From Ignavibacteriota bacterium (GTDB lineage: Bacteria > Bacteroidota > Ignavibacteria > Ignavibacteriales > Melioribacteraceae): a stretch of 64,000 bases of DNA. The DNA lies in assembly GCA_013112585.1 (NCBI GenBank), contig JABFGH010000003.1, forward strand, positions 62,001 to 126,000. Direction: 5' to 3'. The notes below the pieces were generated by a model, which saw nothing but the letters and a program-made list of their open reading frames with translations, was not told the DNA's origin and did no database searches. The translations under genes and the position numbers were made by a program. Below, one piece after another: positions 1 to 64,000 of this stretch (positions are counted from its first letter, which is position 1; each line of letters starts with the position of its first letter).

Positions 1-329
1 TTAGCAATAGTTGCTTTAACTTTTCTAAAAACATTTTCATTTCCTTTGTTAGCTCCGAGAAGAAAAACGATTGCCTCATTTTCAGCACGACTTGTATAGA
101 GTTTTCCTTTTTGGGCCATAGCTTCTGCACCCTTAATTCCCCATTTATCAATTTTGTACTTTCTGGATAACTCATCAAGTTCTTGATAAAACCACTTTAA
201 TTCAGCTGGTCTTGAAAAACCATTTGGGAAGTGAATCGTACCAGAATCAACTAAAACTGGAGAGTTTTTATTACCATCAACGATTGCAAAAGAATAATCT
301 TTGTTACTACACCTTAATCCAATGACCAT
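1..329 (-). CDS. Partial small protein, possible RuvC/RNase H-like fold
   Basis: Reading the minus strand from ATG at 329, an open frame of 109 codons runs off the left edge without a stop. A GGAG ribosome site (331-338) sits just upstream of the ATG, supporting this start. The protein begins MVIGLRCSNKDYSFAIVDG, a beta-hairpin-like start carrying no conserved catalytic residue that I can name. Further in are KGAEAMAQKGKLYTSRAENE and a hydrophobic helix. The pattern loosely recalls the RuvC/RNase H fold, but I do not recognise the family firmly. It lies directly after an attC-like site (349-538) and in the same orientation as the helicase gene, as expected for the next cassette of an integron array. 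The C-terminus is outside the window. Confidence 0.6.
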   Translation of the reverse strand, partial: MVIGLRCSNKDYSFAIVDGNKNSPVLVDSGTIHFPNGFSRPAELKWFYQELDELSRKYKIDKWGIKGAEAMAQKGKLYTSRAENEAIVFLLGANKGNENVFRKVKATIA

Positions 330-348
330 AATAACTCCATTTGATAAC

Positions 349-538
349 GCATAACGGCGTCGTTGCTAAAGCGCAGCCCATAACAACACTGCCATATTGA
401 TTATTAAAATTTATATTTACAAAAAACTTACACACATTACAAAAGCTAAACAGCAATGCCGAAGCGGTACTGTAAACCTCAGAATTTCAAAATGGTGCAA
501 GCGTAAACGCTGGCGCTTTGAGCAACTGGTTATAAGCG
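349..538 (-). other. attC-like integron recombination site (putative)
   Basis: The intergenic region between the two minus-strand genes is bounded by CGCATAAC (349-356) and GTTATAAGCG (529-538). Inside these, GTTGCTAAAGCGCAGC (362-377) pairs with GCTGGCGCTTTGAGCAAC (509-526), giving 16 base pairs with two unpaired bases on one side (G512 and one base near 520). A long imperfect dyad with extrahelical bases, ending in GTTATG/ATAAC-like core sites and lying at the 3' end of a gene, is the hallmark of attC sites. The enclosed spacer (378-508, about 130 bases) is on the long side of the attC range. No integron integrase gene is in the window, so the assignment rests on the structure alone. Confidence 0.55.
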
Positions 539-552
539 ATTTATTATTTTAC

Positions 553-3500
553 TCAAGTCAAATTTTTAATTTCTAATATTTCAACATACTTATCCAAATT
601 ACCTACTTTAACAGTTTCACCAACTGATTTTTCTTTCAAGGAAATTGCTAATGGTGATTGTAAACTAATTTCTTTAATACCATTTGACATATCATAATTT
701 TTGCGAACATTTGTAACCAACCGCACGGTAATATCCTTCCCCGAATTTATATACTTAACTTTCACTATACTATTTGACATTACGATATCTTTACGCTGTA
801 TTGGTAGCACAATTTTCTTTTCACTAATCGCTTCCACAGTTTCTTTCAAATCTTTTTGAAGACTCGGTGCTACTTTCTTATCTTCATTCTCAATTATCGA
901 AATATTATCAGTAAATGCTAATGCAATATCGGATTTCTCTTTAATTTCTGATTTGCCATTATTCTCAATGTTTTTAATAAATTCAACTAATATTTTTGTT
1001 TCTCTTTTGGGATTTCTCCACCAATTTGTGCTCCATATTCTATGAAAAACAAAACCGTGTCCTTCAAGTATTTTTTGTCTATGTCTGTCATATAAATATG
1101 CTTCTTGACTTGAGTGATATGTTGCTCCATCACATTCAATTGCTATTTTGGGAACTCCAATAATTTTTGAATCATAAACTAAATCAATTCTAAATCCTGC
1201 AAATTGCAATTGTGGAATTATTTTAGTTTCATCAAAATGGTCAGTTAATACTTCATAGACTTCTTCTTCAAATGGAGATTCAAGGTCTTCGTTTAAAATA
1301 CCGAGTGTAGAACTTTTAGTTGTATTGTCAGAGAGTGTATTTAGAATTGCTAATCTTTGTTCTTTGTCATTATCGCTCACAGATTTACAATAAGCTAAAT
1401 AAGCAAAGAAAACAGCTCGTCTATTATTTGAATCTTCGATTGATAAATATTCTTTATAGTTTAGAAATACTTCCTCTGGAATAGAAGAACATACATATAT
1501 TTTATATTTTGCTCTTGTTATAATTACATTTAATAATTTGTATCCTTTTTGATGATTTATTGAGCCAAAACGATGTGCAAACTTACCGTCTTTATTTATG
1601 CCATAAGTCGTGGTTAAAATTATTACATCTCGTTCATCTCCTTGAATATTTTCCAAGTTTTTAACGAATAAGCCATTCTCTTCAAGTTCCAATATCTTTT
1701 CATTGAACTCCTCATAGCTATCAAATTTACGCCTTTCGTTAATTTTACTTAAAATAAGGTTTCGCTGATGAATATTAAATGTAGCAATACCAACAGATGG
1801 ATATTCACCATTTGGTAAACGATTAATATTATTTTCTATGATAGACAAAACAGTTTCTGCTTCAACTTCATTTGTGTGGTTAGAATAAGTGCCATTTACT
1901 TGAATATATTTGATTGGAGTATATTCAAATCCATTTGGTAAAGGTTTTAATCTTTGATTGTAAAAAGCATAATTTGAAAAGTCAATTAAATAAGGATGTC
2001 TTGACCTATAATGAAAATCCAAATGTTTTTTCTCGAAGCTCAGTTCTGAAGCAAAGTCAAGGAGAGATTCACAAGACAATAAAATATTATCTCTATCAAC
2101 TTTAATTTCATCATCATCTTCAAAATCATCTTCATCATCAATTGAACCATCAAATATTTTACTAAAGTAATTTGAAGGAGGCATTTGATGCTCGTCTCCT
2201 GCAATTATAATTTGTTTTCCTTTTAACAAGGCAGGTAAATTATCTTCTAATTTTAATTGACTTGCTTCGTCAAACATTACAATGTCGAAATATTGATTTT
2301 TACCTTTAAATAAGTTACTACAAACATCAGGTGTAGTTAAAATTATTGGGAAAAAGGTTGTGAATAGGTCTAAATCATATTTTACTATTTGTCTGAGGGA
2401 TAACCTTTGATGATTGTTACTTTTTCTTTTGTTGTATAAATTTTCTACTGATAGGTTTTGGTTTCTTACGTCAAATTCTCTTGTTGCATCTATTTGTTTT
2501 GAAAACCAATATTCACGGATATATTTTAATTGTTCATCTTCAAGATTAGCCAATGAATTAGTTAGTTCTTGGTGGTCTTTATCGTCTGTTGGCAAATTAA
2601 TATTTGCAGAATTAACAAGCATAGAATTTAAATAGTAAATTAGAAAGACTTTTTTCCAATTTTCTTTTTCTAATAGCTGGTTGATTATTTTTTTATTCTG
2701 TTTTGAAAGTGAGTTGTAGTATTGAAACCATTTAAATTCAGAGGAGAACAAATCTTTATCGTTGGAAAAATAATCTTCTTTCTCTTGAATTATTTCTTGA
2801 ATGCTATCTATTAAAGTATCTTCTGTTTTTCCTTTTACAATAGTAGTTGACCAACTATCAGCAGAAATTTTGTTTTTTAAAGATTTAAGTTTTTCTTTTA
2901 TTAATTGTAACGTTGGTGTATCAAAATCTTGATTAATTTCTTGGATTAGATTCAAATTTGCAAATTCATCTTTTACTTTGCTTTTGAAATTTATTTCTAT
3001 CTCTTTTAAAGATTCCTTATAGTATGAAAAGTTTGATACTTTACTTTTAATTTCATTAGATAATTTAATTGAAATTACATCATTACAGCATTCAATACTT
3101 GTCTCTAACTTTAAAAACAAGGAATTAATAAGTTGTTGGTCAATTCTTGTTTGCTTCTTTTCTTTTGAGAATAAAGAAATAACTTTATAGAAAATTCCAT
3201 TTGTTTTTTCTTCTTGGTAGAAATCTAAATTACCTTTGTTTTTAGTGACTAATTTCTGTATTTCGCCATCAATTTCAAATATTAATTGGAGCTGTTCTTT
3301 TAATTGTGAATTTCTTATTTGATTATACTCGCTTTCATATTTTGATATTTTTTTTGAAATAGATGCCAATTCAGTTTTATAATCTGCAAAATCATCTTTT
3401 AATTGTTGTTCAATTAAATATGGATTATCACCAAGTAGTTTTGAGGAGTTTAAGAAGGAAATTTCTTTATTCGGCTTGAAGTCATTATAAAGATTATTAC

Positions 3501-4941
3501 CTTTTCTTATAAACTCAAGAAAGTCATTTAATTCAGTTGAGTCATATTTAAAAGCTCCTTTTTCAATGTCAAGTTTGTAATCTTCTTCATTCCCTTTTAA
3601 TTGAGACAAGAATGAGCCAACAATATGTGTCCAATTCTTATTCCCAATTAATTTCTCGCCTAATTTTAGATGCTTTTTATTAATCGAATCAATGAGTGAT
3701 TTTGCTTTATCAATAATATTATCTAATGTTTCTTTAGAATGTGTATATCTGTACCTACGGTATTGAGTATTTTCAATTCTATCTCTTACAGAATAAACAA
3801 CATTTCTTCTCCCGGACTTTTGAACTTCGGTTATTTGTACATTTAAATTCGAAAGTCCTTTTTTATCAAGAGCTTCTTTTAAAACATTCAAAGCAGTAAT
3901 TTTTTCACAGACTACAATCGTTCTTTTATGATTTTCTAAAGCATTAATTAAAATAGCTGTTAATGACTGGCTTTTTCCTGTTCCTGGAGGTCCTTGAATT
4001 AAAATATTTCTTGTATTCTTTAAGGAATGTAATATACTTTGTTGAGAAGGGTCTGTTTCAACAGATGATATTGGCTGAAAAGAATGTTCATCCATATCTT
4101 CAAGGTCAATTGTAGTTCCTTCAAGATCAAGTAAGTTTACATAATCGTGAATAATATTTTGTTTTTGAACTTCAAAAATTGAAAATAACCCGCCAAATTC
4201 AATAAATGAATTATTAGATGTTAGCGGTAATTTTTCGTAATGTTTCTTGTCTGAAATTGATTTGATATTTTCAATTTTTTGCTTGAAAGTATCACGTAAG
4301 TCGTTTGAAGTCGAGCTATTAACTGTTTTTATTAAGTCAACACAAATATCTATTAGCTCTCCTTTATCTATTAATCCATCATCCAACAATTCAGGAGGTA
4401 TTGGGTCAACTTCTATTTTTGAATCACTTTGTAAATGATTAATAAGAACTTCATTGATATAAATAGGGTCGTCTTCGTCTCTTATAATAACCCAAGTATT
4501 AAATTCCTTAGTTCTTTTTATTTTCAATGACCAAATTAGTATTGGTGCAACAGTTAGTTTTTTATCAGTTTGGTCCCTTCTTACGAGTAGAGGGAACCCA
4601 AATCCAAACGTATTTATTCCTTTTTCAGACTCAATAGCATCAGTTTGATTGATTAAGTTTTCAAACGATTTTGTGATTTTTACTAATTGAACTTGGTCAT
4701 CTTCAAAAAGTGAATTCAAATCAGGCACATTGTCTTTCCAACTTACTTTAAAATTTAAAGGTTGTTCGGATAGAAGTGCATTTATGAAGTTTTGGGGTAA
4801 ATTTTCATCTATATGTGATAATCTTGTAAGGTCAAATTTATACCTTGAACGTGCAGGGATTGCATTTAAATGGACACCTCTTCGACTACCAACTTTTAAT
4901 CGGTTTTGTAATTCGACTAATAGTTTTGCAGTTATCTCCAT
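553..4941 (-). CDS. DUF4011-like SF1 helicase with Vsr-like nuclease and GreA/GreB-like C-terminal domain
   Basis: The 1462-residue protein is probably a nucleic-acid translocase-nuclease with a defence role (inference). The N-terminal region (about 1-200) resembles DUF4011. Helicase motifs follow: Walker A GPPGTGKSQ near 316, motif II FDEASQL near 890, motif III GDEHQMPPS near 915, HYRSRHPYLIDFSN near 978, GDERDVIIL near 1100 and the arginine motif NVIITRAKYKIYV near 1140. A long charged helical insert separates Walker A from motif II. Residues about 1220-1320 are a Vsr/DUF559-like PD-(D/E)XK nuclease (PFEEEVYEVL, FRIDLVYD, IECDGATYH). The last 75 residues (IVKVKYINSG to SPLAISLKEKSVGETVKV and VEILEI) match the FKBP-like C-terminal domain of GreA/GreB. 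DUF4011-helicase-Vsr proteins occur in antiphage defence islands (established). An attC-like site follows its 3' end. Confidence 0.85.
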   Translation of the reverse strand: MEITAKLLVELQNRLKVGSRRGVHLNAIPARSRYKFDLTRLSHIDENLPQNFINALLSEQPLNFKVSWKDNVPDLNSLFEDDQVQLVKITKSFENLINQTDAIESEKGINTFGFGFPLLVRRDQTDKKLTVAPILIWSLKIKRTKEFNTWVIIRDEDDPIYINEVLINHLQSDSKIEVDPIPPELLDDGLIDKGELIDICVDLIKTVNSSTSNDLRDTFKQKIENIKSISDKKHYEKLPLTSNNSFIEFGGLFSIFEVQKQNIIHDYVNLLDLEGTTIDLEDMDEHSFQPISSVETDPSQQSILHSLKNTRNILIQGPPGTGKSQSLTAILINALENHKRTIVVCEKITALNVLKEALDKKGLSNLNVQITEVQKSGRRNVVYSVRDRIENTQYRRYRYTHSKETLDNIIDKAKSLIDSINKKHLKLGEKLIGNKNWTHIVGSFLSQLKGNEEDYKLDIEKGAFKYDSTELNDFLEFIRKGNNLYNDFKPNKEISFLNSSKLLGDNPYLIEQQLKDDFADYKTELASISKKISKYESEYNQIRNSQLKEQLQLIFEIDGEIQKLVTKNKGNLDFYQEEKTNGIFYKVISLFSKEKKQTRIDQQLINSLFLKLETSIECCNDVISIKLSNEIKSKVSNFSYYKESLKEIEINFKSKVKDEFANLNLIQEINQDFDTPTLQLIKEKLKSLKNKISADSWSTTIVKGKTEDTLIDSIQEIIQEKEDYFSNDKDLFSSEFKWFQYYNSLSKQNKKIINQLLEKENWKKVFLIYYLNSMLVNSANINLPTDDKDHQELTNSLANLEDEQLKYIREYWFSKQIDATREFDVRNQNLSVENLYNKRKSNNHQRLSLRQIVKYDLDLFTTFFPIILTTPDVCSNLFKGKNQYFDIVMFDEASQLKLEDNLPALLKGKQIIIAGDEHQMPPSNYFSKIFDGSIDDEDDFEDDDEIKVDRDNILLSCESLLDFASELSFEKKHLDFHYRSRHPYLIDFSNYAFYNQRLKPLPNGFEYTPIKYIQVNGTYSNHTNEVEAETVLSIIENNINRLPNGEYPSVGIATFNIHQRNLILSKINERRKFDSYEEFNEKILELEENGLFVKNLENIQGDERDVIILTTTYGINKDGKFAHRFGSINHQKGYKLLNVIITRAKYKIYVCSSIPEEVFLNYKEYLSIEDSNNRRAVFFAYLAYCKSVSDNDKEQRLAILNTLSDNTTKSSTLGILNEDLESPFEEEVYEVLTDHFDETKIIPQLQFAGFRIDLVYDSKIIGVPKIAIECDGATYHSSQEAYLYDRHRQKILEGHGFVFHRIWSTNWWRNPKRETKILVEFIKNIENNGKSEIKEKSDIALAFTDNISIIENEDKKVAPSLQKDLKETVEAISEKKIVLPIQRKDIVMSNSIVKVKYINSGKDITVRLVTNVRKNYDMSNGIKEISLQSPLAISLKEKSVGETVKVGNLDKYVEILEIKNLT

Positions 4942-5455
4942 ATCATTTTCTATTTACTGTTATTAAAAGCTTAAATTCACATATTATTTTTACTAGTTAC
5001 TTTAAGTATTCCACAAAGTTTATAACTATTAGTTAACCCGACGAGTGAAGAGGTATTTAGGATTGTTAGACCGACGTTATTTCCGTCTAACATTCCACGC
5101 TATTCTTCTGTTTATCGCCATAAGTTATTTTATTAAAATTATTCATTAAATTTTTTTTAATAATTTAACGGTTTGTTATTCGGAATAAATTTTCCGTCTA
5201 ACATGAAAACAATACTATCGTTCTAACAAACATCTAATTATACTTTCCAATGCAAAATATCATACTGAGAAACCTGCGCACCGGGGCGTGATTGCCCGTC
5301 TTATAAAACCATGATATTATCACTTTTAAGTTATGATAATTTTTATAGAAAATAAAACAGTGTTACGTTTTTGAGTTAATTAGAAATGCTTAAAAGGATG
5401 TTATTGACAATTCAATTGTTCGCCACGTTTTTACATCTTAACGTTTTCAACACAG
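4942..5455. other. Gene-free stretch with GTTAGAC/GTCTAAC inverted repeat and duplicated 13-mer
   Basis: No gene is visible in this 514-base stretch between two minus-strand genes. It contains an inverted repeat, GTTAGAC (5065-5071) against GTCTAAC (5085-5091). The 13-mer TTCCGTCTAACAT occurs at 5081-5093 and again at 5192-5204. GTTAGAC/GTCTAAC resemble integron core sites, but a full attC or attI fold is not evident. GGGCAATCACGCCC on the minus strand (5289-5302) could form a small stem. The part next to 4941 must hold the promoter of the helicase gene. Confidence 0.4.
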
Positions 5456-8400
5456 TTATTTTATCAATAACATCTTTTTTGTATCAACAAAATTTTCAGT
5501 TAAAATTGTGTAGTAATAAATTCCGCTTGAAAGATTTTCGGCATTAAAATTTACAGTATAGTTGCCGGGCGATTTAACAGAATTTGTTATCACACCAACC
5601 ATTTGTCCCAACGGATTAAAAACTGAAATTGTTACGTGCGTAGTTTGTGCAATCGAGTATTTAATTGTTGTTGCCGGATTAAAAGGATTAGGAAAATTTT
5701 GCTGCAACCCAAATACTAGAGGCGCCTCAATTTCATCTTTCGGGATGTCAACAGTACTGCCTGTATTTTCAAACCAAATCAGTTCGTCATCTCTATCTGA
5801 TATTGTAATCAAATCCATATCGCCATCTGCATCCAAATCAGCGGCTAAAATTTTAATTGGTCCATCAGCAGTAGTTACTCCCAATTGTTCCGGTCCAAAA
5901 TCAGCCGTTGCTTCATTTAAACGATTTTCATACCAAACAACTTTATCATCATTTCTGCTTATTGCAGCTGCATCGTTATCACCGTCCCCGTCAATATCAA
6001 CAGCAATAACATCTCGGGGGTCCATTGTAAGAGGGGCAATTTCTAGTCGTGGACCGAAATCTTGAGTGACCTCATTCAAACGATTTTCATACCAGATAAT
6101 TGCTGAAAAATTTTCAACGAATAGCGGATCCAAATCATTATCCCCATCGAGGTCTGATAAATAGACATTGATTGTATTATTATTATCAATACTAGAATTT
6201 GAATAATTGAAAAATCCGTTATTCATATAAAATTCAGGACCAAGTGAACTTGCGGTAATAAAATCATTATCGCCATCATTATCCATGTCAGCTGCTTGCA
6301 CATCCTTACTGGCAATATGGGGTATAGCTCCAAATCCGACATATCCATCACATTGAAAGTCAAGCCAGGAAATCCAGTCGTTTGTTGAATTCAAAGAAAC
6401 GAGGTCCATATCGCCATCATGATTAACGTCGGTAAGTTGTTTCAAGCGCAGGCTGCCTGAAACGGTACTCTCAGTAAAATTTTGACTGCCGTCATTTGTA
6501 TAAAGTGTATTTGAAGCGAAACCATCGTTATCTACACGGATATCCATGTGCCCGTCTTCATTATGATCGATGGCAAATACACCAACCGGTGTATCAGTTA
6601 TTGTTATGGGGTGTGACGTGAAATTTCCCGAACCGTCGTTTTCGTGCCAAAGGAGATCTGACCATGAACTCGAAACTAAGTCCGGGTCCCCATCGGCATC
6701 CATATCAGCTACGTCCAATCCACTTGAATTGTTCGAGTGAATGTATATAGGGTGTGTTAAAAAATTCGGCTGCGAACTTGAAAAAGTTTTTATTTGAAAT
6801 GAAAATCCATAAGCAAAAGAAAGGCTATGTCCTGAAATACTTAAAACTCTTTCATTTATTGAGACTTCGATTATATCACCGGGTAAAAAATTATTTGCGG
6901 GATCGAAAGTTATCGTGTTTGTTCCACCACCGCTAAAGTTTCCGGATATCAGTCCGCTTGTTTGACTGTAAACTCTTATTGTACTGCCATTAACTGTTGA
7001 TATGTTTATTGGCTGATCAAATGTAATATTTATATTTCCATCCAATATAAAACTGTTTTCGGCATTAGGCGGTGTGGTTGTGGTTATATTCATAAACCGG
7101 CTATTTTCCTGCCAACTTGTTGTGTGTAGTCCTTGAGTCAAAATATCCATATCTCCATCATCATCAATATCAGCGTAATTAATTCCGTTGGAAAAATAAT
7201 TATTCCCAGTTCCTAAACCCTCACTAAAAATTTTTTCGTTAAAAATTTGAGAGCCGTTATTTTCAAACCAGTATCCGCCGGCAAGAATATCCATATCCAT
7301 GTCACCGTCCAAATCTGTAATAGCGGCAACATATATTCTTCCCGTTGAACTAGATGAAATTATATGTTCTGTAAAGTTTTCCATACCGTCATTCTCGAAC
7401 CATGAAATAGGTGCTGTTGGTCCATTCTCGACCGATACTTTCACAATATCAATATCACCGTCACCATCCAGGTCTCCGCTTGCAAGGCGACTTCTATCAG
7501 CAGAATTTTGAATAAAATGTTCGGTAAAACTTTGCGAGCCATTATTCTCATACCAAACCAAATTATAATCGTCTCTATGAAATGCCAGAATATCCATTGC
7601 TCCATCGGAATTAATATCTCTGATATAAAAAAATGATTCGGAACCGCCGCCAAATGTGGAAGGGATTTCCAACGCAGGTGAAAAATTTCCATTACCATCA
7701 TTAGGAAACCATAATAGATGATGAGAGACCGGGCTAATACGCAAAACCGCGGCAACAACATCAATATCTCCATCACTGTCTAAATCGCCGCCGGTCAGTG
7801 TCCATGGGTCATCACTGCTAATAAATCTTTCGGTGTATGGAGTAGTGCCCTCGTTTTCAAACCAGTTTAGTTCTGTATCAAAGGCTCCTGTGGCACCAAA
7901 ATTATCGTAATCGCCGTCGCCGTCAATATCATAAACTTCAATATATCTAAAATTACCGCCGGTACTAAAACTGCAAAAATTCATATTGCCGTCATTTTCA
8001 AATACAATTATCTGCTCGGGTAAACCTTCGTTTGATGTAAGAATATCAAGGTCGCCATCATTGTCATAATCCAGAGCTTTAATATCTCTTCCGCCCGGGC
8101 TTGCCCCGGCTAAATTGCGCTGAGCAAAAGTGATTGGATTTGAGGGGGGCGGTCCGCTTACTGCTGTAAAAGAATAAGTATGACCGCGTGATAATGTAAA
8201 TCCGCTATCGCTCATTAATGCTGTAGTTATAGTAAATGAAATTATTTCGCCTAACCTAAAATCATTATCCGGATTGAATGTAATTGTCTGACCTCCGGTA
8301 CCACTAAATACGCCGCTTAGTTTTCCGCTTTGGCTGCCTCTTACTATAAATGTACCTTCGTTTAATGAGGCGGCAGTTATGTTTTGATCAAACTCGATTA

Positions 8401-8536
8401 TAATGTTTGAATTTAGATTAACATTATTTTGGTTTATTGAAGGTGTGATGTTGTTGATCTGAATATTCTGTGAATAAATTTGCGGAGTGAAAAATACTAG
8501 ATTGAGAAAAGATAAAATGTATAATTTATATTTCAT
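5456..8536 (-). CDS. Secreted FG-GAP/VCBS repeat protein with T9SS sorting domain
   Basis: A 1026-residue secreted or cell-surface protein. I chose ATG at 8536 (MKYKLYILSFLNLVFF, a clear signal peptide) rather than an upstream Met because a GAGGCGG ribosome site precedes it. Two Big_5/SbsA-like Ig domains (first 100 residues after the signal, and again around 500-610) bracket FG-GAP/VCBS repeats. About 14 calcium-binding loops of the form D-x-D-x-D-G-D-x-D are visible (for example DYDNDGDLDIL and DLDGDGDIDIV), often followed by WFENDG or WYENRLNE. Such loops form beta-propellers. The C-terminus holds NFPNPFNPATTIKYSI and ends KKMLLIK, the type A T9SS sorting domain, so the protein should cross the outer membrane by T9SS. 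Function beyond adhesion or surface display cannot be inferred. Confidence 0.9.
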   Translation of the reverse strand: MKYKLYILSFLNLVFFTPQIYSQNIQINNITPSINQNNVNLNSNIIIEFDQNITAASLNEGTFIVRGSQSGKLSGVFSGTGGQTITFNPDNDFRLGEIISFTITTALMSDSGFTLSRGHTYSFTAVSGPPPSNPITFAQRNLAGASPGGRDIKALDYDNDGDLDILTSNEGLPEQIIVFENDGNMNFCSFSTGGNFRYIEVYDIDGDGDYDNFGATGAFDTELNWFENEGTTPYTERFISSDDPWTLTGGDLDSDGDIDVVAAVLRISPVSHHLLWFPNDGNGNFSPALEIPSTFGGGSESFFYIRDINSDGAMDILAFHRDDYNLVWYENNGSQSFTEHFIQNSADRSRLASGDLDGDGDIDIVKVSVENGPTAPISWFENDGMENFTEHIISSSSTGRIYVAAITDLDGDMDMDILAGGYWFENNGSQIFNEKIFSEGLGTGNNYFSNGINYADIDDDGDMDILTQGLHTTSWQENSRFMNITTTTPPNAENSFILDGNINITFDQPINISTVNGSTIRVYSQTSGLISGNFSGGGTNTITFDPANNFLPGDIIEVSINERVLSISGHSLSFAYGFSFQIKTFSSSQPNFLTHPIYIHSNNSSGLDVADMDADGDPDLVSSSWSDLLWHENDGSGNFTSHPITITDTPVGVFAIDHNEDGHMDIRVDNDGFASNTLYTNDGSQNFTESTVSGSLRLKQLTDVNHDGDMDLVSLNSTNDWISWLDFQCDGYVGFGAIPHIASKDVQAADMDNDGDNDFITASSLGPEFYMNNGFFNYSNSSIDNNNTINVYLSDLDGDNDLDPLFVENFSAIIWYENRLNEVTQDFGPRLEIAPLTMDPRDVIAVDIDGDGDNDAAAISRNDDKVVWYENRLNEATADFGPEQLGVTTADGPIKILAADLDADGDMDLITISDRDDELIWFENTGSTVDIPKDEIEAPLVFGLQQNFPNPFNPATTIKYSIAQTTHVTISVFNPLGQMVGVITNSVKSPGNYTVNFNAENLSSGIYYYTILTENFVDTKKMLLIK

Positions 8537-8721
8537 GTTGCCGCCTCTTTTATTGTCCATTTGAAATAATTGAAAAATTAGATCGATACTGCACAAAGGC
8601 AAAGTAGGTTAAATATAGATTTCAATTCAATTAAAACAAAGAAAAAAGATGCGAGGTATTAAAAATTGATGCGCTTAAAATAAGAAAGAGAAACCACCTC
8701 GAGGAAATATATTTCAATCAT

Positions 8722-8790
8722 CTATTTTAATAGTACTAATTTCTTAGTCTCACAATAATCACTTTCTTCTATTCTATTAAAATAAATTCA
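8722..8790 (-). pseudogene. Remnant of a T9SS sorting-domain C-terminus
   Basis: In the gap upstream of the FG-GAP gene the minus strand reads IYFNRIEESDYCETKKLVLLK followed by TAG. This matches the usual end of a T9SS type A domain (SGIYFYR..., then ETKKMVLLK and a stop). The codon before the Ile is TGA (8788-8790), one change from the conserved Gly codon GGA. Upstream of it similarity is lost. It looks like the surviving tail of a decayed or deleted secreted-protein gene. Confidence 0.6.
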
Positions 8791-8833
8791 ACATTAATGG
8801 GCGACAGGTGCGGACTCTGACACCAAGAAAAAA

Positions 8834-9193
8834 TTATCTCTTCGTTACATCGTTAAATTCATCAACTGTCGGTTTTTCCATTTCATCCGGATAAACATCA
8901 TCAATAATTTTGGCAATATCTTTTTCGGCAAACTCCAGCCAACCGCTAGGCGTGTTGAATTTTTTGTAAATAGTTAAAAAGACAAGCTGCTTGTAAAGTA
9001 TTGTATTGGATGGATCATATTCAATAGCATTCTTTACATCTTCGATCGCCATATCATTATTCTTTAAAATGAAATAATTCATACTTCTTGCCTGATAAAA
9101 TTCTGCAAGTCCCTTTTCATACTTCTCAATTGACTTAGTCAATACAATAACAGCGCTATCTGAATGAGGCATTTTTGAATATGCAGTTACCAA
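8834..9193 (-). CDS. Small TPR-like protein or fragment
   Basis: About 119 residues with TPR-like helices (for example NNDMAIEDVKNAIEYDPSNTILYKQL). No signal peptide is visible. The open frame has no ATG near its beginning; 9193 is a TTG with no obvious ribosome site, and the first internal ATG is at 9172. The frame is open right back to the stop codon of the transglycosylase gene (TAA, 9245-9247) and is in phase with that gene. The 17 intervening codons also read like TPR sequence (IELEANPESKSTIQLL). It may be a real downstream gene using a weak start, or what is left of a longer TPR protein. Product and start are uncertain. Confidence 0.5.
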   Translation of the reverse strand: MVTAYSKMPHSDSAVIVLTKSIEKYEKGLAEFYQARSMNYFILKNNDMAIEDVKNAIEYDPSNTILYKQLVFLTIYKKFNTPSGWLEFAEKDIAKIIDDVYPDEMEKPTVDEFNDVTKR

Positions 9194-9244
9194 AAGCTGA
9201 ATAGTTGATTTGGATTCGGGGTTAGCTTCTAATTCGATTTTCGA

Positions 9245-10732
9245 TTAGCGCTTACCAAAAGGCAAAACAAAAGAGAAAAGTTTTCTCTGGATGTGTACAT
9301 TGGAGGCGGAGATGAATTGCTTGTACTGCTCAAACCGCTCGAATATTTCTTCAACGTAATTAACAGTTTCAACACCGCGGCAGTATCCGTTTCTAACTAC
9401 TTCATCGTTGTAGTACTTCTTTTTAGATTTTTTAAGCAAATACTCGGCAACATTATCTTTCCATTTTTGAGGATCGGCACCATATTTTTTTGCAAGTCTA
9501 ATCGCATCTTCAACATGACCAAAACCAATGTTGTATGAAGCCAACACAAATTTAATTCTCTCATCAGGGTCATCAACATATTGTGTAAAATAATTATCCA
9601 GCCAAGCCATATATTCAATTCCGGCATCAACACTTTGTTTAGGATCAAATGGATCTTTTACGCCGAAGTTTTCAGCAGTTTCAGGTAAAAGCTGCATTAA
9701 GCCAACTGCACCTGCCCAAGACCTAGCCGAGGGATCGAACTGGGATTCCTGATAAATTTGAGAAGCAATTAACCGCCAGTCCCATGGCAGGTCCACTAAA
9801 TTATCTTTAACCAAATCATCGTATTCAGAAATTCTTCCGCTGCGGCTAAGAAAAAAATCACTTTTAATTCGGCTTCTAAATTCATTTCTATTTTTATAAT
9901 ATTTACGGTAAGTAACAAAATAGGCAGGTTTTTTCTGCATCTCTTCAAGCCAAAAATTTACTGTGTGAAGCAAATCATCGCTGTCTTTACGCACTGCCCA
10001 AGCAATACGCTGCGGCAGCGATACTTTTGTGCCTGTATCAATATTTGAGTAATAGGCTTGATGGAGACGTGCAATATTTTCATCAGCAACTGTGTAATCT
10101 ATTACACCTGCTGAAACCATTTCTATTAATTCTTCCGTAGAAAGCTCCGGTTCGGCTTCAATTATATTTATATCACCGCCAATTTCTTCCGATAGATTTT
10201 CTAATCGTGATAAATATGCTGAGCCCGATTCCACATGAATAGTTTTGCCTTCCAGCTCAATTGGGTTACGAATTAATGTTTCTTCAATTTGGTGCAGCTT
10301 CATATCACGCCAGTTATCCGGTTTACGCTGTACTAATGTCTGCACTGTTGTATTGTGATGTTTTGTGAAACTTACTTGTTCGGCTCTATCTTTTGTAACG
10401 GTTAAATTATATGCAATAATATCCCCTTCACCGTTATTCAGCATTTCAAACATCTTGTTTATTTCTTTAACAATAACAATCTCTAAATCAAGGTCTAAAC
10501 TTTCGGCTAATTGACTGACCAGGTCGTATTCAAATCCCATAGGCTGCCCGCGGTAAACAAAATAGCTGTAGGAATTGTAGCCGGTAAGTGCAACTAATTT
10601 ACCCCGGTTTTTTATCTGATCTAAATCTGAAATTCTCTTTGTGGGCTTTGTGTTATTGCTTTCATTCCTTTCATTGCATGATAACAATAAAAAGGAAATT
10701 AGGAATAATATAAGAAGCGATGTTTTTTTCAT
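9245..10732 (-). CDS. mltF: MltF-type membrane-bound lytic murein transglycosylase
   Basis: A 495-residue lipoprotein that cleaves the MurNAc-GlcNAc bond of peptidoglycan in the periplasm, forming 1,6-anhydro-MurNAc ends. The lipoprotein signal is MKKTSLLILFLISFLLLSC, with Cys19 as the lipidated residue. Residues about 35-280 form a solute-binding-protein family 3 domain (RGKLVALTGYNSYSYFV, GFEYDLVSQLAESL). Residues about 315-470 form an SLT domain, with catalytic Glu near 329 in YQESQFDPSARSWAGAVGLM and the family motifs LMQLLPETA and LASYNIG. Length and domain order match MltF. The gene is followed closely by the small TPR ORF. Confidence 0.92.
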   Translation of the reverse strand: MKKTSLLILFLISFLLLSCNERNESNNTKPTKRISDLDQIKNRGKLVALTGYNSYSYFVYRGQPMGFEYDLVSQLAESLDLDLEIVIVKEINKMFEMLNNGEGDIIAYNLTVTKDRAEQVSFTKHHNTTVQTLVQRKPDNWRDMKLHQIEETLIRNPIELEGKTIHVESGSAYLSRLENLSEEIGGDINIIEAEPELSTEELIEMVSAGVIDYTVADENIARLHQAYYSNIDTGTKVSLPQRIAWAVRKDSDDLLHTVNFWLEEMQKKPAYFVTYRKYYKNRNEFRSRIKSDFFLSRSGRISEYDDLVKDNLVDLPWDWRLIASQIYQESQFDPSARSWAGAVGLMQLLPETAENFGVKDPFDPKQSVDAGIEYMAWLDNYFTQYVDDPDERIKFVLASYNIGFGHVEDAIRLAKKYGADPQKWKDNVAEYLLKKSKKKYYNDEVVRNGYCRGVETVNYVEEIFERFEQYKQFISASNVHIQRKLFSFVLPFGKR

Positions 10733-10883
10733 ATACGAGAAAGTTCCATTAATTTATTTTTGTTCTTAAATAAAAATTAAAACTTATTCTCTTTGTTGTG
10801 CTAACCTTAAAATCAACCTAAAAATTTTTAATTGAACAAACAATATGTAAGAACATTTGTTTTTTAATTGGAAAGTATTACAT

Positions 10884-12989
10884 TCACGAGAAAGCGGATT
10901 TAGGCAAAAATTCCTTCTCTACTTTTTTAATCGAATTGATTTCGCCGATAATAGTTAATTTATCTCCTACCTCAACAATAGTTTTACCTTTTGGTATTAT
11001 GTTAACGCCGTTTCTATTAATAATTGCCACTAATGTATCGGGCGGAAGTTTAAGATCTTTAAGCTGTTTGCCTATTAAATTTTCAGCATGATCTTTTAAG
11101 TTTACTGATAAAGAGAGCCATCTTTCATCATGCAGAAGAACCTTTTTCAATTCAACACCATCTTTAGCCTTTTCCCATTCAATCGAAAAGGTATCTTCAT
11201 CTACCCTGCCGGCAATTTGTGCAAGCATGCGTAAATGTTGTGCGGGGTTTTCCTGCGGACTAACCAAAAAGAAAACAGCTTTTACAATTTCTTCTTCCTC
11301 TTTGTCCTGATCTGTTAAAGGATTATTAAAGCAAATATGCACTCCGTTTTTAGAGCGTACCAGTACCATAACCGGTTGTTTAATTCCTTCAATTCGTAAA
11401 TGAGGCAATGCAACACCGCGGGTAACCGGGGTAGCGCCAATTCTTGTTCCTTCAAGAAATTGTTTTTTTATCTCTTCGGAAGAATGACCGGTAAAAGTAG
11501 AAAGGTATTCCGATGCCTGGTGAGCAACATTTTTAAAGTCGGTAAAATCTTCAATATCAATAACATGGCTGCGCATAACAATCTCTTCAAATTGGTCTTC
11601 CTTGCGCAATCCTTTCTCTTTTAATATTCCCCGTAGTTCAACATCAAGTCCGGCATGGCGCGATTTACCCAATCTTTCAAAAATATGGTATATAGCACCG
11701 GTACGCCGGACTCGTTTTTTTGCATAGTAGATATACCAAAGGACACAGAATAAAACCAATACAATTGAAAAAATAATTGAAAGCCATCCCATTTTGAAAA
11801 TTAAAAAAAGGGGAGAAATTATACCAAGTATTTGTGTCCAAGGATAAAATGGCGATTTATATCCGGGGTCGTAAGATTCAATTTTACTTTCGCGCATTAC
11901 AATAACTGCAAAGCAAACTAATGCAAACATTAGTAATTGAAAAGCACTTGCCAGCTTGGCAATTTTTGCGGGATCCAAGAAACCCAGAAACAGCACAATT
12001 GTAAAAATTGTAAACAGCAAAGCTATTATTGGAATACTTCGTTTATCAAGCCTTTTAAAAATAGGGGGTAAAATATGATCGCGGCTCATTGCCAGCGGGT
12101 ATCGCGATGCACTCATTATACCGGCATTTGCGACAGAAACAAACGCAAGCAGTGCTGCGATTGATAAGATGATAACTCCTGCCTCGCCCATAAAAACTCT
12201 TGCCGCACTGGCAACTGGAGTAATATCGCCGGCTAATTGCTCCATAGGCAAAACGCCCACCATTATTGAAGTTCCGATAACGTAAACTAAAATTGAAGTT
12301 GTCAGAGCCAGGATAACTCCAAGAGGCAAATTGCGTTCGGGGTTGATCACTTCCTCTGAAAGGCTCGCCACTTTTGTTACACCAACGTAACTGATGTAAA
12401 CCAATCCGGCAGTTGCAAAAATTGATGACATTCCCGCGTCAAAAAACCCATCAAAATGTGAGTATGAAATTTCCGGTAATCCGCCGGCTATAAAAATTGC
12501 TATGATAGATAATAGTCCGAACAATAAAAGAATTTGGAGTCTGCCGCTTTTTTTTGCACCGAAAGCATTAATTGAACCGAGTATAATTGCAATAAGTATT
12601 GCAGCCGGAGTAATGGAAAGTTCCGGAACAAAAAGCGAAATGTAAGCTCCCATCCCTATCAGTGCAAAAGCAACTTTTAGAATTAGCGCAAACCAGGTGC
12701 CTAACCCGCCAATTGTACCGAAAAGAGGACCGAGCGTTCTATCTAAAAAGTAGTAAACCCCGCCTGCTCTCGGCATCGCGGTTGCAAGTTCAATTATGCT
12801 GAACATAGCCGGAACTAAAGGTACGGCTGCAATTAAATATGCAAGTACTAAGGCAGGACCCGCCTGCTGTGCTGCAATTCCGGGTAAAAGAAAAAAACCG
12901 GCACTAAGTGTTGTACCGGTTGCTATTGCAAATACGTCGAGCAATTTTAGTTCTTTTTTCAACAGAAACGTTTTTTTAAGCTGTACCAT
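10884..12989 (-). CDS. APC-superfamily permease fused to PTS IIA-like and TrkA-C domains
   Basis: A 701-residue inner-membrane protein. The first 430 residues or so form an AA_permease_2-type transporter with about 12 hydrophobic segments; the N-terminus LDVFAIATGTTLSAGFFLLP carries the unwound TM1 motif of amino-acid/polyamine/organocation permeases. About 480-600 resembles a PTS EIIA type 2 (nitrogen-type) domain, with the expected phospho-acceptor His near 530 in ALPHLRIEG. The last 80 residues (LIGKQLKDLKLPPDTLVAI, KLTIIGE) match TrkA-C (RCK_C), a ligand-binding regulatory domain. The substrate cannot be read from sequence. The soluble part suggests transport gated by a small ligand or phosphorylation (inference). 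Confidence 0.88.
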   Translation of the reverse strand: MVQLKKTFLLKKELKLLDVFAIATGTTLSAGFFLLPGIAAQQAGPALVLAYLIAAVPLVPAMFSIIELATAMPRAGGVYYFLDRTLGPLFGTIGGLGTWFALILKVAFALIGMGAYISLFVPELSITPAAILIAIILGSINAFGAKKSGRLQILLLFGLLSIIAIFIAGGLPEISYSHFDGFFDAGMSSIFATAGLVYISYVGVTKVASLSEEVINPERNLPLGVILALTTSILVYVIGTSIMVGVLPMEQLAGDITPVASAARVFMGEAGVIILSIAALLAFVSVANAGIMSASRYPLAMSRDHILPPIFKRLDKRSIPIIALLFTIFTIVLFLGFLDPAKIAKLASAFQLLMFALVCFAVIVMRESKIESYDPGYKSPFYPWTQILGIISPLFLIFKMGWLSIIFSIVLVLFCVLWYIYYAKKRVRRTGAIYHIFERLGKSRHAGLDVELRGILKEKGLRKEDQFEEIVMRSHVIDIEDFTDFKNVAHQASEYLSTFTGHSSEEIKKQFLEGTRIGATPVTRGVALPHLRIEGIKQPVMVLVRSKNGVHICFNNPLTDQDKEEEEIVKAVFFLVSPQENPAQHLRMLAQIAGRVDEDTFSIEWEKAKDGVELKKVLLHDERWLSLSVNLKDHAENLIGKQLKDLKLPPDTLVAIINRNGVNIIPKGKTIVEVGDKLTIIGEINSIKKVEKEFLPKSAFS

Positions 12990-13009
12990 ATATCAGGGAT
13001 AATTTCCAA

Positions 13010-13146
13010 AAAATAACAAAAGACAAATAGTAAATGACAAATCACAAAAAACAAATAACAAAAGACAAACCTGCCTGCCGGAAGGCGGGTGGCAAATAGC
13101 AAAAGACAAATAACAAAATTCAAATGTCAAACCTGCCTGCCGGAAT
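13010..13146. repeat. CAAATAACAAA-type array with GC-rich palindrome
   Basis: Upstream of the permease gene runs an array of short degenerate units such as GACAAATAACAAAAGACAAA. It is interrupted by CCTGCCTGCCGGAAGGCGGGTG at 13070-13091 and a partial copy of the same palindrome near 13132-13144. The 22-base palindrome and the flanking units recur in reverse complement at 41940-42165. No coding capacity. Confidence 0.8.
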
Positions 13147-13238
13147 ATAGCTTGGTTAAAAATCCGCCTTATATTTTTTTAAAATGAATTAATATTTAAC
13201 GTGATTTTATAATTTCGTGTGCAATAATTTTTAATAAA

Positions 13239-13907
13239 CTAATTCATTTTAAATGGCATGTCCATTTTCTTCAAACCTTTTGGTACAGTAAATAGATCGG
13301 AATTTAAATCTTGTTTATTTACTTCTACAACTTCAAAGGCGTTTACTTTATCTCCATCATCATTAACAATTACCGACATTGGAAAGAAGTTGCCGTCAGC
13401 AATTTCCTGCTGCCAAGCCGGAATCTCGCCGCCGCCCATTGGACTTTGCATAGGAACGAAGGAACCTAATTCATCGGTGACCCACATTTCAACTAAGCCT
13501 TCGTCAGATTCAAAAGTCCAAAGTGTGCACTCGTATCCCAAAATATCTTTTTTCTTGTCGGTAATCTTCGGAGCCTTTCCTTCATCCATATTTTCATACT
13601 CTTCATTGTGGTCGCTCATCATCATATCACGCGGGTATTCCATATACATGCCTTGGGATTCCATTATCATTTTAACTGATTTTTGATCAAAAATAATTAC
13701 GGCGCCCATTGCGTCTTTAACTTCCATTCTAATTTTATCATCTTTAACAAAATAATCTATTAAAGAAGAATCATCACCATCACCGCCGCTAACTTTAAAT
13801 TTAACCTTTCCTTCAAATGCATTTTGTGCATGCAGGGTTAAAGATGAAGTAAAAAATAGTGACAGTATAAAAAGTATTGCCGGTAAATTTCTCTTTCTTA
13901 ATAACAT
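13239..13907 (-). CDS. DUF4412 family exported protein
   Basis: 222 residues with a signal peptide (MLLRKRNLPAILFILSLFF to LHAQ), so periplasmic or outer-membrane associated. The body matches the DUF4412 pattern: FEGKVKFKV, a dehydrated-looking D/K-rich strand pattern, MYMEYPRD, and ILGYECTLWTF followed by EMWVTDELG. The family has no established function. Start at 13907 is supported by GGAGG in AAACGGAGGCATA. The gene is divergent from the SDR gene at 14077, so both promoters lie in 13908-14076. A 14-base inverted repeat links the stop region (13239-13253) with 13178-13191 and could act in termination, but its loop is long. Confidence 0.8.
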   Translation of the reverse strand: MLLRKRNLPAILFILSLFFTSSLTLHAQNAFEGKVKFKVSGGDGDDSSLIDYFVKDDKIRMEVKDAMGAVIIFDQKSVKMIMESQGMYMEYPRDMMMSDHNEEYENMDEGKAPKITDKKKDILGYECTLWTFESDEGLVEMWVTDELGSFVPMQSPMGGGEIPAWQQEIADGNFFPMSVIVNDDGDKVNAFEVVEVNKQDLNSDLFTVPKGLKKMDMPFKMN

Positions 13908-14076
13908 TATGCCTCCGTTTTTATTGAAAAAAATTTTTGTGTTATACTATCGATGTGTAAATATAATATAAAAAATCAATTTAGAATGCTGCAAATTCAA
14001 ATTTAATTATTCCATTTGTTTAGTTCATTTTGCTAAATTTGTATTCAAAATTTTGAAAAACTTACAGGAATGAATA

Positions 14077-15114
14077 ATGAAATTTTTAGTTACCGGCGGA
14101 GCAGGATTTTTAGGAATTAATTTAGTTAGACATTTATTGGAGAGAGGTCATGAAGTAACTTCACTGGATATTGCAGATTTTACGTATGAAGATGTTAAAG
14201 ATAAAACTAAAATTATAGTTGGAGATATCAGAGACCCTGAAGATGTTAACAAGGCAATGGAAGGAATTGATATTGTAATTCACACAGCGGCGGCGCTGCC
14301 GCTTTATACACCCGAAGAAATATTTTCCACCGATATTGAGGGGACAAGAATTTTATGCGAGGCAGCCGAAAAACATAACATCCAAAGATTTATTCACATT
14401 TCATCCACGGCTGTTTACGGCATCCCTGATCATCATCCACTTTATGAAAATGACAAACTGGACGGTGTTGGACCATACGGAAAGGCAAAAATTAAAGCTG
14501 AAGAGGAATGTTTGAAATTGAGAGAAAAAGGTTTCTGCGTTCCGATAATTCGTCCTAAATCATTTATTGGTCCCGAAAGGTTAGGCGTGTTTGCACTTTT
14601 TTATGATTGGGCAAAAGACGGCAAAGGCTTTCCTATGATAGGGAACGGGAAAAACCGTTATCAGTTACTCGATGTTGAAGACCTTTGCGACGCAATTTAT
14701 AAATGCGTTGAGCTTGATAAAGAAATAGTGAATGACATATTTAACATTGGCGCAAAAGAATTTGCAACCATGAAAGAAGATTACCAGGCTGTGCTTGATT
14801 ATGCAGGGCATGGAAAAAAGATTAAAGGTCTGCCTGAAAAACCAATTATTTATACATTAAGAATATTAGAAGCTTTAAAACTTTCTCCACTTTACAAATG
14901 GGTTTACGAAACAGCCTCCAAAGATTCCTTTGTTTCGATAGAAAAGGCGGAAGAAAAGCTTGGCTATAAACCAAAATTTTCAAATCAGGATGCACTTGTT
15001 AGAAATTACAAATGGTATCTTGATAATCTTCACACATTTGAAAATTCATCCGGTATCTCGCATCGTGTACCCTGGAAGCAGGGAATACTTAAAGTTGCGA
15101 AGATGTTCTTCTGA
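14077..15114 (+). CDS. NAD-dependent epimerase/dehydratase (extended SDR)
   Basis: 345 residues of the extended short-chain dehydrogenase/reductase family, cytoplasmic. The nucleotide-binding motif is TGGAGFLG (6-13), followed by an acidic end of the second strand (SLDIAD) typical of NAD preference and GDIRD. The catalytic pair is Tyr134/Lys138 in YGKAK, with an upstream Ser in HISSTAVYG. Family members act on nucleotide sugars or on 3-beta-hydroxysteroid-like substrates; the substrate here is unknown. The last 80 residues are divergent from the model sugar epimerases. It is the first gene of the plus-strand half, with AGGA upstream of the ATG. Confidence 0.88.
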   Translation: MKFLVTGGAGFLGINLVRHLLERGHEVTSLDIADFTYEDVKDKTKIIVGDIRDPEDVNKAMEGIDIVIHTAAALPLYTPEEIFSTDIEGTRILCEAAEKHNIQRFIHISSTAVYGIPDHHPLYENDKLDGVGPYGKAKIKAEEECLKLREKGFCVPIIRPKSFIGPERLGVFALFYDWAKDGKGFPMIGNGKNRYQLLDVEDLCDAIYKCVELDKEIVNDIFNIGAKEFATMKEDYQAVLDYAGHGKKIKGLPEKPIIYTLRILEALKLSPLYKWVYETASKDSFVSIEKAEEKLGYKPKFSNQDALVRNYKWYLDNLHTFENSSGISHRVPWKQGILKVAKMFF

Positions 15115-15125
15115 ACAAGAATCTA

Positions 15126-15179
15126 TTACGTAAAAAACGCAACAAATCTTACGTAATTTTCGTAACGCATTTTACGTAA
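15126..15179. promoter_or_regulatory. Three TTACGTAA palindromes at exact 23-base spacing
   Basis: TTACGTAA occurs at 15126-15133, 15149-15156 and 15172-15179, each 23 bases apart, starting 11 bases after the SDR stop. The spacers share CGCAAC/CGTAAC-like segments. Exact palindromes in phase suggest protein-binding iterons (inference). The rest of the 384-base gap to 15498 holds nothing else I recognise apart from a possible Bacteroidota-like -7 element TATATTTG at 15354-15361. Confidence 0.45.
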
Positions 15180-15498
15180 TATTTTTGTACGGTATTATTC
15201 TCATCAGTGAAAAATTCTGTAATTCGTGGTCATAAGCTATTTACCACAATCCAGCCTACTGTAAGCAAGCGCACGAAATATTTCTAATAGATCGGTTTGG
15301 CTAACCGAGTTTAATTCTCCTAATTTAAATTTCCCATAAAATTCAAAAAAAGTTATATTTGTTGCTGGTTAAATTGTAACTTAAAAATCATTAGAAATTA
15401 ACAAAAATTAACAGATCTTTATTGAAACATATTAAATATTGATTTGTTAAATCCATTTGAAATTGGAAGAATTAAATAATTAAACAAAGAGGAATGAC

Positions 15499-16482
15499 TT
15501 GGAAATTACCGAACTAAATGAAAAAATAAAACGAGAGAGTGAATTTATTGATGTACTTTTCCGTGAAATCGGTAAAGTAATTGTTGGGCAAAAGGGAATG
15601 GTTGAAAGGCTGGTAGTTGGGCTTTTAGCCAACGGGCATATACTTTTAGAAGGTGTACCCGGTTTAGCAAAAACCCTTGCAATCAATTCACTTGCTTCTT
15701 CAATGAATGCAAAATTCCAAAGAATTCAGTTTACACCCGATCTGCTGCCCGCGGATTTAATTGGTACAATGATATATAATCAGAAGGACGGTAACTTTTC
15801 AATTAAAAAGGGACCGATCTTTTCTAACTTTATTTTGGCGGATGAGATTAACCGAGCGCCCGCAAAAGTACAGAGTGCTTTGCTTGAAGCAATGCAGGAG
15901 CGCCAGGTAACTATCGGTAAGGAAACTTTTAAACTGGAAGAACCGTTCCTTGTGCTCGCTACACAAAACCCGATTGAACAGGAAGGAACATATCCTTTAC
16001 CCGAAGCACAGGTTGACCGTTTTATGCTGAAGGTGAAGATCACTTATCCGAGTCGAGAAGAAGAATTGCAAATTATGCAGCAGAACATCAGCGGTATTGT
16101 ACAGAAAATTAATCCGGTAATTGAGCCGGCAGCAATCTTAAATGCGCGTAAGCTCATTCACGAAGTTTACATTGACGAAAAAATAGAAAAATATATTCTC
16201 GATATAGTCTTTGCCACTCGCCAGCCGAAAGAATTCGGATTGGATAATTTAACTGATCTGATCAGTTACGGCGGATCGCCGAGAGCAACAATTAACCTGG
16301 CACTGGGCGCAAGAGCAATGGCGTTTATCAAACGAAGAGGTTATGTGATTCCCGAAGATGTGCGCGGAATTTGTATGGATACATTGAGACACAGAATTGC
16401 AGTAACATACGAAGCTGAAGCTGAGGATATAACTTCAGAAAATATAGTTCAGGAAATTTTAAATAAAGTTGAAGTACCGTAG
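15499..16482 (+). CDS. MoxR family AAA+ ATPase of the Bat operon
   Basis: A 327-residue cytoplasmic AAA+ ATPase (AAA_3 plus lid). Walker A is GVPGLAKT (52-59), Walker B is ILADEINRAP near 113, and the sensor region is LATQNPIEQEGTYPLPEAQ. MoxR ATPases act as chaperones with VWA-domain partners (established), and the VWA proteins BatA and BatB are encoded downstream. The start is TTG at 15499: the only nearby ATG (15494) is out of frame and soon stops, and AGAGGA at 15488-15493 is a well-placed ribosome site. It is separated from the DUF58 gene by about 250 bases of repeat-containing DNA. Confidence 0.93.
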   Translation: MEITELNEKIKRESEFIDVLFREIGKVIVGQKGMVERLVVGLLANGHILLEGVPGLAKTLAINSLASSMNAKFQRIQFTPDLLPADLIGTMIYNQKDGNFSIKKGPIFSNFILADEINRAPAKVQSALLEAMQERQVTIGKETFKLEEPFLVLATQNPIEQEGTYPLPEAQVDRFMLKVKITYPSREEELQIMQQNISGIVQKINPVIEPAAILNARKLIHEVYIDEKIEKYILDIVFATRQPKEFGLDNLTDLISYGGSPRATINLALGARAMAFIKRRGYVIPEDVRGICMDTLRHRIAVTYEAEAEDITSENIVQEILNKVEVP

Positions 16483-16645
16483 TGATTTATAAAATAAAAA
16501 TTTATGCAATTAATTAAATATCTATAGAGTAATAAATTGTCATGCTGAATTTGCCTTAAGCGGCTGTTGCAGAATTTTTGCGATGTCATAGAGAGGCAGT
16601 TTTATCGCCGAAGCTATCTCCATTTATGTTGATATTGTGAATAAT

Positions 16646-16689
16646 GAGATTGCTTCTCCCGATAAAAAACATCGGGTTCGCAATGACTC
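16646..16689. repeat. Palindromic repeat of the GTCATTGCGAA / GAAGCAATCTC family
   Basis: GAGATTGCTTCTCCCGAT and ATCGGGTTCGCAATGACTC flank a CCCGAT/ATCGGG stem. This is the reverse complement of the dispersed element also seen at 28932-29021, 30082-30163 and 30198-30239, each with a different inner stem. Confidence 0.75.
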
Positions 16690-16733
16690 AAATGAGATAC
16701 TTTATGTGTGAATGTAATAACTAAAAACGATTG

Positions 16734-17609
16734 ATGACAACACGAGAACTTTTAAAAGAAGTAAGACAAATTGAAATTAGAACACGCGGTATTGTTAACG
16801 AGGTGTTCTCAGGGGAATACCATTCCGTTTTTAAAGGAAGAGGTATGGAATTTTCCGAGGTACGGGAATACCAAATCGGCGATGATATCAGAAGTATTGA
16901 TTGGAATGTTACTGCGAGATTCGGGCATCCTTATATCAAAATTTTTGAAGAGGAACGTGAGCTGACCGCAATGCTGATAGTGGATATGAGCGGTTCGCAA
17001 TTTTTTGGAAGTGTTGATAAAACGAAACAGCAAATAGCAGCAGAGCTTACCGCGATACTTGCTTTCTCTGCAATGCGCAATAATGATAAAGTGGGATTGA
17101 TTTTATTCACTGACGAAATTGAAAAATTTGTTCCGCCCCGAAAAGGTCGCAGTCACGTTTTAAGAATTATCAGAGAAGTACTTTCATTTGAACCGAAAGG
17201 GAATAAGACCAACATCCGCGGAGCGTTGGAGTATTTTAATAATACAATTAAAAAGAAGAGTATTGCATTTTTGATTTCCGACTTTATTGATGAAGGTTAT
17301 GATAAAATTTTAAAGATTGTCGGCAGAAAACATGATTTGATTGGACTGGTACTTCAAGATCCTCGCGAAATTGAAATTCCTAAAGCAGGACTTTTGAAAT
17401 TGCAGGATACAGAAACCGGCAGAATAAGATATGTTGACAGCAATAGTAAAATGGTTCAAGAACAGTTCAGTAAAACAATAGCAGAGCGGGAAGCATTTAG
17501 AAAGTCATTGTTCTCAACGAGCAGGCTGGATGCAATTGAGATTAATGCCGGTGAATCGTATGTAACACCACTGGTTAAATTTTTTAAGATGCGCGAGAAG
17601 AGATGGTAA
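16734..17609 (+). CDS. DUF58 domain protein of the Bat operon
   Basis: 291 residues from ATG at 16734 (a TTG directly before it is less likely). The DUF58 signature is RGMEFSEVREYQIGDDIRSI followed by DWNVTAR, leading into a degenerate von Willebrand A fold with MIDAS-like DMSGSQFFG. DUF58 proteins lie between moxR and the bat genes in Bacteroidota and spirochaetes; their biochemical role is unsettled, with binding to MoxR suspected. The stop overlaps the ATG of the next gene (17603), indicating translational coupling. Confidence 0.92.
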   Translation: MTTRELLKEVRQIEIRTRGIVNEVFSGEYHSVFKGRGMEFSEVREYQIGDDIRSIDWNVTARFGHPYIKIFEEERELTAMLIVDMSGSQFFGSVDKTKQQIAAELTAILAFSAMRNNDKVGLILFTDEIEKFVPPRKGRSHVLRIIREVLSFEPKGNKTNIRGALEYFNNTIKKKSIAFLISDFIDEGYDKILKIVGRKHDLIGLVLQDPREIEIPKAGLLKLQDTETGRIRYVDSNSKMVQEQFSKTIAEREAFRKSLFSTSRLDAIEINAGESYVTPLVKFFKMREKRW

Positions 17610-18556
17610 GAAAATTATTTTTTATTTCAGGGATACTCATTTTAATTTTTTCTGCTCAATTTCAAGCGCAGTCAATTAGTGTGTTTGCCGCAACGGATAC
17701 AACCGAATATATTGTCGGCGATTATATTCACTACACACTTGAGGTTATCTACGATAAAGAAATAACCACCGAAATGCCTTCACTCAAAGATACAATTTCG
17801 GTACTCGAATTTATTAAAGAATATCCGGTTGAACGTGAAGAGAAAGACTCAGAAGTGAAGGAACTCTATCATGTTGTTTATTCAAAATATGATTCTGCCG
17901 GAGTTACAATTCCCTCGATTCCAATAAAATATTTTGTTGCCGGTGATGAGAATCCGCGTGAGATAAAAACTAACGAAGTTGAAATTGTAGTACGAACTCT
18001 TGAAGTAAATCCGCAAGGTGATATTCAGGATGTTAAAGCTCCAATTAAGTATCCGGTTGATTGGTTATTCTGGTTAATTATAGTTTTAATAATTCTGCTG
18101 GTTTTAATCGGGCTCTATTTCCTTTATGGGTATTACAAAAAGAAAAGAGCCGGAACAGAGGTTCAGAAAGTTGTTGTAAAAATTCCGCCGCACAAAATTG
18201 CGCTTAAACATTTAAGCGAATTAGAAGAGAAAAAACTTTGGCAGCAGGGCAAGGTTAAGGATTATCATTCAGAAGTTACCGGTATTATACGTCAATATTT
18301 TGAAGAAAGGTTTAACTTTTACGCATTAGAAATGACATCAACTGAAGTGCTGGATAAACTAAAAAATGTTAAGGAAGCTCAATCAATTTTTGATAAAACG
18401 CGCGACTTTTTAAGTAATGCAGATTTAGTAAAGTTCGCAAAGTTTCAACCATTGCCATCTGTAAATGAAGAGATGATGAAACAGGCAAACGAAATTGTAC
18501 GCCAAACTATACCTATGGAATCACAACTCTTGGAAGAGGAGAATGTAAATGCTTAG
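17603..18556 (+). CDS. Bat operon membrane protein with one transmembrane helix
   Basis: 317 residues. A signal peptide (MVRKLFFISGILILIFSAQF) leads into a periplasmic beta-rich region of about 130 residues. A single strong transmembrane helix follows (WLFWLIIVLIILLVLIGLYF, about 154-175), then a cytoplasmic charged domain with KYHSEVTGIIRQYFEER-like helices. This gene sits between DUF58 and batA in Bacteroidota-type operons and resembles the C-terminal half of BatD proteins, so it may be a partner or paralogue of BatD (inference). It overlaps both neighbours by 7-8 bases. Confidence 0.8.
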   Translation: MVRKLFFISGILILIFSAQFQAQSISVFAATDTTEYIVGDYIHYTLEVIYDKEITTEMPSLKDTISVLEFIKEYPVEREEKDSEVKELYHVVYSKYDSAGVTIPSIPIKYFVAGDENPREIKTNEVEIVVRTLEVNPQGDIQDVKAPIKYPVDWLFWLIIVLIILLVLIGLYFLYGYYKKKRAGTEVQKVVVKIPPHKIALKHLSELEEKKLWQQGKVKDYHSEVTGIIRQYFEERFNFYALEMTSTEVLDKLKNVKEAQSIFDKTRDFLSNADLVKFAKFQPLPSVNEEMMKQANEIVRQTIPMESQLLEEENVNA

Positions 18557-19544
18557 TGATATTACATTTGCATATCCTTATGTGTTGTACCTGCTAATTG
18601 CCATACCGCTGTTGGTGTTTTGGTTTTGGAAGAAGAATAAAACTTCTACTCCAAATATTGCTTATTCAAGCTTGGATGCGTTTGATGGAATTAAGCCGAC
18701 ATTAAAAGAGCGGCTCCGTTTTGCTCCATTTATTATAAGACTGCTGGCGTTAACAGTTTTAATAATTGCTTTAGCTCGACCGCAAACATTTTCAACCGGA
18801 GAAGATATTTATACTGAAGGTATTGATGTGGCGATGCTGCTTGATATTTCCGGCAGTATGCTTGCGGAAGATTTTAAGCCAAACAGACTTGAAGCTGCAA
18901 AAGCTGTAATTGACGAATTTGTTTCCGGTCGTACATCAGACAAAATTGGTTTGGTGATTTTTGCAAAAGAGAGTTTTACTCAATGCCCGCTTACTGTTGA
19001 CTATTTTGTATTACGCGGTTTATTAAAACAGATTGAAAGCGGAATGATAGAAGATGGAACTGCCATAGGAACCGCTTTGGCAAATGGTGTAAACAGATTG
19101 AAAGACAGCAAAGCGAAAAGTAAGGTGATGATACTTCTTACAGATGGTGTGAATAACAGCGGCGAAATTGACCCGATTACGGCAGCACAAATTGCCGCTA
19201 AATTTGGAATACGAGTTTATACAGTCGGTGTCGGTTCAAAAGGTGAAGCGCCTTATCCGTTTCAAACACCATTCGGTAAAAGGTACCAAAACGTGCCCGT
19301 GGAAATTGATGAAGCAACATTAAAGCAAGTAGCGGAAATTACGGACGGCAAATATTTTAGAGCCGAAAATAATAACAAGCTTGCGGAAATTTATACTGAA
19401 ATTGACAGGCTTGAAAAAACACGAGTCGAGATAACTTCATACCGCCAGGCAAAAGAGTTGTTCTATGCTTGGGCAGGTGCCGGATTATTTTTAATATTTT
19501 TTGAATTTGGATTGGCAAGAACTTATTTAAGAAGACTGCCGTAA
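18549..19544 (+). CDS. batA: BatA, von Willebrand factor A membrane protein
   Basis: 331 residues: two N-terminal hydrophobic segments (YVLYLLIAIPLLVFWFW and APFIIRLLALTVLIIALA), then a VWA domain with an intact MIDAS motif DISGSM near residue 98, the later threonine/aspartate loop LLTDGVNNSG, and a C-terminal membrane helix (YAWAGAGLFLIFFEF). The VWA domain should lie in the periplasm. In Bacteroides the Bat genes were linked to aerotolerance (established name, mechanism disputed). The start overlaps the previous gene by 8 bases. Confidence 0.93.
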   Translation: MLSDITFAYPYVLYLLIAIPLLVFWFWKKNKTSTPNIAYSSLDAFDGIKPTLKERLRFAPFIIRLLALTVLIIALARPQTFSTGEDIYTEGIDVAMLLDISGSMLAEDFKPNRLEAAKAVIDEFVSGRTSDKIGLVIFAKESFTQCPLTVDYFVLRGLLKQIESGMIEDGTAIGTALANGVNRLKDSKAKSKVMILLTDGVNNSGEIDPITAAQIAAKFGIRVYTVGVGSKGEAPYPFQTPFGKRYQNVPVEIDEATLKQVAEITDGKYFRAENNNKLAEIYTEIDRLEKTRVEITSYRQAKELFYAWAGAGLFLIFFEFGLARTYLRRLP

Positions 19545-19565
19545 ATTTTAAAAAACAGAATACTT

Positions 19566-20600
19566 ATGTTTAGATTTGCACATAGTGAATATTTATATTT
19601 TTTGTATCTGATACCCGTGATCATTTTTATCTATTGGTTTACCCAGCGGCAGCAGATAAAGCTTTTAAAAGGATTTGCAAATTCAAAATTGCATAAAGTT
19701 TTATTTCCTAAAAGAAGCAGAGCTAAATCGGGAATAAAATTTATTTCATTTTTGATTGCTGCAGTCTTGCTAATATTTGCATTGGCAAATCCGCAAGTGG
19801 GCTCTAAAATAGAGGAAGTTAAACAAGTTGGAATTGACGTTTACATTTTGCTTGATGTTTCCTTGAGCATGACTGCGGAGGATATAAAACCGAGCAGGCT
19901 TGATAAAGCTAAATTTGAAATTTCAAAATTGATTAGAAAACTGCAGGGTGATAGAATTGGATTGATTGTCTTTTCGGGACAGGCATACGTACAGTTTCCG
20001 CTGACCACGGATTACTCGGCTGCAAATTTATTTCTTTCCGCCGTTGATGTTACATCTGTTCCCCAGCCCGGTACTGCAATAAGTTCTGCTATTGAACTTG
20101 CAATGAGATCATTTAAGGAAGAAGCTGAAACAAAAAAAGCAATTGTTGTTATAACCGATGGTGAAGATCATGAAGGTCAATTAAAATCTGTTGTTGAAGA
20201 TGCTGCAAGTAAAGGAGTAAACATTTATGCAATCGGACTCGGAGACCCATCCGGTGCACCGATACCAATTTATAACGCAGCCGGTGTGCGCACAGATTTT
20301 AAAAAAGATAATAAAGGTGAGGTTGTTTTAACTAAGCTGGATGAAGCAACGCTGCAGGAAATTACATCAATTGGAAACGGAAAGTATTATCGTGGTACAA
20401 ATACATCTGATGAATTAGATAAAATTTATAACGATCTTGCTAAGATTGAAAAATCAGAATTCGGTGCTACAAAAATTACTGAGTATGAAGACCGGTTCCA
20501 TTATTTGCTGATTCCGGTAATCTTATTATTATTATTTGAGTTGTTGTTATCATCTAACAAATCAAAAATGCTGATGAAAATTGAAAGATCGGAAACGTAA
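19566..20600 (+). CDS. batB: BatB, von Willebrand factor A membrane protein
   Basis: 344 residues, paralogous to batA just upstream and of the same layout: N-terminal helices (YFLYLIPVIIFIYWF, FISFLIAAVLLIFALA), MIDAS motif DVSLSM near residue 97, VITDGEDHEG, and a C-terminal helix (LLIPVILLLLFELLL). The MIDAS is intact (DxSxS). It probably pairs with BatA to form a membrane complex working with the TPR proteins BatC and BatE (inference from the operon). Confidence 0.93.
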   Translation: MFRFAHSEYLYFLYLIPVIIFIYWFTQRQQIKLLKGFANSKLHKVLFPKRSRAKSGIKFISFLIAAVLLIFALANPQVGSKIEEVKQVGIDVYILLDVSLSMTAEDIKPSRLDKAKFEISKLIRKLQGDRIGLIVFSGQAYVQFPLTTDYSAANLFLSAVDVTSVPQPGTAISSAIELAMRSFKEEAETKKAIVVITDGEDHEGQLKSVVEDAASKGVNIYAIGLGDPSGAPIPIYNAAGVRTDFKKDNKGEVVLTKLDEATLQEITSIGNGKYYRGTNTSDELDKIYNDLAKIEKSEFGATKITEYEDRFHYLLIPVILLLLFELLLSSNKSKMLMKIERSET

Positions 20601-20609
20601 CAGAAAGCT

Positions 20610-21356
20610 ATGAAAATGAAAAAGTTAAATATTTTTTGCACTGTTGTATTATTTGTCTGCGCAGGAGCAGTTGCGGGACAAAGCACTAAATCATTAGTTA
20701 ATGAAGGTGTTGATCTATACAAAGAAGGCAAGTTCCCGGAAGCTGAGGTTAATTTTAAAAAAGGGATTGAAAAAAAATCGGATTCCTTTAATGGTCATTT
20801 TAATCTCGGTGATGCTTATTACAAGCAAGGCAGGTATGATGAAGCACTGCAGGCTTTCAAAAATGCTTACACTTTAACCGAAGATGATTATCGAAAATCA
20901 AAAGCTCTGCACAATATCGGCAACTCATTTTTGAAGAAGCAAAAATTTAAAGAAAGCATTGGCGCTTATGCGGAATCCTTGAAACTTGATCCGGACGATC
21001 TTGAAACGAAATACAATTTATCTTATGCGCTTAACCAGATGAAGCAGCAGCAGGATCAGCAGCAGGATCAAGATAAAAATAAAGATCAGAACAAAGACGA
21101 TCAGAAGAAAAATCAAGACCAGCAGCAGCAGGATCAAGAACAGGATCAAGATAAGCAGGACCAGCAAAATCAAGATCAACAGGACAAACAAGATCAGAAC
21201 CAAGACCAGCAGCAACAGCAGCCTCGTCCGAAAGATGAAATATCAAAAGAAGAAGCCGAGCGAATTTTAGAGGCATTGAAAAAAGATGAATCTGATCTTC
21301 AGAAAAAACTTCGTAAAAGAAAAGCAAAAGTTGTTAAAAAAGAGAAAGATTGGTAA
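20610..21356 (+). CDS. batC: BatC, exported TPR protein with long Q/D/K-rich tail
   Basis: 248 residues: a signal peptide (LNIFCTVVLFVCAGAVAGQ), then three or four TPR units (about 30-135, for example DSFNGHFNLGDAYYKQGRYD) and a tail of about 55 residues made almost entirely of Gln, Asp and Lys (about 143-205). In DNA the tail is a degenerate CAAGATCAG/CAGCAGGAT repeat, likely to vary by slippage. A basic charged C-terminus (LQKKLRKRKAKVVKKEK) follows. The stop overlaps the TTG that could start batD. Confidence 0.88.
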   Translation: MKMKKLNIFCTVVLFVCAGAVAGQSTKSLVNEGVDLYKEGKFPEAEVNFKKGIEKKSDSFNGHFNLGDAYYKQGRYDEALQAFKNAYTLTEDDYRKSKALHNIGNSFLKKQKFKESIGAYAESLKLDPDDLETKYNLSYALNQMKQQQDQQQDQDKNKDQNKDDQKKNQDQQQQDQEQDQDKQDQQNQDQQDKQDQNQDQQQQQPRPKDEISKEEAERILEALKKDESDLQKKLRKRKAKVVKKEKDW

Positions 21357-21379
21357 GGGAAGCAGCAGATAATTTTATA

Positions 21380-23230
21380 ATGAAATTAAAAATTAAAAAT
21401 ATTGTGAGCGTTGTTTTAATCGGATGGTTAATCGGTTCGGTTAATTTATCGGCGCAAGAATTTAAGGCTAGTGTTGATAAAACAACTGTCGGGCAAAATG
21501 AAAAGTTTAAAGTTTATTTTGAATTTTCCGGCGGCGATTATAACAAAGTTAAAAATTTTAGAGCGCCGAGTTTTGAAGGCTTAAAAGTATTAGGCGGACC
21601 AAATCAGTCAACAAGCATGCAGTTTATTAATGGCAAAATGTCAGCTTCGGTAACTTACTCTTATATTCTGGCAAGTTCAAAAATTGGCAAGTTTAAAATT
21701 GAGCCGGCTTCAATCTATTTTGAAGATAAAGTTTTAAGTTCAAAACCAATTACAATTGAAGTGACAAAAGCAGCGGGAAAAATTTCCAACGGCAATACCA
21801 CCGGGGGAATTTCCAACGAAGAGTTAGCAAAAAATGTTTTTATTAGAGCAATACCAAGTAAAACAAATGTTTATCAAGGCGAACAAGTAACCGTTACTTA
21901 TAAACTATATACAAAACTAAATATTTCATCCCCGCAAATTAATAAGCTGCCAGCAAACGAAGGTTTTTGGGCGGAGGATTTAGAGACCTCGAACAATATT
22001 TCATTTAATATTGAAATGTATAACGGCGAAAGATTTAGAGCCGCAGAAATTAAACGAGTGGCACTCTTCCCAACTAAATCGGGCAAACTAACCGTGTCTC
22101 CTTTTGAATTAAAGGTGCCGGTGATAATTAAAAAGAGAAGGAGCAGCAGAGATATTTTTGATGACTTTTTTAACGATTCTTTTTTCGGCTCCGAAACAAT
22201 TGAGTTTGTCGCTACATCAAACACAATAAATATAAATGTTAAGGCACTGCCCAAAACCAATGTGCCGGCTACTTTTAAAGGTGCGGTTGGTGAATTTGAT
22301 TTTTCCGCAACCCTTGATAAGGCTGATGTAGAGTTAAATGAAGCCATCACTTTTACGGTAAAGGTTAGCGGAAAAGGAAACATTCAGCTTATAAGCGTGC
22401 CCGAAGTTGACTTACCCAACGGCTTTGAAAAGTATGATCCTAAATCATCAAAAAATATTTCTAGAAAAAACATTGTAAGTGGAAACAAAACTGTTGAATA
22501 CCTTGCTATTGCTCGAATTCCCGGAGTAAAAGAAATTCCGCCGGTAGAATTTTCTTACTTTGATCCCTCAAGAAAACGATACGTTACAAAAAGATCATCC
22601 CCCTTTACTATTGATGTAAAAAAAGGTGCAGGCGGATTTGAAAATAATGTCAGCAGTTTTTCGAAAGAGGATATCAAACTTTTAAGCGAGGATATCAGGT
22701 TCATTAAAACATCCAATTTTGATTTGAGAAAAAAAGGTGAGTTTAAGGTAATTGCAAGCTGGTTCTGGATATTTACAATCGCCCCGCTTTTAATTTTACT
22801 TGTTACACTTGGTGTAAAAAAACGCCAGGATAAATTAACCGGCAATATTCAATTATCCAAGTATCGTAAGGCTGAAAAGGCTGCAAGAGGTAAACTTAAA
22901 ATAGCTAAGAAAGCATATGATGCAGGGGATAAACCGAAATTTTATGAAGAAACTTCAAAGGCTGTTTTCGGGTATCTTGAAGATAAATTGAATATTCAAA
23001 AATCGGAGTTTACCCAGGAACGGGCAATTTCAGAATTGCTGAATCAAGGCATTGCTGATGAATTGGTTTCTAGAGTAAAATCAATTTCTGAAAAATGCGA
23101 GTTTGCACGCTTTGCTCCAAAAGCGGAAAATAGTCACGCAGAAAAAAACATGTATGACGAAGCACTTAGTGTTATTATTGAATTGGAAAACTCATTGATA
23201 GGAACGAAAAAAGTAAAAAGTAAAAAGTGA
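21380..23230 (+). CDS. batD: BatD family protein
   Basis: 616 residues from ATG at 21380. A TTG at 21350 would extend the frame by 10 residues, but the signal peptide (LKIKNIVSVVLIGWLIGSVN to LSAQ) fits the ATG better. The body is a large beta-rich periplasmic region matching the BatD/oxygen-tolerance family (FKASVDKTTVGQNEKFKVY, VTYSYILASSKIGKFKIEPA). A transmembrane helix near 470-490 (WFWIFTIAPLLILLVTLGV) is followed by a cytoplasmic helical tail. Residues around 265-280 (KKRRSSRDIFDDFFND) are unusually charged. Confidence 0.9.
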   Translation: MKLKIKNIVSVVLIGWLIGSVNLSAQEFKASVDKTTVGQNEKFKVYFEFSGGDYNKVKNFRAPSFEGLKVLGGPNQSTSMQFINGKMSASVTYSYILASSKIGKFKIEPASIYFEDKVLSSKPITIEVTKAAGKISNGNTTGGISNEELAKNVFIRAIPSKTNVYQGEQVTVTYKLYTKLNISSPQINKLPANEGFWAEDLETSNNISFNIEMYNGERFRAAEIKRVALFPTKSGKLTVSPFELKVPVIIKKRRSSRDIFDDFFNDSFFGSETIEFVATSNTININVKALPKTNVPATFKGAVGEFDFSATLDKADVELNEAITFTVKVSGKGNIQLISVPEVDLPNGFEKYDPKSSKNISRKNIVSGNKTVEYLAIARIPGVKEIPPVEFSYFDPSRKRYVTKRSSPFTIDVKKGAGGFENNVSSFSKEDIKLLSEDIRFIKTSNFDLRKKGEFKVIASWFWIFTIAPLLILLVTLGVKKRQDKLTGNIQLSKYRKAEKAARGKLKIAKKAYDAGDKPKFYEETSKAVFGYLEDKLNIQKSEFTQERAISELLNQGIADELVSRVKSISEKCEFARFAPKAENSHAEKNMYDEALSVIIELENSLIGTKKVKSKK

Positions 23231-23270
23231 AAAGGAAAAAGTAAAAAGGAAAAATTAAAGAAAAGAGAGA

Positions 23271-24029
23271 ATGAAAAAGTTTATTGTAAATATTATTTTA
23301 TTATTTGCTGTTACATTTACAGTGAATGGATCATCTATTGATGAGATGATGATCGAGGCAAATAAACTTTATCAGGAAAGTAAATACGATAGTGCGCTAA
23401 CAGTTTATAAACAGGTTACTGATCAAGGGTATGTAAGCGCAGCTTTATATTTTAATATCGGAAACTCTTACTACCGAACCGGAGAGATAGGAAGAGCGAT
23501 TTTAAATTATGAGCGCGGTTTAAAATTAGAACCTTCCGATGAAGATATAAAATATAATCTGCGAATTGCACAGGCGAGAATTGTTGATAGGATAAAATAT
23601 GTCCCTCAAATATTCCTTGTTGAATGGTGGAATAGTCTGCTGACCTTTTTATCTGTTAGTGCTTGGGCTGCGGTTGTAATAATTTTTTATATCTCACTTT
23701 TAATTTTTATTGGTATTTACTTTTTAACAAAGAGCGGCAGACTTCAAAGATTTTCTTTCTATTTCGGCTCGATGAATTTTATTGCATTAATTTTTATCGT
23801 GTTTCTATTCATTGCACGTGTCAATCGCGAGACATCAAAAGATTACGGAGTTCTAATTACCGATACAATTTCAGTAAAAGTCTCTCCTGATGAAAAAGCA
23901 CAAGATGCTTTTGTAATTCATGAAGGATTAAAATTTGAAGTGGAAGATGAATTACAAGAATGGGCTCGAATAAAACTCTCTGACGGCAAAGTAGGCTGGT
24001 TAAACAAAACAGCATTAGAAATGATCTAG
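23271..24029 (+). CDS. batE: BatE, TPR and SH3-like membrane protein
   Basis: 252 residues: a signal peptide (FIVNIILLFAVTFTVNG), TPR repeats (about 20-105), two transmembrane helices (WAAVVIIFYISLLIFIGIYF and MNFIALIFIVFLFIA) and a C-terminal bacterial SH3-like domain (about 190-250, ending ARIKLSDGKVGWLNKTALEM). This is the usual BatE layout and the last gene of the operon. The 40-base purine-rich spacer before it carries AAAGAGAGA as ribosome site. After its stop the DNA turns into repeat-rich non-coding sequence. Confidence 0.9.
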   Translation: MKKFIVNIILLFAVTFTVNGSSIDEMMIEANKLYQESKYDSALTVYKQVTDQGYVSAALYFNIGNSYYRTGEIGRAILNYERGLKLEPSDEDIKYNLRIAQARIVDRIKYVPQIFLVEWWNSLLTFLSVSAWAAVVIIFYISLLIFIGIYFLTKSGRLQRFSFYFGSMNFIALIFIVFLFIARVNRETSKDYGVLITDTISVKVSPDEKAQDAFVIHEGLKFEVEDELQEWARIKLSDGKVGWLNKTALEMI

Positions 24030-24660
24030 CAACTGGATACTGGGTGCTGGATTCTGGATTCTTGATTCTTGAATCTGCTTTCTTTGCGTCTCGGCGGCTT
24101 TGCGTGATTAGTTGTGTTTGAATTCACTTCTTGAAATATCATTGCAAGCCAAGCCGCTAATTTGTTTTAACTGGTTTTTAAGTTTTTTCTACTGGCTTCT
24201 GACTACTGGCTTCTGGCTTCTGGTTTTTGTGTCTTTATTAAAAATTTTTGCTTTCTTTGCGTCCTTGCGGCTTTGCGTGAAGAAGCTTTTTACCAATATT
24301 CGTAAAACCGGTTCATCTCAATTCTACCGGCAGTGCTTGATTCTGGATACTTGATTCTTGATGCTGGATTCTGGATTCCCGCCAGAAAGACAGCGGGCAG
24401 GCTGGTTACTGGATGCTGGCTCCTGGTTTAATCTACCGATTCTAATAATTTATTTCCTTTGCGTCTGCGCCTTTGCATTATATGTTGTTTCTGTATTCAC
24501 TTCTTGAAAAAACATTGCACGCTAAGTCGCCAAGCCGCTAAGTTGTTTCTACTGTTATTAAATCTTTTCTCCTATATTCTGACTACTGACTACTGACTAC
24601 TGACTACTGAATTCTTTTTTTTGCCCCCCCCTTTTTTCTTTCAAAAAAAATGATATCTTG
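24030..24660. repeat. Repeat-rich non-coding stretch after the Bat operon
   Basis: No credible gene. Three kinds of repeat alternate. One is CTGGATACTGG/CTGGATTCTTGATTC-like tandem units (24031-24075, 24340-24380, 24405-24425). The second is CTTTGCGTC...GGCTTTGCGTGA blocks (24083-24105, 24249-24283, partial at 24460-24480) plus the matching CACGCTAAG...CCGCTAAG type (24510-24545). The third is (GACTACT)n at 24581-24611. A CCCGC/GCGGG stem lies near 24378-24396. Similar CTTTGCG blocks recur at 30700-30750 and 30950-31005. Confidence 0.7.
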
Positions 24661-24707
24661 GAATTATATTAAGATGAAACGTGTTATTAAAATAAAAGGA
24701 GAAAAAG

Positions 24708-25013
24708 ATGAAAAAAATAGCAGCCTTTATTGCTTTAGCAGCATTTTCAATTATTCTTTTAGGGAATAGCTCTAATTCATTTGAGAACAGTAAATATTCA
24801 AAAAGTGCATTAACTAATTGTCCGTATTTAAATCAAATTCATTTGAATGCTGAATCTGCTGAAAAAACTACGGACGGAACGAAATGTCCTTACATTAAAT
24901 CACAAAAATCTAAAATTGAAAAAAATGATGCCTGTCCATTCCAAGAAAAACAAAAACAAATTTATTATGAGATGAATAAAAAACGAGCGGAGCAAAAAAT
25001 AAAGTTATCCTGA
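24708..25013 (+). CDS. Small exported protein with three Cys-Pro-aromatic motifs
   Basis: 101 residues with a signal peptide-like N-terminus (MKKIAAFIALAAFSIILLG). I do not recognise the family. The mature part carries three Cys-Pro-Tyr/Phe motifs: NCPYLN (Cys38), KCPYIK (Cys60) and ACPFQE (Cys76), and no other cysteine. The rest is Lys/Gln/Glu-rich. AAGGAG lies 8 bases upstream of the ATG, a strong ribosome site. A rho-independent terminator follows 23 bases after the stop, so it is a monocistronic unit. Cys-Pro motifs can bind haem or metals in other proteins; that is only a possibility here. Confidence 0.75.
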   Translation: MKKIAAFIALAAFSIILLGNSSNSFENSKYSKSALTNCPYLNQIHLNAESAEKTTDGTKCPYIKSQKSKIEKNDACPFQEKQKQIYYEMNKKRAEQKIKLS

Positions 25014-25035
25014 ATTCATTATATTTGAATTATGT

Positions 25036-25065
25036 AAAAGGCAGTTTATGACTGCCTTTTTTTTT
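25036..25065 (+). terminator. Rho-independent terminator
   Basis: AAAAGGCAGT (25036-25045), loop TTATG, then ACTGCCTTTT (25051-25060) form a perfect 10-base-pair stem running into nine T. It lies between the small Cys-Pro gene and the M48 protease gene. Confidence 0.92.
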
Positions 25066-25085
25066 GAACGAAAAATTAGAGAAAT

Positions 25086-26183
25086 ATGAACGCAAAAAAA
25101 TATAACAATATTAAACTCGCATTTGGAATTGGGAAAGGTGTAGCATCATTTATTTTAATTTTACTTTTTGTGTGGTTAGGATACAGCAGCGCCTTAACAA
25201 ATTATTTATCGGGATTTACTTCTAACAATTACTTGCTTTTTATTTTGTTTGTAGTAGTGAGCGGTGCGGCTGCGTCAATTTTATTTTACCCGGTAAATTT
25301 TTATACCGGTTTCCTTCTTGAACATAAATACAATTTATCTAATCAAACATTTCTGCAATGGACTTGGGAAAACCTTAAAGGCACAATGATAGGCGGGGTT
25401 ATTGGGCTGCCCATACTATTACTTTTTTATTATGCCCTAAATACTTTTGGTGGACTCTGGTGGCTTCCTTTTTCAATAATACTTTTTATTATTTCGGTGC
25501 TGCTGGCTAAAATAGTTCCAATAATTATTCTGCCGTTATTTTATAAAATTAGCCCTTTAGATAATGATGATCTAAAAGAGAGAATTTTAGCGTTATCAAA
25601 AAATGTTGGAATGAAAGTAGAAAATGTTTTTCAGTTTGATATGAGTAAGAATACTAAAAAAGCCAACGCAGCATTTACCGGTTTAGGCAAATCAAAAAAA
25701 ATATTGCTTGGCGATACCCTGCTTGAGAGTTATTCAAATGATGAAATTGAAACTGTGATAGCACATGAACTTGGTCATTACAAGCATAAACACATTGTAA
25801 AAAATATAATCATCAGTACAGCATTCAGCTTTTTAACATTTTTTCTAATTGCACTTTTATATGACTTATCACTCTCCTGGTTTGACTTTACAAGCCGTAC
25901 CCAAATTGCCGCTTTACCAATACTATCATTGTGGGGCATGCTCATCGGATTGATCCAAACACCGATATCAAATTCAATATCACGTAAGTTTGAGTACGAA
26001 GCAGATGAATACGCAATTAATTCAACCGGCAAAACGGAAGCATTCATAAACACATTGGATAAATTGACCGACCAAAATTTAGGCGACCGCGAACCGCATC
26101 CGTTAGTTGAGTGGTTTTCATACAGTCATCCATCAATTAAAAAACGCTCTGAGTTTATTTTATCCTTAGAGCAAAAGAAGTAA
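25086..26183 (+). CDS. M48 family zinc metallopeptidase (CAAX/Ste24-like)
   Basis: 365-residue integral membrane zinc protease. The zinc motif HELGH is at 227-231 (IAHELGHYKHKH), with the third ligand Glu in KFEYEADEYA about 80 residues later. Several transmembrane helices surround it (SFILILLFVWLGYS, YLLFILFVVVSGAAASILF, WWLPFSIILFIISVLLA, IIISTAFSFLTFFLIALLY). Length and layout fit Ste24-type proteases rather than the short HtpX form. In bacteria the substrate is unknown. The initiating ATG has a weak GAGA ribosome site (25078-25082). Confidence 0.92.
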   Translation: MNAKKYNNIKLAFGIGKGVASFILILLFVWLGYSSALTNYLSGFTSNNYLLFILFVVVSGAAASILFYPVNFYTGFLLEHKYNLSNQTFLQWTWENLKGTMIGGVIGLPILLLFYYALNTFGGLWWLPFSIILFIISVLLAKIVPIIILPLFYKISPLDNDDLKERILALSKNVGMKVENVFQFDMSKNTKKANAAFTGLGKSKKILLGDTLLESYSNDEIETVIAHELGHYKHKHIVKNIIISTAFSFLTFFLIALLYDLSLSWFDFTSRTQIAALPILSLWGMLIGLIQTPISNSISRKFEYEADEYAINSTGKTEAFINTLDKLTDQNLGDREPHPLVEWFSYSHPSIKKRSEFILSLEQKK

Positions 26184-26231
26184 TAAATTTTCTTTAATAT
26201 TGATATTGTAAGAGTTATTTTAATACTCGAA

Positions 26232-27803
26232 ATGAGAACTCAATTCAATAATAACCTAAACGAAGCAGCATTTATAAAAAGAATATTATTATTAATAACG
26301 ATTCTTCTCTTTATACAAAATGGCTGTTCATTAGACGGCAATTATGATCCGCGTGAAGCAAATCCAAAAGTGCCGGCAGCCCCATCTCCTGCAAACGAAA
26401 GTGATAATAATGATCTGCTGTTATTTTTGGATTGGAACTCACAGGCAATCCTAAATTTTGATGTTTACTTTGACATCAAGAATCCCCCCGAAAAACTGCT
26501 TGTGGAAAATTTAATGACTTCGAGATATACTGTTTATGGGCTTGATCCCGGAGTTACTTATTACTGGAGGGTGCTTGCTAAACAAGATGCGGATACAGAA
26601 ATTCTTGGGGAGGTTTGGAGTTTTTCCACCATGCCTGAGTTTACCCTTGATGATGGAACAATGCTGAAAAGTTTAAGGGTAAGCAGCAGTCCGCCAAGTA
26701 ATGTGAATGTAATGTTTGAATGCTATGACGGTAATAAAAGGGGAATTACCGGCTACACGATTGATGATTTTAATTTAAGAGATGATGGAGATACAGTTGC
26801 ACCTACTGATCAATTTGCTCAATTAAAATCAAAAATTAGTTTTGGCTATTCTCAAAAAATTGTTTTAATGATTGATAACAGTGCAAATGAAAATGTTGAT
26901 TTTAATCAAATAAAAAATGCAGCGGCAGAATTTATAAACAGTTTTAGCGGCAGCAAGTTTTTTAAAGTTTTTAAGTTTGCTGAAGAAGTGGAACTTGTTC
27001 AGGATTTTACTAGTGATAAAGGTTTAGTGACTTCCTCAATAAACGGCATACAACCATCACCAGGTAAAACTAATCTTTATGAAGCAGCAATTGTTGGTGC
27101 GGGCAATTTGAATGATTTTTACAGCGATGAATCAATTGAGCAAACGGCACTGATTTTGATAACCACCCACAGTGACAGCAAAGGCGAAAGAGGATTAAAC
27201 GAAGTACTTCAGCAAATTCAGAATAAAAGAACTTACCTAATTGCATTTGGAAATATTGATGACCCATTTTCGGTAAGTCTGCTCGGCAATAGAGAAAACT
27301 ATTTTACTTTTGAGTACTTAGCCCTTGTAGATAAATTGAACAATGTCAGTAATTATATCAGCGACATAGAGGACAGCTTTTATTGGTTAGTTTACGACAG
27401 TCCTAAAAGAGATTTCGATTTTCATACATTGGCGGTAACAGTTAAAAATAATCCTATATCGGGCACTGCGGGACTTATAGAAGCGTTTTATTTGAGCAAT
27501 GATTTTTTTAACGCGGAACCCGGGCTATATATTAACGCCACATCATCCAACCCTGCGGGGATTGATACACTTGGAATGTTCCCCGGATTAACACGAACCT
27601 TAACAGCATCAACGTTTGGGGGAGATTTTTTACCAAATTATACATGGTATGTTGCAGGCAATAAAATAATTGAACTTACACTTACTGATGATAATAATAG
27701 AGCAAAAATAGAAGCGGTAGGAAGTGTAGGTGATGAAGCAGAGTTGGTATTAACAGACCTTAATAATGGTCTTCAAAAAATATTAGTTATAAACATTGAA
27801 TAA
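26232..27803 (+). CDS. VWA-domain lipoprotein
   Basis: 523 residues. A long N-terminus precedes the hydrophobic segment (FIKRILLLITILLFIQNGC), whose Cys could be the lipidation site. A fibronectin III-like region (about 45-140, with YTVYGLDPGVTYYWRVLAKQ) is followed by a von Willebrand A domain (about 205-380). The metal site reads DNSAN near residue 215 instead of DxSxS, so the last Ser is replaced by Asn and metal binding may be lost or altered. The C-terminal 110 residues are beta-rich. Surface or periplasmic binding function is likely, but the ligand is unknown. Confidence 0.75.
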   Translation: MRTQFNNNLNEAAFIKRILLLITILLFIQNGCSLDGNYDPREANPKVPAAPSPANESDNNDLLLFLDWNSQAILNFDVYFDIKNPPEKLLVENLMTSRYTVYGLDPGVTYYWRVLAKQDADTEILGEVWSFSTMPEFTLDDGTMLKSLRVSSSPPSNVNVMFECYDGNKRGITGYTIDDFNLRDDGDTVAPTDQFAQLKSKISFGYSQKIVLMIDNSANENVDFNQIKNAAAEFINSFSGSKFFKVFKFAEEVELVQDFTSDKGLVTSSINGIQPSPGKTNLYEAAIVGAGNLNDFYSDESIEQTALILITTHSDSKGERGLNEVLQQIQNKRTYLIAFGNIDDPFSVSLLGNRENYFTFEYLALVDKLNNVSNYISDIEDSFYWLVYDSPKRDFDFHTLAVTVKNNPISGTAGLIEAFYLSNDFFNAEPGLYINATSSNPAGIDTLGMFPGLTRTLTASTFGGDFLPNYTWYVAGNKIIELTLTDDNNRAKIEAVGSVGDEAELVLTDLNNGLQKILVINIE

Positions 27804-27818
27804 ACCTTAGAGATAAAA

Positions 27819-28112
27819 ATGGCAGTAACGAAAGATGAAGTAAAATATATAGCATCATTATCAAAGTTAGAATTTGATGAAAGCGAATTAGAAGATTTTA
27901 CAAAAGAGTTCAATCAAATTTTAAACTATATAGATAAGCTGAACGAATTGGATACTGAAAATGTTGAACCTTTATCTCATCCAGTTGAAAAATCAAACGT
28001 TTTTAGAGAAGATGAAAATATAAAATCAGTTGGCAGACCCGAGGCTTTAAAAAATGCACCAGATAGCAGCGACGAATATTTTAAGGTTCCAAAAGTTATA
28101 AAGTCCAAATAA
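27819..28112 (+). CDS. gatC: Asp-tRNA(Asn)/Glu-tRNA(Gln) amidotransferase subunit C
   Basis: 97 residues, the normal length of GatC, the small belt subunit holding GatA and GatB together during conversion of Glu-tRNA(Gln) and Asp-tRNA(Asn) to the amide forms. Characteristic features are KYIASLSKLEFDESEL, FNQILNYIDKLNELDT, NVEPLSHP and the C-terminal DEYFKVPKVI. gatA and gatB are not in the window, so the genes are dispersed in this genome. Confidence 0.95.
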   Translation: MAVTKDEVKYIASLSKLEFDESELEDFTKEFNQILNYIDKLNELDTENVEPLSHPVEKSNVFREDENIKSVGRPEALKNAPDSSDEYFKVPKVIKSK

Positions 28113-28146
28113 TAAATTACACAGTTCTATATTCCACGGCACAATA

Positions 28147-28908
28147 ATGATATTAGGAATAATACCCGCGCGATTTGCTTCAACCCGTTTAATGGGTAAA
28201 CCGCTTGCTAAGATTGGCGGTAAACCGATGATTCAGAGAACTTATGAAAGTGCAAAAAAATCTAAACTGCTGGATAAAATTGTTATAGCAGTTGATGATG
28301 ACAAAGTTTATAAAATAGTTAATGATTTTTGCCCCGATGTAAAATTAACCCCCAAAGAAATTGCAACCGGTTCAGATAGAATTGCTTTGGTTGCCGAGGA
28401 TTATGCAGATGCAGATATAATTGTTAACATTCAAGGTGATGAACCTTTCATTCCAGGTAAAATGATAGATGAAGCGATTGAACCTTTACTATTCGATAAA
28501 AAAGTTGAAGTATCAACACTGGCAAAAAGAATTGAAACTGTTGATGAATTAAAATCCCCTTCAATACCAAAAGTTGTATTTGATTACAGCAATATGGCAC
28601 TATACTTTTCCCGCTCGCCGATTCCATACATACGTGAAGCGAGAACAAATTTGGAGCGGATAAAAAAAGGAGAAATCTATAAACATATTGGTCTGTATGT
28701 ATTTAGGCGGGATGCACTGTTCAAGTTTACATCTTCACTGCCAACAGATTTGGAAAGATTTGAAAAACTAGAACAGCTGCGCATGCTTGAAAATGGAATC
28801 CCCATTAAAATTGTAATCACCGAATTTGAAAGTCTTTCCGTTGATACACCGGAAGACTTAAATCTTGCAAGAAAATATTATAGTAGAATTATTAAACCAA
28901 ATATTTAG
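28147..28908 (+). CDS. kdsB: CMP-KDO synthetase (3-deoxy-manno-octulosonate cytidylyltransferase)
   Basis: 253 residues. The enzyme activates KDO with CTP to CMP-KDO for lipopolysaccharide inner-core synthesis, showing an LPS-type outer membrane. The nucleotide-binding motif is IPARFASTRLMGKPL at the N-terminus. Further family motifs are AVDDDKV, TGSDRIA, NIQGDEPFI, KHIGLYVFRRDAL and the C-terminal SVDTPEDL. Length is as expected. It may be co-transcribed with gatC just upstream (34-base gap). Confidence 0.96.
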   Translation: MILGIIPARFASTRLMGKPLAKIGGKPMIQRTYESAKKSKLLDKIVIAVDDDKVYKIVNDFCPDVKLTPKEIATGSDRIALVAEDYADADIIVNIQGDEPFIPGKMIDEAIEPLLFDKKVEVSTLAKRIETVDELKSPSIPKVVFDYSNMALYFSRSPIPYIREARTNLERIKKGEIYKHIGLYVFRRDALFKFTSSLPTDLERFEKLEQLRMLENGIPIKIVITEFESLSVDTPEDLNLARKYYSRIIKPNI

Positions 28909-28931
28909 AAACCTTTGAATAACCTTTGTAT

Positions 28932-29021
28932 TGTCATTGCGAACTCCGATGCTTTATATCGGAGTGTGGCAATCTTTGACTTTTGGGCAGATTGCTTCGG
29001 GAAAAACCTCTCGCAATGACA
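28932..29021. repeat. Palindromic repeat of the GTCATTGCGAA family, long form
   Basis: TGTCATTGCGAACTCCGATG, an ACTCCGAT/ATCGGAGT stem, then a second half with AGATTGCTTCGGGA and TCTCGCAATGACA. The two outer ends are reverse complements (TGTCATTGCGA / TCGCAATGACA). It is the most complete copy of the family in the window. Confidence 0.75.
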
Positions 29022-29113
29022 CCAAGTAGTTTTATTAAAAGATTTTACATAATTAAGAAGTGCAATCCTGATTCATCGTTGTTAGCTTCTTGCTTGTCAT
29101 AAAAGGATGTAAT

Positions 29114-30073
29114 ATGAAAGAACCAAAAAAACTTAATCTCGCAAACTTACCAACCCCAACTCAAAAATTAAATTTTAACGGCTGCAGTTTTTTAATTAAG
29201 CGGGATGATTATACCGGGACAGAATTAACAGGCAACAAAATTAGAAAACTTGAATACTTGATGCACGAAGCTAAAAGATTAAAAGCCGATTACGTTTTTA
29301 CCTGCGGCGGTGATCAATCGAATCACTGCAGAGCAACAGCAATTGCTGCAGCACAGCTAGGTATTAAATCAAGATTATTTTTGTGGGGAAAAGAAAAAAA
29401 ACTTAAAGACGGTAATCTGTTTTTGAATAAAATGTTCGGTGCTGAGACTGAATATTTTAATAAGCAAGAATATAAAAATGTATTGCAGATTATGGCAGAC
29501 CGAGAGAAACAATTCACCAAAAAGAATAAAAGGGTTTATACTTTTCCATCCGGCGGGTCTTCGGCTTTAGGTATTTGGGGCTACATTAATTTTATTCCGG
29601 AATTGTTGAATCAAATTAACAAACGGTCAATAAATTCAATACTAAGTGCAGCAGGCAGCGGCGGTACTGCAGCGGGCATGCTTATAGGCAGTGCGATTAA
29701 CAATTGGAATTTAAAAATATTTGCTGTTGATGTCTTCAACAATAAAGCTGAAATGGAAGAAATGATCATCACTGTTGCAGAAGAATGTTTGAAAAAATAT
29801 AAGATCAATAAAAAATTAAATTATAAAAATCTTGAAGTGATGGACGGCTATTCAACCGAAGGGTATAAAAATATTGAGCCGAAAAAATTAAAGTTGATCA
29901 AAAAATTGGCAGAAGAAAATGGTGTTTTATTAGACCCTGCTTATACAGGTAAAGCTTTCTATGCATTCAACGAAAACTTTTTGGCTGGGAAGAAAAATAC
30001 AAAAACATTGTTTCTGCATACCGGCGGTTTGTTCGGCGTTTTTGCAAAACGTAAAAAGTATTTAGGAATTTGA
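29114..30073 (+). CDS. PLP-dependent D-cysteine desulfhydrase/ACC deaminase family protein
   Basis: 319 residues from ATG at 29114, supported by AAAGGA eight bases upstream; a TTG at 29090 is less likely. Fold type II PLP enzyme: the PLP Lys is Lys42 in TGNKIRKLEYL, followed by the substrate loop GGDQSNHCRATA. Glycine-rich SAAGSGGTAAGM binds the PLP phosphate. The family covers D-cysteine desulfhydrase and 1-aminocyclopropane-1-carboxylate deaminase; the sequence alone does not choose between them. It is bracketed by palindromic repeats on both sides. Confidence 0.88.
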   Translation: MKEPKKLNLANLPTPTQKLNFNGCSFLIKRDDYTGTELTGNKIRKLEYLMHEAKRLKADYVFTCGGDQSNHCRATAIAAAQLGIKSRLFLWGKEKKLKDGNLFLNKMFGAETEYFNKQEYKNVLQIMADREKQFTKKNKRVYTFPSGGSSALGIWGYINFIPELLNQINKRSINSILSAAGSGGTAAGMLIGSAINNWNLKIFAVDVFNNKAEMEEMIITVAEECLKKYKINKKLNYKNLEVMDGYSTEGYKNIEPKKLKLIKKLAEENGVLLDPAYTGKAFYAFNENFLAGKKNTKTLFLHTGGLFGVFAKRKKYLGI

Positions 30074-30081
30074 TTTGTATA

Positions 30082-30239
30082 TTGTCATTTCATTTGGCAA
30101 TATTTATTTTTTGAAGTGAGATTACTTCGTCGTCCGTCCACCGACGGACTCCTCATAATGACAGAGTAAAATAAGTCATTTGGAAAAGGCTTTAATTCTG
30201 TCATTGCGAATCCGTCGGCGGACGGATTAAGCAATCTCC
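30082..30239. repeat. Two adjacent palindromic repeats of the GTCATTGCGAA family
   Basis: The first copy (about 30082-30163) has the stem GTCCGTC/GACGGAC around 30133-30149 and ends in AATGACAG. The second (30198-30239) reads CTGTCATTGCGAA, then the perfect palindrome AATCCGTCGGCGGACGGATT, then AAGCAATCTCC. The flanks match the copies at 16646 and 28932 while the inner stem differs. Confidence 0.75.
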
Positions 30240-30272
30240 AATTAGAACCAAAGCAAACATACAAGGAAAACC

Positions 30273-30686
30273 ATGGAAAATAAAATTAGAGTTATAGTAG
30301 CCAAAGCCGGACTTGACGGACATGACAGGGGAGCAAAAGTAGTAGCAGCTGCATTGCGCGATGCCGGAATGGAAGTGATTTACACAGGTCTTCGTCAAAC
30401 TCCCGAAATGATTGTGGAAGCTGCTTTGCAGGAAGACGTTCACGCAATCGGTGTTAGTCTGCTTTCCGGCGCTCACATGACGATCTTTCCTAAAATTTTA
30501 GATTTGATGAAACAAAAAGAATTGGATGATGTTTTACTTTTCGGCGGTGGTATAATTCCCGATAAAGATTTGAAAGAACTTAAAGCAATGGGAGTTGGGG
30601 CATTATACACCCCGGGCGCACCAACGACCGAAATTGTTGAAAATCTAAAAAACTGGGTAAAAGAGCATCCCCGCAAAGAATTATAG
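30273..30686 (+). CDS. Cobalamin-binding domain protein (methylmalonyl-CoA mutase small-domain type)
   Basis: 137 residues forming a stand-alone B12-binding domain as in the C-terminal part of methylmalonyl-CoA mutase. The cobalamin His is His17 in LDGHDRGAK (DxHxxG), followed by VSLLSGAH and the nucleotide-loop motif LFGGGIIPD, ending [15 protein letters not shown]. It probably works with a separate catalytic subunit encoded elsewhere in acyl-CoA carbon-skeleton rearrangement, for example propionate metabolism (inference). ATG follows AAGGAAAACC. Confidence 0.93.
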
Positions 30687-31173
30687 TTTTACCTTTATGA
30701 TCTCTGCGGCAGTTCAATTCGAACTTTGCGTGAAATTCTTTTTGGGAGCGACGTAAAAGATTTCATGTAGAATAAAATTGAAACGCTAACTATTTATAAG
30801 TGTTAGTTCAATTCAAACATACCTACAAGTTTTAATCAATTTAAATTTTCAGTCAATGCCAAAGATCCTATCTTCAAACAGCGAAGATATGATCTTGAAT
30901 AGATTCGTTTAGTTATTACTGTAAACATCATTAGAAAAATTATAGCATGCCTTTGCGATCTCTGCGGCAGTTCATTGCGAACTTTGCGTGAAATTCTTTT
31001 TCTTGATCAACTAAAAAATTCATCACGCTAAGACCTCGAAGAGGAACATTTCTACTAATTTAACTCACCACCCAAAAATTCCATTGAAACTAACTATAGA
31101 TTTTAACATATTAATAGCGGCTAAAAAACTCTTTTAATCAACGAAGTTATAGAAATTAGAATAGGGCGGAAAC
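30687..31173. repeat. Gap with CTTTGCG-type repeats and a 38-base hairpin element
   Basis: No gene seen in 487 bases. Two related blocks read CTCTGCGGCAGTTCA...TCGAACTTTGCGTGAAATTCTTTT (30701-30750) and TCTGCGGCAGTTCATTGCGAACTTTGCGTGAA (30958-30990). A hairpin element of 38 bases lies at 30859-30896 and is listed separately. CACGCTAAG at 31024 belongs to the repeat type also seen at 24510. Confidence 0.6.
30859..30896. repeat. 38-base hairpin element, copy A
   Basis: The arms AAGATCCTATCTTC (30862-30875) and GAAGATATGATCTT (30883-30896) pair over 14 positions with one mismatch, around the loop AAACAGC. A second copy differing at one base is at 41830-41867. Confidence 0.8.
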
Positions 31174-33984
31174 ATGTTTAGAAAAATTATCACCTCAGTA
31201 TTTTTACTTCCAATTATTTTACAAATTAATGCACAGCCAATTGATGGCAGCAGTGAATTCATTAAAGAATCAATAATGGGTGAGAACAATATTACCAGTA
31301 TTGTATTTAACTACGGTTCAATTGGAGCGCCAAATAGACTTGGTAATGTTGCTGACTTTGTCTGGCGGGGAATGGGAAATATGTTTGAATTTGGTCCACT
31401 ATTAGCCGCTGAAGTAGAAGGTGAAAATGGAGATACACTTCATATTGTATCCGATTCATACATCAGAACCGGGCAAGGGGATTACAGCCCTGACGGAACC
31501 ACAAAGTGGGGATGGCTTCCAAGAGAAGGATACGCTAATCAAAATCAAGCTGGAATTGCATCAAGCATTGATCCAAGTACATGGTTCCCCGGATGGTCAG
31601 AATGGCCCGGTGAATATGGCGATGGAGTAACTGTTGGATTGAACGAAATCTATTACGTAATGGATGATTTCTCGAATGCCGAGTTTCCCTATTACCCTTT
31701 TCCCGATACAACAAAAAGAGGTTTGGGTGTAAGCGCAGAAGTCAGAATTTATCAATTCGGCAGCGGAATGAAAGATGCAATGATAGTAAAATATATTTTA
31801 ACTAATGAAAGTCCGAAAGCACTCAATAAAGTTTATTTCGGATTTCATGGTGATCCGCACATTGGCGGACCTTCTGACTACGCAGATGATCGAACGGGAA
31901 TAATTGGTGAAAATGGAGTTGCAGGTTATGAAGGTTCTAAGCATACACTCTATTCTTGGGATGATGATGGAATTGGCTTTGCCGGAAAACCAACCGGATA
32001 TATGGGCTTCAAACTTTTAGATACCCCTAATTCAGCCGGACTCACATCTGCTCATGCTTTAGTTTATACTAATAGTTTTCCAAATGTGCCCGCTAACGAT
32101 GAATTAATGTGGCAATTATTAAGCGGTGATATTGATTCAACTTCAGGATTATTTACAATTGCCGGCGACAATGTTTTGAATTTCGGAACCGGACCGTTTA
32201 GTTTGGCGGCGGGCGAGCAGACAGAAATTAAACTCGCAATATTCATGTCGGAAGATTTTATGGACATGATAAAAGATGCCGACTACATTTACTACCATCA
32301 TAATTGGGGAGATATTGGTGATGATGCAGCAATGGCGGGCGGTTCAAGTGATTACGAGGTTTCCTTGGATGAACCTGCAAGTTCGGTCAGCGGAATTGTT
32401 AATGTAACCTGGCAATACTCAGGCACTGACCCAAATGCTGTTGCAGCGGTTGAGTATTCATCAAACTTTGGCGAAGAATGGATAATGCTCGAAAAAAATA
32501 TTCCAATTGCATCAAGCTATCAATGGAATACTGAAGAAAATAGAGACGGTGTAAATTATTTACTTAGAGTAGTCTCGTATGATCCGAACGAGCAGGACAA
32601 TTATTATTACGATGTGGCTGATTCGAGATTCACTGTTGATAACCCTGCTGTTAATGCTCAGCCGGAATTATCAGTCGATCTCACATTCACACAATCAGCA
32701 GTGGTTAGGTCTCCGCTTCAAATTAACTGGACATGCGAAGATGCGGATGATGAAAATCTATCAATCACGCTTGAATATTATTATGCCGGAGAGGGACCAT
32801 TTTACTTAATTGATGATGTGCAATATGCGAATGGAAATTTCCAGTATAACTGGGACTTATCCGAAACACCGAACGCAAATTCTTACTATTTCAATTTGAT
32901 TGCTTCAGACGGTAATTCAGATACCTTAATTACTAGCGGTGAATTTGAAATAAGCTACAATCAAGGAGTCTATGTTGATCCGGCAATTAATCATATTACC
33001 GGGAACGGAACACCGGAAATTGAAATTGTGGTAATAGACTCCACCGCAATAACCGGTGACGAATATGAGATCACTTTTGATGTAACAGATGAAGAGAACA
33101 AAACATTTTCAATTAAGAATACTAATTCGGGTGTTATTCAAATTGATTCGTATCCTCTGAGAGATCATCTATCAACACCTTTGTTTGAAGGCTTAAAAGT
33201 AAAAGTTTTTGATAAACAACTTGAAGTAAGTACTGAATTATCAAAATTTAACAGAAGCATTTTGGATACAACAATTTTATTTATACGTGATGCAACTTTA
33301 GGAGCGCAGCAAGATTACAGAGGTGATTGGGCAATTATTTTTAATGACCTAGACACTGCGAGCGATGGCTCATACTTATTCCCCGGCGATACAACTATTA
33401 ATCAAACTTTGACAGATGTTGTTTGTCCGTTTACAATTAGTTTTTTACCGGAAAACTTAAATGCTAATTTCTTAATTAATGAAGGTCTTGCTACTCAAAA
33501 TGGCAGATGGGATGCCGGTGAAATTATAATTCTACAGCCGAATGAAAACCCCGGTTTTCAAACTATATATGAAACAAGTTTGGATTTTTCCTCAGGCATC
33601 CAGCCAGGCAATGGAGATACATTATTTATAAAAACAAATAAGCCGGTTCAAAATAATGATGTGTTTAGGTTTACTTCGGATGATAGTTTTGTAACTTCAG
33701 TAAAAGATAATCTTGTAGTAAGCGATTATCATATTTCACAAAACTATCCGAATCCATTTAACCCGACAACAAAAATAAATTTCCAATTGCCCAACGCGGG
33801 TATTGTCAATATTGTAGTTTATGATATTCTCGGAAGGAAAGTACAGACACTAATGAATGAATATCGTAGCGAAGGAAAATACACACTTGAATTTGATGCA
33901 TCCAAACTCGCAAGCGGAATGTACATTTATAGTCTTCAAGTAAATGGGTTTGTGATGAATAGAAAGATGATGCTTTTAAAATAA
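31174..33984 (+). CDS. Large secreted protein with T9SS sorting domain, function unknown
   Basis: 936 residues with a signal peptide (MFRKIITSVFLLPIILQINA). I do not recognise the N-terminal 400 residues, which include many aromatic and Gly/Asp-rich segments (for example WGWLPREGYANQNQAG). The middle holds two Ig-like regions (about 405-510 and 510-600, with INWTCEDADDENLSI). The end is a type A T9SS domain with NYPNPFNPTTKINFQLP, ending NRKMMLLK, so the protein should be exported by T9SS and attached to or released from the surface. GGGCGGA precedes the ATG. The next gene follows 16 bases after the stop, giving a probable two-gene unit. Confidence 0.85.
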   Translation: MFRKIITSVFLLPIILQINAQPIDGSSEFIKESIMGENNITSIVFNYGSIGAPNRLGNVADFVWRGMGNMFEFGPLLAAEVEGENGDTLHIVSDSYIRTGQGDYSPDGTTKWGWLPREGYANQNQAGIASSIDPSTWFPGWSEWPGEYGDGVTVGLNEIYYVMDDFSNAEFPYYPFPDTTKRGLGVSAEVRIYQFGSGMKDAMIVKYILTNESPKALNKVYFGFHGDPHIGGPSDYADDRTGIIGENGVAGYEGSKHTLYSWDDDGIGFAGKPTGYMGFKLLDTPNSAGLTSAHALVYTNSFPNVPANDELMWQLLSGDIDSTSGLFTIAGDNVLNFGTGPFSLAAGEQTEIKLAIFMSEDFMDMIKDADYIYYHHNWGDIGDDAAMAGGSSDYEVSLDEPASSVSGIVNVTWQYSGTDPNAVAAVEYSSNFGEEWIMLEKNIPIASSYQWNTEENRDGVNYLLRVVSYDPNEQDNYYYDVADSRFTVDNPAVNAQPELSVDLTFTQSAVVRSPLQINWTCEDADDENLSITLEYYYAGEGPFYLIDDVQYANGNFQYNWDLSETPNANSYYFNLIASDGNSDTLITSGEFEISYNQGVYVDPAINHITGNGTPEIEIVVIDSTAITGDEYEITFDVTDEENKTFSIKNTNSGVIQIDSYPLRDHLSTPLFEGLKVKVFDKQLEVSTELSKFNRSILDTTILFIRDATLGAQQDYRGDWAIIFNDLDTASDGSYLFPGDTTINQTLTDVVCPFTISFLPENLNANFLINEGLATQNGRWDAGEIIILQPNENPGFQTIYETSLDFSSGIQPGNGDTLFIKTNKPVQNNDVFRFTSDDSFVTSVKDNLVVSDYHISQNYPNPFNPTTKINFQLPNAGIVNIVVYDILGRKVQTLMNEYRSEGKYTLEFDASKLASGMYIYSLQVNGFVMNRKMMLLK

Positions 33985-34000
33985 AATGGGAAATAAGACT

Positions 34001-35914
34001 ATGAAAAATTCATGTCTTTTGTTTTTATTTTTTGTTTTATCAGCCAATATGTTTGGGCAAGGAATTAACTATAATAAAGAATTTGTAGTAAATACTTATA
34101 CTGAGAACTATCAATCAGTTCCTTCGGTTTGTAATTTAACTAATGGCGGTTTTATAGTTAGTTGGCAAAGTTTAGCCCAAGTACCTGTGGGTTATAGTAT
34201 TTTTGCGCAAATTTTTGATGAGTTTGGACAAGCATTTGGTGATGAATTTCAGGTTAGCACAGATTCAAATTATGCTCAAACAAAATCTGTTATAGCTAAT
34301 TTGAATAACGGTGACTTTGTTATTTGCTGGGAAAGTAGAAATCAAGATGGAAGCGGGTTTGGAATATATGCACAAATGTTTGATGAATATGGAAAAAAAG
34401 TAAGAGATGAATTCAAAGTCAATACAACAACTGAAGATTGGCAGATGGACCCATCTATTACCGGTCTTAATGGAGGCGGCTTTGTGGTATGCTGGGAGAG
34501 CCGTGAAGAAAACAATGGAAACAGCCATGGAATCTTTGCACAGATGTATGATGATGAGGGTAACAAAGTCGGAACTGAATTTAAAGTAAACACCATTCCA
34601 GCGGTCAATTTATTAAATCCTTTCATTTGTGATTTGATAACAGGTGGCTTTATTATTTGTTGGGAAGATGGTGATCTACTTTCGCATAGCTATGGTGAAG
34701 TCAAAGCTCAGATCTACAATCAAACTGGAACACCTGTTGGAAGCGAGTTTCAGATGAATACATATACAGAAAACCGTCAGGGTAATGCGAGTATATGCCG
34801 ACTTATGGATGGGCGTCTTATTGTATGTTGGGATAGTTGGAGGCAGGACTCATCATCAGGAGGTATTTATGCTCAGATGCTCGATAGCAATGGAGTAAAA
34901 ATCGGTGATGAATTTCAAGTTCATACTTACACTTATGGTCGTCAAGAAAATCCAGTTGTATCCAGTATTTCAACTGGGGGCTTTTTTATTTCTTGGCTTA
35001 GTGATCAAGATGGAAGTTGGGAGGGTGTTTATGCACAACTATTTGATATTGATCTTAATAAAGTAGGTAATGAATTTCGAGTTAATGATTACACATATCA
35101 GAAACAGTTTAATCAAAGTATGATCGGTTTACCAAATGGAAATTTATTTATTTGTTGGGAGAGTTTTGGTCAAGATGGTGATTTATTTGGAATAATAGCA
35201 AAAAATTATCTTAGCGAACCAATAAATCACAACTTAATTCCTTACGAACTTTTGCAGCCTGAATCAAGTTCAAATGTAGATCATGCTAATCCAAAATTTA
35301 GTTGGAACCATGCATCCAATGTCCACATAAATTTCCCTTGGGAGTTAACTTACGATTTATACATTGATACTGCCATTAGTTTTAGCAATCCAATTATTCA
35401 ACCAGACATTCAAGATTCCACATTCCAAATAGATTCAATTGCTAATGGGCAAACTTATTATTGGAAAGTACTTGCAAAAAATATTAGCGGAGATTCATTA
35501 TGGAGTTCAACTGTAAATAATTTTTCTATTGATACAACTGCAGTTGTTGGGGTAAACATTATTGATCCTGAAATACCGGAAAAATTTAATTTGTTTCAAA
35601 ACTATCCAAATCCATTTAACCCGACAACAAAAATTAAATTCACAATTCCGACCTCACCCTTAAATCCCTCTCCCCAGCCTGTCCGGCAGGCAGGTTACCA
35701 AGGAGAGGGAAATAGGGAGAGGTTTATAACTCTTAAAGTTTACGACATACTCGGCAACGAAGTCACAACTCTGGTTAACGAACAAAAATCACCTGGCACA
35801 TACGAAGTTGAGTTTTCCACCTCCGGCGTACAGGGATTAAGCAGCGGAATTTATTTTTATAAATTAAATGCGGGTTCATTCTCTCAAACGAAAAAGATGA
35901 TGCTTTTAAAATAG
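34001..35914 (+). CDS. Secreted repeat protein with T9SS sorting domain and inserted palindromic element
   Basis: 637 residues from ATG at 34001 (signal peptide MKNSCLLFLFFVLSANMFGQ); an in-frame ATG at 33986 adds five residues and lacks a better ribosome site. The body is a set of about eight imperfect 50-residue repeats built on GGFVVCWESREQDG...GIYAQMFDEYG..VGDEFQVNT, probably blades of a beta-propeller. A fibronectin-like segment (YYWKVLAKN) precedes the T9SS domain (NYPNPFNPTTKIKFTIP, ending TKKMMLLK). Within the sorting domain about 24 residues (551-574, LNPSPQPVRQAGYQGEGN region) come from a palindromic DNA element, itself interrupted by a second palindrome, both in frame. Confidence 0.85.
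   Translation: MKNSCLLFLFFVLSANMFGQGINYNKEFVVNTYTENYQSVPSVCNLTNGGFIVSWQSLAQVPVGYSIFAQIFDEFGQAFGDEFQVSTDSNYAQTKSVIANLNNGDFVICWESRNQDGSGFGIYAQMFDEYGKKVRDEFKVNTTTEDWQMDPSITGLNGGGFVVCWESREENNGNSHGIFAQMYDDEGNKVGTEFKVNTIPAVNLLNPFICDLITGGFIICWEDGDLLSHSYGEVKAQIYNQTGTPVGSEFQMNTYTENRQGNASICRLMDGRLIVCWDSWRQDSSSGGIYAQMLDSNGVKIGDEFQVHTYTYGRQENPVVSSISTGGFFISWLSDQDGSWEGVYAQLFDIDLNKVGNEFRVNDYTYQKQFNQSMIGLPNGNLFICWESFGQDGDLFGIIAKNYLSEPINHNLIPYELLQPESSSNVDHANPKFSWNHASNVHINFPWELTYDLYIDTAISFSNPIIQPDIQDSTFQIDSIANGQTYYWKVLAKNISGDSLWSSTVNNFSIDTTAVVGVNIIDPEIPEKFNLFQNYPNPFNPTTKIKFTIPTSPLNPSPQPVRQAGYQGEGNRERFITLKVYDILGNEVTTLVNEQKSPGTYEVEFSTSGVQGLSSGIYFYKLNAGSFSQTKKMMLLK
35651..35722. repeat. In-frame palindromic element nested with a second palindrome, inside the T9SS gene
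   Basis: ACCTCACCCTTAAATCCC and GGGAAATAGGGAGAGGT form the outer arms; CCCTCTCC (35666-35673) pairs with GGAGAGGG (35702-35709). In the middle sits CCTGTCCGGCAGGCAGG (35678-35694), related to the GC-rich palindrome of the intergenic arrays at 13070 and 41940. All of it is translated. Confidence 0.75.
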
Positions 35915-36180
35915 GAGTTAGGAGACAGTAGTTAGAATTTAGAATAAAAAAACTTATTAATCTAAACGAAAATATTTCACATCCGCTGTCATCAAATGAT
36001 GGTGGTTATTTTATAGCCACGAAGCCTCAAAGCCACAAAGATTTACTTAGAGTCTTCGAGACTTTGTGGCAATTATGTGTTGTTAATCCGTAAAAGCAAT
36101 TTAATCCCCCAACAAACCCTGCCCTTTCATCTTTTTAATTTTATGTTATATTCGCAGAACTAAATTAATAGGAGATAGTA
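35915..36180. repeat. Gap with TTAGGAG-type units and a GCCACAAAG stem
   Basis: Just after the T9SS gene come short GGAGTTAGGAGACAGTAGTTAG units resembling those at 41627-41665. GCCACAAAG (36027-36035 region) and CTTTGTGGC (about 36063-36071) can form a stem. The proC promoter must lie in the last 60 bases; no clear consensus seen. Confidence 0.5.
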
Positions 36181-36993
36181 ATGAAAAACAAAATTGCAGT
36201 ACTTGGCTGCGGAAATATAGGCGGTGCAATTGCACGCGGATTAGTAAAATCGAAAAAATATTCATCAAAAAATATTTCTTTAACAAGAAGACAAGAACCA
36301 GCCTTGAAGAAATGGGATGAACTAGGTTATAATGTTACAACTGATAATAAAGCCGCTGTAAAAGAAAGCGGAATAATAATAATTGCTGTTACACCTCAGC
36401 AGCTAAACGGCTTGCTGGAAGAAATTGCCCCCGCTCTCAATCCGAAAAAACACATTATTTACTCAATCGTTTCGGGTGCTTCGGTTAAGCAGATAAAATC
36501 TCACATTAGTAAAAATGTTCCGGTAGTTAGAGTTATGCCGAATACGGCAATCGCAATTCAAGAATCAATGACATGCATAAGCGCCGATGATGAAGATAGA
36601 AAAGCAATGGATTTAGCGGTACAGATTTTTGATAATCTTGGCAAAACAATTGTGATACAGGAAGAGTTGATGGTGCCTGCCACTGCTTTGTGCGCCTGCG
36701 GTATTGCGTTTTTCCTTCGCTCAGTCCGTGCAGCCTCGCAAGGGGGAATTGAAATCGGATTCCATTCAAGCGATGCACTCTTTATGGCATCACAAACTGC
36801 AAAGGGTGCGGCGGCAATGCTTCTCGCTGAAGGCGATCATCCTGAAAATGAAGTAGATAAAGTAACCACTCCGCAGGGATGCACAATTTCCGGCTTAAAC
36901 CAAATGGAGCATTCGGGATTCAGTTCATCAATGATTCGCGGTATTGTCACTTCAGCGGAAAAGGCGAGAACTTTATATTCGAACGATGAATAA
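36181..36993 (+). CDS. proC: Pyrroline-5-carboxylate reductase
   Basis: 270 residues catalysing the NAD(P)H-dependent reduction of pyrroline-5-carboxylate to proline. The dinucleotide motif is AVLGCGNIGGAIARG, followed by ITLTRR-like SLTRRQEPA, AVTPQQL, IVSGASVKQIK, RVMPNTAIAI and the C-terminal signature VTTPQGCTISGLNQMEHSGF. Length is normal. AGGAG lies upstream of the ATG. The stop overlaps the start of the MATE gene (ATG at 36986). Confidence 0.96.
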   Translation: MKNKIAVLGCGNIGGAIARGLVKSKKYSSKNISLTRRQEPALKKWDELGYNVTTDNKAAVKESGIIIIAVTPQQLNGLLEEIAPALNPKKHIIYSIVSGASVKQIKSHISKNVPVVRVMPNTAIAIQESMTCISADDEDRKAMDLAVQIFDNLGKTIVIQEELMVPATALCACGIAFFLRSVRAASQGGIEIGFHSSDALFMASQTAKGAAAMLLAEGDHPENEVDKVTTPQGCTISGLNQMEHSGFSSSMIRGIVTSAEKARTLYSNDE

Positions 36994-38281
36994 AAGAATA
37001 CTTCGTCTTGCAATACCAAATATATTAAGCAATCTCTCTATTCCGCTTCTCAGCTCGGTGGATACTATTGTTGTCGGGCATCTCGATAATGCAGCATACC
37101 TGGGTGCTATTGCTGTCGGTTCAATGATATTTAATTTCCTCTACATGGGTATGGGCTTTTTGCGCATGGGCACAACAGGCTTAACTGCCCAGGCAAACGG
37201 AAGCAAAAACGAAGAGGAAACAATTCTAGTTCTCGGCAGGGCAATTTCAGTTGCTTTAGCATCTGCGGTTATATTCCTGCTTGCTCAAGTGCTAATTGCC
37301 TCAGTTAGTTTTGCAATTGTAAAAGGCAGCGCAGAGGTTGAATTATTTGCGAGTGAATATTTTTTCATTAGAATTTGGGCTGCACCGGCAACACTTTCGC
37401 TTTATGCTTTTCATGGCTGGTTTTTGGGAATGCAGAATGCAAAGTATCCGCTATACTTATCACTATTTGTAAATATTGCAAATATCATATTCAACTTGGT
37501 TTTTATTTATCAATTCGGAATGGCATCGGATGGTGTTGCACTTGGAACTGTCATTGCTCAGTATCTCGGGTTGCTGCTTGCAATATTTTTGTTTCTATAT
37601 AAGTACAAGTATTACCTAAAGCATATCATAGTTAAAAAAATAATTGAGTTACAGCCGCTCAAAAAATTCTTTCAAATAAATTTAGATATACTGATAAGAA
37701 CCCTTGCATTAATTTTTGCGTTCAGTTTTTTTACCGCGAAATCTGCCGAGTTTGGAGAGCATATTTTAGCAGCAAATACAATTCTAATAAATCTGTGGAT
37801 GATAATCGCTTATGGTGTTGACGGATTTGCTTACGCGGCGGAAAGTTTGGTCGGCAATTTTATCGGCGCAAAAGATAATCAAAAATTAAGAAAGGTGATT
37901 CGGTACTCATTCTATTGGGGTTTAGGGATGGCAGCAGTTTTGTCACTAATTTATTGGATTGGCAGCGATCATATTGTTAAACTTTTCACTAATAATAAAG
38001 CTGTAATTTTAATTGGACTCCAATTTTATACCTGGACAATTTTTGCACCGTTGATAAATAGTTTTTGTTTTATATGGGATGGAATTTACATCGGTGCGAC
38101 AGCAACAAAACCAATGCGTAATTCTCTTCTCTTCAGCACACTGATTGTTTTTCTTCCCACATTTTATTTAACAAATGACATCATCGGTAATCATAGTCTG
38201 TGGCTTGCAATGACTTTGTTTATGGTTGCACGCGGGGCTGCACTTTTTATTTATTCGAAGAAATATATTTATAGGTGGTAA
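36986..38281 (+). CDS. MATE family efflux transporter
   Basis: 431 residues from ATG at 36986 (MNKRILRLAIPNILSNLSIP), overlapping the proC stop by eight bases; a longer upstream frame lies inside proC and is unlikely. About 12 hydrophobic helices. MatE motifs include PLLSSVDTIVVGHL and GAIAVGSMIFNFLYMG, with a duplicated second half beginning IRTLALIFAFSFF. This DinF-like branch exports cationic drugs or metabolites by Na+ or H+ antiport (family knowledge). Coupling with proC may be only positional. Confidence 0.93.
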   Translation: MNKRILRLAIPNILSNLSIPLLSSVDTIVVGHLDNAAYLGAIAVGSMIFNFLYMGMGFLRMGTTGLTAQANGSKNEEETILVLGRAISVALASAVIFLLAQVLIASVSFAIVKGSAEVELFASEYFFIRIWAAPATLSLYAFHGWFLGMQNAKYPLYLSLFVNIANIIFNLVFIYQFGMASDGVALGTVIAQYLGLLLAIFLFLYKYKYYLKHIIVKKIIELQPLKKFFQINLDILIRTLALIFAFSFFTAKSAEFGEHILAANTILINLWMIIAYGVDGFAYAAESLVGNFIGAKDNQKLRKVIRYSFYWGLGMAAVLSLIYWIGSDHIVKLFTNNKAVILIGLQFYTWTIFAPLINSFCFIWDGIYIGATATKPMRNSLLFSTLIVFLPTFYLTNDIIGNHSLWLAMTLFMVARGAALFIYSKKYIYRW

Positions 38282-38294
38282 GCCGGTGACCGGG

Positions 38295-38830
38295 GCTTCG
38301 ATACATTCCGCATTCGCGGAATTACTCAGCCAACTATCAAGTGTGAGAAAGTACGGTTATCGAGTAGCTCCGTTGTTTGGAGTGTATCGAGATATGCCGG
38401 GGCTTCGATACGTTCCGCTTTGCGGAACACTCAGCGACCTATCGTGAAGAGGAATTTGCGGTTATCGAGTAGCGCCGTTGTTTGGTGCGTATCGAGATAT
38501 GCCCGGTTGCTTCGATATATCTCGCTCTCGTGAGATTACTCAGCCACCTTGGATGCAGAAAATGTAAGGTTATCGAGTAGCCCCGATTTATGGGGTGTAT
38601 CGCCCATGCCGGTTGCTTCGATACATTTCGCTTCGCGGAAATACTCAGCCACCTTGGATGCAGAAAATGTAAGGTTATCGAGTAGCCCCGATTTATGGGG
38701 CGTATTGCCCATGCCGGTTGCTTCGATATATCTCGCTCTCGCGAGATTACTCAGCCACCTTGGATGCAGAAAATGTAAGGTTATCGAGTAGCCCCGATTT
38801 ATGGGGCGTATCGAGATACCGGCAGGAATA
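38295..38830. repeat. Five tandem copies of a 105-107 base palindrome-bearing unit
   Basis: GCTTCGATA starts at 38295, 38402, 38509, 38615 and 38720 (steps 107, 107, 106, 105). Each unit has a first variable stem after GATA (TTCCGC/GCGGAA, GTTCCGC/GCGGAAC, ATCTCG/CGAGAT and so on), then ACTCAGCCA, GGTTATCGAGTAGC, and a second variable stem (CTCC/GGAG, CGCC/GGTG, CCCC/GGGG) followed by GTATCGAGATA or a variant. Copies 3-5 are nearly identical around CCTTGGATGCAGAAAATGTA. Both stems change on both arms together. No gene is present in 38282-38932. Confidence 0.9.
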
Positions 38831-38932
38831 ACGTTAAGCGGCAATCCCTTTTTCACTTTAATTAAATTTTAACTATTTTGTTTTCCAGCAATTATTTAAG
38901 TTTTATATACAACCACAAAACCGGTAAAAACA

Positions 38933-41626
38933 ATGAGAAAAATTTATACGATCATTCTGCTGCTGACTTTAGTATCAGCAGTATTTGGTGAAAACTACAA
39001 ACAAGTAAAAATATTTATTGATAATTCCGAACAGATTAACACACTGCTTGAACAAGGCTTGGAGTTTGATCATTTAACGATTGAAAAAGATAATTCTATT
39101 ATTACTTTTATCTCAGATTCAGATTTTGAAAAATTAAAAATGATGCAGTTCAGATATGAAATTATTATTGATGATTGGAATGATTATTATGCTAAGCTTC
39201 CAACATTAAGTGCCGAAAGCAAAAGTGAAATTATTAAAGAGAGTAAAGAAAATTTTGGTGTCGAAGGATTAACTTTCGGTTCTATGGGAGGCTTTTATAC
39301 CTTTGCTGAAATTACTGCAAATCTCGATTCAATGTTTGCAAATTATCCTAATCTTATTACACAAAAATATTCAATTGGTACCTCGCACGAAGGAAGAACG
39401 ATTTGGGCTGTTAAAATTTCCGACAATCCGAATGTGGCTGAAGATGAGCCGCAAGTATTGTTTGAATCTTTAATTCATGCCCGCGAACCTGCATCGATGG
39501 CGACACTGTTTTATTATATGTACTACCTTTTAGAAAATTATGGAACTGATCCCGAAGTAACTTACCTGGTAAATAATAGAGAAATATTTTTTGTGCCCTG
39601 TTTTAATCCCGATGGTTATGAGTATAACAGAGCTAACAGTCCGGGCGGCGGCGGAATGTGGCGTAAGAACAGGCGCAACAGCGGCGGCGGAGATTACGGA
39701 GTTGACCTAAATCGAAACTTCGGTTATGAATGGGGACACGATAATATAGGTTCAAGTCCAGATCCTTCCAGCGAAATTTACCGCGGTCCATCTGCTTTTT
39801 CTGAACCGGAATCTCAAACAATTCGTGATTTTATTCTTTCCAAAAATATTAAAACGCATATTAACTACCATTCATACGGCAATGTTATGATTTATCCATG
39901 GGGTTATACAGATGAGCAGACACCCGATTCAAATATTTATAATAGCTTTACTGCCGATATGAGTGTTTGGAATGGCTATGGCTACGGAAACAGTACTAAT
40001 ACAATCGGCTATCAATCAAATGGAACTGTGCGTGATTGGAGTTACGGCGAGCAAACAGTAAAGAATAAAATTTTCGGATATGTCTTTGAAGTCGGAGCTT
40101 CATCAGATGGTTTCTGGCCAAGTCAAAGTAGAATCTTTCCGCTGGCTCAAGGAAATCTTCGTCCAAATTTATACAAAACCTGGGTTGCAGGCGGTTATGC
40201 GGGAATAATCGGCATATCAGCAAATGTTGAACACTACAACCCTGGTGATGATGTTTTTCTTACACCGATTGTAAAAAACAAGGGATTGGGCGATGCAGAA
40301 AATTTAACTATTGAGCTGATTAGTTTGAGTCCCGATGTAACAGTGGTTACTGGTACTACAAATTTAACATCAATTCCATCATTAACTGCCGATACCTCTG
40401 CTGCACCGGTAGAAATATCAATATCCGGGTCTGCTGCAATAGGCAGTGAAGTTCAATTAGTTTGGAGTGTTACTTCAAACTCTGTTTTAATGAGTGTTGA
40501 TACGACAACAATTAGAATTGGAACACCGGTTTATTTATTTGAAGATAATAGTGATGACCCCGCAGTGCTTTGGAATTTAACAGGAACGCAAACATGGGAA
40601 GCAACAACATCATCATTTTATTCAGCACCAAACTCATACACTGAAAGTAGGCTTGGTAATTACAGCAGCAATGCAAATGTTAAAATGACTTTAAAAGACG
40701 CAATTGATTTAACCTCGGCTGATTCACCGGTTTTAACTTTCTGGACAAAATATTTTATTGAAGATAACTGGGATTGCGGACAGGTTTTTATTTCAACAAA
40801 TGGGGGCAGCACATGGATACCGCAAGAAGGAAATTTCACAGTTGCCGGTTCGGGTAATGGTACACAAGCTAACGGTCAGCCTGTTTATGAAGGTACACAA
40901 TCAAATTGGGCTCATGAAGAAATTGATTTATCGGCTTATGTTGGTCAGCAAATTTTAATAAGATTTGAGTTTAAGTCTGATACTTCTGTTCAAGAGGACG
41001 GCTGGTATGTTGATGATATTAAAATTTATTTTTACGGAGTAGTTCCCGTTGAATTGATCTCCTTCAATGCATCAGTAGAAAATTTATCTGTAAATCTTAA
41101 CTGGAAAACAGCAAGTGAATTAAATAACTATGGATTCAGAATTGAGAGATGTGAAAAGTCAAACGTGAAAAGTGAAAAGTGGGAAACGATTGCTTTTGTT
41201 GATGGAAGAGGCACAACTGCTGAGATTCAAAGCTACGATTACACAGATGCAACACCAATCCGGGGTAAATCCATTTACAGATTAACTCAAATTGATTTTG
41301 ACGGAACAGAGAAAATTATTGCAACCGAAGAAGTAAATTTTGTAGGAAATATTACGTATAACTTGGAGCAAAATTATCCAAATCCTTTCAATCCCTCAAC
41401 AAAAATTAAATATTCCGTTAAGAAAGACGCGCAAGTTAAACTTACACTTTACAATTTGATGGGGGAAGTTGTAGGCGTTTTAATAAACGAGCCGAAAGAA
41501 GCGGGGGAACATGAATTCATCTTTGATACTCAACAATTTTCGAATTCAATTTCTTCGGGAGTATATTTTTATACTCTAACAGCAGGTGAATATTCCGCAT
41601 CTCGTAAAATGATAATTTTGAAATAG
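38933..41626 (+). CDS. Secreted M14 zinc carboxypeptidase with T9SS sorting domain
   Basis: 897 residues with a signal peptide (KIYTIILLLTLVSAVFG), an N-terminal prodomain-like part (to about 105), and an M14 peptidase domain (about 110-420). Zinc ligands are His and Glu in LIHAREPAS (near 183), with the third His in NYHSYGNVMIYPWG near 311. The catalytic Glu is in FEVG near 386. Substrate-binding Arg occurs in GVDLNRNFGYEWG. Then follow a beta-rich region, a MAM-like domain (about 545-700, with SPVLTFWTKYFIEDNWDCGQ) and a T9SS type A domain (NYPNPFNPSTKIKY to RKMIILK). It should be an extracellular or surface peptidase. Confidence 0.93.
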   Translation: MRKIYTIILLLTLVSAVFGENYKQVKIFIDNSEQINTLLEQGLEFDHLTIEKDNSIITFISDSDFEKLKMMQFRYEIIIDDWNDYYAKLPTLSAESKSEIIKESKENFGVEGLTFGSMGGFYTFAEITANLDSMFANYPNLITQKYSIGTSHEGRTIWAVKISDNPNVAEDEPQVLFESLIHAREPASMATLFYYMYYLLENYGTDPEVTYLVNNREIFFVPCFNPDGYEYNRANSPGGGGMWRKNRRNSGGGDYGVDLNRNFGYEWGHDNIGSSPDPSSEIYRGPSAFSEPESQTIRDFILSKNIKTHINYHSYGNVMIYPWGYTDEQTPDSNIYNSFTADMSVWNGYGYGNSTNTIGYQSNGTVRDWSYGEQTVKNKIFGYVFEVGASSDGFWPSQSRIFPLAQGNLRPNLYKTWVAGGYAGIIGISANVEHYNPGDDVFLTPIVKNKGLGDAENLTIELISLSPDVTVVTGTTNLTSIPSLTADTSAAPVEISISGSAAIGSEVQLVWSVTSNSVLMSVDTTTIRIGTPVYLFEDNSDDPAVLWNLTGTQTWEATTSSFYSAPNSYTESRLGNYSSNANVKMTLKDAIDLTSADSPVLTFWTKYFIEDNWDCGQVFISTNGGSTWIPQEGNFTVAGSGNGTQANGQPVYEGTQSNWAHEEIDLSAYVGQQILIRFEFKSDTSVQEDGWYVDDIKIYFYGVVPVELISFNASVENLSVNLNWKTASELNNYGFRIERCEKSNVKSEKWETIAFVDGRGTTAEIQSYDYTDATPIRGKSIYRLTQIDFDGTEKIIATEEVNFVGNITYNLEQNYPNPFNPSTKIKYSVKKDAQVKLTLYNLMGEVVGVLINEPKEAGEHEFIFDTQQFSNSISSGVYFYTLTAGEYSASRKMIILK

Positions 41627-41780
41627 GAGTTAGGATTTAGGAGTTAGGAGCTAGGAGCTAGAAATCAGAATATAAAGCAATAACGAATTATGAATGCCGA
41701 ACTTTGAATATCGATTTAATCGAAGAATCGATAATCCCGCCTACCGGTACCATAGGTATCCTTTGGGACAGGCAGGTGGG
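41627..41780. repeat. TTAGGAG-type units and composite palindrome
   Basis: Directly after the peptidase stop, GGAGTTAGGATTTAGGAGTT and AGGAGCTAGGAGCTAG units run to about 41665. At 41706-41786 a composite palindrome has ATCGATT/AATCGAT outer parts, CCCGCCT...AGGTGGG arms and the inner GGTACCATAGGTATCC. Confidence 0.6.
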
Positions 41781-41829
41781 AATCGATAATTTGTAATCAT
41801 CAATAATCAATAATAAATTAATTCGCTTT

Positions 41830-41867
41830 CCAAAGATCCTATCTTCAAAAAGCGAAGATATGATCTT
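41830..41867. repeat. 38-base hairpin element, copy B
   Basis: The same 14-base arms as at 30859-30896, with AAAAAGC in place of AAACAGC in the loop. The rest of the 38 bases is identical. Confidence 0.8.
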
Positions 41868-41939
41868 AATTTTTAAGATTGCATTTCAAGTTCTTACTTC
41901 ATCATTTGTTATTCAGCATTCGATATTTATTTTTTTTGT

Positions 41940-42165
41940 CACCCGCCTTCCGGCAGGCAGGTTTGTTATTTGTCATTTACCATTTGTCATTTGTTATTTG
42001 TCATTTACCATTTGTCATTTGTTATTTGTCATTTGTTATTTGTCATTTACCATTTGTCATTTGTTATTTGTCATTTACCATTTGTCATTTGTCATTTGTC
42101 ATTTGTTATTTTCTATTTGTTATTTGTTATTTGCTATTTGCTATTTGTTATTTGCTCTTTGTCAT
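41940..42165. repeat. TTTGTTATTTGTCATT array with GC-rich palindrome
   Basis: CACCCGCCTTCCGGCAGGCAGG (41940-41961) is the exact reverse complement of the 22 bases at 13070-13091. About 200 bases of TTTGTCATTTACCA/TTTGTTATTTG units follow. Open frames reading (ICHLLFVICYLSF)n are produced by the repeat itself and are not genes. Confidence 0.85.
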
Positions 42166-42262
42166 TTCCATTTGAACCTTGAACTCAAAGAATCTTCAAC
42201 TTAAGCCGTGAGCCTTTAATTTCCAATATCCATCAAACACTTGGATTAATCTTTAAAAACCC

Positions 42263-42330
42263 TTGTAAATTGAACAAAATAATGTTACATTAAGTATTCT
42301 TATTTCGCCCCTTGAGGGCGATTTTTATTT
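42263..42330 (+). promoter_or_regulatory. Possible promoter and leader hairpin of the rimP-nusA-infB operon
   Basis: TTG (42263-42265) and TACATT (42286-42291) are spaced roughly as in Bacteroidota-type -33/-7 promoters. A perfect CGCCC/GGGCG stem (42306-42310 with 42316-42320) followed by ATTTTTATTT resembles a terminator. It sits 22 bases before the rimP ATG, so it would be in the leader and could act as an attenuator or simply end upstream transcripts. Confidence 0.35.
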
Positions 42331-42342
42331 GTACGAATTTGA

Positions 42343-42795
42343 ATGAAAACAGTTAAAAAACAAATATTAGAAGTATCAGAAACAATTATTAACCAAAACG
42401 GTTATTTGCTTATTGATGCAGTTTTCCGCGGTGATGCTCAAAATCTTATTATCGAATTATTTGTTGATAATAAAGAGGGCGTAAATACCAATGATTGTGC
42501 AAAAATAAGTAGAGAGATAATCTCTCAAATTGAAGAGCAAGATATTATCAATTCAAAATATAGATTAGATGTTTCATCTCCGGGGGTTGAAAGACCTCTT
42601 TTGTTTTTAGATCAATATCATAAACATGTAAATAGAAAGTTCAGCGTTGAGTTTTTAGAAGATGAAAATTTAACAAGAAAAGAAGGCGTGTTAAAAAATA
42701 TCGAAAATTCATCACTCCTTTTTGAATTTGATAAATCAGAATATTTAATAAACTGGAATGACATTAAAACAGCTAAAGTATTAATCAGTTTTTGA
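42343..42795 (+). CDS. rimP: Ribosome maturation factor RimP
   Basis: 150 residues, the usual length. RimP binds the 30S subunit during maturation of the S12 region. Visible family features are the N-terminal domain with GYLLIDAVFRGDAQNLIIELFVDN, the motif DCAKISREI, YRLDVSSPGVERPL at the domain junction, and a small SH3-like C-terminal domain. It starts the conserved order rimP-nusA-infB-rbfA-truB-ribF-rpsO-pnp. nusA follows 18 bases later. Confidence 0.95.
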   Translation: MKTVKKQILEVSETIINQNGYLLIDAVFRGDAQNLIIELFVDNKEGVNTNDCAKISREIISQIEEQDIINSKYRLDVSSPGVERPLLFLDQYHKHVNRKFSVEFLEDENLTRKEGVLKNIENSSLLFEFDKSEYLINWNDIKTAKVLISF

Positions 42796-42813
42796 TTATG
42801 GAGGCAATATAAT

Positions 42814-44061
42814 ATGAACACCGAAATTGTTGAATCGTTTGCTCAAATGGTTCGCGCCAAAGGATTAGATAAGGATGTTTTGGGCGGTATTATTGAGGAA
42901 ATATTCGGTCTAATGGTAAAGAAAAAATACGGACCCGATGCTAATTACGATGTTGTTGTAAATATGGATAAAGGGGATATTGAAATTTTTCTTGAAAGAA
43001 CCATTGTTGAAGAAGTTGAAGACCCCGGCTTAGAGATAAGCATTGATGAAGTTAATGAACGAGGGAATGAGGAAGAACTTGAAATTGGCGAGGACTTTGT
43101 TGAGAAACTTGAACTGATAACATTCGGAAGAAGATTAATAAATCTTGCACGCCAAAGTCTTAATCAAAAAATACGAGAAATTGAAAAAGACCTAATTTAC
43201 AATGAATATATTGAAATGGAAGGCGAAATTGTTGTAGGTGATATTTACCAGGTTCGTAGAAATGACCTACTCGTAAATCATAACAAAAACGAATTACTTT
43301 TACCAAGAATTGAACAAATTCCGCGTGAGAGATACCGAAAAGGTGATACTGTTAGAGCTATTGTTAAAGAAGTTAAAAAAACACCAAACGGACCGGTGAT
43401 TATTGTTTCTAGAGCCGACAATGTTTTTTTAAGAAGATTATTTGAAATTGAAATACCTGAAATTTACGATGGAATTATTGAAATAAAAGCAATTGCACGC
43501 GAGCCTGGCGAAAGAGCAAAAGTTGCAGTGGAATCTACCGATACGCGTATTGATGCTGTTGGAGCCTGCGTTGGAATGAAAGGTGTAAGAATTCATGCAA
43601 TTGTACGCGAATTAAATAATGAAAATATTGATGTGGTAAACTACAGTGATGATCCGCTAATCTTTATTCAGCGGTCATTATCACCGGCAAAATTAAAACA
43701 AATTGAGCTTGATGAGGAAAATCGGAAGTGCACTATTTATGCCGATAATGATCAGGTCTCCTTAATTGTTGGTAAAAACGGCGTAAATATTCGCTTGGCA
43801 ATGAGGTTAACCGGTTACGATATTGAAGTTATACGAGAAGAAAAACCGTTTGAAGAATATGAAGACGATTTGGAATTGATGGAATTGAAAGAAGAATTGA
43901 CTCCGGAAATAGTTGAATTGCTGATTCTAAACAGATTTGATACAGCCGTTGAAGTTTTAACTGCAGGTATAGAGAAATTGAAAAAGATTGATGGTTTAGA
44001 TGAAGAAAAAGCAGAAAGTATAATTGAGATTTTGACAAATCAATTTGAAGAAGAAGAATAA
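42814..44061 (+). CDS. nusA: Transcription termination/antitermination factor NusA
   Basis: 415 residues. NusA binds RNA polymerase and RNA to modulate pausing, termination and antitermination. The N-terminal RNA-polymerase-binding domain (1-125) is followed by S1 (EGEIVVGDIYQVRRNDLLV) and two KH domains (AVDSTDTRIDAVGACVGMKG-type segment near 240-260, and LIVGKNGVNIRLAMRLTGYD near 325). After the KH domains a helix-hairpin-helix end (KKIDGLDEEKAESIIEI) is present. No YlxR or L7Ae-like gene lies between nusA and infB. Confidence 0.95.
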   Translation: MNTEIVESFAQMVRAKGLDKDVLGGIIEEIFGLMVKKKYGPDANYDVVVNMDKGDIEIFLERTIVEEVEDPGLEISIDEVNERGNEEELEIGEDFVEKLELITFGRRLINLARQSLNQKIREIEKDLIYNEYIEMEGEIVVGDIYQVRRNDLLVNHNKNELLLPRIEQIPRERYRKGDTVRAIVKEVKKTPNGPVIIVSRADNVFLRRLFEIEIPEIYDGIIEIKAIAREPGERAKVAVESTDTRIDAVGACVGMKGVRIHAIVRELNNENIDVVNYSDDPLIFIQRSLSPAKLKQIELDEENRKCTIYADNDQVSLIVGKNGVNIRLAMRLTGYDIEVIREEKPFEEYEDDLELMELKEELTPEIVELLILNRFDTAVEVLTAGIEKLKKIDGLDEEKAESIIEILTNQFEEEE

Positions 44062-44088
44062 AAAACGCTAAAAGCAGGTAACTTTATT

Positions 44089-46866
44089 ATGCCCGAAACC
44101 TCGAAAAAGAAAAAATTAAGAATTTACAAATTTGCATCTGAGTATAACTTAGCAACTGAAACGATTGTTGAATTTTTAACTGAAAAAGGTCACAAGGTTA
44201 AATCTCATATGTCGCTTTTAACCGATGAGATGCTTGCAGATATTCATGAAGAATTCAAAAAAGATATTGAATCGGCTGAAAAGCATTACAAAAAAATATC
44301 CGATTTCCAAAAGCTTAGGTCAGATAAGTCGGAAGATGAAAAAGATGAAGCACCTGTTGCGGAAGAAGTACCGAAAGAAGAAACCGTTGAACAAGAGGAT
44401 GAAAAATCTGAAACTGAACCGGAAGTAGAGACTGCTGAAATTGAAGCTCAGGCTGAAGAAAAAGAGGACGATGAAAAGATGCCTGTTGAAGAAATTGTTG
44501 AAGAAGCAATTCAGCGGGTTGATGAATCAGTTGTAGATGAAGATGCCAAACAGGCTGAAGTACCTGACGAAAAAGAAGAACAGGAAACTGAAACCGAAAC
44601 AGATACTGCTGCTGAAGAGGTAAAGGAGGAAAAGCCTGCTGAAGTAGAGAATAAAACCTTTAGGACTCAAAGCGAAATTGATATAACGAAAAAGAAAAAA
44701 GGTTTAACTGTAGTTGGCAAAATAGATTTAGAACCTAAAAAGCCTGCCAAAAAGAAAACTCCTAAAAAGACAGAAAAAGTTGAAGAAGCTAAAGTTGGTA
44801 AAGGTCAGCCAAAACCGGCTGCCGCCGATAAAACAGAAACTGATAAGGCTTCTAAAAAGAAAAAGAAAAAAGTTCTTAAGAGTAAAAGAAAACCAGCAGA
44901 CGGTGCGCCGGAAGAAAATGTTAAGAGTAAGAAAAAAAGAAAAATTAAAAAACTTGAAGTTGATAAGCGCGAAGTTGAAGCTGCAATTAAAAGAACATTA
45001 TTGAGTATGGATGATTCCGGATCAAGTGAAAGAGCAAGCGCGCGTAAGAAAAAGAAAAAAGAGAAATTAGAAGAGGAAGAAAAACGTTTAGAACAAGTTG
45101 AACTTGAAAAAGGTAAAATAAAAGTTACAGAGTTTATTGCCGTTAATGAGCTGGCTAATCTTATGGAAGTTCCGGTAAGCGATGTAATTCAAAAATGTAT
45201 TAGTCTTGGAATGATGGTTTCGATAAATCAAAGACTTGATGTAGATGCAATTACAGTAGTTGCCGATGAGTTCGGTTTCGAAGTTGACTTTCAGGAAGAA
45301 TATGCTGCTGAACTGCTTGAAGATACAGAAGATCCGGAAGATACACTTGAACCGCGCAGCCCGGTTGTTACTATTATGGGTCATGTGGATCACGGTAAAA
45401 CTTCACTGCTGGACCACATACGAAAAGAAAACGTGGTTGCCGGAGAATCCGGCGGTATTACACAGCATATTGGTGCTTACAAAGTTAAAGTTGCCGATAA
45501 TAAATATATTACATTTTTAGATACTCCCGGTCACGAAGCATTTACTGCAATGCGTGCAAGGGGCGCAAGAGTTACTGATATTGTTGTGCTTATAGTTGCT
45601 GCCGATGATGCAGTTATGCCGCAGACAATAGAAGCAATTAACCACTCGCTTGCGGCTGGTGTACCAATAATAATTGCAATAAATAAAATTGATAAACCCG
45701 GTTCAAACATCGAAAAAATTAAACAGCAGTTAGCCGATAGAAATGTGCTTGTAGAGGATTGGGGCGGTAAATATCAGTCAATTGAAATTTCTGCAAAAGC
45801 CGGAACTAACATTGATCAGCTGCTCGAAAAAATTAGTCTCGAAGCTGAACTGCTTGAACTAAAAGCTAACCCCGATAGACTTGCACGCGGAACTGTTGTT
45901 GAGTCGCAGCTTGATAAAGGTAAGGGTATTACGGCTACTGTTTTAATTCAAAAAGGAACATTAAAAGTAGGTTCCCCATTTGTTGCAGGCAACCATCACG
46001 GAAGAGTTAGAGCAATGTTTGACGAAAGGGGTAATAAAGTAGAAGAGGCTCCTCCATCAACACCTGTGCTGGTACTTGGTTTTGAAGGCGCACCTCAGGC
46101 GGGTGATTCATTTATAATTACTGAAACTGAACGAGAAGCGAGAGAAGTTGCACTTAAACGTATGCAGCTTAAAAGAGAACAAGATTTTCGTCAAGTTCGC
46201 CATATTACACTGGATGATATTGCAGAACAAATTAGTGAAGGCGTTGTTCAGGAACTACCGCTTGTTGTAAAAGGTGATGTGGATGGATCAGTTGAAGCAT
46301 TGTCGGATTCATTTATGAAGCTTTCAAATAAAGAAGTTTCGGTAAATGTAATTCACAAAGGCGTGGGTGCAATTACCGAAGGTGATGTTCTGCTTGCGGC
46401 AGCTTCACGGGCTATTATTATCGGGTTCCATGTACGTCCTTCAACTAATGCGCGTAAGCTGGCTGAAGCAGAAAAAGTTGATATAAGGCAGTACAATGTA
46501 ATTTACGATGCAATAAATGAAGTGAAGTCAGCTTTAGAAGGAATGCTTGCTCCAATATTATCTGAAGAACTTGTTGCTACTATTGAAATTAGAGAAACAT
46601 TCAAAGTGCCTAAGGTTGGCACTGTTGCCGGGTGTTATGTGCAGGATGGTAAAATTACCCGTAATGATAAAATTAGATTATTTAGAGATGGTATTGTTAT
46701 TTACGAAGGCGAGCTTGCAACACTTAAAAGATTTAAAGACGATGTAAAAGAAGTGGACGCCGGCTACGAATGCGGCTTGAACATCAATAATTATAATGAT
46801 ATTAAAGTAGGCGATATTATTGAAGCTTACAAAATTAAATCAACTAAAAAGAAACTTGAATCGTAA
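44089..46866 (+). CDS. infB: Translation initiation factor IF-2
   Basis: 925 residues. The GTPase brings initiator tRNA to the ribosome and promotes subunit joining. An IF2_N-like helix bundle (IYKFASEYNLATETIVEFL) is followed by a very acidic, then Lys-rich, low-complexity linker (about 85-320). A second IF2_N domain (about 340-395) precedes the G domain: G1 GHVDHGKTS near 431, G3 DTPGHEAF, G4 NKID. Domains II-IV follow, including the C2 domain near the end (FKVPKVGTVAGCYVQDG). The stop overlaps the rbfA start by one base. Confidence 0.97.
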   Translation: MPETSKKKKLRIYKFASEYNLATETIVEFLTEKGHKVKSHMSLLTDEMLADIHEEFKKDIESAEKHYKKISDFQKLRSDKSEDEKDEAPVAEEVPKEETVEQEDEKSETEPEVETAEIEAQAEEKEDDEKMPVEEIVEEAIQRVDESVVDEDAKQAEVPDEKEEQETETETDTAAEEVKEEKPAEVENKTFRTQSEIDITKKKKGLTVVGKIDLEPKKPAKKKTPKKTEKVEEAKVGKGQPKPAAADKTETDKASKKKKKKVLKSKRKPADGAPEENVKSKKKRKIKKLEVDKREVEAAIKRTLLSMDDSGSSERASARKKKKKEKLEEEEKRLEQVELEKGKIKVTEFIAVNELANLMEVPVSDVIQKCISLGMMVSINQRLDVDAITVVADEFGFEVDFQEEYAAELLEDTEDPEDTLEPRSPVVTIMGHVDHGKTSLLDHIRKENVVAGESGGITQHIGAYKVKVADNKYITFLDTPGHEAFTAMRARGARVTDIVVLIVAADDAVMPQTIEAINHSLAAGVPIIIAINKIDKPGSNIEKIKQQLADRNVLVEDWGGKYQSIEISAKAGTNIDQLLEKISLEAELLELKANPDRLARGTVVESQLDKGKGITATVLIQKGTLKVGSPFVAGNHHGRVRAMFDERGNKVEEAPPSTPVLVLGFEGAPQAGDSFIITETEREAREVALKRMQLKREQDFRQVRHITLDDIAEQISEGVVQELPLVVKGDVDGSVEALSDSFMKLSNKEVSVNVIHKGVGAITEGDVLLAAASRAIIIGFHVRPSTNARKLAEAEKVDIRQYNVIYDAINEVKSALEGMLAPILSEELVATIEIRETFKVPKVGTVAGCYVQDGKITRNDKIRLFRDGIVIYEGELATLKRFKDDVKEVDAGYECGLNINNYNDIKVGDIIEAYKIKSTKKKLES

Positions 46867-47216
46867 TGGCTTCGTACAGAATAAAAAAAATAGAGAGCTT
46901 AATTAAGGAAGAACTGAGTTTAGTCTTTCTTCATAAATTACGCGATCCAAAACTGGGATTAGTTACAGTTACGGGAGTAAAGCTTTCGCCCGATTTGAAA
47001 ATTGCTAAGGTATATCTTTCCGTATTTGAAAGAGAGAATCGTGAAGAGATCCTTAATAAAGTAAATGAAATAAACAGCATGATAAGAACGCTTCTTGCAA
47101 AAAAGGTTTACCTTAACAGGGTACCCGAGTTAAAGTTTTTTATTGATGATACCCAGGATTATGTTGAAAAGATGGATGATTTATTTAAGAAGATAAAAGA
47201 TGATAACGAAGGATAG
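46866..47216 (+). CDS. rbfA: Ribosome-binding factor A
   Basis: 116 residues with the KH-like fold of RbfA, needed for 30S maturation and 16S rRNA 5' processing. Motifs: IKKIESLIKEELSLVF, DPKLGLVTVTGVKLSPDLK, AKVYLSVF and the C-terminal VPELKFFIDDTQDYVEKMDD. ATG overlaps the infB stop (TAATG). It overlaps the 5' end of truB by 17 bases. Confidence 0.96.
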   Translation: MASYRIKKIESLIKEELSLVFLHKLRDPKLGLVTVTGVKLSPDLKIAKVYLSVFERENREEILNKVNEINSMIRTLLAKKVYLNRVPELKFFIDDTQDYVEKMDDLFKKIKDDNEG

Positions 47217-47907
47217 TATAGGAAAATATTCATTCGACTTTCAATTAGGTGAAACAATTTTAATTGATAAGGATAAAGGTCCTACCTCATTTGGTGTAAT
47301 AGGCAATATTAGAAGAACGATTGGAATTAAAAAAGTTGGTCATGCCGGAACTTTAGATCCTGCTGCAACAGGATTGCTGATTATCTGCACCGGTAAAAAG
47401 ACAAAAGAAATTCATCTTTATCAAAATTTAGATAAAACCTATACCGGAATAATCAGGCTTGGAAAAAGAACCCCATCGATGGATGCGGAAACCGATTTTA
47501 TTGAGGAAATAGATTGCAGCAAAATTACACTCGATAATTTAGAAGCTGTAAAAAAGAATTTTGTAGGAAAAATTCTGCAAACACCGCCAATGTATTCGGC
47601 ACTAAAGCATAAAGGAAAAGCACTTTACAAATATGCACGCAAAGGTGTTGAAATTGAAAGAGCCGAAAGAGAAGTGAATATTTCAAAATTTGAAATTACA
47701 AAATTTGAAAATCCCGATGTACATTTTGAAATATGCTGTTCAAAAGGGACTTATATTAGAGTAATAGCAGATGATTTTGGAAAAGCACTTAATGTTGGCG
47801 GATACTTAAAAGAGTTAAGAAGAACACGTATTGGTGAATACTCTGTTACCGATGCTTTAACTACAAAAGAATTTGCCGAAAATTTTACTGCTGAAACTAT
47901 TAACTAA
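47200..47907 (+). CDS. truB: tRNA pseudouridine(55) synthase
   Basis: 235 residues. It forms pseudouridine 55 in the T-loop of tRNAs. The catalytic Asp is in GHAGTLDPAATGLL (near residue 52). Other family motifs are ILIDKDKGPTSFGV, YTGIIRLGKRTPSMDAE, PPMYSALKHKGKALYKYAR and CSKGTYIRVIADDFG. The length is on the short side because the C-terminal PUA-type extension is missing. Start overlaps rbfA, showing coupling. Confidence 0.96.
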   Translation: MITKDSIGKYSFDFQLGETILIDKDKGPTSFGVIGNIRRTIGIKKVGHAGTLDPAATGLLIICTGKKTKEIHLYQNLDKTYTGIIRLGKRTPSMDAETDFIEEIDCSKITLDNLEAVKKNFVGKILQTPPMYSALKHKGKALYKYARKGVEIERAEREVNISKFEITKFENPDVHFEICCSKGTYIRVIADDFGKALNVGGYLKELRRTRIGEYSVTDALTTKEFAENFTAETIN

Positions 47908-47927
47908 GTTTGTTGAAAATTTAATTG

Positions 47928-48872
47928 ATGAAAATATATACTGATAATTCTGATATAAAAACCGATAAAGATAAAGTTGTTACCGTAGGTACTTTTGATG
48001 GTGTTCATCAAGGTCATTTAAATATTATTGATTTATTGATTTCGAAAACTGAAGAAATTAATGGTGAAAGCATCTTAATTACTTTCGATCCTCATCCGCG
48101 TACAGTTGTTTCGGGCGGATTCAAAAATCAGCTTTTAACAACGCTGGATGAAAAAATTGAGCTTATGGAAAAATTTGGTGTGGATGAAGTTTTTGTAATA
48201 AACTTTACAAAAGAATTTGCTCAAACAACATACGAAGAGTTTATAAAGAAAATAATAGTGGATAAAGTTAATGCAAAATACGTTGTTATAGGACATGACC
48301 ACAAGTTCGGGAAAGATAGAAACGGAAATGAAACAAAATTACGTGAACTGGCAGAAAAGATGAATTTTGAAGTAAGTGCAGTTGAAGCAAAAAAAGTTGA
48401 TGGCGAAGTTGTTAGCAGTACAAAAATAAGAAAAGCATTAACCGAAGGAAGAATTAAAGAAGCTAACATATTTTTAGGATGGAATTATTATTTCAGCGGC
48501 AAAGTTATAAAAGGCGCAAAGCGCGGCAGGCTGCTTGGTTTTCCCACAGCTAACATTAAACTGCTTGATGAAAATAAAGTAATTCCTAAATCGGGTGTTT
48601 ATGCAGTTAAATGCAGTCTTAATAATCAGATAATTTTTGGCGTAATGAATATCGGTAATAGACCTACATTTAACGATATTGATTATATTATTATTGAAGT
48701 ACATCTAATAGATTTTAATAAATTTATTTATGATGAAATTTTGAAAATTGAATTTGTAGAAAGAATAAGAGATGAACAAAAATTTGAAAGCAGAGAATCT
48801 TTAATTGAACAAATTACAAAGGACAAAAATAAAGCAGAAGAAATTTTAAGTAAATTAATTAATCCCGGTTAA
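47928..48872 (+). CDS. ribF: Bifunctional riboflavin kinase/FAD synthetase
   Basis: 314 residues from ATG at 47928 (preceded by an in-frame TTG). The N-terminal nucleotidyltransferase (FAD synthetase) has GTFDGVHQGHLNI and DPHPRTV, then KFGVDEVFVINFTKEFA and GHDHKFGKDRNG. The C-terminal flavokinase has GRLLGFPTANI and NIGNRPTF, ending IRDEQKFES. The enzyme makes FMN and FAD from riboflavin. No FMN riboswitch is visible upstream, as the gene lies within the operon. Confidence 0.96.
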   Translation: MKIYTDNSDIKTDKDKVVTVGTFDGVHQGHLNIIDLLISKTEEINGESILITFDPHPRTVVSGGFKNQLLTTLDEKIELMEKFGVDEVFVINFTKEFAQTTYEEFIKKIIVDKVNAKYVVIGHDHKFGKDRNGNETKLRELAEKMNFEVSAVEAKKVDGEVVSSTKIRKALTEGRIKEANIFLGWNYYFSGKVIKGAKRGRLLGFPTANIKLLDENKVIPKSGVYAVKCSLNNQIIFGVMNIGNRPTFNDIDYIIIEVHLIDFNKFIYDEILKIEFVERIRDEQKFESRESLIEQITKDKNKAEEILSKLINPG

Positions 48873-48907
48873 TTCTGGGGTTCAATCGAAACCAATAGGA
48901 GTAACAA

Positions 48908-49177
48908 ATGAATTTAACAAAAGAAGAAAAGAAAGAAATAATTAAGGAACACGGTAAAAACGAAAATGACAGCGGAACAGCCGAAGTTCAAATAGCTCTA
49001 TTAACAAAAAGAATCAATCAGCTTACATCCCATTTTGGCGAGCATAAAAAAGATCATGCAGGCAGACGCGGGTTAATGCAGATGGTTGGTAAAAGAAGAA
49101 GATTGCTCGACTATTTAATAAGCAAAGATATTGTAAGATATAGAGCTATAATCAAAAAATTAAATATAAGAAAATAA
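48908..49177 (+). CDS. rpsO: 30S ribosomal protein S15
   Basis: 89 residues, exact family length. S15 binds the central 16S rRNA domain early in 30S assembly. Motifs: [39 protein letters not shown] and KRRRLLDYL. It has its own AGGAG ribosome site and precedes pnp by 12 bases, the common rpsO-pnp pair. S15 often autoregulates its mRNA, but no clear leader structure is seen in the 35-base gap. Confidence 0.98.
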
Positions 49178-49189
49178 GAGGTTTTATTA

Positions 49190-51289
49190 ATGGTAATTAC
49201 CAAAGAAGTTGAAATAGGCGGTAAAAAATTATACATCGAAACCGGCAGAATGGCTAAACAGGCTAATGGCTCGGTAATGATAAAGTACGGCGAAACTATG
49301 GTTTTAGTTACTGCCGTAGCTTCAAAAGATGTTAGAGAAGATATAGATTTTTTCCCCCTTTCAGTTGAATATAGAGAACGTGCATTTGCTGCGGGTAAAT
49401 TCCCCGGCGGTTTTTTTAAGCGCGAAGGAAAACCAACTGAGAAAGAAGTACTAAGTGCAAGGTTAATCGATAGACCGATTAGACCTTTGTTTCCTAAAGA
49501 ATATAGAAACGATACTCAAGTAGCTGCATTCGTTTATTCATACGACGGCGAAAACGACCCGGATGTATTAGCCGCAGTCGGTGCCTCGGCAGCATTAGCC
49601 ATTTCCGAAATTCCGTTTCTCGAACCGATTGGCGAAGTAAGAATCGGAAAAATTAATGGTGAGTATATTGTTAACCCAACCTACAGCCAAGTTCAAGAAA
49701 GCGAAATGGAGCTTACTATTGCCGGCACAATGGATTCAATTATGATGGTTGAAGGTGAAGCAAAAGAAGCAAGTGAAGAAGATTTACTCGGCGCATTAAA
49801 TTTTGCCCATACAGAAATCCAAAAACTTGTTCAAGTACAAAATGATTTGCGAGCCGAATGCGGTAAACCAAAAATGGAAGTACTTGCAAAAGAAGTAAAT
49901 GAAGAATTAGTTAAAGAAGTTCACTCACTCGGTTATGCCAAACTTGAAGAACTTGTAAATACTAGTATGGCAAAAGAAGAAAGAGCGGAAAAAACAAGTG
50001 ATGTTTATACAGAAGTAGTTGAACAGCTCGAAGAAAAATATCCTGATGAAATTAAGGATATTAAAAATCTTCTTCATGATTATGAAGGAGAATTAATGAG
50101 AGCTAAAATTCTTAAAGATGGAACTAGGTTTGACGGCAGAACAACTGTTGATATTAGACCTATTTCTGTTGATTTAGGATTGATTGATAGAACTCATGGT
50201 TCATCATTATTTACGAGAGGTGAAACTCAAAGTTTAACCACATTAACACTCGGTACAAAAAACGATGAGCAAATTATTGACGGCTTGAATGAAGAATACA
50301 AAAAACGATTTCTGCTTCATTACAATTTCCCGCCATTTTCTGTTGGTGAAACAGGAAGATATATGGGACCCGGAAGAAGAGAAGTTGGACATGGTAATTT
50401 AGCCGAGCGAGCTCTTAAATTTGTTATTCCGGATGAATCCAAATTCCCTTACACAATCAGACTGAATTCTGATATTCTCGAATCAAACGGTTCCTCTTCA
50501 ATGGCAACTGTTTGTGCAGGTTCTTTAGCAATGATGGAAGGCGGTGTACCTATAAAATGTGCTATTGCCGGTATTGCAATGGGATTGGTTAAAGAAGATG
50601 AAAAGTATGCAATTCTATCGGACATTCTCGGAAATGAAGATCACCTTGGTGATATGGACTTCAAAGTTGCCGGTTCCGATAAAGGTGTTACTGCAATTCA
50701 GATGGATATCAAAATTCAAGGCATCTCATTCGAAATTATGGAAAAAGCATTAGCCCAGGCTAAAGAAGGCAGAATGCATATTCTTAATGTGATGAATGAA
50801 GCTATTAAAGAACCGCGTACAAGCATTTCGCAATATGCGCCAAGTTTAATATCAATTAAAATAAATCCCGAAAAAATTGGCTCCTTAATTGGTCCAGGCG
50901 GAAAAATGGTTCAAGGTATTCAGAAAGATTTCAGTGTTGAAATTTTTATTGAAGAAGATGGAACTGTTAATATCGCTGCTCAAAACTCTGAAATGGGAAA
51001 AAAAGCAAAAGAGTTTATTAAGGGATTAACAGCAGAGCCTGAAGTTGGCGCCGAGTATGAAGGCAAAGTTATCAAGATAATGGATTTTGGTGCTTTTGTT
51101 GAAATACTGCCCGGTCAGCAAGGGCTGCTTCATATTTCTCAATTAGACCACAAGCGTATTGATAAAGTTACCGATGTACTAAAAGAAGGTGATATGGTTA
51201 AAGTAAAACTTCTTAAAATTGAAAACGGTAAGTTTAGTTTATCGCGCAAAGCTTTAATTGAAAACAAAAAAGCTGAAGAAACAAAATAG
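49190..51289 (+). CDS. pnp: Polyribonucleotide nucleotidyltransferase (PNPase)
   Basis: 699 residues. The enzyme degrades RNA 3'-5' with phosphate, releasing nucleoside diphosphates. Two RNase PH domains frame a helical domain: the first starts with GGKKLYIETGRMAKQANGSV, the second includes RFDGRTTVDIRPISV, FPPFSVGETGRYMGPGRREV and the metal-binding DGSD-like segment MDFKVAGSDKGVTAIQMD. The KH domain is ISIKINPEKIGSLIGPGGK and the S1 domain begins EGKVIKIMDFGAFVEILPG near 625. A terminator hairpin follows. Confidence 0.97.
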   Translation: MVITKEVEIGGKKLYIETGRMAKQANGSVMIKYGETMVLVTAVASKDVREDIDFFPLSVEYRERAFAAGKFPGGFFKREGKPTEKEVLSARLIDRPIRPLFPKEYRNDTQVAAFVYSYDGENDPDVLAAVGASAALAISEIPFLEPIGEVRIGKINGEYIVNPTYSQVQESEMELTIAGTMDSIMMVEGEAKEASEEDLLGALNFAHTEIQKLVQVQNDLRAECGKPKMEVLAKEVNEELVKEVHSLGYAKLEELVNTSMAKEERAEKTSDVYTEVVEQLEEKYPDEIKDIKNLLHDYEGELMRAKILKDGTRFDGRTTVDIRPISVDLGLIDRTHGSSLFTRGETQSLTTLTLGTKNDEQIIDGLNEEYKKRFLLHYNFPPFSVGETGRYMGPGRREVGHGNLAERALKFVIPDESKFPYTIRLNSDILESNGSSSMATVCAGSLAMMEGGVPIKCAIAGIAMGLVKEDEKYAILSDILGNEDHLGDMDFKVAGSDKGVTAIQMDIKIQGISFEIMEKALAQAKEGRMHILNVMNEAIKEPRTSISQYAPSLISIKINPEKIGSLIGPGGKMVQGIQKDFSVEIFIEEDGTVNIAAQNSEMGKKAKEFIKGLTAEPEVGAEYEGKVIKIMDFGAFVEILPGQQGLLHISQLDHKRIDKVTDVLKEGDMVKVKLLKIENGKFSLSRKALIENKKAEETK

Positions 51290-51305
51290 TTATTTGATGA
51301 AGGAG

Positions 51306-51340
51306 AATGCTGAATTGTTAACATTCAGCATTTTTCATTT
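51306..51340 (+). terminator. Rho-independent terminator after pnp
   Basis: AATGCTGAA (51306-51314) and TTCAGCATT (51324-51332) form a nine-base-pair stem with loop TTGTTAACA, followed by TTTCATTTT. It closes the translation cluster before the dus gene. Confidence 0.8.
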
Positions 51341-51363
51341 TAAAAAGTATAGTTAGAATATAA

Positions 51364-52410
51364 ATGAAGATCGGTTCACTTGATATAGGAACAAAATTAC
51401 TTGTGGCTCCGATGGCAGATATAAGTGATTCAGCTTTTCGGAAGATAAGTAAAAAACATGGTGCAGGTTTAACCTTTACTCAAATGGTTAGTGCCGAAGG
51501 TGTTATTAAAAATAATTTTGACACTCTTCGTTTATTTTCATTTAGCCGGGATGAAAAACCTATAGGTGTGCAGCTTCTGGGTAAAGACCCTGTAATAATT
51601 GGCGAAGCAGTTAGTGAACTTACTAAAAACAAGCCCGATCTAATTGACTTAAACTGCGGCTGCCCGATGGAAAAAGTAACAAGTAAGGGTATGGGGGCAA
51701 GCCTAAGTGATAAACCTCAATTATTAGCAGAAATTGTTAAGAGCATGGTTAACGCATCTGCCGGAATTCCTATTTCCGTTAAACTTAGGCTTGGTAATGA
51801 TCACTCAAATATTAATATTCTTAACTCAGTTAAAATTGTTGAAGATAACGGTGCATCCTTAGTTATAGTTCATGCGCGTACAAGTGTCGATTCATACAAA
51901 ACAGATTCGCAATGGCAATGGCTTAAAAAAGTAAAAAAAGAAGTGTCAATTCCGCTTGTCGGCAATGGGTCTTGTTTCTATCCTGAGGATGCTAAAAATT
52001 TAATGGATCATACAAATTGCGATTCTGTGATGGTAGCAAGAGGGGCGCTGGGTAATCCTTTTTATTTTTCAAGATTTAACTCCATTATGGAACAAGGATT
52101 TGACCCGGGAATGCCGCATATTGATACTGTGATTGATACGATAATTGAACATGTTGATTTGCTGGCAAAGGAATTTGGTGAAATAAGCTCTTTTGAAAAA
52201 GCAAAAAAACATACAGTTTGGTATTTGAAAAATTATCCCGGTATAAGTGTTCTTTTAGATACAATATTTAAAGTAAAAACTGTTGCCGAACTAAAAGAAC
52301 TAATAATGCAGCATGGCAGCGATATCAAACTGAATAAACTTGAACAAGAAAATATTTTTGAAATAAACTCAAAGTTTAAAAACAAAGTTTTGTTTTGGCT
52401 CTCGGCATAA
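51364..52410 (+). CDS. tRNA-dihydrouridine synthase
   Basis: 348 residues. FMN-dependent reduction of uridines in the tRNA D-loop. The TIM-barrel N-terminus has LLVAPMADISDSAFRKISKK, and the active site is DLNCGCPMEKVTSKGMGASL with the family Cys in GCP. Later motifs are VHARTS and PLVGNGSC, MVARGALGNPF. The DusB subtype is plausible from length, but I do not assign a subfamily. Directly upstream is the pnp terminator, so it has its own promoter. Confidence 0.94.
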   Translation: MKIGSLDIGTKLLVAPMADISDSAFRKISKKHGAGLTFTQMVSAEGVIKNNFDTLRLFSFSRDEKPIGVQLLGKDPVIIGEAVSELTKNKPDLIDLNCGCPMEKVTSKGMGASLSDKPQLLAEIVKSMVNASAGIPISVKLRLGNDHSNINILNSVKIVEDNGASLVIVHARTSVDSYKTDSQWQWLKKVKKEVSIPLVGNGSCFYPEDAKNLMDHTNCDSVMVARGALGNPFYFSRFNSIMEQGFDPGMPHIDTVIDTIIEHVDLLAKEFGEISSFEKAKKHTVWYLKNYPGISVLLDTIFKVKTVAELKELIMQHGSDIKLNKLEQENIFEINSKFKNKVLFWLSA

Positions 52411-52460
52411 TATGCCATTAAAAAAGCCTTACACATAGATTAGAAATTTTAAAAGGTACT

Positions 52461-54047
52461 ATGCAAAAAGAAATAATTATTAATTCCTCTTCAACTCAAA
52501 ATAGAGTTGCAATTACAGAAGATGGAAACCTCGTTGATTTTTTTATCGACCATCAAGAAAAAAAGAGAATGGTTGGTAATATTTATCTGGGTAGAGTTGC
52601 AAGAGTGCTGCCGGGTATTAGGGCAGCATTTATTAACATTGGATTAAAGCATGATGCATTTTTACATTTTTCGGATATTGGCGAAACATTAAAAGATTTG
52701 CAGAATCTTTTGGATGATGATGAAGCTGATGATATTGATGAAGATGCAATTGCTGATGATGAAGATGACAATGATTCCGACTCCAATACTCAAGCACAAA
52801 AAAAAGAAATTAGAAACAATGCTATTCCTAAATTACACAAAGGGCAGGATATACTTGTTCAAATAATTAAAGAACCTGTTAAAGATAAAGGCGTCCGCGT
52901 TACTTCATCTATTTCAATTCCCGGCAGGTTCTGTGTCCTCCTTCCTTTCGATAATAAAATCGGTATCTCAAAAAAAATTGTTGATTTTAAAGAGAGACGC
53001 CGGCTTAGAAAACTTGCACGCGGAATACTTCCTAAAAATTGCGGACTGATAATCCGTACAGCAGCCAAGAATCAATCGGAAGAATCACTTTTGGCGGATT
53101 TAAAATATCTGATAAATACCTGGGATAGCATTCAAGAAAATGTAAAAGAGAAAGACCCGCCTAGTGTAGTTTACAATGATTTAGGAACAACAATTAGTGT
53201 AATAAGGGATTTATTCACACCCGATATTTCAAGAGTTTTTGTCGATTCAAAAAAATTATACAAAGAAATTGAATCATACGTAAAAATAATTCAGCCCGCA
53301 CTGCTCGAAAAAATTGAGTATTACAAATATAACGATTCAATATTTGATGCTTTTAAAATTGAAGAGCAAATTAAAAGTTTAATGGGCAGAAGGGTGCACA
53401 TGCCCAGCGGCGGTCATATAGTTATTGAACATACCGAAGCAATGACGGTTATTGATGTTAACAGCGGAAGGTACGCAGCTAAAAAACAGCAGGAACTCAA
53501 TTCACTAAAAACCGACCTTGAAGCTGCTAGAGAATTAGTAAGGCAGCTTAGATTGCGTGACATAGGCGGACTAATTGTAGTTGATTTTATTGATTTGGAA
53601 GATGATAAAAATCGTAAAAAAGTTTACGACGAACTTAAAAAAGAGTTTAGAAAAGATAGAGCAAAAATTGCAATGCTGCCTATGACGGATTTTGGAATAA
53701 TGCAGATTACACGTCAGCGGATTCGCCAGAATATTGTTCAATCAATGCATGAAGACTGTCCATACTGCAATGGTTCAGGGCTGCTTACAAAACGTTCCAA
53801 CATTGTTCACGAAATTGAAGAGTGGCTAAAAAGATTTAAACTTACCGGAAAAGGAAGATCACTTATTTTAAAAGTGCATCCATCCCTAAAAGGTAATTTG
53901 AAAAATGGAAAAATATCTACTCTAACTAAACTAGAACTTAAATATTTTATTAGAATGAAATTAGAATTCGATGAACGCATAAGTCCGCAGACATTTCAAT
54001 TCTATTCAGCTAAATCCGGTGAAGATATTACTGCCGATTTTACTTAA
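52461..54047 (+). CDS. rng: Ribonuclease E/G family endoribonuclease
   Basis: 528 residues, an RNase G-size protein without the C-terminal degradosome scaffold of RNase E. The S1 domain (about 35-135) starts with NIYLGRVARVLPGIRAAFINIG and is interrupted by a very acidic insert of about 35 residues (75-112, with DDDEADDIDEDAIADDEDD). The DNase I-like catalytic domain has TVIDVNSGRYA and VVDFIDLEDD with the two metal-binding Asp residues. The Zn-link region is CPYCNGSGL (CPxCxG). RNase G matures 16S rRNA 5' ends and cuts selected mRNAs. Confidence 0.94.
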   Translation: MQKEIIINSSSTQNRVAITEDGNLVDFFIDHQEKKRMVGNIYLGRVARVLPGIRAAFINIGLKHDAFLHFSDIGETLKDLQNLLDDDEADDIDEDAIADDEDDNDSDSNTQAQKKEIRNNAIPKLHKGQDILVQIIKEPVKDKGVRVTSSISIPGRFCVLLPFDNKIGISKKIVDFKERRRLRKLARGILPKNCGLIIRTAAKNQSEESLLADLKYLINTWDSIQENVKEKDPPSVVYNDLGTTISVIRDLFTPDISRVFVDSKKLYKEIESYVKIIQPALLEKIEYYKYNDSIFDAFKIEEQIKSLMGRRVHMPSGGHIVIEHTEAMTVIDVNSGRYAAKKQQELNSLKTDLEAARELVRQLRLRDIGGLIVVDFIDLEDDKNRKKVYDELKKEFRKDRAKIAMLPMTDFGIMQITRQRIRQNIVQSMHEDCPYCNGSGLLTKRSNIVHEIEEWLKRFKLTGKGRSLILKVHPSLKGNLKNGKISTLTKLELKYFIRMKLEFDERISPQTFQFYSAKSGEDITADFT

Positions 54048-54137
54048 TTAATTACAGTTCTAATTACTAATATTCATCTATTTTTTATAAGTTTCTGTAA
54101 TACATTTAATATAATTTTTATTCGCCAGGAGATGTAA

Positions 54138-54782
54138 ATGAAATTTTTTATTGATACTGCAAATATTGATGAAATTAAAGAAGCAGCAGCACTGGGTATT
54201 TTAGACGGAGTTACGACTAACCCTTCTTTAGTGGCAAAAGAAGGTAAAAACTTTAGAGAACTTCTCGATGAAATAATACAAATTGTTGATGGACCAATTA
54301 GTGCCGAAGTTGTTTCGACCGATTATGAAGGCATATTAAAAGAGGGACGTGAACTTGCAGCAATAAATAAAAACATTGTTGTAAAAGTACCGTTAATAAA
54401 AGAAGGTTTAAAAGCTGTAAAAACATTTAGCGGAGAGGGAATAAAAACAAATGTTACACTTTGCTTTTCACCAACGCAGGCACTGCTTGCAGCTAAGGCT
54501 GGCGCATCCTATATAAGTCCATTTGTTGGAAGGCTGGATGATATTAGTAACGCAGGTATGGATTTGGTAAGCCAGATAATTACAATTTACGATAACTACG
54601 GTTATGAAACAGAAGTACTTGTAGCAAGTATTCGTCACCCGCTTCATCTTGTTGAAGCTGCCGAAATGGGTGCAGATGTTGCTACTATGCCGTTTGGTGT
54701 AATTGATAAATTATTTAATCACCCGCTTACGGATATTGGGTTAGAAAAGTTTTTAAGCGATTGGAAAAAATCAAATCAATAG
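54138..54782 (+). CDS. Transaldolase (small, Fsa/TalC type)
   Basis: 214 residues, as in the small transaldolase/fructose-6-phosphate aldolase subfamily. The Schiff-base Lys is Lys83 in [10 protein letters not shown]. Motifs: [69 protein letters not shown]. It transfers dihydroxyacetone units in the pentose phosphate pathway. AGGAG stands seven bases upstream of the ATG. gcvT follows after seven bases. Confidence 0.94.
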
Positions 54783-54789
54783 GACTAAA

Positions 54790-55872
54790 ATGAAAAAGAC
54801 AAAATTTTATAATATTCATGAAAAGCTTGGTGCCAAAATTGTTGATTTCGCAAATTTTAAAATGCCGATACAATATTCAGGAATAATTAGCGAGCATAAA
54901 GCAGTAAGAAATTCAGTTGGTGTATTTGATGTTTCGCACATGGGCGAAATTTTTGTTAGAGGTGAAAAAGCATTGGATTTTATTCAGCATATTGCAGTTA
55001 ATGATGCTTCAAAATTAGGTGAAGGCAGAGTGCAATATTCTGCGATGTGTTATGAAGACGGCGGTATTATTGATGATTTGCTAATTTATAAATTTTCAGA
55101 TACGGAATATATGCTTGTTATTAATGCCTCAAATATTAAAAAAGATTTTAAGTGGATGAATGAGAATAACAAATTTGATGTAAATATAGTTGATGAAAGT
55201 GACGAGTATTCCCTGCTTGCGGTTCAAGGACCTAACTCGCAAAAAACAATGCTGAAAATATTAGAAGAAGATATTGAACTTGAATATTATCACTTTATAA
55301 AAACAAAAGCTGCCGGCATTGATGTAATTATATCAAGAACAGGCTATACCGGCGAATTAGGATATGAAATTTATTTTAAGGGTGATCAATCTGCCGCTGA
55401 AAAATTATGGAATGAAATATTTAAAGCCGGAGAAGAGTTTGATATTGCTCCGGTTGGTTTAGCCGCCCGCGATACACTTAGGTTAGAAATGGGTTTTTGC
55501 CTTTACGGTAATGATATTGACAGCACAACAAACGTGTTGGAAGCAGGATTAGGATGGATAACTAAACTTAAAAAAGAAAGTTTTATCGGCAAGAATGCTC
55601 TGCTTAAAATTAAAGAGGAAGGTATCACCAGAAAATTAGTTGCCATGTTATCTAAGGAAAAATCTTTTCCGAGAAAAGATTATGAAATTTCACAAAACGG
55701 TAAACCGATTGGTAAAATAACAAGCGGAACCGTAAGCCCAATATTAGAAAAACCAATTGCACTTGGGTATGTTCAAAAGGAACATTCTGCAATTGGAAAT
55801 GTTGTAAACTTCAACATTCGGGGAAAAGAAATTCCTGCTGAAATTATTAAACTGCCATTTGTGAATAAATAA
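54790..55872 (+). CDS. gcvT: Glycine cleavage system T protein (aminomethyltransferase)
   Basis: 360 residues. It transfers the methylene group from the lipoylated H protein to tetrahydrofolate and releases ammonia. Motifs: KMPIQYSGIISEHKAVRNSV, FDVSHMGEI, VQYSAMCYEDGGIIDDLLIY, VQGPNSQKTM, SRTGYTGELGYEIYF, GLAARDTLRLEMGFCLYGND and SGTVSPILEKPIALGYV. gcvH and gcvP are not in the window. The next gene (comB) begins one base after the stop, so they are likely co-translated. Confidence 0.96.
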   Translation: MKKTKFYNIHEKLGAKIVDFANFKMPIQYSGIISEHKAVRNSVGVFDVSHMGEIFVRGEKALDFIQHIAVNDASKLGEGRVQYSAMCYEDGGIIDDLLIYKFSDTEYMLVINASNIKKDFKWMNENNKFDVNIVDESDEYSLLAVQGPNSQKTMLKILEEDIELEYYHFIKTKAAGIDVIISRTGYTGELGYEIYFKGDQSAAEKLWNEIFKAGEEFDIAPVGLAARDTLRLEMGFCLYGNDIDSTTNVLEAGLGWITKLKKESFIGKNALLKIKEEGITRKLVAMLSKEKSFPRKDYEISQNGKPIGKITSGTVSPILEKPIALGYVQKEHSAIGNVVNFNIRGKEIPAEIIKLPFVNK

Positions 55873-55873
55873 A

Positions 55874-56593
55874 ATGAAAATAAACGTTTTACTTTCTCCG
55901 AATAATGCCGATGAACTTTACTTTACCGGCAAAAACACAGTAGTAATTGATGTACTGCGCGCCAGTACGGTTATTGTTAACGCGCTTAACAATAACGCAA
56001 AAGAAGTTATTCCGGTTGACTCTGTAGATTTTGCTCTAAAGGTATCCGGCGGTGCTTTTAGCGGACAAACATTGCTTGGCGGTGAACGAAACACAATAAA
56101 GATTGACGGGTTTGATCTGGGGAATTCACCCGAAGATTATTCGGAAGAATTAGTTGCCGGTAAAACTGTTATTATTTATACCACCAATGGTTCAAAAGCA
56201 ATTGTAAAATCTAAGTATTCCGAAAAACTAATTGTCGGGTGTTTTAATAATCTTAAAGCTGTTGCTGAATATTTTATTAAACTTGATGAAGACTTTGAAA
56301 TTTTATGTTCCGGTTCAAACGGAAAGTTTTGTATTGAAGACACAGTTTGTGCCGGAAAAATAATTGAGATGATTGAACAGAAAATTGAAGGATTAGAGCT
56401 AACCGATTCAGCATCTGCTGCCTTGATATTAAGTAAATCATTTAACAGCATTAAAGAAATGATGATAAACTGTGAGCATGGTAAAAAATTAATAGAAAAC
56501 GGTTTTGAAAAAGATATTGATTATTGCGCTAAGCTAAATACTATCAGCACCATCCCGTTTTATAACTCCGGCTTGTTAAAATTAATTAATTAA
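55874..56593 (+). CDS. comB: 2-phosphosulfolactate phosphatase family protein
   Basis: 239 residues of the ComB family. Family members hydrolyse 2-phosphosulfolactate in coenzyme M synthesis, but homologues are widespread in bacteria lacking that pathway, where the substrate is unsettled. Motifs: VVIDVLRASTVIVNALNNN, LLGGERNTIKIDGFDLGNSP, IYTTNGSKAI and CSGSNGKFCIEDTVCAG. It ends NSGLLKL. It sits between gcvT and ftsK with a 33-base gap to ftsK. Confidence 0.93.
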   Translation: MKINVLLSPNNADELYFTGKNTVVIDVLRASTVIVNALNNNAKEVIPVDSVDFALKVSGGAFSGQTLLGGERNTIKIDGFDLGNSPEDYSEELVAGKTVIIYTTNGSKAIVKSKYSEKLIVGCFNNLKAVAEYFIKLDEDFEILCSGSNGKFCIEDTVCAGKIIEMIEQKIEGLELTDSASAALILSKSFNSIKEMMINCEHGKKLIENGFEKDIDYCAKLNTISTIPFYNSGLLKLIN

Positions 56594-56626
56594 AATTTAC
56601 TACATATATTTTCAAAAAAAGATATT

Positions 56627-59107
56627 ATGGCTTCTCGAAAAACTCCCGTAAAAAAAAATAATAGCGATAACTTTTTTATTTTATCGATCGATAAAAAGAA
56701 AAAGATTGCAGGAATATTTTTGGGTGTTTTTGCCTTAATATTATTGCTCAGTATTTTATCATACACCCGTTCCGATAGCTCCAGACTGTCACAGCCATTT
56801 GCAGATTTGTTTAAAGTTTTCTCCAGCAACCCCGATTTTATTAGTCGTGCCGAACAAACACAAAACTGGCTTGGTATATTCGGCGCATACATCTCTAATT
56901 TCCTTATCAATTCCACCGTTGGATTTTTTGCAATTGTTTTCCCGGTAATTTCATTTATCTGGGGTTATTCTATTATAAAAGATGAAGATTATAAACTGCC
57001 TATCTACCTTACAAATTTTCTTTTAATTGCAGCAATAATTCTTTCATCAATTTTTGGCGTGCTTAGGTATGAATATGAAGTATTCTTAAATGTTAATGAG
57101 CTATCAGGTAAAATAGGAGATTTTTTTGGTATAGGTCTCGGCAGGTTCCTTGGCGGACTTGGAAGTTTACTGCTTCTTTTTACTCTATTTATAATCTCTT
57201 TAATTATTGCATTTGATATTAAGTTCGGTAAAGTATTACAGTTCATTAAAGGCTTTTGGGAAGAAGCGTTTGATGAAACTGAAAACGAAGAAGCTAAAGA
57301 AGCTGCTGCAATTAAACCCGATGACAACATTGAGAAGATTAAAAAGCTGAATAAAAAACCGAAGCGTAAAAAAACTATTACAAAAGGTGCGGAAAAATAT
57401 ACTGACCCGGAAAAAGTACAAAGCACTACTGATGAATTAGATGAAGATACTAGGATAACAATTGTAAAAAAGGAAGGACCCGAAGAAGTAGTTGAGCCGG
57501 AACCGTTTGAAACCGATGTCAAACTGGTTGATGATGTTAAACCTCAACCCAAGGATGATATTATTATTGATGCAGTTGATAAGGATAAAGAAGCGGAACT
57601 GCCGGATCAGTGGGAGGAGGAACTTAATTATAAAACACCTAAAATTGATATACTTGATAAACCGGCACAAGAAGATATTGCAATTTCAGAAGATGAATTA
57701 AAAACAAATGCCGAACTGCTTAAAGAAAAACTAAAATTATTTGATATTAAAATTGATGATATATCCGTAACACCCGGTCCGGTTGTTACCCTTTATGAAA
57801 TAGTTCCATCACCCGATGTAAAAATTAGCCGTATAGTAGGCTTGGAACATGACATTGCATTAGCTTTAGCAGCAAGGGGAATTAGAATAATTGCACCCAT
57901 ACCCGGCAAGAGCGCAATAGGTGTAGAAATACCAAATGCCGAAGCCGCAACTGTTTACGCTCGAACAGTAATTTCAAAAATAAAAGAATCAAAAGCGGTG
58001 CTGCCTTTAGCATTGGGTAAAATGATTTCGGGTGATGTTTATATAACAGATCTTTCAACAATGCCCCACTTACTTATTGCCGGTTCAACCGGGTCGGGTA
58101 AAAGTGTTGGTATCAATATGATGATAGCCAGTCTACTTTATGCTAAACATCCATCCGAAATAAAGTTTGTTATGATTGACCCGAAAAAGATTGAGCTGTC
58201 ATTTTATAAGAAATTGACGAAACATTTTTTAGCAGTTTCACCTGATTTGGAAGAAGAAGTAATTACTAACTCGCCCAACGCACTGCTCGCACTAAAAGCA
58301 GTTGAATACGAGATGGATAAACGCTATAACAAGCTTGCAAAAATGGGTGTCCGTAATATTATCGATTATAATAAAAAAGTTGCAGACCCCGCTAAGCGAG
58401 TTAAAGATACCCCCGAAATGAAACATCATAAGCTGCCTTACATAATTTTAATTATTGATGAATTAGCTGACTTAATGATAACCGCCGGAAAAGAAGTAGA
58501 AGCACCAATAGCCAGATTAGCTCAGTTAGCTCGTGCGGTGGGCATACATCTTATTGTGGCAACTCAGCGTCCATCAGTAAATGTTATTACCGGTGTAATC
58601 AAAGCAAACTTTAGTGCACGCATTGCTTATCAAGTTGCAACAAAAGTCGATTCACGAACTATACTTGATATGAATGGTGCGGAGCAGCTTTTAGGAAGGG
58701 GAGACATGCTCTTTTTACCCGGCGGACTGCCGAAACCGGTTAGAATCCAAAATGCATTTATAACTACCGAAGAGGTTGAGGAATTAACAAATAGTATTTA
58801 TGTCCAGAAAGGTTTCTCTAAACGCTATCTTCTTCCTTCAATGTTCGAAAAGAAAAAGAATACCGGAGGCAACTTTTTAGCCGATGTTGATCCTGAATTT
58901 GAAGAAGCTGCAAGAGTTATTGTAAGGCATCAGCAAGGTTCTGTTTCATTGCTGCAGCGCCGTTTAAGCCTGGGTTATGCTCGCGCAGCGCGTATTGTCG
59001 ATCAGCTTGAGCAAGCAGGAATTGTTGGAGCCTCCATGGGTTCCAAAGCCAGAGAGGTACTTGTTGAAAACGAAGAACAATTAGAAACTATTTTAAGGTC
59101 ACTATAA
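56627..59107 (+). CDS. ftsK: DNA translocase FtsK/SpoIIIE
   Basis: 826 residues. The protein pumps chromosomal DNA at the division septum. The N-terminal part has about four transmembrane helices (from IAGIFLGVFALILLLSILSY to SLLLLFTLFIISLIIAF), followed by an acidic linker (about 210-360). The motor domain follows: Walker A GSTGSGKSVG near 486, Walker B YIILIIDELADLM, TQRPSVNVITG. The C-terminal gamma winged helix is VRHQQGSVSLLQRRLSLGYA, which reads the KOPS-like sites. Length is shorter than E. coli FtsK because the linker is small. Confidence 0.97.
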   Translation: MASRKTPVKKNNSDNFFILSIDKKKKIAGIFLGVFALILLLSILSYTRSDSSRLSQPFADLFKVFSSNPDFISRAEQTQNWLGIFGAYISNFLINSTVGFFAIVFPVISFIWGYSIIKDEDYKLPIYLTNFLLIAAIILSSIFGVLRYEYEVFLNVNELSGKIGDFFGIGLGRFLGGLGSLLLLFTLFIISLIIAFDIKFGKVLQFIKGFWEEAFDETENEEAKEAAAIKPDDNIEKIKKLNKKPKRKKTITKGAEKYTDPEKVQSTTDELDEDTRITIVKKEGPEEVVEPEPFETDVKLVDDVKPQPKDDIIIDAVDKDKEAELPDQWEEELNYKTPKIDILDKPAQEDIAISEDELKTNAELLKEKLKLFDIKIDDISVTPGPVVTLYEIVPSPDVKISRIVGLEHDIALALAARGIRIIAPIPGKSAIGVEIPNAEAATVYARTVISKIKESKAVLPLALGKMISGDVYITDLSTMPHLLIAGSTGSGKSVGINMMIASLLYAKHPSEIKFVMIDPKKIELSFYKKLTKHFLAVSPDLEEEVITNSPNALLALKAVEYEMDKRYNKLAKMGVRNIIDYNKKVADPAKRVKDTPEMKHHKLPYIILIIDELADLMITAGKEVEAPIARLAQLARAVGIHLIVATQRPSVNVITGVIKANFSARIAYQVATKVDSRTILDMNGAEQLLGRGDMLFLPGGLPKPVRIQNAFITTEEVEELTNSIYVQKGFSKRYLLPSMFEKKKNTGGNFLADVDPEFEEAARVIVRHQQGSVSLLQRRLSLGYARAARIVDQLEQAGIVGASMGSKAREVLVENEEQLETILRSL

Positions 59108-59109
59108 AT

Positions 59110-59700
59110 ATGATAACCAAAATTTTATTAAGCCTTACAATATTTCTGCATTCATTTTCATATCAGCAGAACGCAGATGAGATTTTAAAAATCATACAGA
59201 ATAAATTTGAATCTATTAAAAGTTTTTCTGCCGACTTTATTGAATCAACTTCCGGTGCAGAGGGAGATTTTAGTTTTCAAAAAGAAAACCGGTTTAAAAT
59301 AAAAACTTCAAAACAAGAGATTACAAGCAACGGAAGTATAATTTGGAATTACGATAAAAAACTAAACAGAGTTGTGATCAATAATATTGATAATGAGCCT
59401 TCCGGTTTTTCGCTCCAGCAATATTTGTTTGAATACCCCGAAGAGTGTGATATAAATGTTCTTGATTCTAAACCCGATGAAAAAATTTTAGAGTTGATTC
59501 CCCGTACCGATGAACTTGGATTCAGTTCAGCAAAAATATTTGTTGATGAAAATTATATGTTAAAAAAAATTGAACTGAATAATGATTTACAATCGGGAAT
59601 AAAATTTGAGTTTAAAAATGTAAATACTGATGTGAATTTCACGGATAATCATTTCGAATTCAATCCCCCTAAAGGAAGCCGAATTATTGACCTCAGGTAA
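59110..59700 (+). CDS. LolA-like outer-membrane lipoprotein carrier
   Basis: 196 residues with a signal peptide (MITKILLSLTIFLHSFSYQQ). The fold is the LolA-type half-barrel: IIQNKFESIKSFSADFIEST, then FSFQKENRFKIKTSKQEIT, GSIIWNYDKKLNRVVI, and a C-terminal FNPPKGSRIIDLR. LolA carries lipoproteins from the LolCDE exporter to the outer membrane. The start follows two bases after the ftsK stop, and the end overlaps the next gene. Similarity to E. coli LolA is modest, hence no gene symbol. Confidence 0.85.
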   Translation: MITKILLSLTIFLHSFSYQQNADEILKIIQNKFESIKSFSADFIESTSGAEGDFSFQKENRFKIKTSKQEITSNGSIIWNYDKKLNRVVINNIDNEPSGFSLQQYLFEYPEECDINVLDSKPDEKILELIPRTDELGFSSAKIFVDENYMLKKIELNNDLQSGIKFEFKNVNTDVNFTDNHFEFNPPKGSRIIDLR

Positions 59701-60760
59701 ATCAAATATTTCGACAATAAAAAAAACATTCGGTTACATGCTGCCGTTTGCATTGATGATCATTTTTCTTTACTTCGCTTTTAAGGATGTAGATATTAAA
59801 GAAGCATTCGATCGGATTGCATTGCTTTCAATACCGTGGCTGTTTTTATTTGTCGGCGTATTTTTCTTTTCCCATTTTTTACGTGCACTTCGCTGGAAGT
59901 ACATTCTAAACACAGTTAAACCAAACACTGAAATTAAAAATTTGTTCGGTGCAACAATGATAGGCTACGGAATCAATTGCGTTGTGCCGCGTTTAGGCGA
60001 GCTGTACCGTGCGTTGTTTCTCGGCAGATGGGAGAATCTCTCCAGATCATCAATGCTGGGAACCATTGTAGTTGAAAGAGTTGTAGATATAATAGGATTA
60101 TTTTTTGCCGTGCTGTTAAGTATTTTAATTTTTCCGGGCAACTTGTTAGAAGAAATTGTATGGTTAAAATCAGCAATGGCTATAGTATTCACCGGCATAC
60201 TTGGGGTAATCCTGTTCATAATTCTGTTAGTTCGTTTTAAGGAAAAATTTTACAATGTAATTTTAAAATGGATTGGAAAATTTTCTGAAAAAGTTGCAGG
60301 CAAACTTGGTTACATTTTCCATATGCTAACTGACGGATTTGCAAGTTTATCCGGAAAGAAAAATTATATCATTACAATTGCCTTAACGATTGTAATTCTT
60401 GTTGTTTACGGAGTCAATTCATTACTCGGCTTCTATCTTCTTCGTATGGATGAGATTCAGCCTGTTACTTTTTCGATGGCGTGGATATCAATGACCATAC
60501 TTGCATTTGGAGTTATCATTCCCACACCCGGCGGAACCGGTTCATACCACGCAATTACAATATTAGTTTTAGTTTCAATTTTTAATTTCAGCAACGAAGC
60601 CGCAGCGGCGTATGCAATTTTAACTCATCTTATTTCAACAATTATTTTTATTATAACTACATTTTTATCAGTTTATGTTGTTAATAAAAGCAGAGCAAAA
60701 AAAGGAAAAAGTGTTGAAACATTTTTTTCGGTTTTAAAATTAAACACAGAGCCAAAATGA
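59687..60760 (+). CDS. Lysylphosphatidylglycerol synthase-type membrane protein (UPF0104)
   Basis: 357 residues, an integral membrane protein with about eight helices of the LPG_synthase_TM family: MLPFALMIIFLYFAFKDVD, WLFLFVGVFFFSHFLRALRW, GYGINCVVPRLGELYRALFL and GVIIPTPGGTGSYHAITIL are the family signatures. Only the flippase-like membrane half is present; there is no aminoacyl-transferase domain. Such proteins may move lipids or polyprenol-linked sugars (inference). The frame begins with TTG at 59687, overlapping the lolA stop; the first ATG is at 59738 after the amino-terminal tail. Confidence 0.88.
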   Translation: MTSGKSNISTIKKTFGYMLPFALMIIFLYFAFKDVDIKEAFDRIALLSIPWLFLFVGVFFFSHFLRALRWKYILNTVKPNTEIKNLFGATMIGYGINCVVPRLGELYRALFLGRWENLSRSSMLGTIVVERVVDIIGLFFAVLLSILIFPGNLLEEIVWLKSAMAIVFTGILGVILFIILLVRFKEKFYNVILKWIGKFSEKVAGKLGYIFHMLTDGFASLSGKKNYIITIALTIVILVVYGVNSLLGFYLLRMDEIQPVTFSMAWISMTILAFGVIIPTPGGTGSYHAITILVLVSIFNFSNEAAAAYAILTHLISTIIFIITTFLSVYVVNKSRAKKGKSVETFFSVLKLNTEPK

Positions 60761-61410
60761 AAAAGCTATTCTTAATATTATTCTTGTTTATTTCAGTTTC
60801 AGTAAGTAAAGCCCAAATTGATCTAACCGCAGCAATGGGAATCAATTTTGTTAATTCGCCCTCGTTCAATGATTACTTAAATATAAATTTTATAAACTCA
60901 GATGAACAACTGGCATCTTTTAACAGTACAATTAATTTTATGGGCGAAGGTGCAGTAACATTAACGCCAAGCTTTCAAATTGCCGGAGAATATGTTTACG
61001 AGTTTTACTCTATTACTCCTGCTTCCGGTAAAGTACCATTCTACGAGGCATCGTATGCTCATCATAAACCTTCGGCTATTGCGTATTATGTTATATCCGG
61101 AACGGGTTATAAATTAAAATTCGGCGGCGGCGCCGGTATCCGGTTTTTATCTTTCGAAGAACAGCTTCCAAACAGTCCCGTTTCAACATCACATTCAACA
61201 ACCGGATTTGGAATAGTACTTAAAGCACAGGGCTACACCTTGCTCTCGGGAAATTTTTATGCAAACATTGGCGGTGACCTTAGATATGACTTGCCGGGCG
61301 AGCCGACAAATAACGGTACTCCGATAATTGATAGAACTATTGATGAAAATGTAAATGTTAACTCGGTTGCCTTCGGTTTTCACTTAGGCATTGCATATAT
61401 ACTTAATTAA
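60757..61410 (+). CDS. Probable outer-membrane beta-barrel protein
   Basis: 217 residues. A signal peptide (KLFLILFLFISVSVSKAQ) is followed by alternating hydrophobic beta-strand pattern with many aromatic and Gly residues (GEGAVTLTPSFQIAGEYVYE, YKLKFGGGAGIRF) and an ending HLGIAYILN with a terminal aromatic-type strand. I recognise it only as an OmpX/OmpW-like barrel of the size of an eight- to ten-stranded protein. ATG overlaps the preceding stop. Function is unknown. Confidence 0.7.
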   Translation: MKKLFLILFLFISVSVSKAQIDLTAAMGINFVNSPSFNDYLNINFINSDEQLASFNSTINFMGEGAVTLTPSFQIAGEYVYEFYSITPASGKVPFYEASYAHHKPSAIAYYVISGTGYKLKFGGGAGIRFLSFEEQLPNSPVSTSHSTTGFGIVLKAQGYTLLSGNFYANIGGDLRYDLPGEPTNNGTPIIDRTIDENVNVNSVAFGFHLGIAYILN

Positions 61411-61415
61411 AAAAT

Positions 61416-62267
61416 ATGACAATAATTGAAGCAATTTTTTTAGGAATTCTGCAAGGCTTAACTGAGTTTTTGCCAATAAGCAGTACCGGGCATTTAACTG
61501 TTGCCGGTAAACTTATGGGTTTGATAGATGATCCCGCTGCAGCTCAATGGTGGACTGCATTTATTGCAGTTACTCAATTGGGTACTTTGCTTGCAATACT
61601 TATCTATTTTTGGAAAGACCTTTGGAATATTAGTGTCGATTTTTTAACAGACAATATTTTTAAACGCAAAAAATTCAGCGAGCAGAATTTTAATTCCAAA
61701 TTAGGATGGTATATTATTCTTGGTACAATTCCCGTAGTAATAATCGGGTTAGGATTTAAGGATATAATTGAAGGAGCATTCACAAAGGATTTACGGGTAA
61801 TTGGAGCTAGCTTAATCGGGTTGGGAGTTTTGTTAGCCCTTTCAGAAAAAGTTGGTAAATTTGAAAAAGAGTTGAAGAGTATTAAAATGAAAGACGCCTT
61901 GTTAATTGGTCTCGCACAATGCCTGGCTCTTATTCCCGGCTCTTCACGCTCTGGTACAACTATTACCGCAGGATTATTCTTAGGATTAAAAAGAGAAACA
62001 GCCGCAAGGTTTTCATTTTTGTTAAGTGTGCCGGCAATACTCGGAAGCGGAGTTCTACAATTCATTCAAGAGTACAAAAACTTAGATCAATCTGAATTAA
62101 CAAATCTGATTATTGCTACAATTTTTGCTGCAATAAGCGGTTATCTAACAATAGCTTTTTTACTAAACTTTCTTAAAAAACACACTACCTACCTGTTTGT
62201 TTTTTATAGAATAGTAATTGGAGTAGGAATTTTTATTTTAATTTGGTTTAACATTATTATGCCGTAG
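61416..62267 (+). CDS. uppP: Undecaprenyl-diphosphatase
   Basis: 283 residues. It dephosphorylates undecaprenyl diphosphate to recycle the lipid carrier for peptidoglycan and other envelope polymers; overproduction gives bacitracin resistance. Catalytic motifs are GLTEFLPISSTGH (14-26, with Glu17) and IPGSSRSGTTI, with about eight transmembrane helices. It lies next to other envelope genes (a flippase-like protein and an outer-membrane protein), suggesting an envelope group. Confidence 0.96.
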   Translation: MTIIEAIFLGILQGLTEFLPISSTGHLTVAGKLMGLIDDPAAAQWWTAFIAVTQLGTLLAILIYFWKDLWNISVDFLTDNIFKRKKFSEQNFNSKLGWYIILGTIPVVIIGLGFKDIIEGAFTKDLRVIGASLIGLGVLLALSEKVGKFEKELKSIKMKDALLIGLAQCLALIPGSSRSGTTITAGLFLGLKRETAARFSFLLSVPAILGSGVLQFIQEYKNLDQSELTNLIIATIFAAISGYLTIAFLLNFLKKHTTYLFVFYRIVIGVGIFILIWFNIIMP

Positions 62268-62276
62268 GAGGAAACT

Positions 62277-62879
62277 ATGATCAAAAAGATATTTATTGCA
62301 GGCTTATTAGCATTGTTCGCTTTCGCTTGCAGTTCTGAAGTAGCAAACAAAGATGAAACAAATAAAAAAACAACCAAGGAGGATAAAACAGATATGGAAA
62401 TGACTGTTGCAAAAGTTCAAACAAATATGGGTTTAATTGAAATAGAATTATATGAAGATAAAGTACCTAAAACTGTCGGTAATTTTGTCGGCTTAGCTGA
62501 AAAAAATTATTACGACGGAATTATTTTTCATAGAGTAATTGAAGGATTTATGATACAGGGCGGCGACCCAACCGGAACAGGAATGGGCGGTGAAAGTTTT
62601 TATGGTAAATCTTTTGAAGATGAATTTGATCCTGATCTAAGGCATACAGAACCGGGAATTTTATCAATGGCAAATGCCGGTCCCAATACAAACGGCAGCC
62701 AGTTTTTTATAACATTGGCAGCAACTCCCTGGCTGGATGGCAAACACTCAGTTTTTGGAAAAGTTATTACCGGTATGGATGTAGTGGAAAAAATAGGTAA
62801 AGTTGAAACAGGTGCGCAAGACAGACCGGTTAATGAAGTAGTGATGGAAAAAGTAACAATAGAAAAAAGAACTAAATAA
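62277..62879 (+). CDS. Lipoprotein cyclophilin-type peptidyl-prolyl isomerase
   Basis: 200 residues. The lipobox is LLALFAFAC with Cys18 as lipid anchor, followed by a Lys/Thr/Glu-rich tether. The cyclophilin domain starts [19 protein letters not shown] and carries [20 protein letters not shown], the catalytic FHRVI with the Arg, [13 protein letters not shown], and [17 protein letters not shown]. It catalyses cis-trans isomerisation of prolyl bonds in the envelope. GGAGG lies eight bases before the ATG. Confidence 0.95.
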
Positions 62880-62894
62880 AAAAAATAGCAGCTT

Positions 62895-64000
62895 ATGAAG
62901 CAGGCTGAGTTTTTTACGTCACGCTGGGGATTAATTTTAGCCACGCTGGGTATTGCTATCGGTACGGGCAATATCTGGCGGTTTTCCAGAATTGTAGCGC
63001 AAAACGGCGGCGGTTCATTTTTAATTCCCTGGGTGGTTTTCCTTCTTGTATGGTCGGTCCCTCTAATAATTGCAGAATTTGCGATCGGAAAGTCAACCCG
63101 TTCAGGTCCAATCGGTGCAATAACAAAAACAGCAGGAAAAAAGTATAGCTGGATGGGCGCGTTTGTAGCGTTTGTTCCAACTGCAATTATGTTCTACTAT
63201 TCGGTAGTTACAGGCTGGTGCATCTATTATTTCTATTCCACAGTTTCGGGCAATTTATTTAATGCAAATGATCACTTAGTTTATTGGAATAACTTTTCAT
63301 CGGGGTACTTACCGCTTCTTTTTCATTTTATTGCAATTTCAATTGGTGCAATAGTAGTATACCGGGGAATTGTTAAGGGAATTGAAAAAGTAAATAAATT
63401 TTTAGTTTCATCACTGATAATTATTTTGTTAATCCTGCTTATTAGGTCGGTAACTTTACCTAATTCAATTGAAGGAATAAAGTATTTATTTTCAGCAGAT
63501 CTCGATCAAATGTTAAATATAAAAGTTTGGCTTAATGCACTAACACAAAACGCCTGGGATACCGGCGCCGGCTGGGGATTAATTTTAACCTATGCAATCT
63601 ACATGAAAAAGAAAGAGGATATAACTCTTAATGCAGCACTAATCGGATTTGGGAATAATTCAATTTCCTTAATTGCAGGCATTATAATTTTCTCCACAGT
63701 TTTTTCCTTAAGTTCAATAGATGCCATGGAGCAAATTAGTCAATCGGGTCCTGCAAATACCGGACTAACATTTATTTATCTGCCGAAGCTATTCGCAATA
63801 ATTTCTGAAAGCATGTTTGTTAATAGTATTTTTGCTGCTTTGTTCTTTTTAGCATTATCCTTTGCCGCAACCTCCAGTTTAATTTCAATGATTGAATTAA
63901 CTACAAGAACTTTTATTGATTTTGGACTGCCGAGAAAAAGAGCAATTATTTTTGTAGCTGCTTTAGGATTCTTGCTGGGAATTCCATCAGCACTTAGCTC
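62895..64000 (+). CDS. SNF family Na+-dependent transporter (partial)
   Basis: 368 codons from ATG at 62895, running off the right edge. The start reads WGLILATLGIAIGTGNIWRF, the conserved TM1 Na+-binding segment of neurotransmitter:sodium symporters, and continues NGGGSFLIPW, FAIGKSTRSGPIGA, and AWDTGAGWGLILTYAIYM (TM6). About nine helices are visible. The family imports amino acids or amines with Na+; the substrate is not clear. The C-terminus is outside the window. Confidence 0.94.
   Translation, partial: MKQAEFFTSRWGLILATLGIAIGTGNIWRFSRIVAQNGGGSFLIPWVVFLLVWSVPLIIAEFAIGKSTRSGPIGAITKTAGKKYSWMGAFVAFVPTAIMFYYSVVTGWCIYYFYSTVSGNLFNANDHLVYWNNFSSGYLPLLFHFIAISIGAIVVYRGIVKGIEKVNKFLVSSLIIILLILLIRSVTLPNSIEGIKYLFSADLDQMLNIKVWLNALTQNAWDTGAGWGLILTYAIYMKKKEDITLNAALIGFGNNSISLIAGIIIFSTVFSLSSIDAMEQISQSGPANTGLTFIYLPKLFAIISESMFVNSIFAALFFLALSFAATSSLISMIELTTRTFIDFGLPRKRAIIFVAALGFLLGIPSALS

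Follow-up and report, generated by a model that had tools for sequence, protein, structure and literature searches.

We found that the hairpin array at positions 38295–38814 of a 64,000-nucleotide stretch of Ignavibacteriota DNA (the window) is best classed as a variant form of REP/BIME array and not as a RAYT system. REPs, BIMEs, and REPINs are known repeat classes (PMC2817692, PMC3733652, PMC6006769). The array is probably a BIME-like cluster of REPIN type, one of a multi-phylum superfamily of REPs that flank, and are likely recognized or moved by, a GIY-YIG nuclease.

That the array of paired hairpins is a real feature was confirmed by Tandem Repeats Finder, which reported a repeat at 38295–38814 with a period of 105, 4.9 copies, 82% matches, and a score of 576. 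An earlier reading made from the letters alone (the sequence-only reading) had described five tandem units of about 106 bases with two hairpins apiece; this description held over 38295–38814, and the stem sequences that it quoted are found in the array. Each unit consists of two copies of one short element placed head-to-head in opposite orientation, and the whole array, to which no strand is assigned, is composed of five tandem REP doublets, as judged by its sequence, the tandem-repeat scan, and a pattern scan. The element reads GAGTA, a variable hairpin, and (G/A)TATCGA, with GAGTA...TATCGA as the fixed core that encloses the variable hairpin and another stem outside this core. On the minus strand, the pattern scan located the A-type REPs of unit 1 (38298–38327; core GAGTA...TATCGA, stem ATTCCGC/GCGGAAT), unit 2 (38405–38432; GAGTG variant, stem GTTCCGC/GCGGAAC), unit 3 (38512–38541; stem ATCTC/GAGAT), unit 5 (38723–38752; stem ATCTCGC/GCGAGAT), and, together with an alignment, unit 4 (38618–38646). 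The hairpin of the latter is unlike those of units 3 and 5: compared with 38512–38541 and 38723–38752, it is replaced wholesale, and the unit spacer is identical. On the plus strand, the same scan located the B-type REPs of unit 1 (38362–38390; stem GCTCC/GGAGT), unit 2 (38467–38495; stem GCGCC/GGTGC), unit 3 (38575–38603; stem GCCCC/GGGGT, 3' core TATCGC), and unit 5 (38786–38814; stem GCCCC/GGGGC); that of unit 4 (38680–38708; stem GCCCC/GGGGC) has an altered 3' core (TATTGC), was overlooked by the scan, and was read from the sequence. Head-to-head partners are 33–34 nucleotides apart and tail-to-tail neighbors 14–16 nucleotides apart; the array thus has the alternating orientation and regular spacing of a BIME. 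It begins just past the stop codon of a plus-strand open frame for a membrane protein (36944–38281), which resembles a MATE-type transporter, and is followed by a second plus-strand open frame (38933–41626), which we take to be carboxypeptidase-like with a C-terminal sorting tail.

The full array, used as the query, gave 17 matches in its own genome (the array itself counted), and the pattern GAGTAN{14,30}TATCGA occurred there 88 times compared with 33 times for the reversed pattern. When the window and 22 stretches of the genome were scanned, one of the 40 hairpin-positive copies lay inside a frame of at least 120 amino acids; the element is therefore a short palindrome with many extragenic copies, as is characteristic of a REP. 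We note that the REP at L063:3425–3458 lies within predicted frames of at least 120 amino acids on the opposite strand, which are possibly spurious. Among the titles listed in our literature searches, none was relevant to TATCGA palindromic repeats.

We examined the pairing of the stems in 57 matches picked by the two cores alone from the window and 22 stretches of its own genome, some of which are surely chance matches, counting G-T as paired and using 2000 shuffles of the 3' letters as the control. Outer-stem positions 1–3 were paired in 93, 91, and 95% of matches compared with 72, 68, and 61% after shuffling, position 4 in 63% compared with 39% (0 of 2000 shuffles as high at any of the four), and inner-stem positions 1–6 in 75–88% compared with 55–81% (0 to 9 of 2000 as high), although these shuffle tests overstate significance because the copies share descent. 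Position 5 of the outer stem showed no excess of pairing in the 57 matches (46% compared with 49%). The proposal that conservation lies in the pairing and not in the letters themselves was thus borne out in the core-selected matches, and the covariation analysis over genome copies that the sequence-only reading had called for was significant only once further copies had been added. Further, RNAalifold, when applied to 17 aligned doublets (the five of the window and twelve further head-to-head doublets from contigs C3, C11, C24, and C27 of the same genome), returned a four-arm consensus of 29 pairs, of which seven were changed on both sides. In the own-genome copies, the helices covary while the loop stays fixed, and each REP can be described as an outer stem enclosing the conserved internal loop GAG(TA).../...(GTA)TCGA, which in turn encloses an inner hairpin that varies.

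The sequence-only reading had also held that both arms change together between fixed linkers; the arms do covary, but the linkers are in part variable, with the middle spacer identical among units 3–5 (0 of 43 columns differ), whereas the spacers of units 1 and 2 differ from each other at 13 of 44 columns. Parts of the sequence that are fixed can pair with one another (TCGATA with TATCGA and TACTC with GAGTA), and, given the four-arm consensus, the "fixed linkers" therefore contain two more helices, TCGATA/TATCGA and TACTC/GAGTA. RNA folding gave a four-way junction in four of the five units, with unit 1 taking another fold, and with DNA energies the junction appeared in units 1, 3, and 5 and was absent in units 2 and 4. 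Compared with chance, DNA folding was strongest in unit 5 (z = −5.4), followed by units 1–3 (z = −2.2 to −2.9), and reached only z = −1.1 in unit 4. Units 3 and 4 differ at 7 of 18 hairpin columns and at 0 of 43 spacer columns, and two duplicated units on contig C11 (L049:3041–3262) differ at 9 of 18 hairpin columns and at 1 of 44 spacer columns. Entire hairpins seem, from these alignments, to have been exchanged within otherwise recent duplicates.

Judged by sequence, the REPs of the array belong to an apparent superfamily present in several phyla. In the flanks of core matches, the bases beyond the core also pair and covary (e.g. ggtgatt/aatcacc, ggttgtt/aacaacc, and gttc/gaac). Among the matches listed, the pattern of core plus outer stem occurred in one Gallionella as well as in Treponema, Actinomycetota, and Chloroflexota. 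Among 22 genomes from these matches, each of which was selected because it already had a pattern match, 18 contained 29–196 core matches compared with 0–8 control matches.

Among the matches listed, seven frames were flanked by the core on both sides, and two of these, from different phyla, were homologous to each other and GIY-YIG-like. A search of 27 genomes with the PF01541 profile gave 114 matches, of which 92 were inspected with their flanks. In 14 of the 27 genomes, two of them weak cases (G009 and G067), a standalone GIY-YIG gene lay no more than 500 bp from a hairpin with the core, of which one mismatch was tolerated; none of 19 long, UvrC-like GIY-YIG genes did so. In a tree of 69 standalone GIY-YIG proteins, which has few columns and many open forks, the flanked proteins cluster, with 5 label changes compared with 11.3 after shuffling (0 of 500 as low). 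The flanks of unflagged members of this subfamily, including the gene from the window's own genome, contain GAG...TCGA between paired outer arms. When we scanned for this generalized core (GAG...TCGA, outer stem at least 5 long) up to 300 bp from each gene, 20 of 25 subfamily genes were flanked, 12 of them on both sides, compared with 3 of 48 other standalone GIY-YIG genes, 0 of 19 long GIY-YIG genes, and 2 of 67 Y1 loci; ten altered cores were found beside 0 or 1 of the same 25 genes.

Because the list of 25 genes had been drawn up partly with the flanks already known, we repeated the test on genes outside that list. A search of 198 genomes of the phylum with a profile built from 16 proteins (A2) returned 30 loci, from which two already known (L390 and L396) were dropped. 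Of the remaining 28, which include a 930-amino acid frame unlike the others (L394), 18 were flanked by generalized-core REPs, 11 of them on both sides, and 12 altered cores flanked 0 or 1 of the 28. Low-scoring relatives from the same search, a control of 20 loci picked by hand, were flanked in two cases, neither on both sides (Fisher p = 2.5e-4). Degenerate REP forms, which were excluded from the count, can be seen on visual inspection at several of the 10 unflanked loci. In many genomes, then, genes of a UPF0213-related GIY-YIG subfamily are flanked by REPs on one or both sides.

In the 500-bp test, 9 of 18 core-rich genomes had a firmly flanked GIY-YIG gene, and the generalized-core scan added flanked genes in G065 and G073. 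G066 holds 106 core matches, yet its single GIY-YIG match is long and none is standalone, and in G058 and G078 the subfamily gene is present but unflanked. Across the phylum, the long core was enriched in 10 of 31 genomes with strong subfamily matches compared with 16 of 167 others (p = 0.002, or 0.005 without the window's own genome), with a cut-off chosen after the counts had been seen; the co-occurrence of long core and subfamily within the phylum is positive and modest. A plasmid search for the nuclease gave 47 records, every one under 60% identity, and viral GIY-YIG loci had a REP nearby in 2 of 52 cases. We note that two viral contigs that are identical here (L426 and L428) carry a REP-like GAG...TCGA hairpin (2448–2488) ~90 nucleotides behind the GIY-YIG match (2098–2358).

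In the REP-linked proteins, Tyr-7, Tyr-17, Gly-19, Arg-27, and Glu-65 are invariant (16 of 16 sequences). The associated gene thus has the Y...YxG motif and the catalytic Arg and Glu of the GIY-YIG family. Among solved sequences, the REP-linked profile matched at an E value of 0.01 only the UPF0213 GIY-YIG proteins with PDB entries 1zg2 (E = 1e-22) and 1ywl (E = 2.3e-17); the REP-linked set forms a subfamily, which typically contains EKQ(V/I)QGWSR. The subfamily gene of the window's own genome (PF01541, E = 1.9e-16; G000:C3:7232–7510) lies on the contig of the window, outside it, with GAG...TCGA REPs on both sides. These REPs are of a shorter subtype than those of the window, with 8 matches in the genome compared with 1 for the control, and the sequence strings of this subtype were absent from the publications searched. 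None of the 8 standalone GIY-YIG genes of the own genome has the REP subtype of the window beside it; what links the array to the nuclease is therefore the shared core, together with relatives of the same order, two of which (G052 and G055) have long GAGT.../GTATCGA REPs on both sides of the nuclease gene and a third (G056) on one side. The strict form of the generalized scan, which requires an outer stem at least 5 long, gave no match anywhere in the window; it misses even the array, whose outer stems are interrupted.

Both homing nucleases and structure-selective ones occur among GIY-YIG proteins, and the four-way junction of a head-to-head doublet would be a plausible substrate for a structure-selective member of the family. 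Most likely, the nuclease would recognize the folded REP, as a single-stranded hairpin or a cruciform, through the conserved loop and would cut the folded element or its target; repair or template-switch copying might then carry doublets to new intergenic sites and expand them there in tandem. The position of REPs next to nuclease genes suggests a way in which such repeats may spread, but the nuclease gene could also be a passenger. More tentatively, and with rather less than even confidence, we propose a second, independent class of REP-mobilizing system in bacteria, in which the GIY-YIG protein would read the folded internal loop, leaving the flanking helices free to vary, and would spread doublets over at least four phyla by cut-and-repair copying, swapping whole hairpins within units that are otherwise the same. 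If the nuclease subfamily does handle GAG/TCGA REPs, this would account for a repeat that is abundant in Actinomycetota, Chloroflexota, Treponema, and the group of the window, would give a number of small GIY-YIG genes a function, and would turn the spread of RAYT-less REPs into a question for a simple cleavage assay. No link between GIY-YIG proteins and REPs was found in the literature searched, which was covered mostly by title and excluded preprints and most subscription papers.

Presence and absence of REPs could be compared between NK4A124 and XBD1002, strains that both bear the name Treponema bryantii and that align over 8 kb in three pieces at 71–87% identity. One orthologous site contains a REP doublet in NK4A124 and is empty in XBD1002; movement of the doublet as one unit, as in a REPIN, may account for this one filled/empty site. 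A third REP-bearing region also differs between both strains. At another position (L191:2097–2230 compared with L486–L487), one strain has a REP doublet and the other an unrelated GTCATTGCGAG...GCAATC repeat; this repeat of XBD1002 looks CGTC-REP-like to us. In a Gordonia pair (L200/L214), stretches rich in repeats differed by indels, with no clean empty site.

Among the other explanations, the one that survives best, although we consider it unlikely, is that selection retains the REPs for a function of their own, be it in protecting mRNA 3' ends, in termination, in supercoiling, or in binding proteins, with the nuclease as a passenger or a domesticated cruciform repair factor. The REPs do lie mostly outside frames, the array is situated directly behind a gene, and the REP units fold in both RNA and DNA predictions. 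Supercoiling, termination, and mRNA stabilization are also among the roles hypothesized for REPs (PMC3733652). However, this explanation accounts neither for the flanking of one GIY-YIG subfamily across phyla, often on both sides, nor for the presence and absence of REPs between strains.

To our knowledge, RAYT is the enzyme known to accompany REPs, and the sequence-only reading had suggested that one be looked for. A classical REP/BIME mobilized by a RAYT (Y1, HUH), as in Gammaproteobacteria, with one of eight Y1_Tnp genes as its cognate or the cognate lost, is in our judgment improbable. The genome of the window does have eight PF01797 (Y1_Tnp) matches, and three of the six Y1 proteins scanned pass the NCBIfam cutoff for REP-associated tyrosine transposases. 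Further, the head-to-head and tail-to-tail dimers and heterodimers match the anatomy given for GTAG REPs (PMC3733652), and GTAG is contained in GAGTAG, the reading of the B-type copies and of most copies listed from other phyla. The unpaired GT(A/G)G foot is absent, however: A-type copies read GAGTAA, GAGTAT, or GAGTG, and the final G of GAGTAG in B-type copies is the first base, and hence part, of the stem. The search for Y1_Tnp genes covered the own genome, nine relatives, and 22 named-locus genomes, and the suggested link was found in neither the own genome, the relatives, nor the core-bearing genomes. The exact core occurs within ~1.5 kb at 4 of 30 Y1 loci of core-bearing genomes, none of which has the core directly on both sides, but within ~1.5 kb on each side of none of the eight own Y1 genes; two loci (L011 and L015) have a single one-mismatch core match apiece near the Y1 gene. 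The 2 of 67 Y1 loci near a generalized core have it on one side only (gene limits being approximated), and 13 of the 22 core-bearing genomes, one of them with 196 core matches, are without a PF01797 match. RAYT/Y1 is therefore a poor fit, given the absence of the exact core near the own Y1 genes and of Y1 genes from 13 of 22 genomes. Two own Y1 genes (L015 and L016) have palindromes of their own, of a different kind. We note that these RAYT-like genes (L015:1217–1901 and L016:1200–2039) lie between inverted palindromes of type TGTCGAGGACCATTCCTCGACA, a separate and ordinary-looking REPtron, and that an IS200-like Y1 gene (L010:950–2450) lies amid several different short repeated palindromes, e.g. 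AACTACGGAGTAGTT.

The REPs of the array share with RAYT-associated GTAG REPs, REPtrons, and REPINs the form of short intergenic multicopy hairpins, the inverted dimers and BIME-like arrays, the stems that vary with pairing kept, and an enzyme gene situated between REPs. They differ in that the fixed part is here an internal loop, two-sided and flanked by a stem at either end, and there a one-sided foot, that the gene here encodes a GIY-YIG nuclease and there a Y1 HUH transposase, and that the REPs here abound even where a genome has no Y1 match. For Bacteroidetes, RAYT subclasses whose hairpins are atypical have been described (PMC6006769), and CGTC-tagged REPs are hairpin repeats reported to lack an association with transposase genes (PMC3733652). 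The latter resemble the REPs of the array in not being tied to transposase genes but have another tag and no GAG/TCGA loop, and the CGTC tag is absent beside all ten array hairpins.

A search of positions 37800–39300 against Rfam gave nothing above the gathering score, the one match (E = 0.42) being below it and outside the array. That the array is a standalone structured RNA (a riboswitch or noncoding RNA array) is hardly credible: the four-arm consensus, with its doubly changed pairs, would suit such an RNA, but there is no Rfam family match, and the copies are found in either orientation, paired into doublets, and arranged in tandem. Of the interpretation that the sequence-only reading had favored, an undescribed structured element, the pairing and covariation thus stand, and an isolated new RNA does not, the array being REP/BIME; binding hairpins and copying based on single-stranded DNA, which it had named beside it, were sound as options. 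Elsewhere in the window, arrays of 7-base repeats that are unrelated to the REP array occur at 23208–23259, 24579–24610, 41624–41661, and 41962–42167; the longest consists of 29 copies of TTTGTCA, and open frames run across it.
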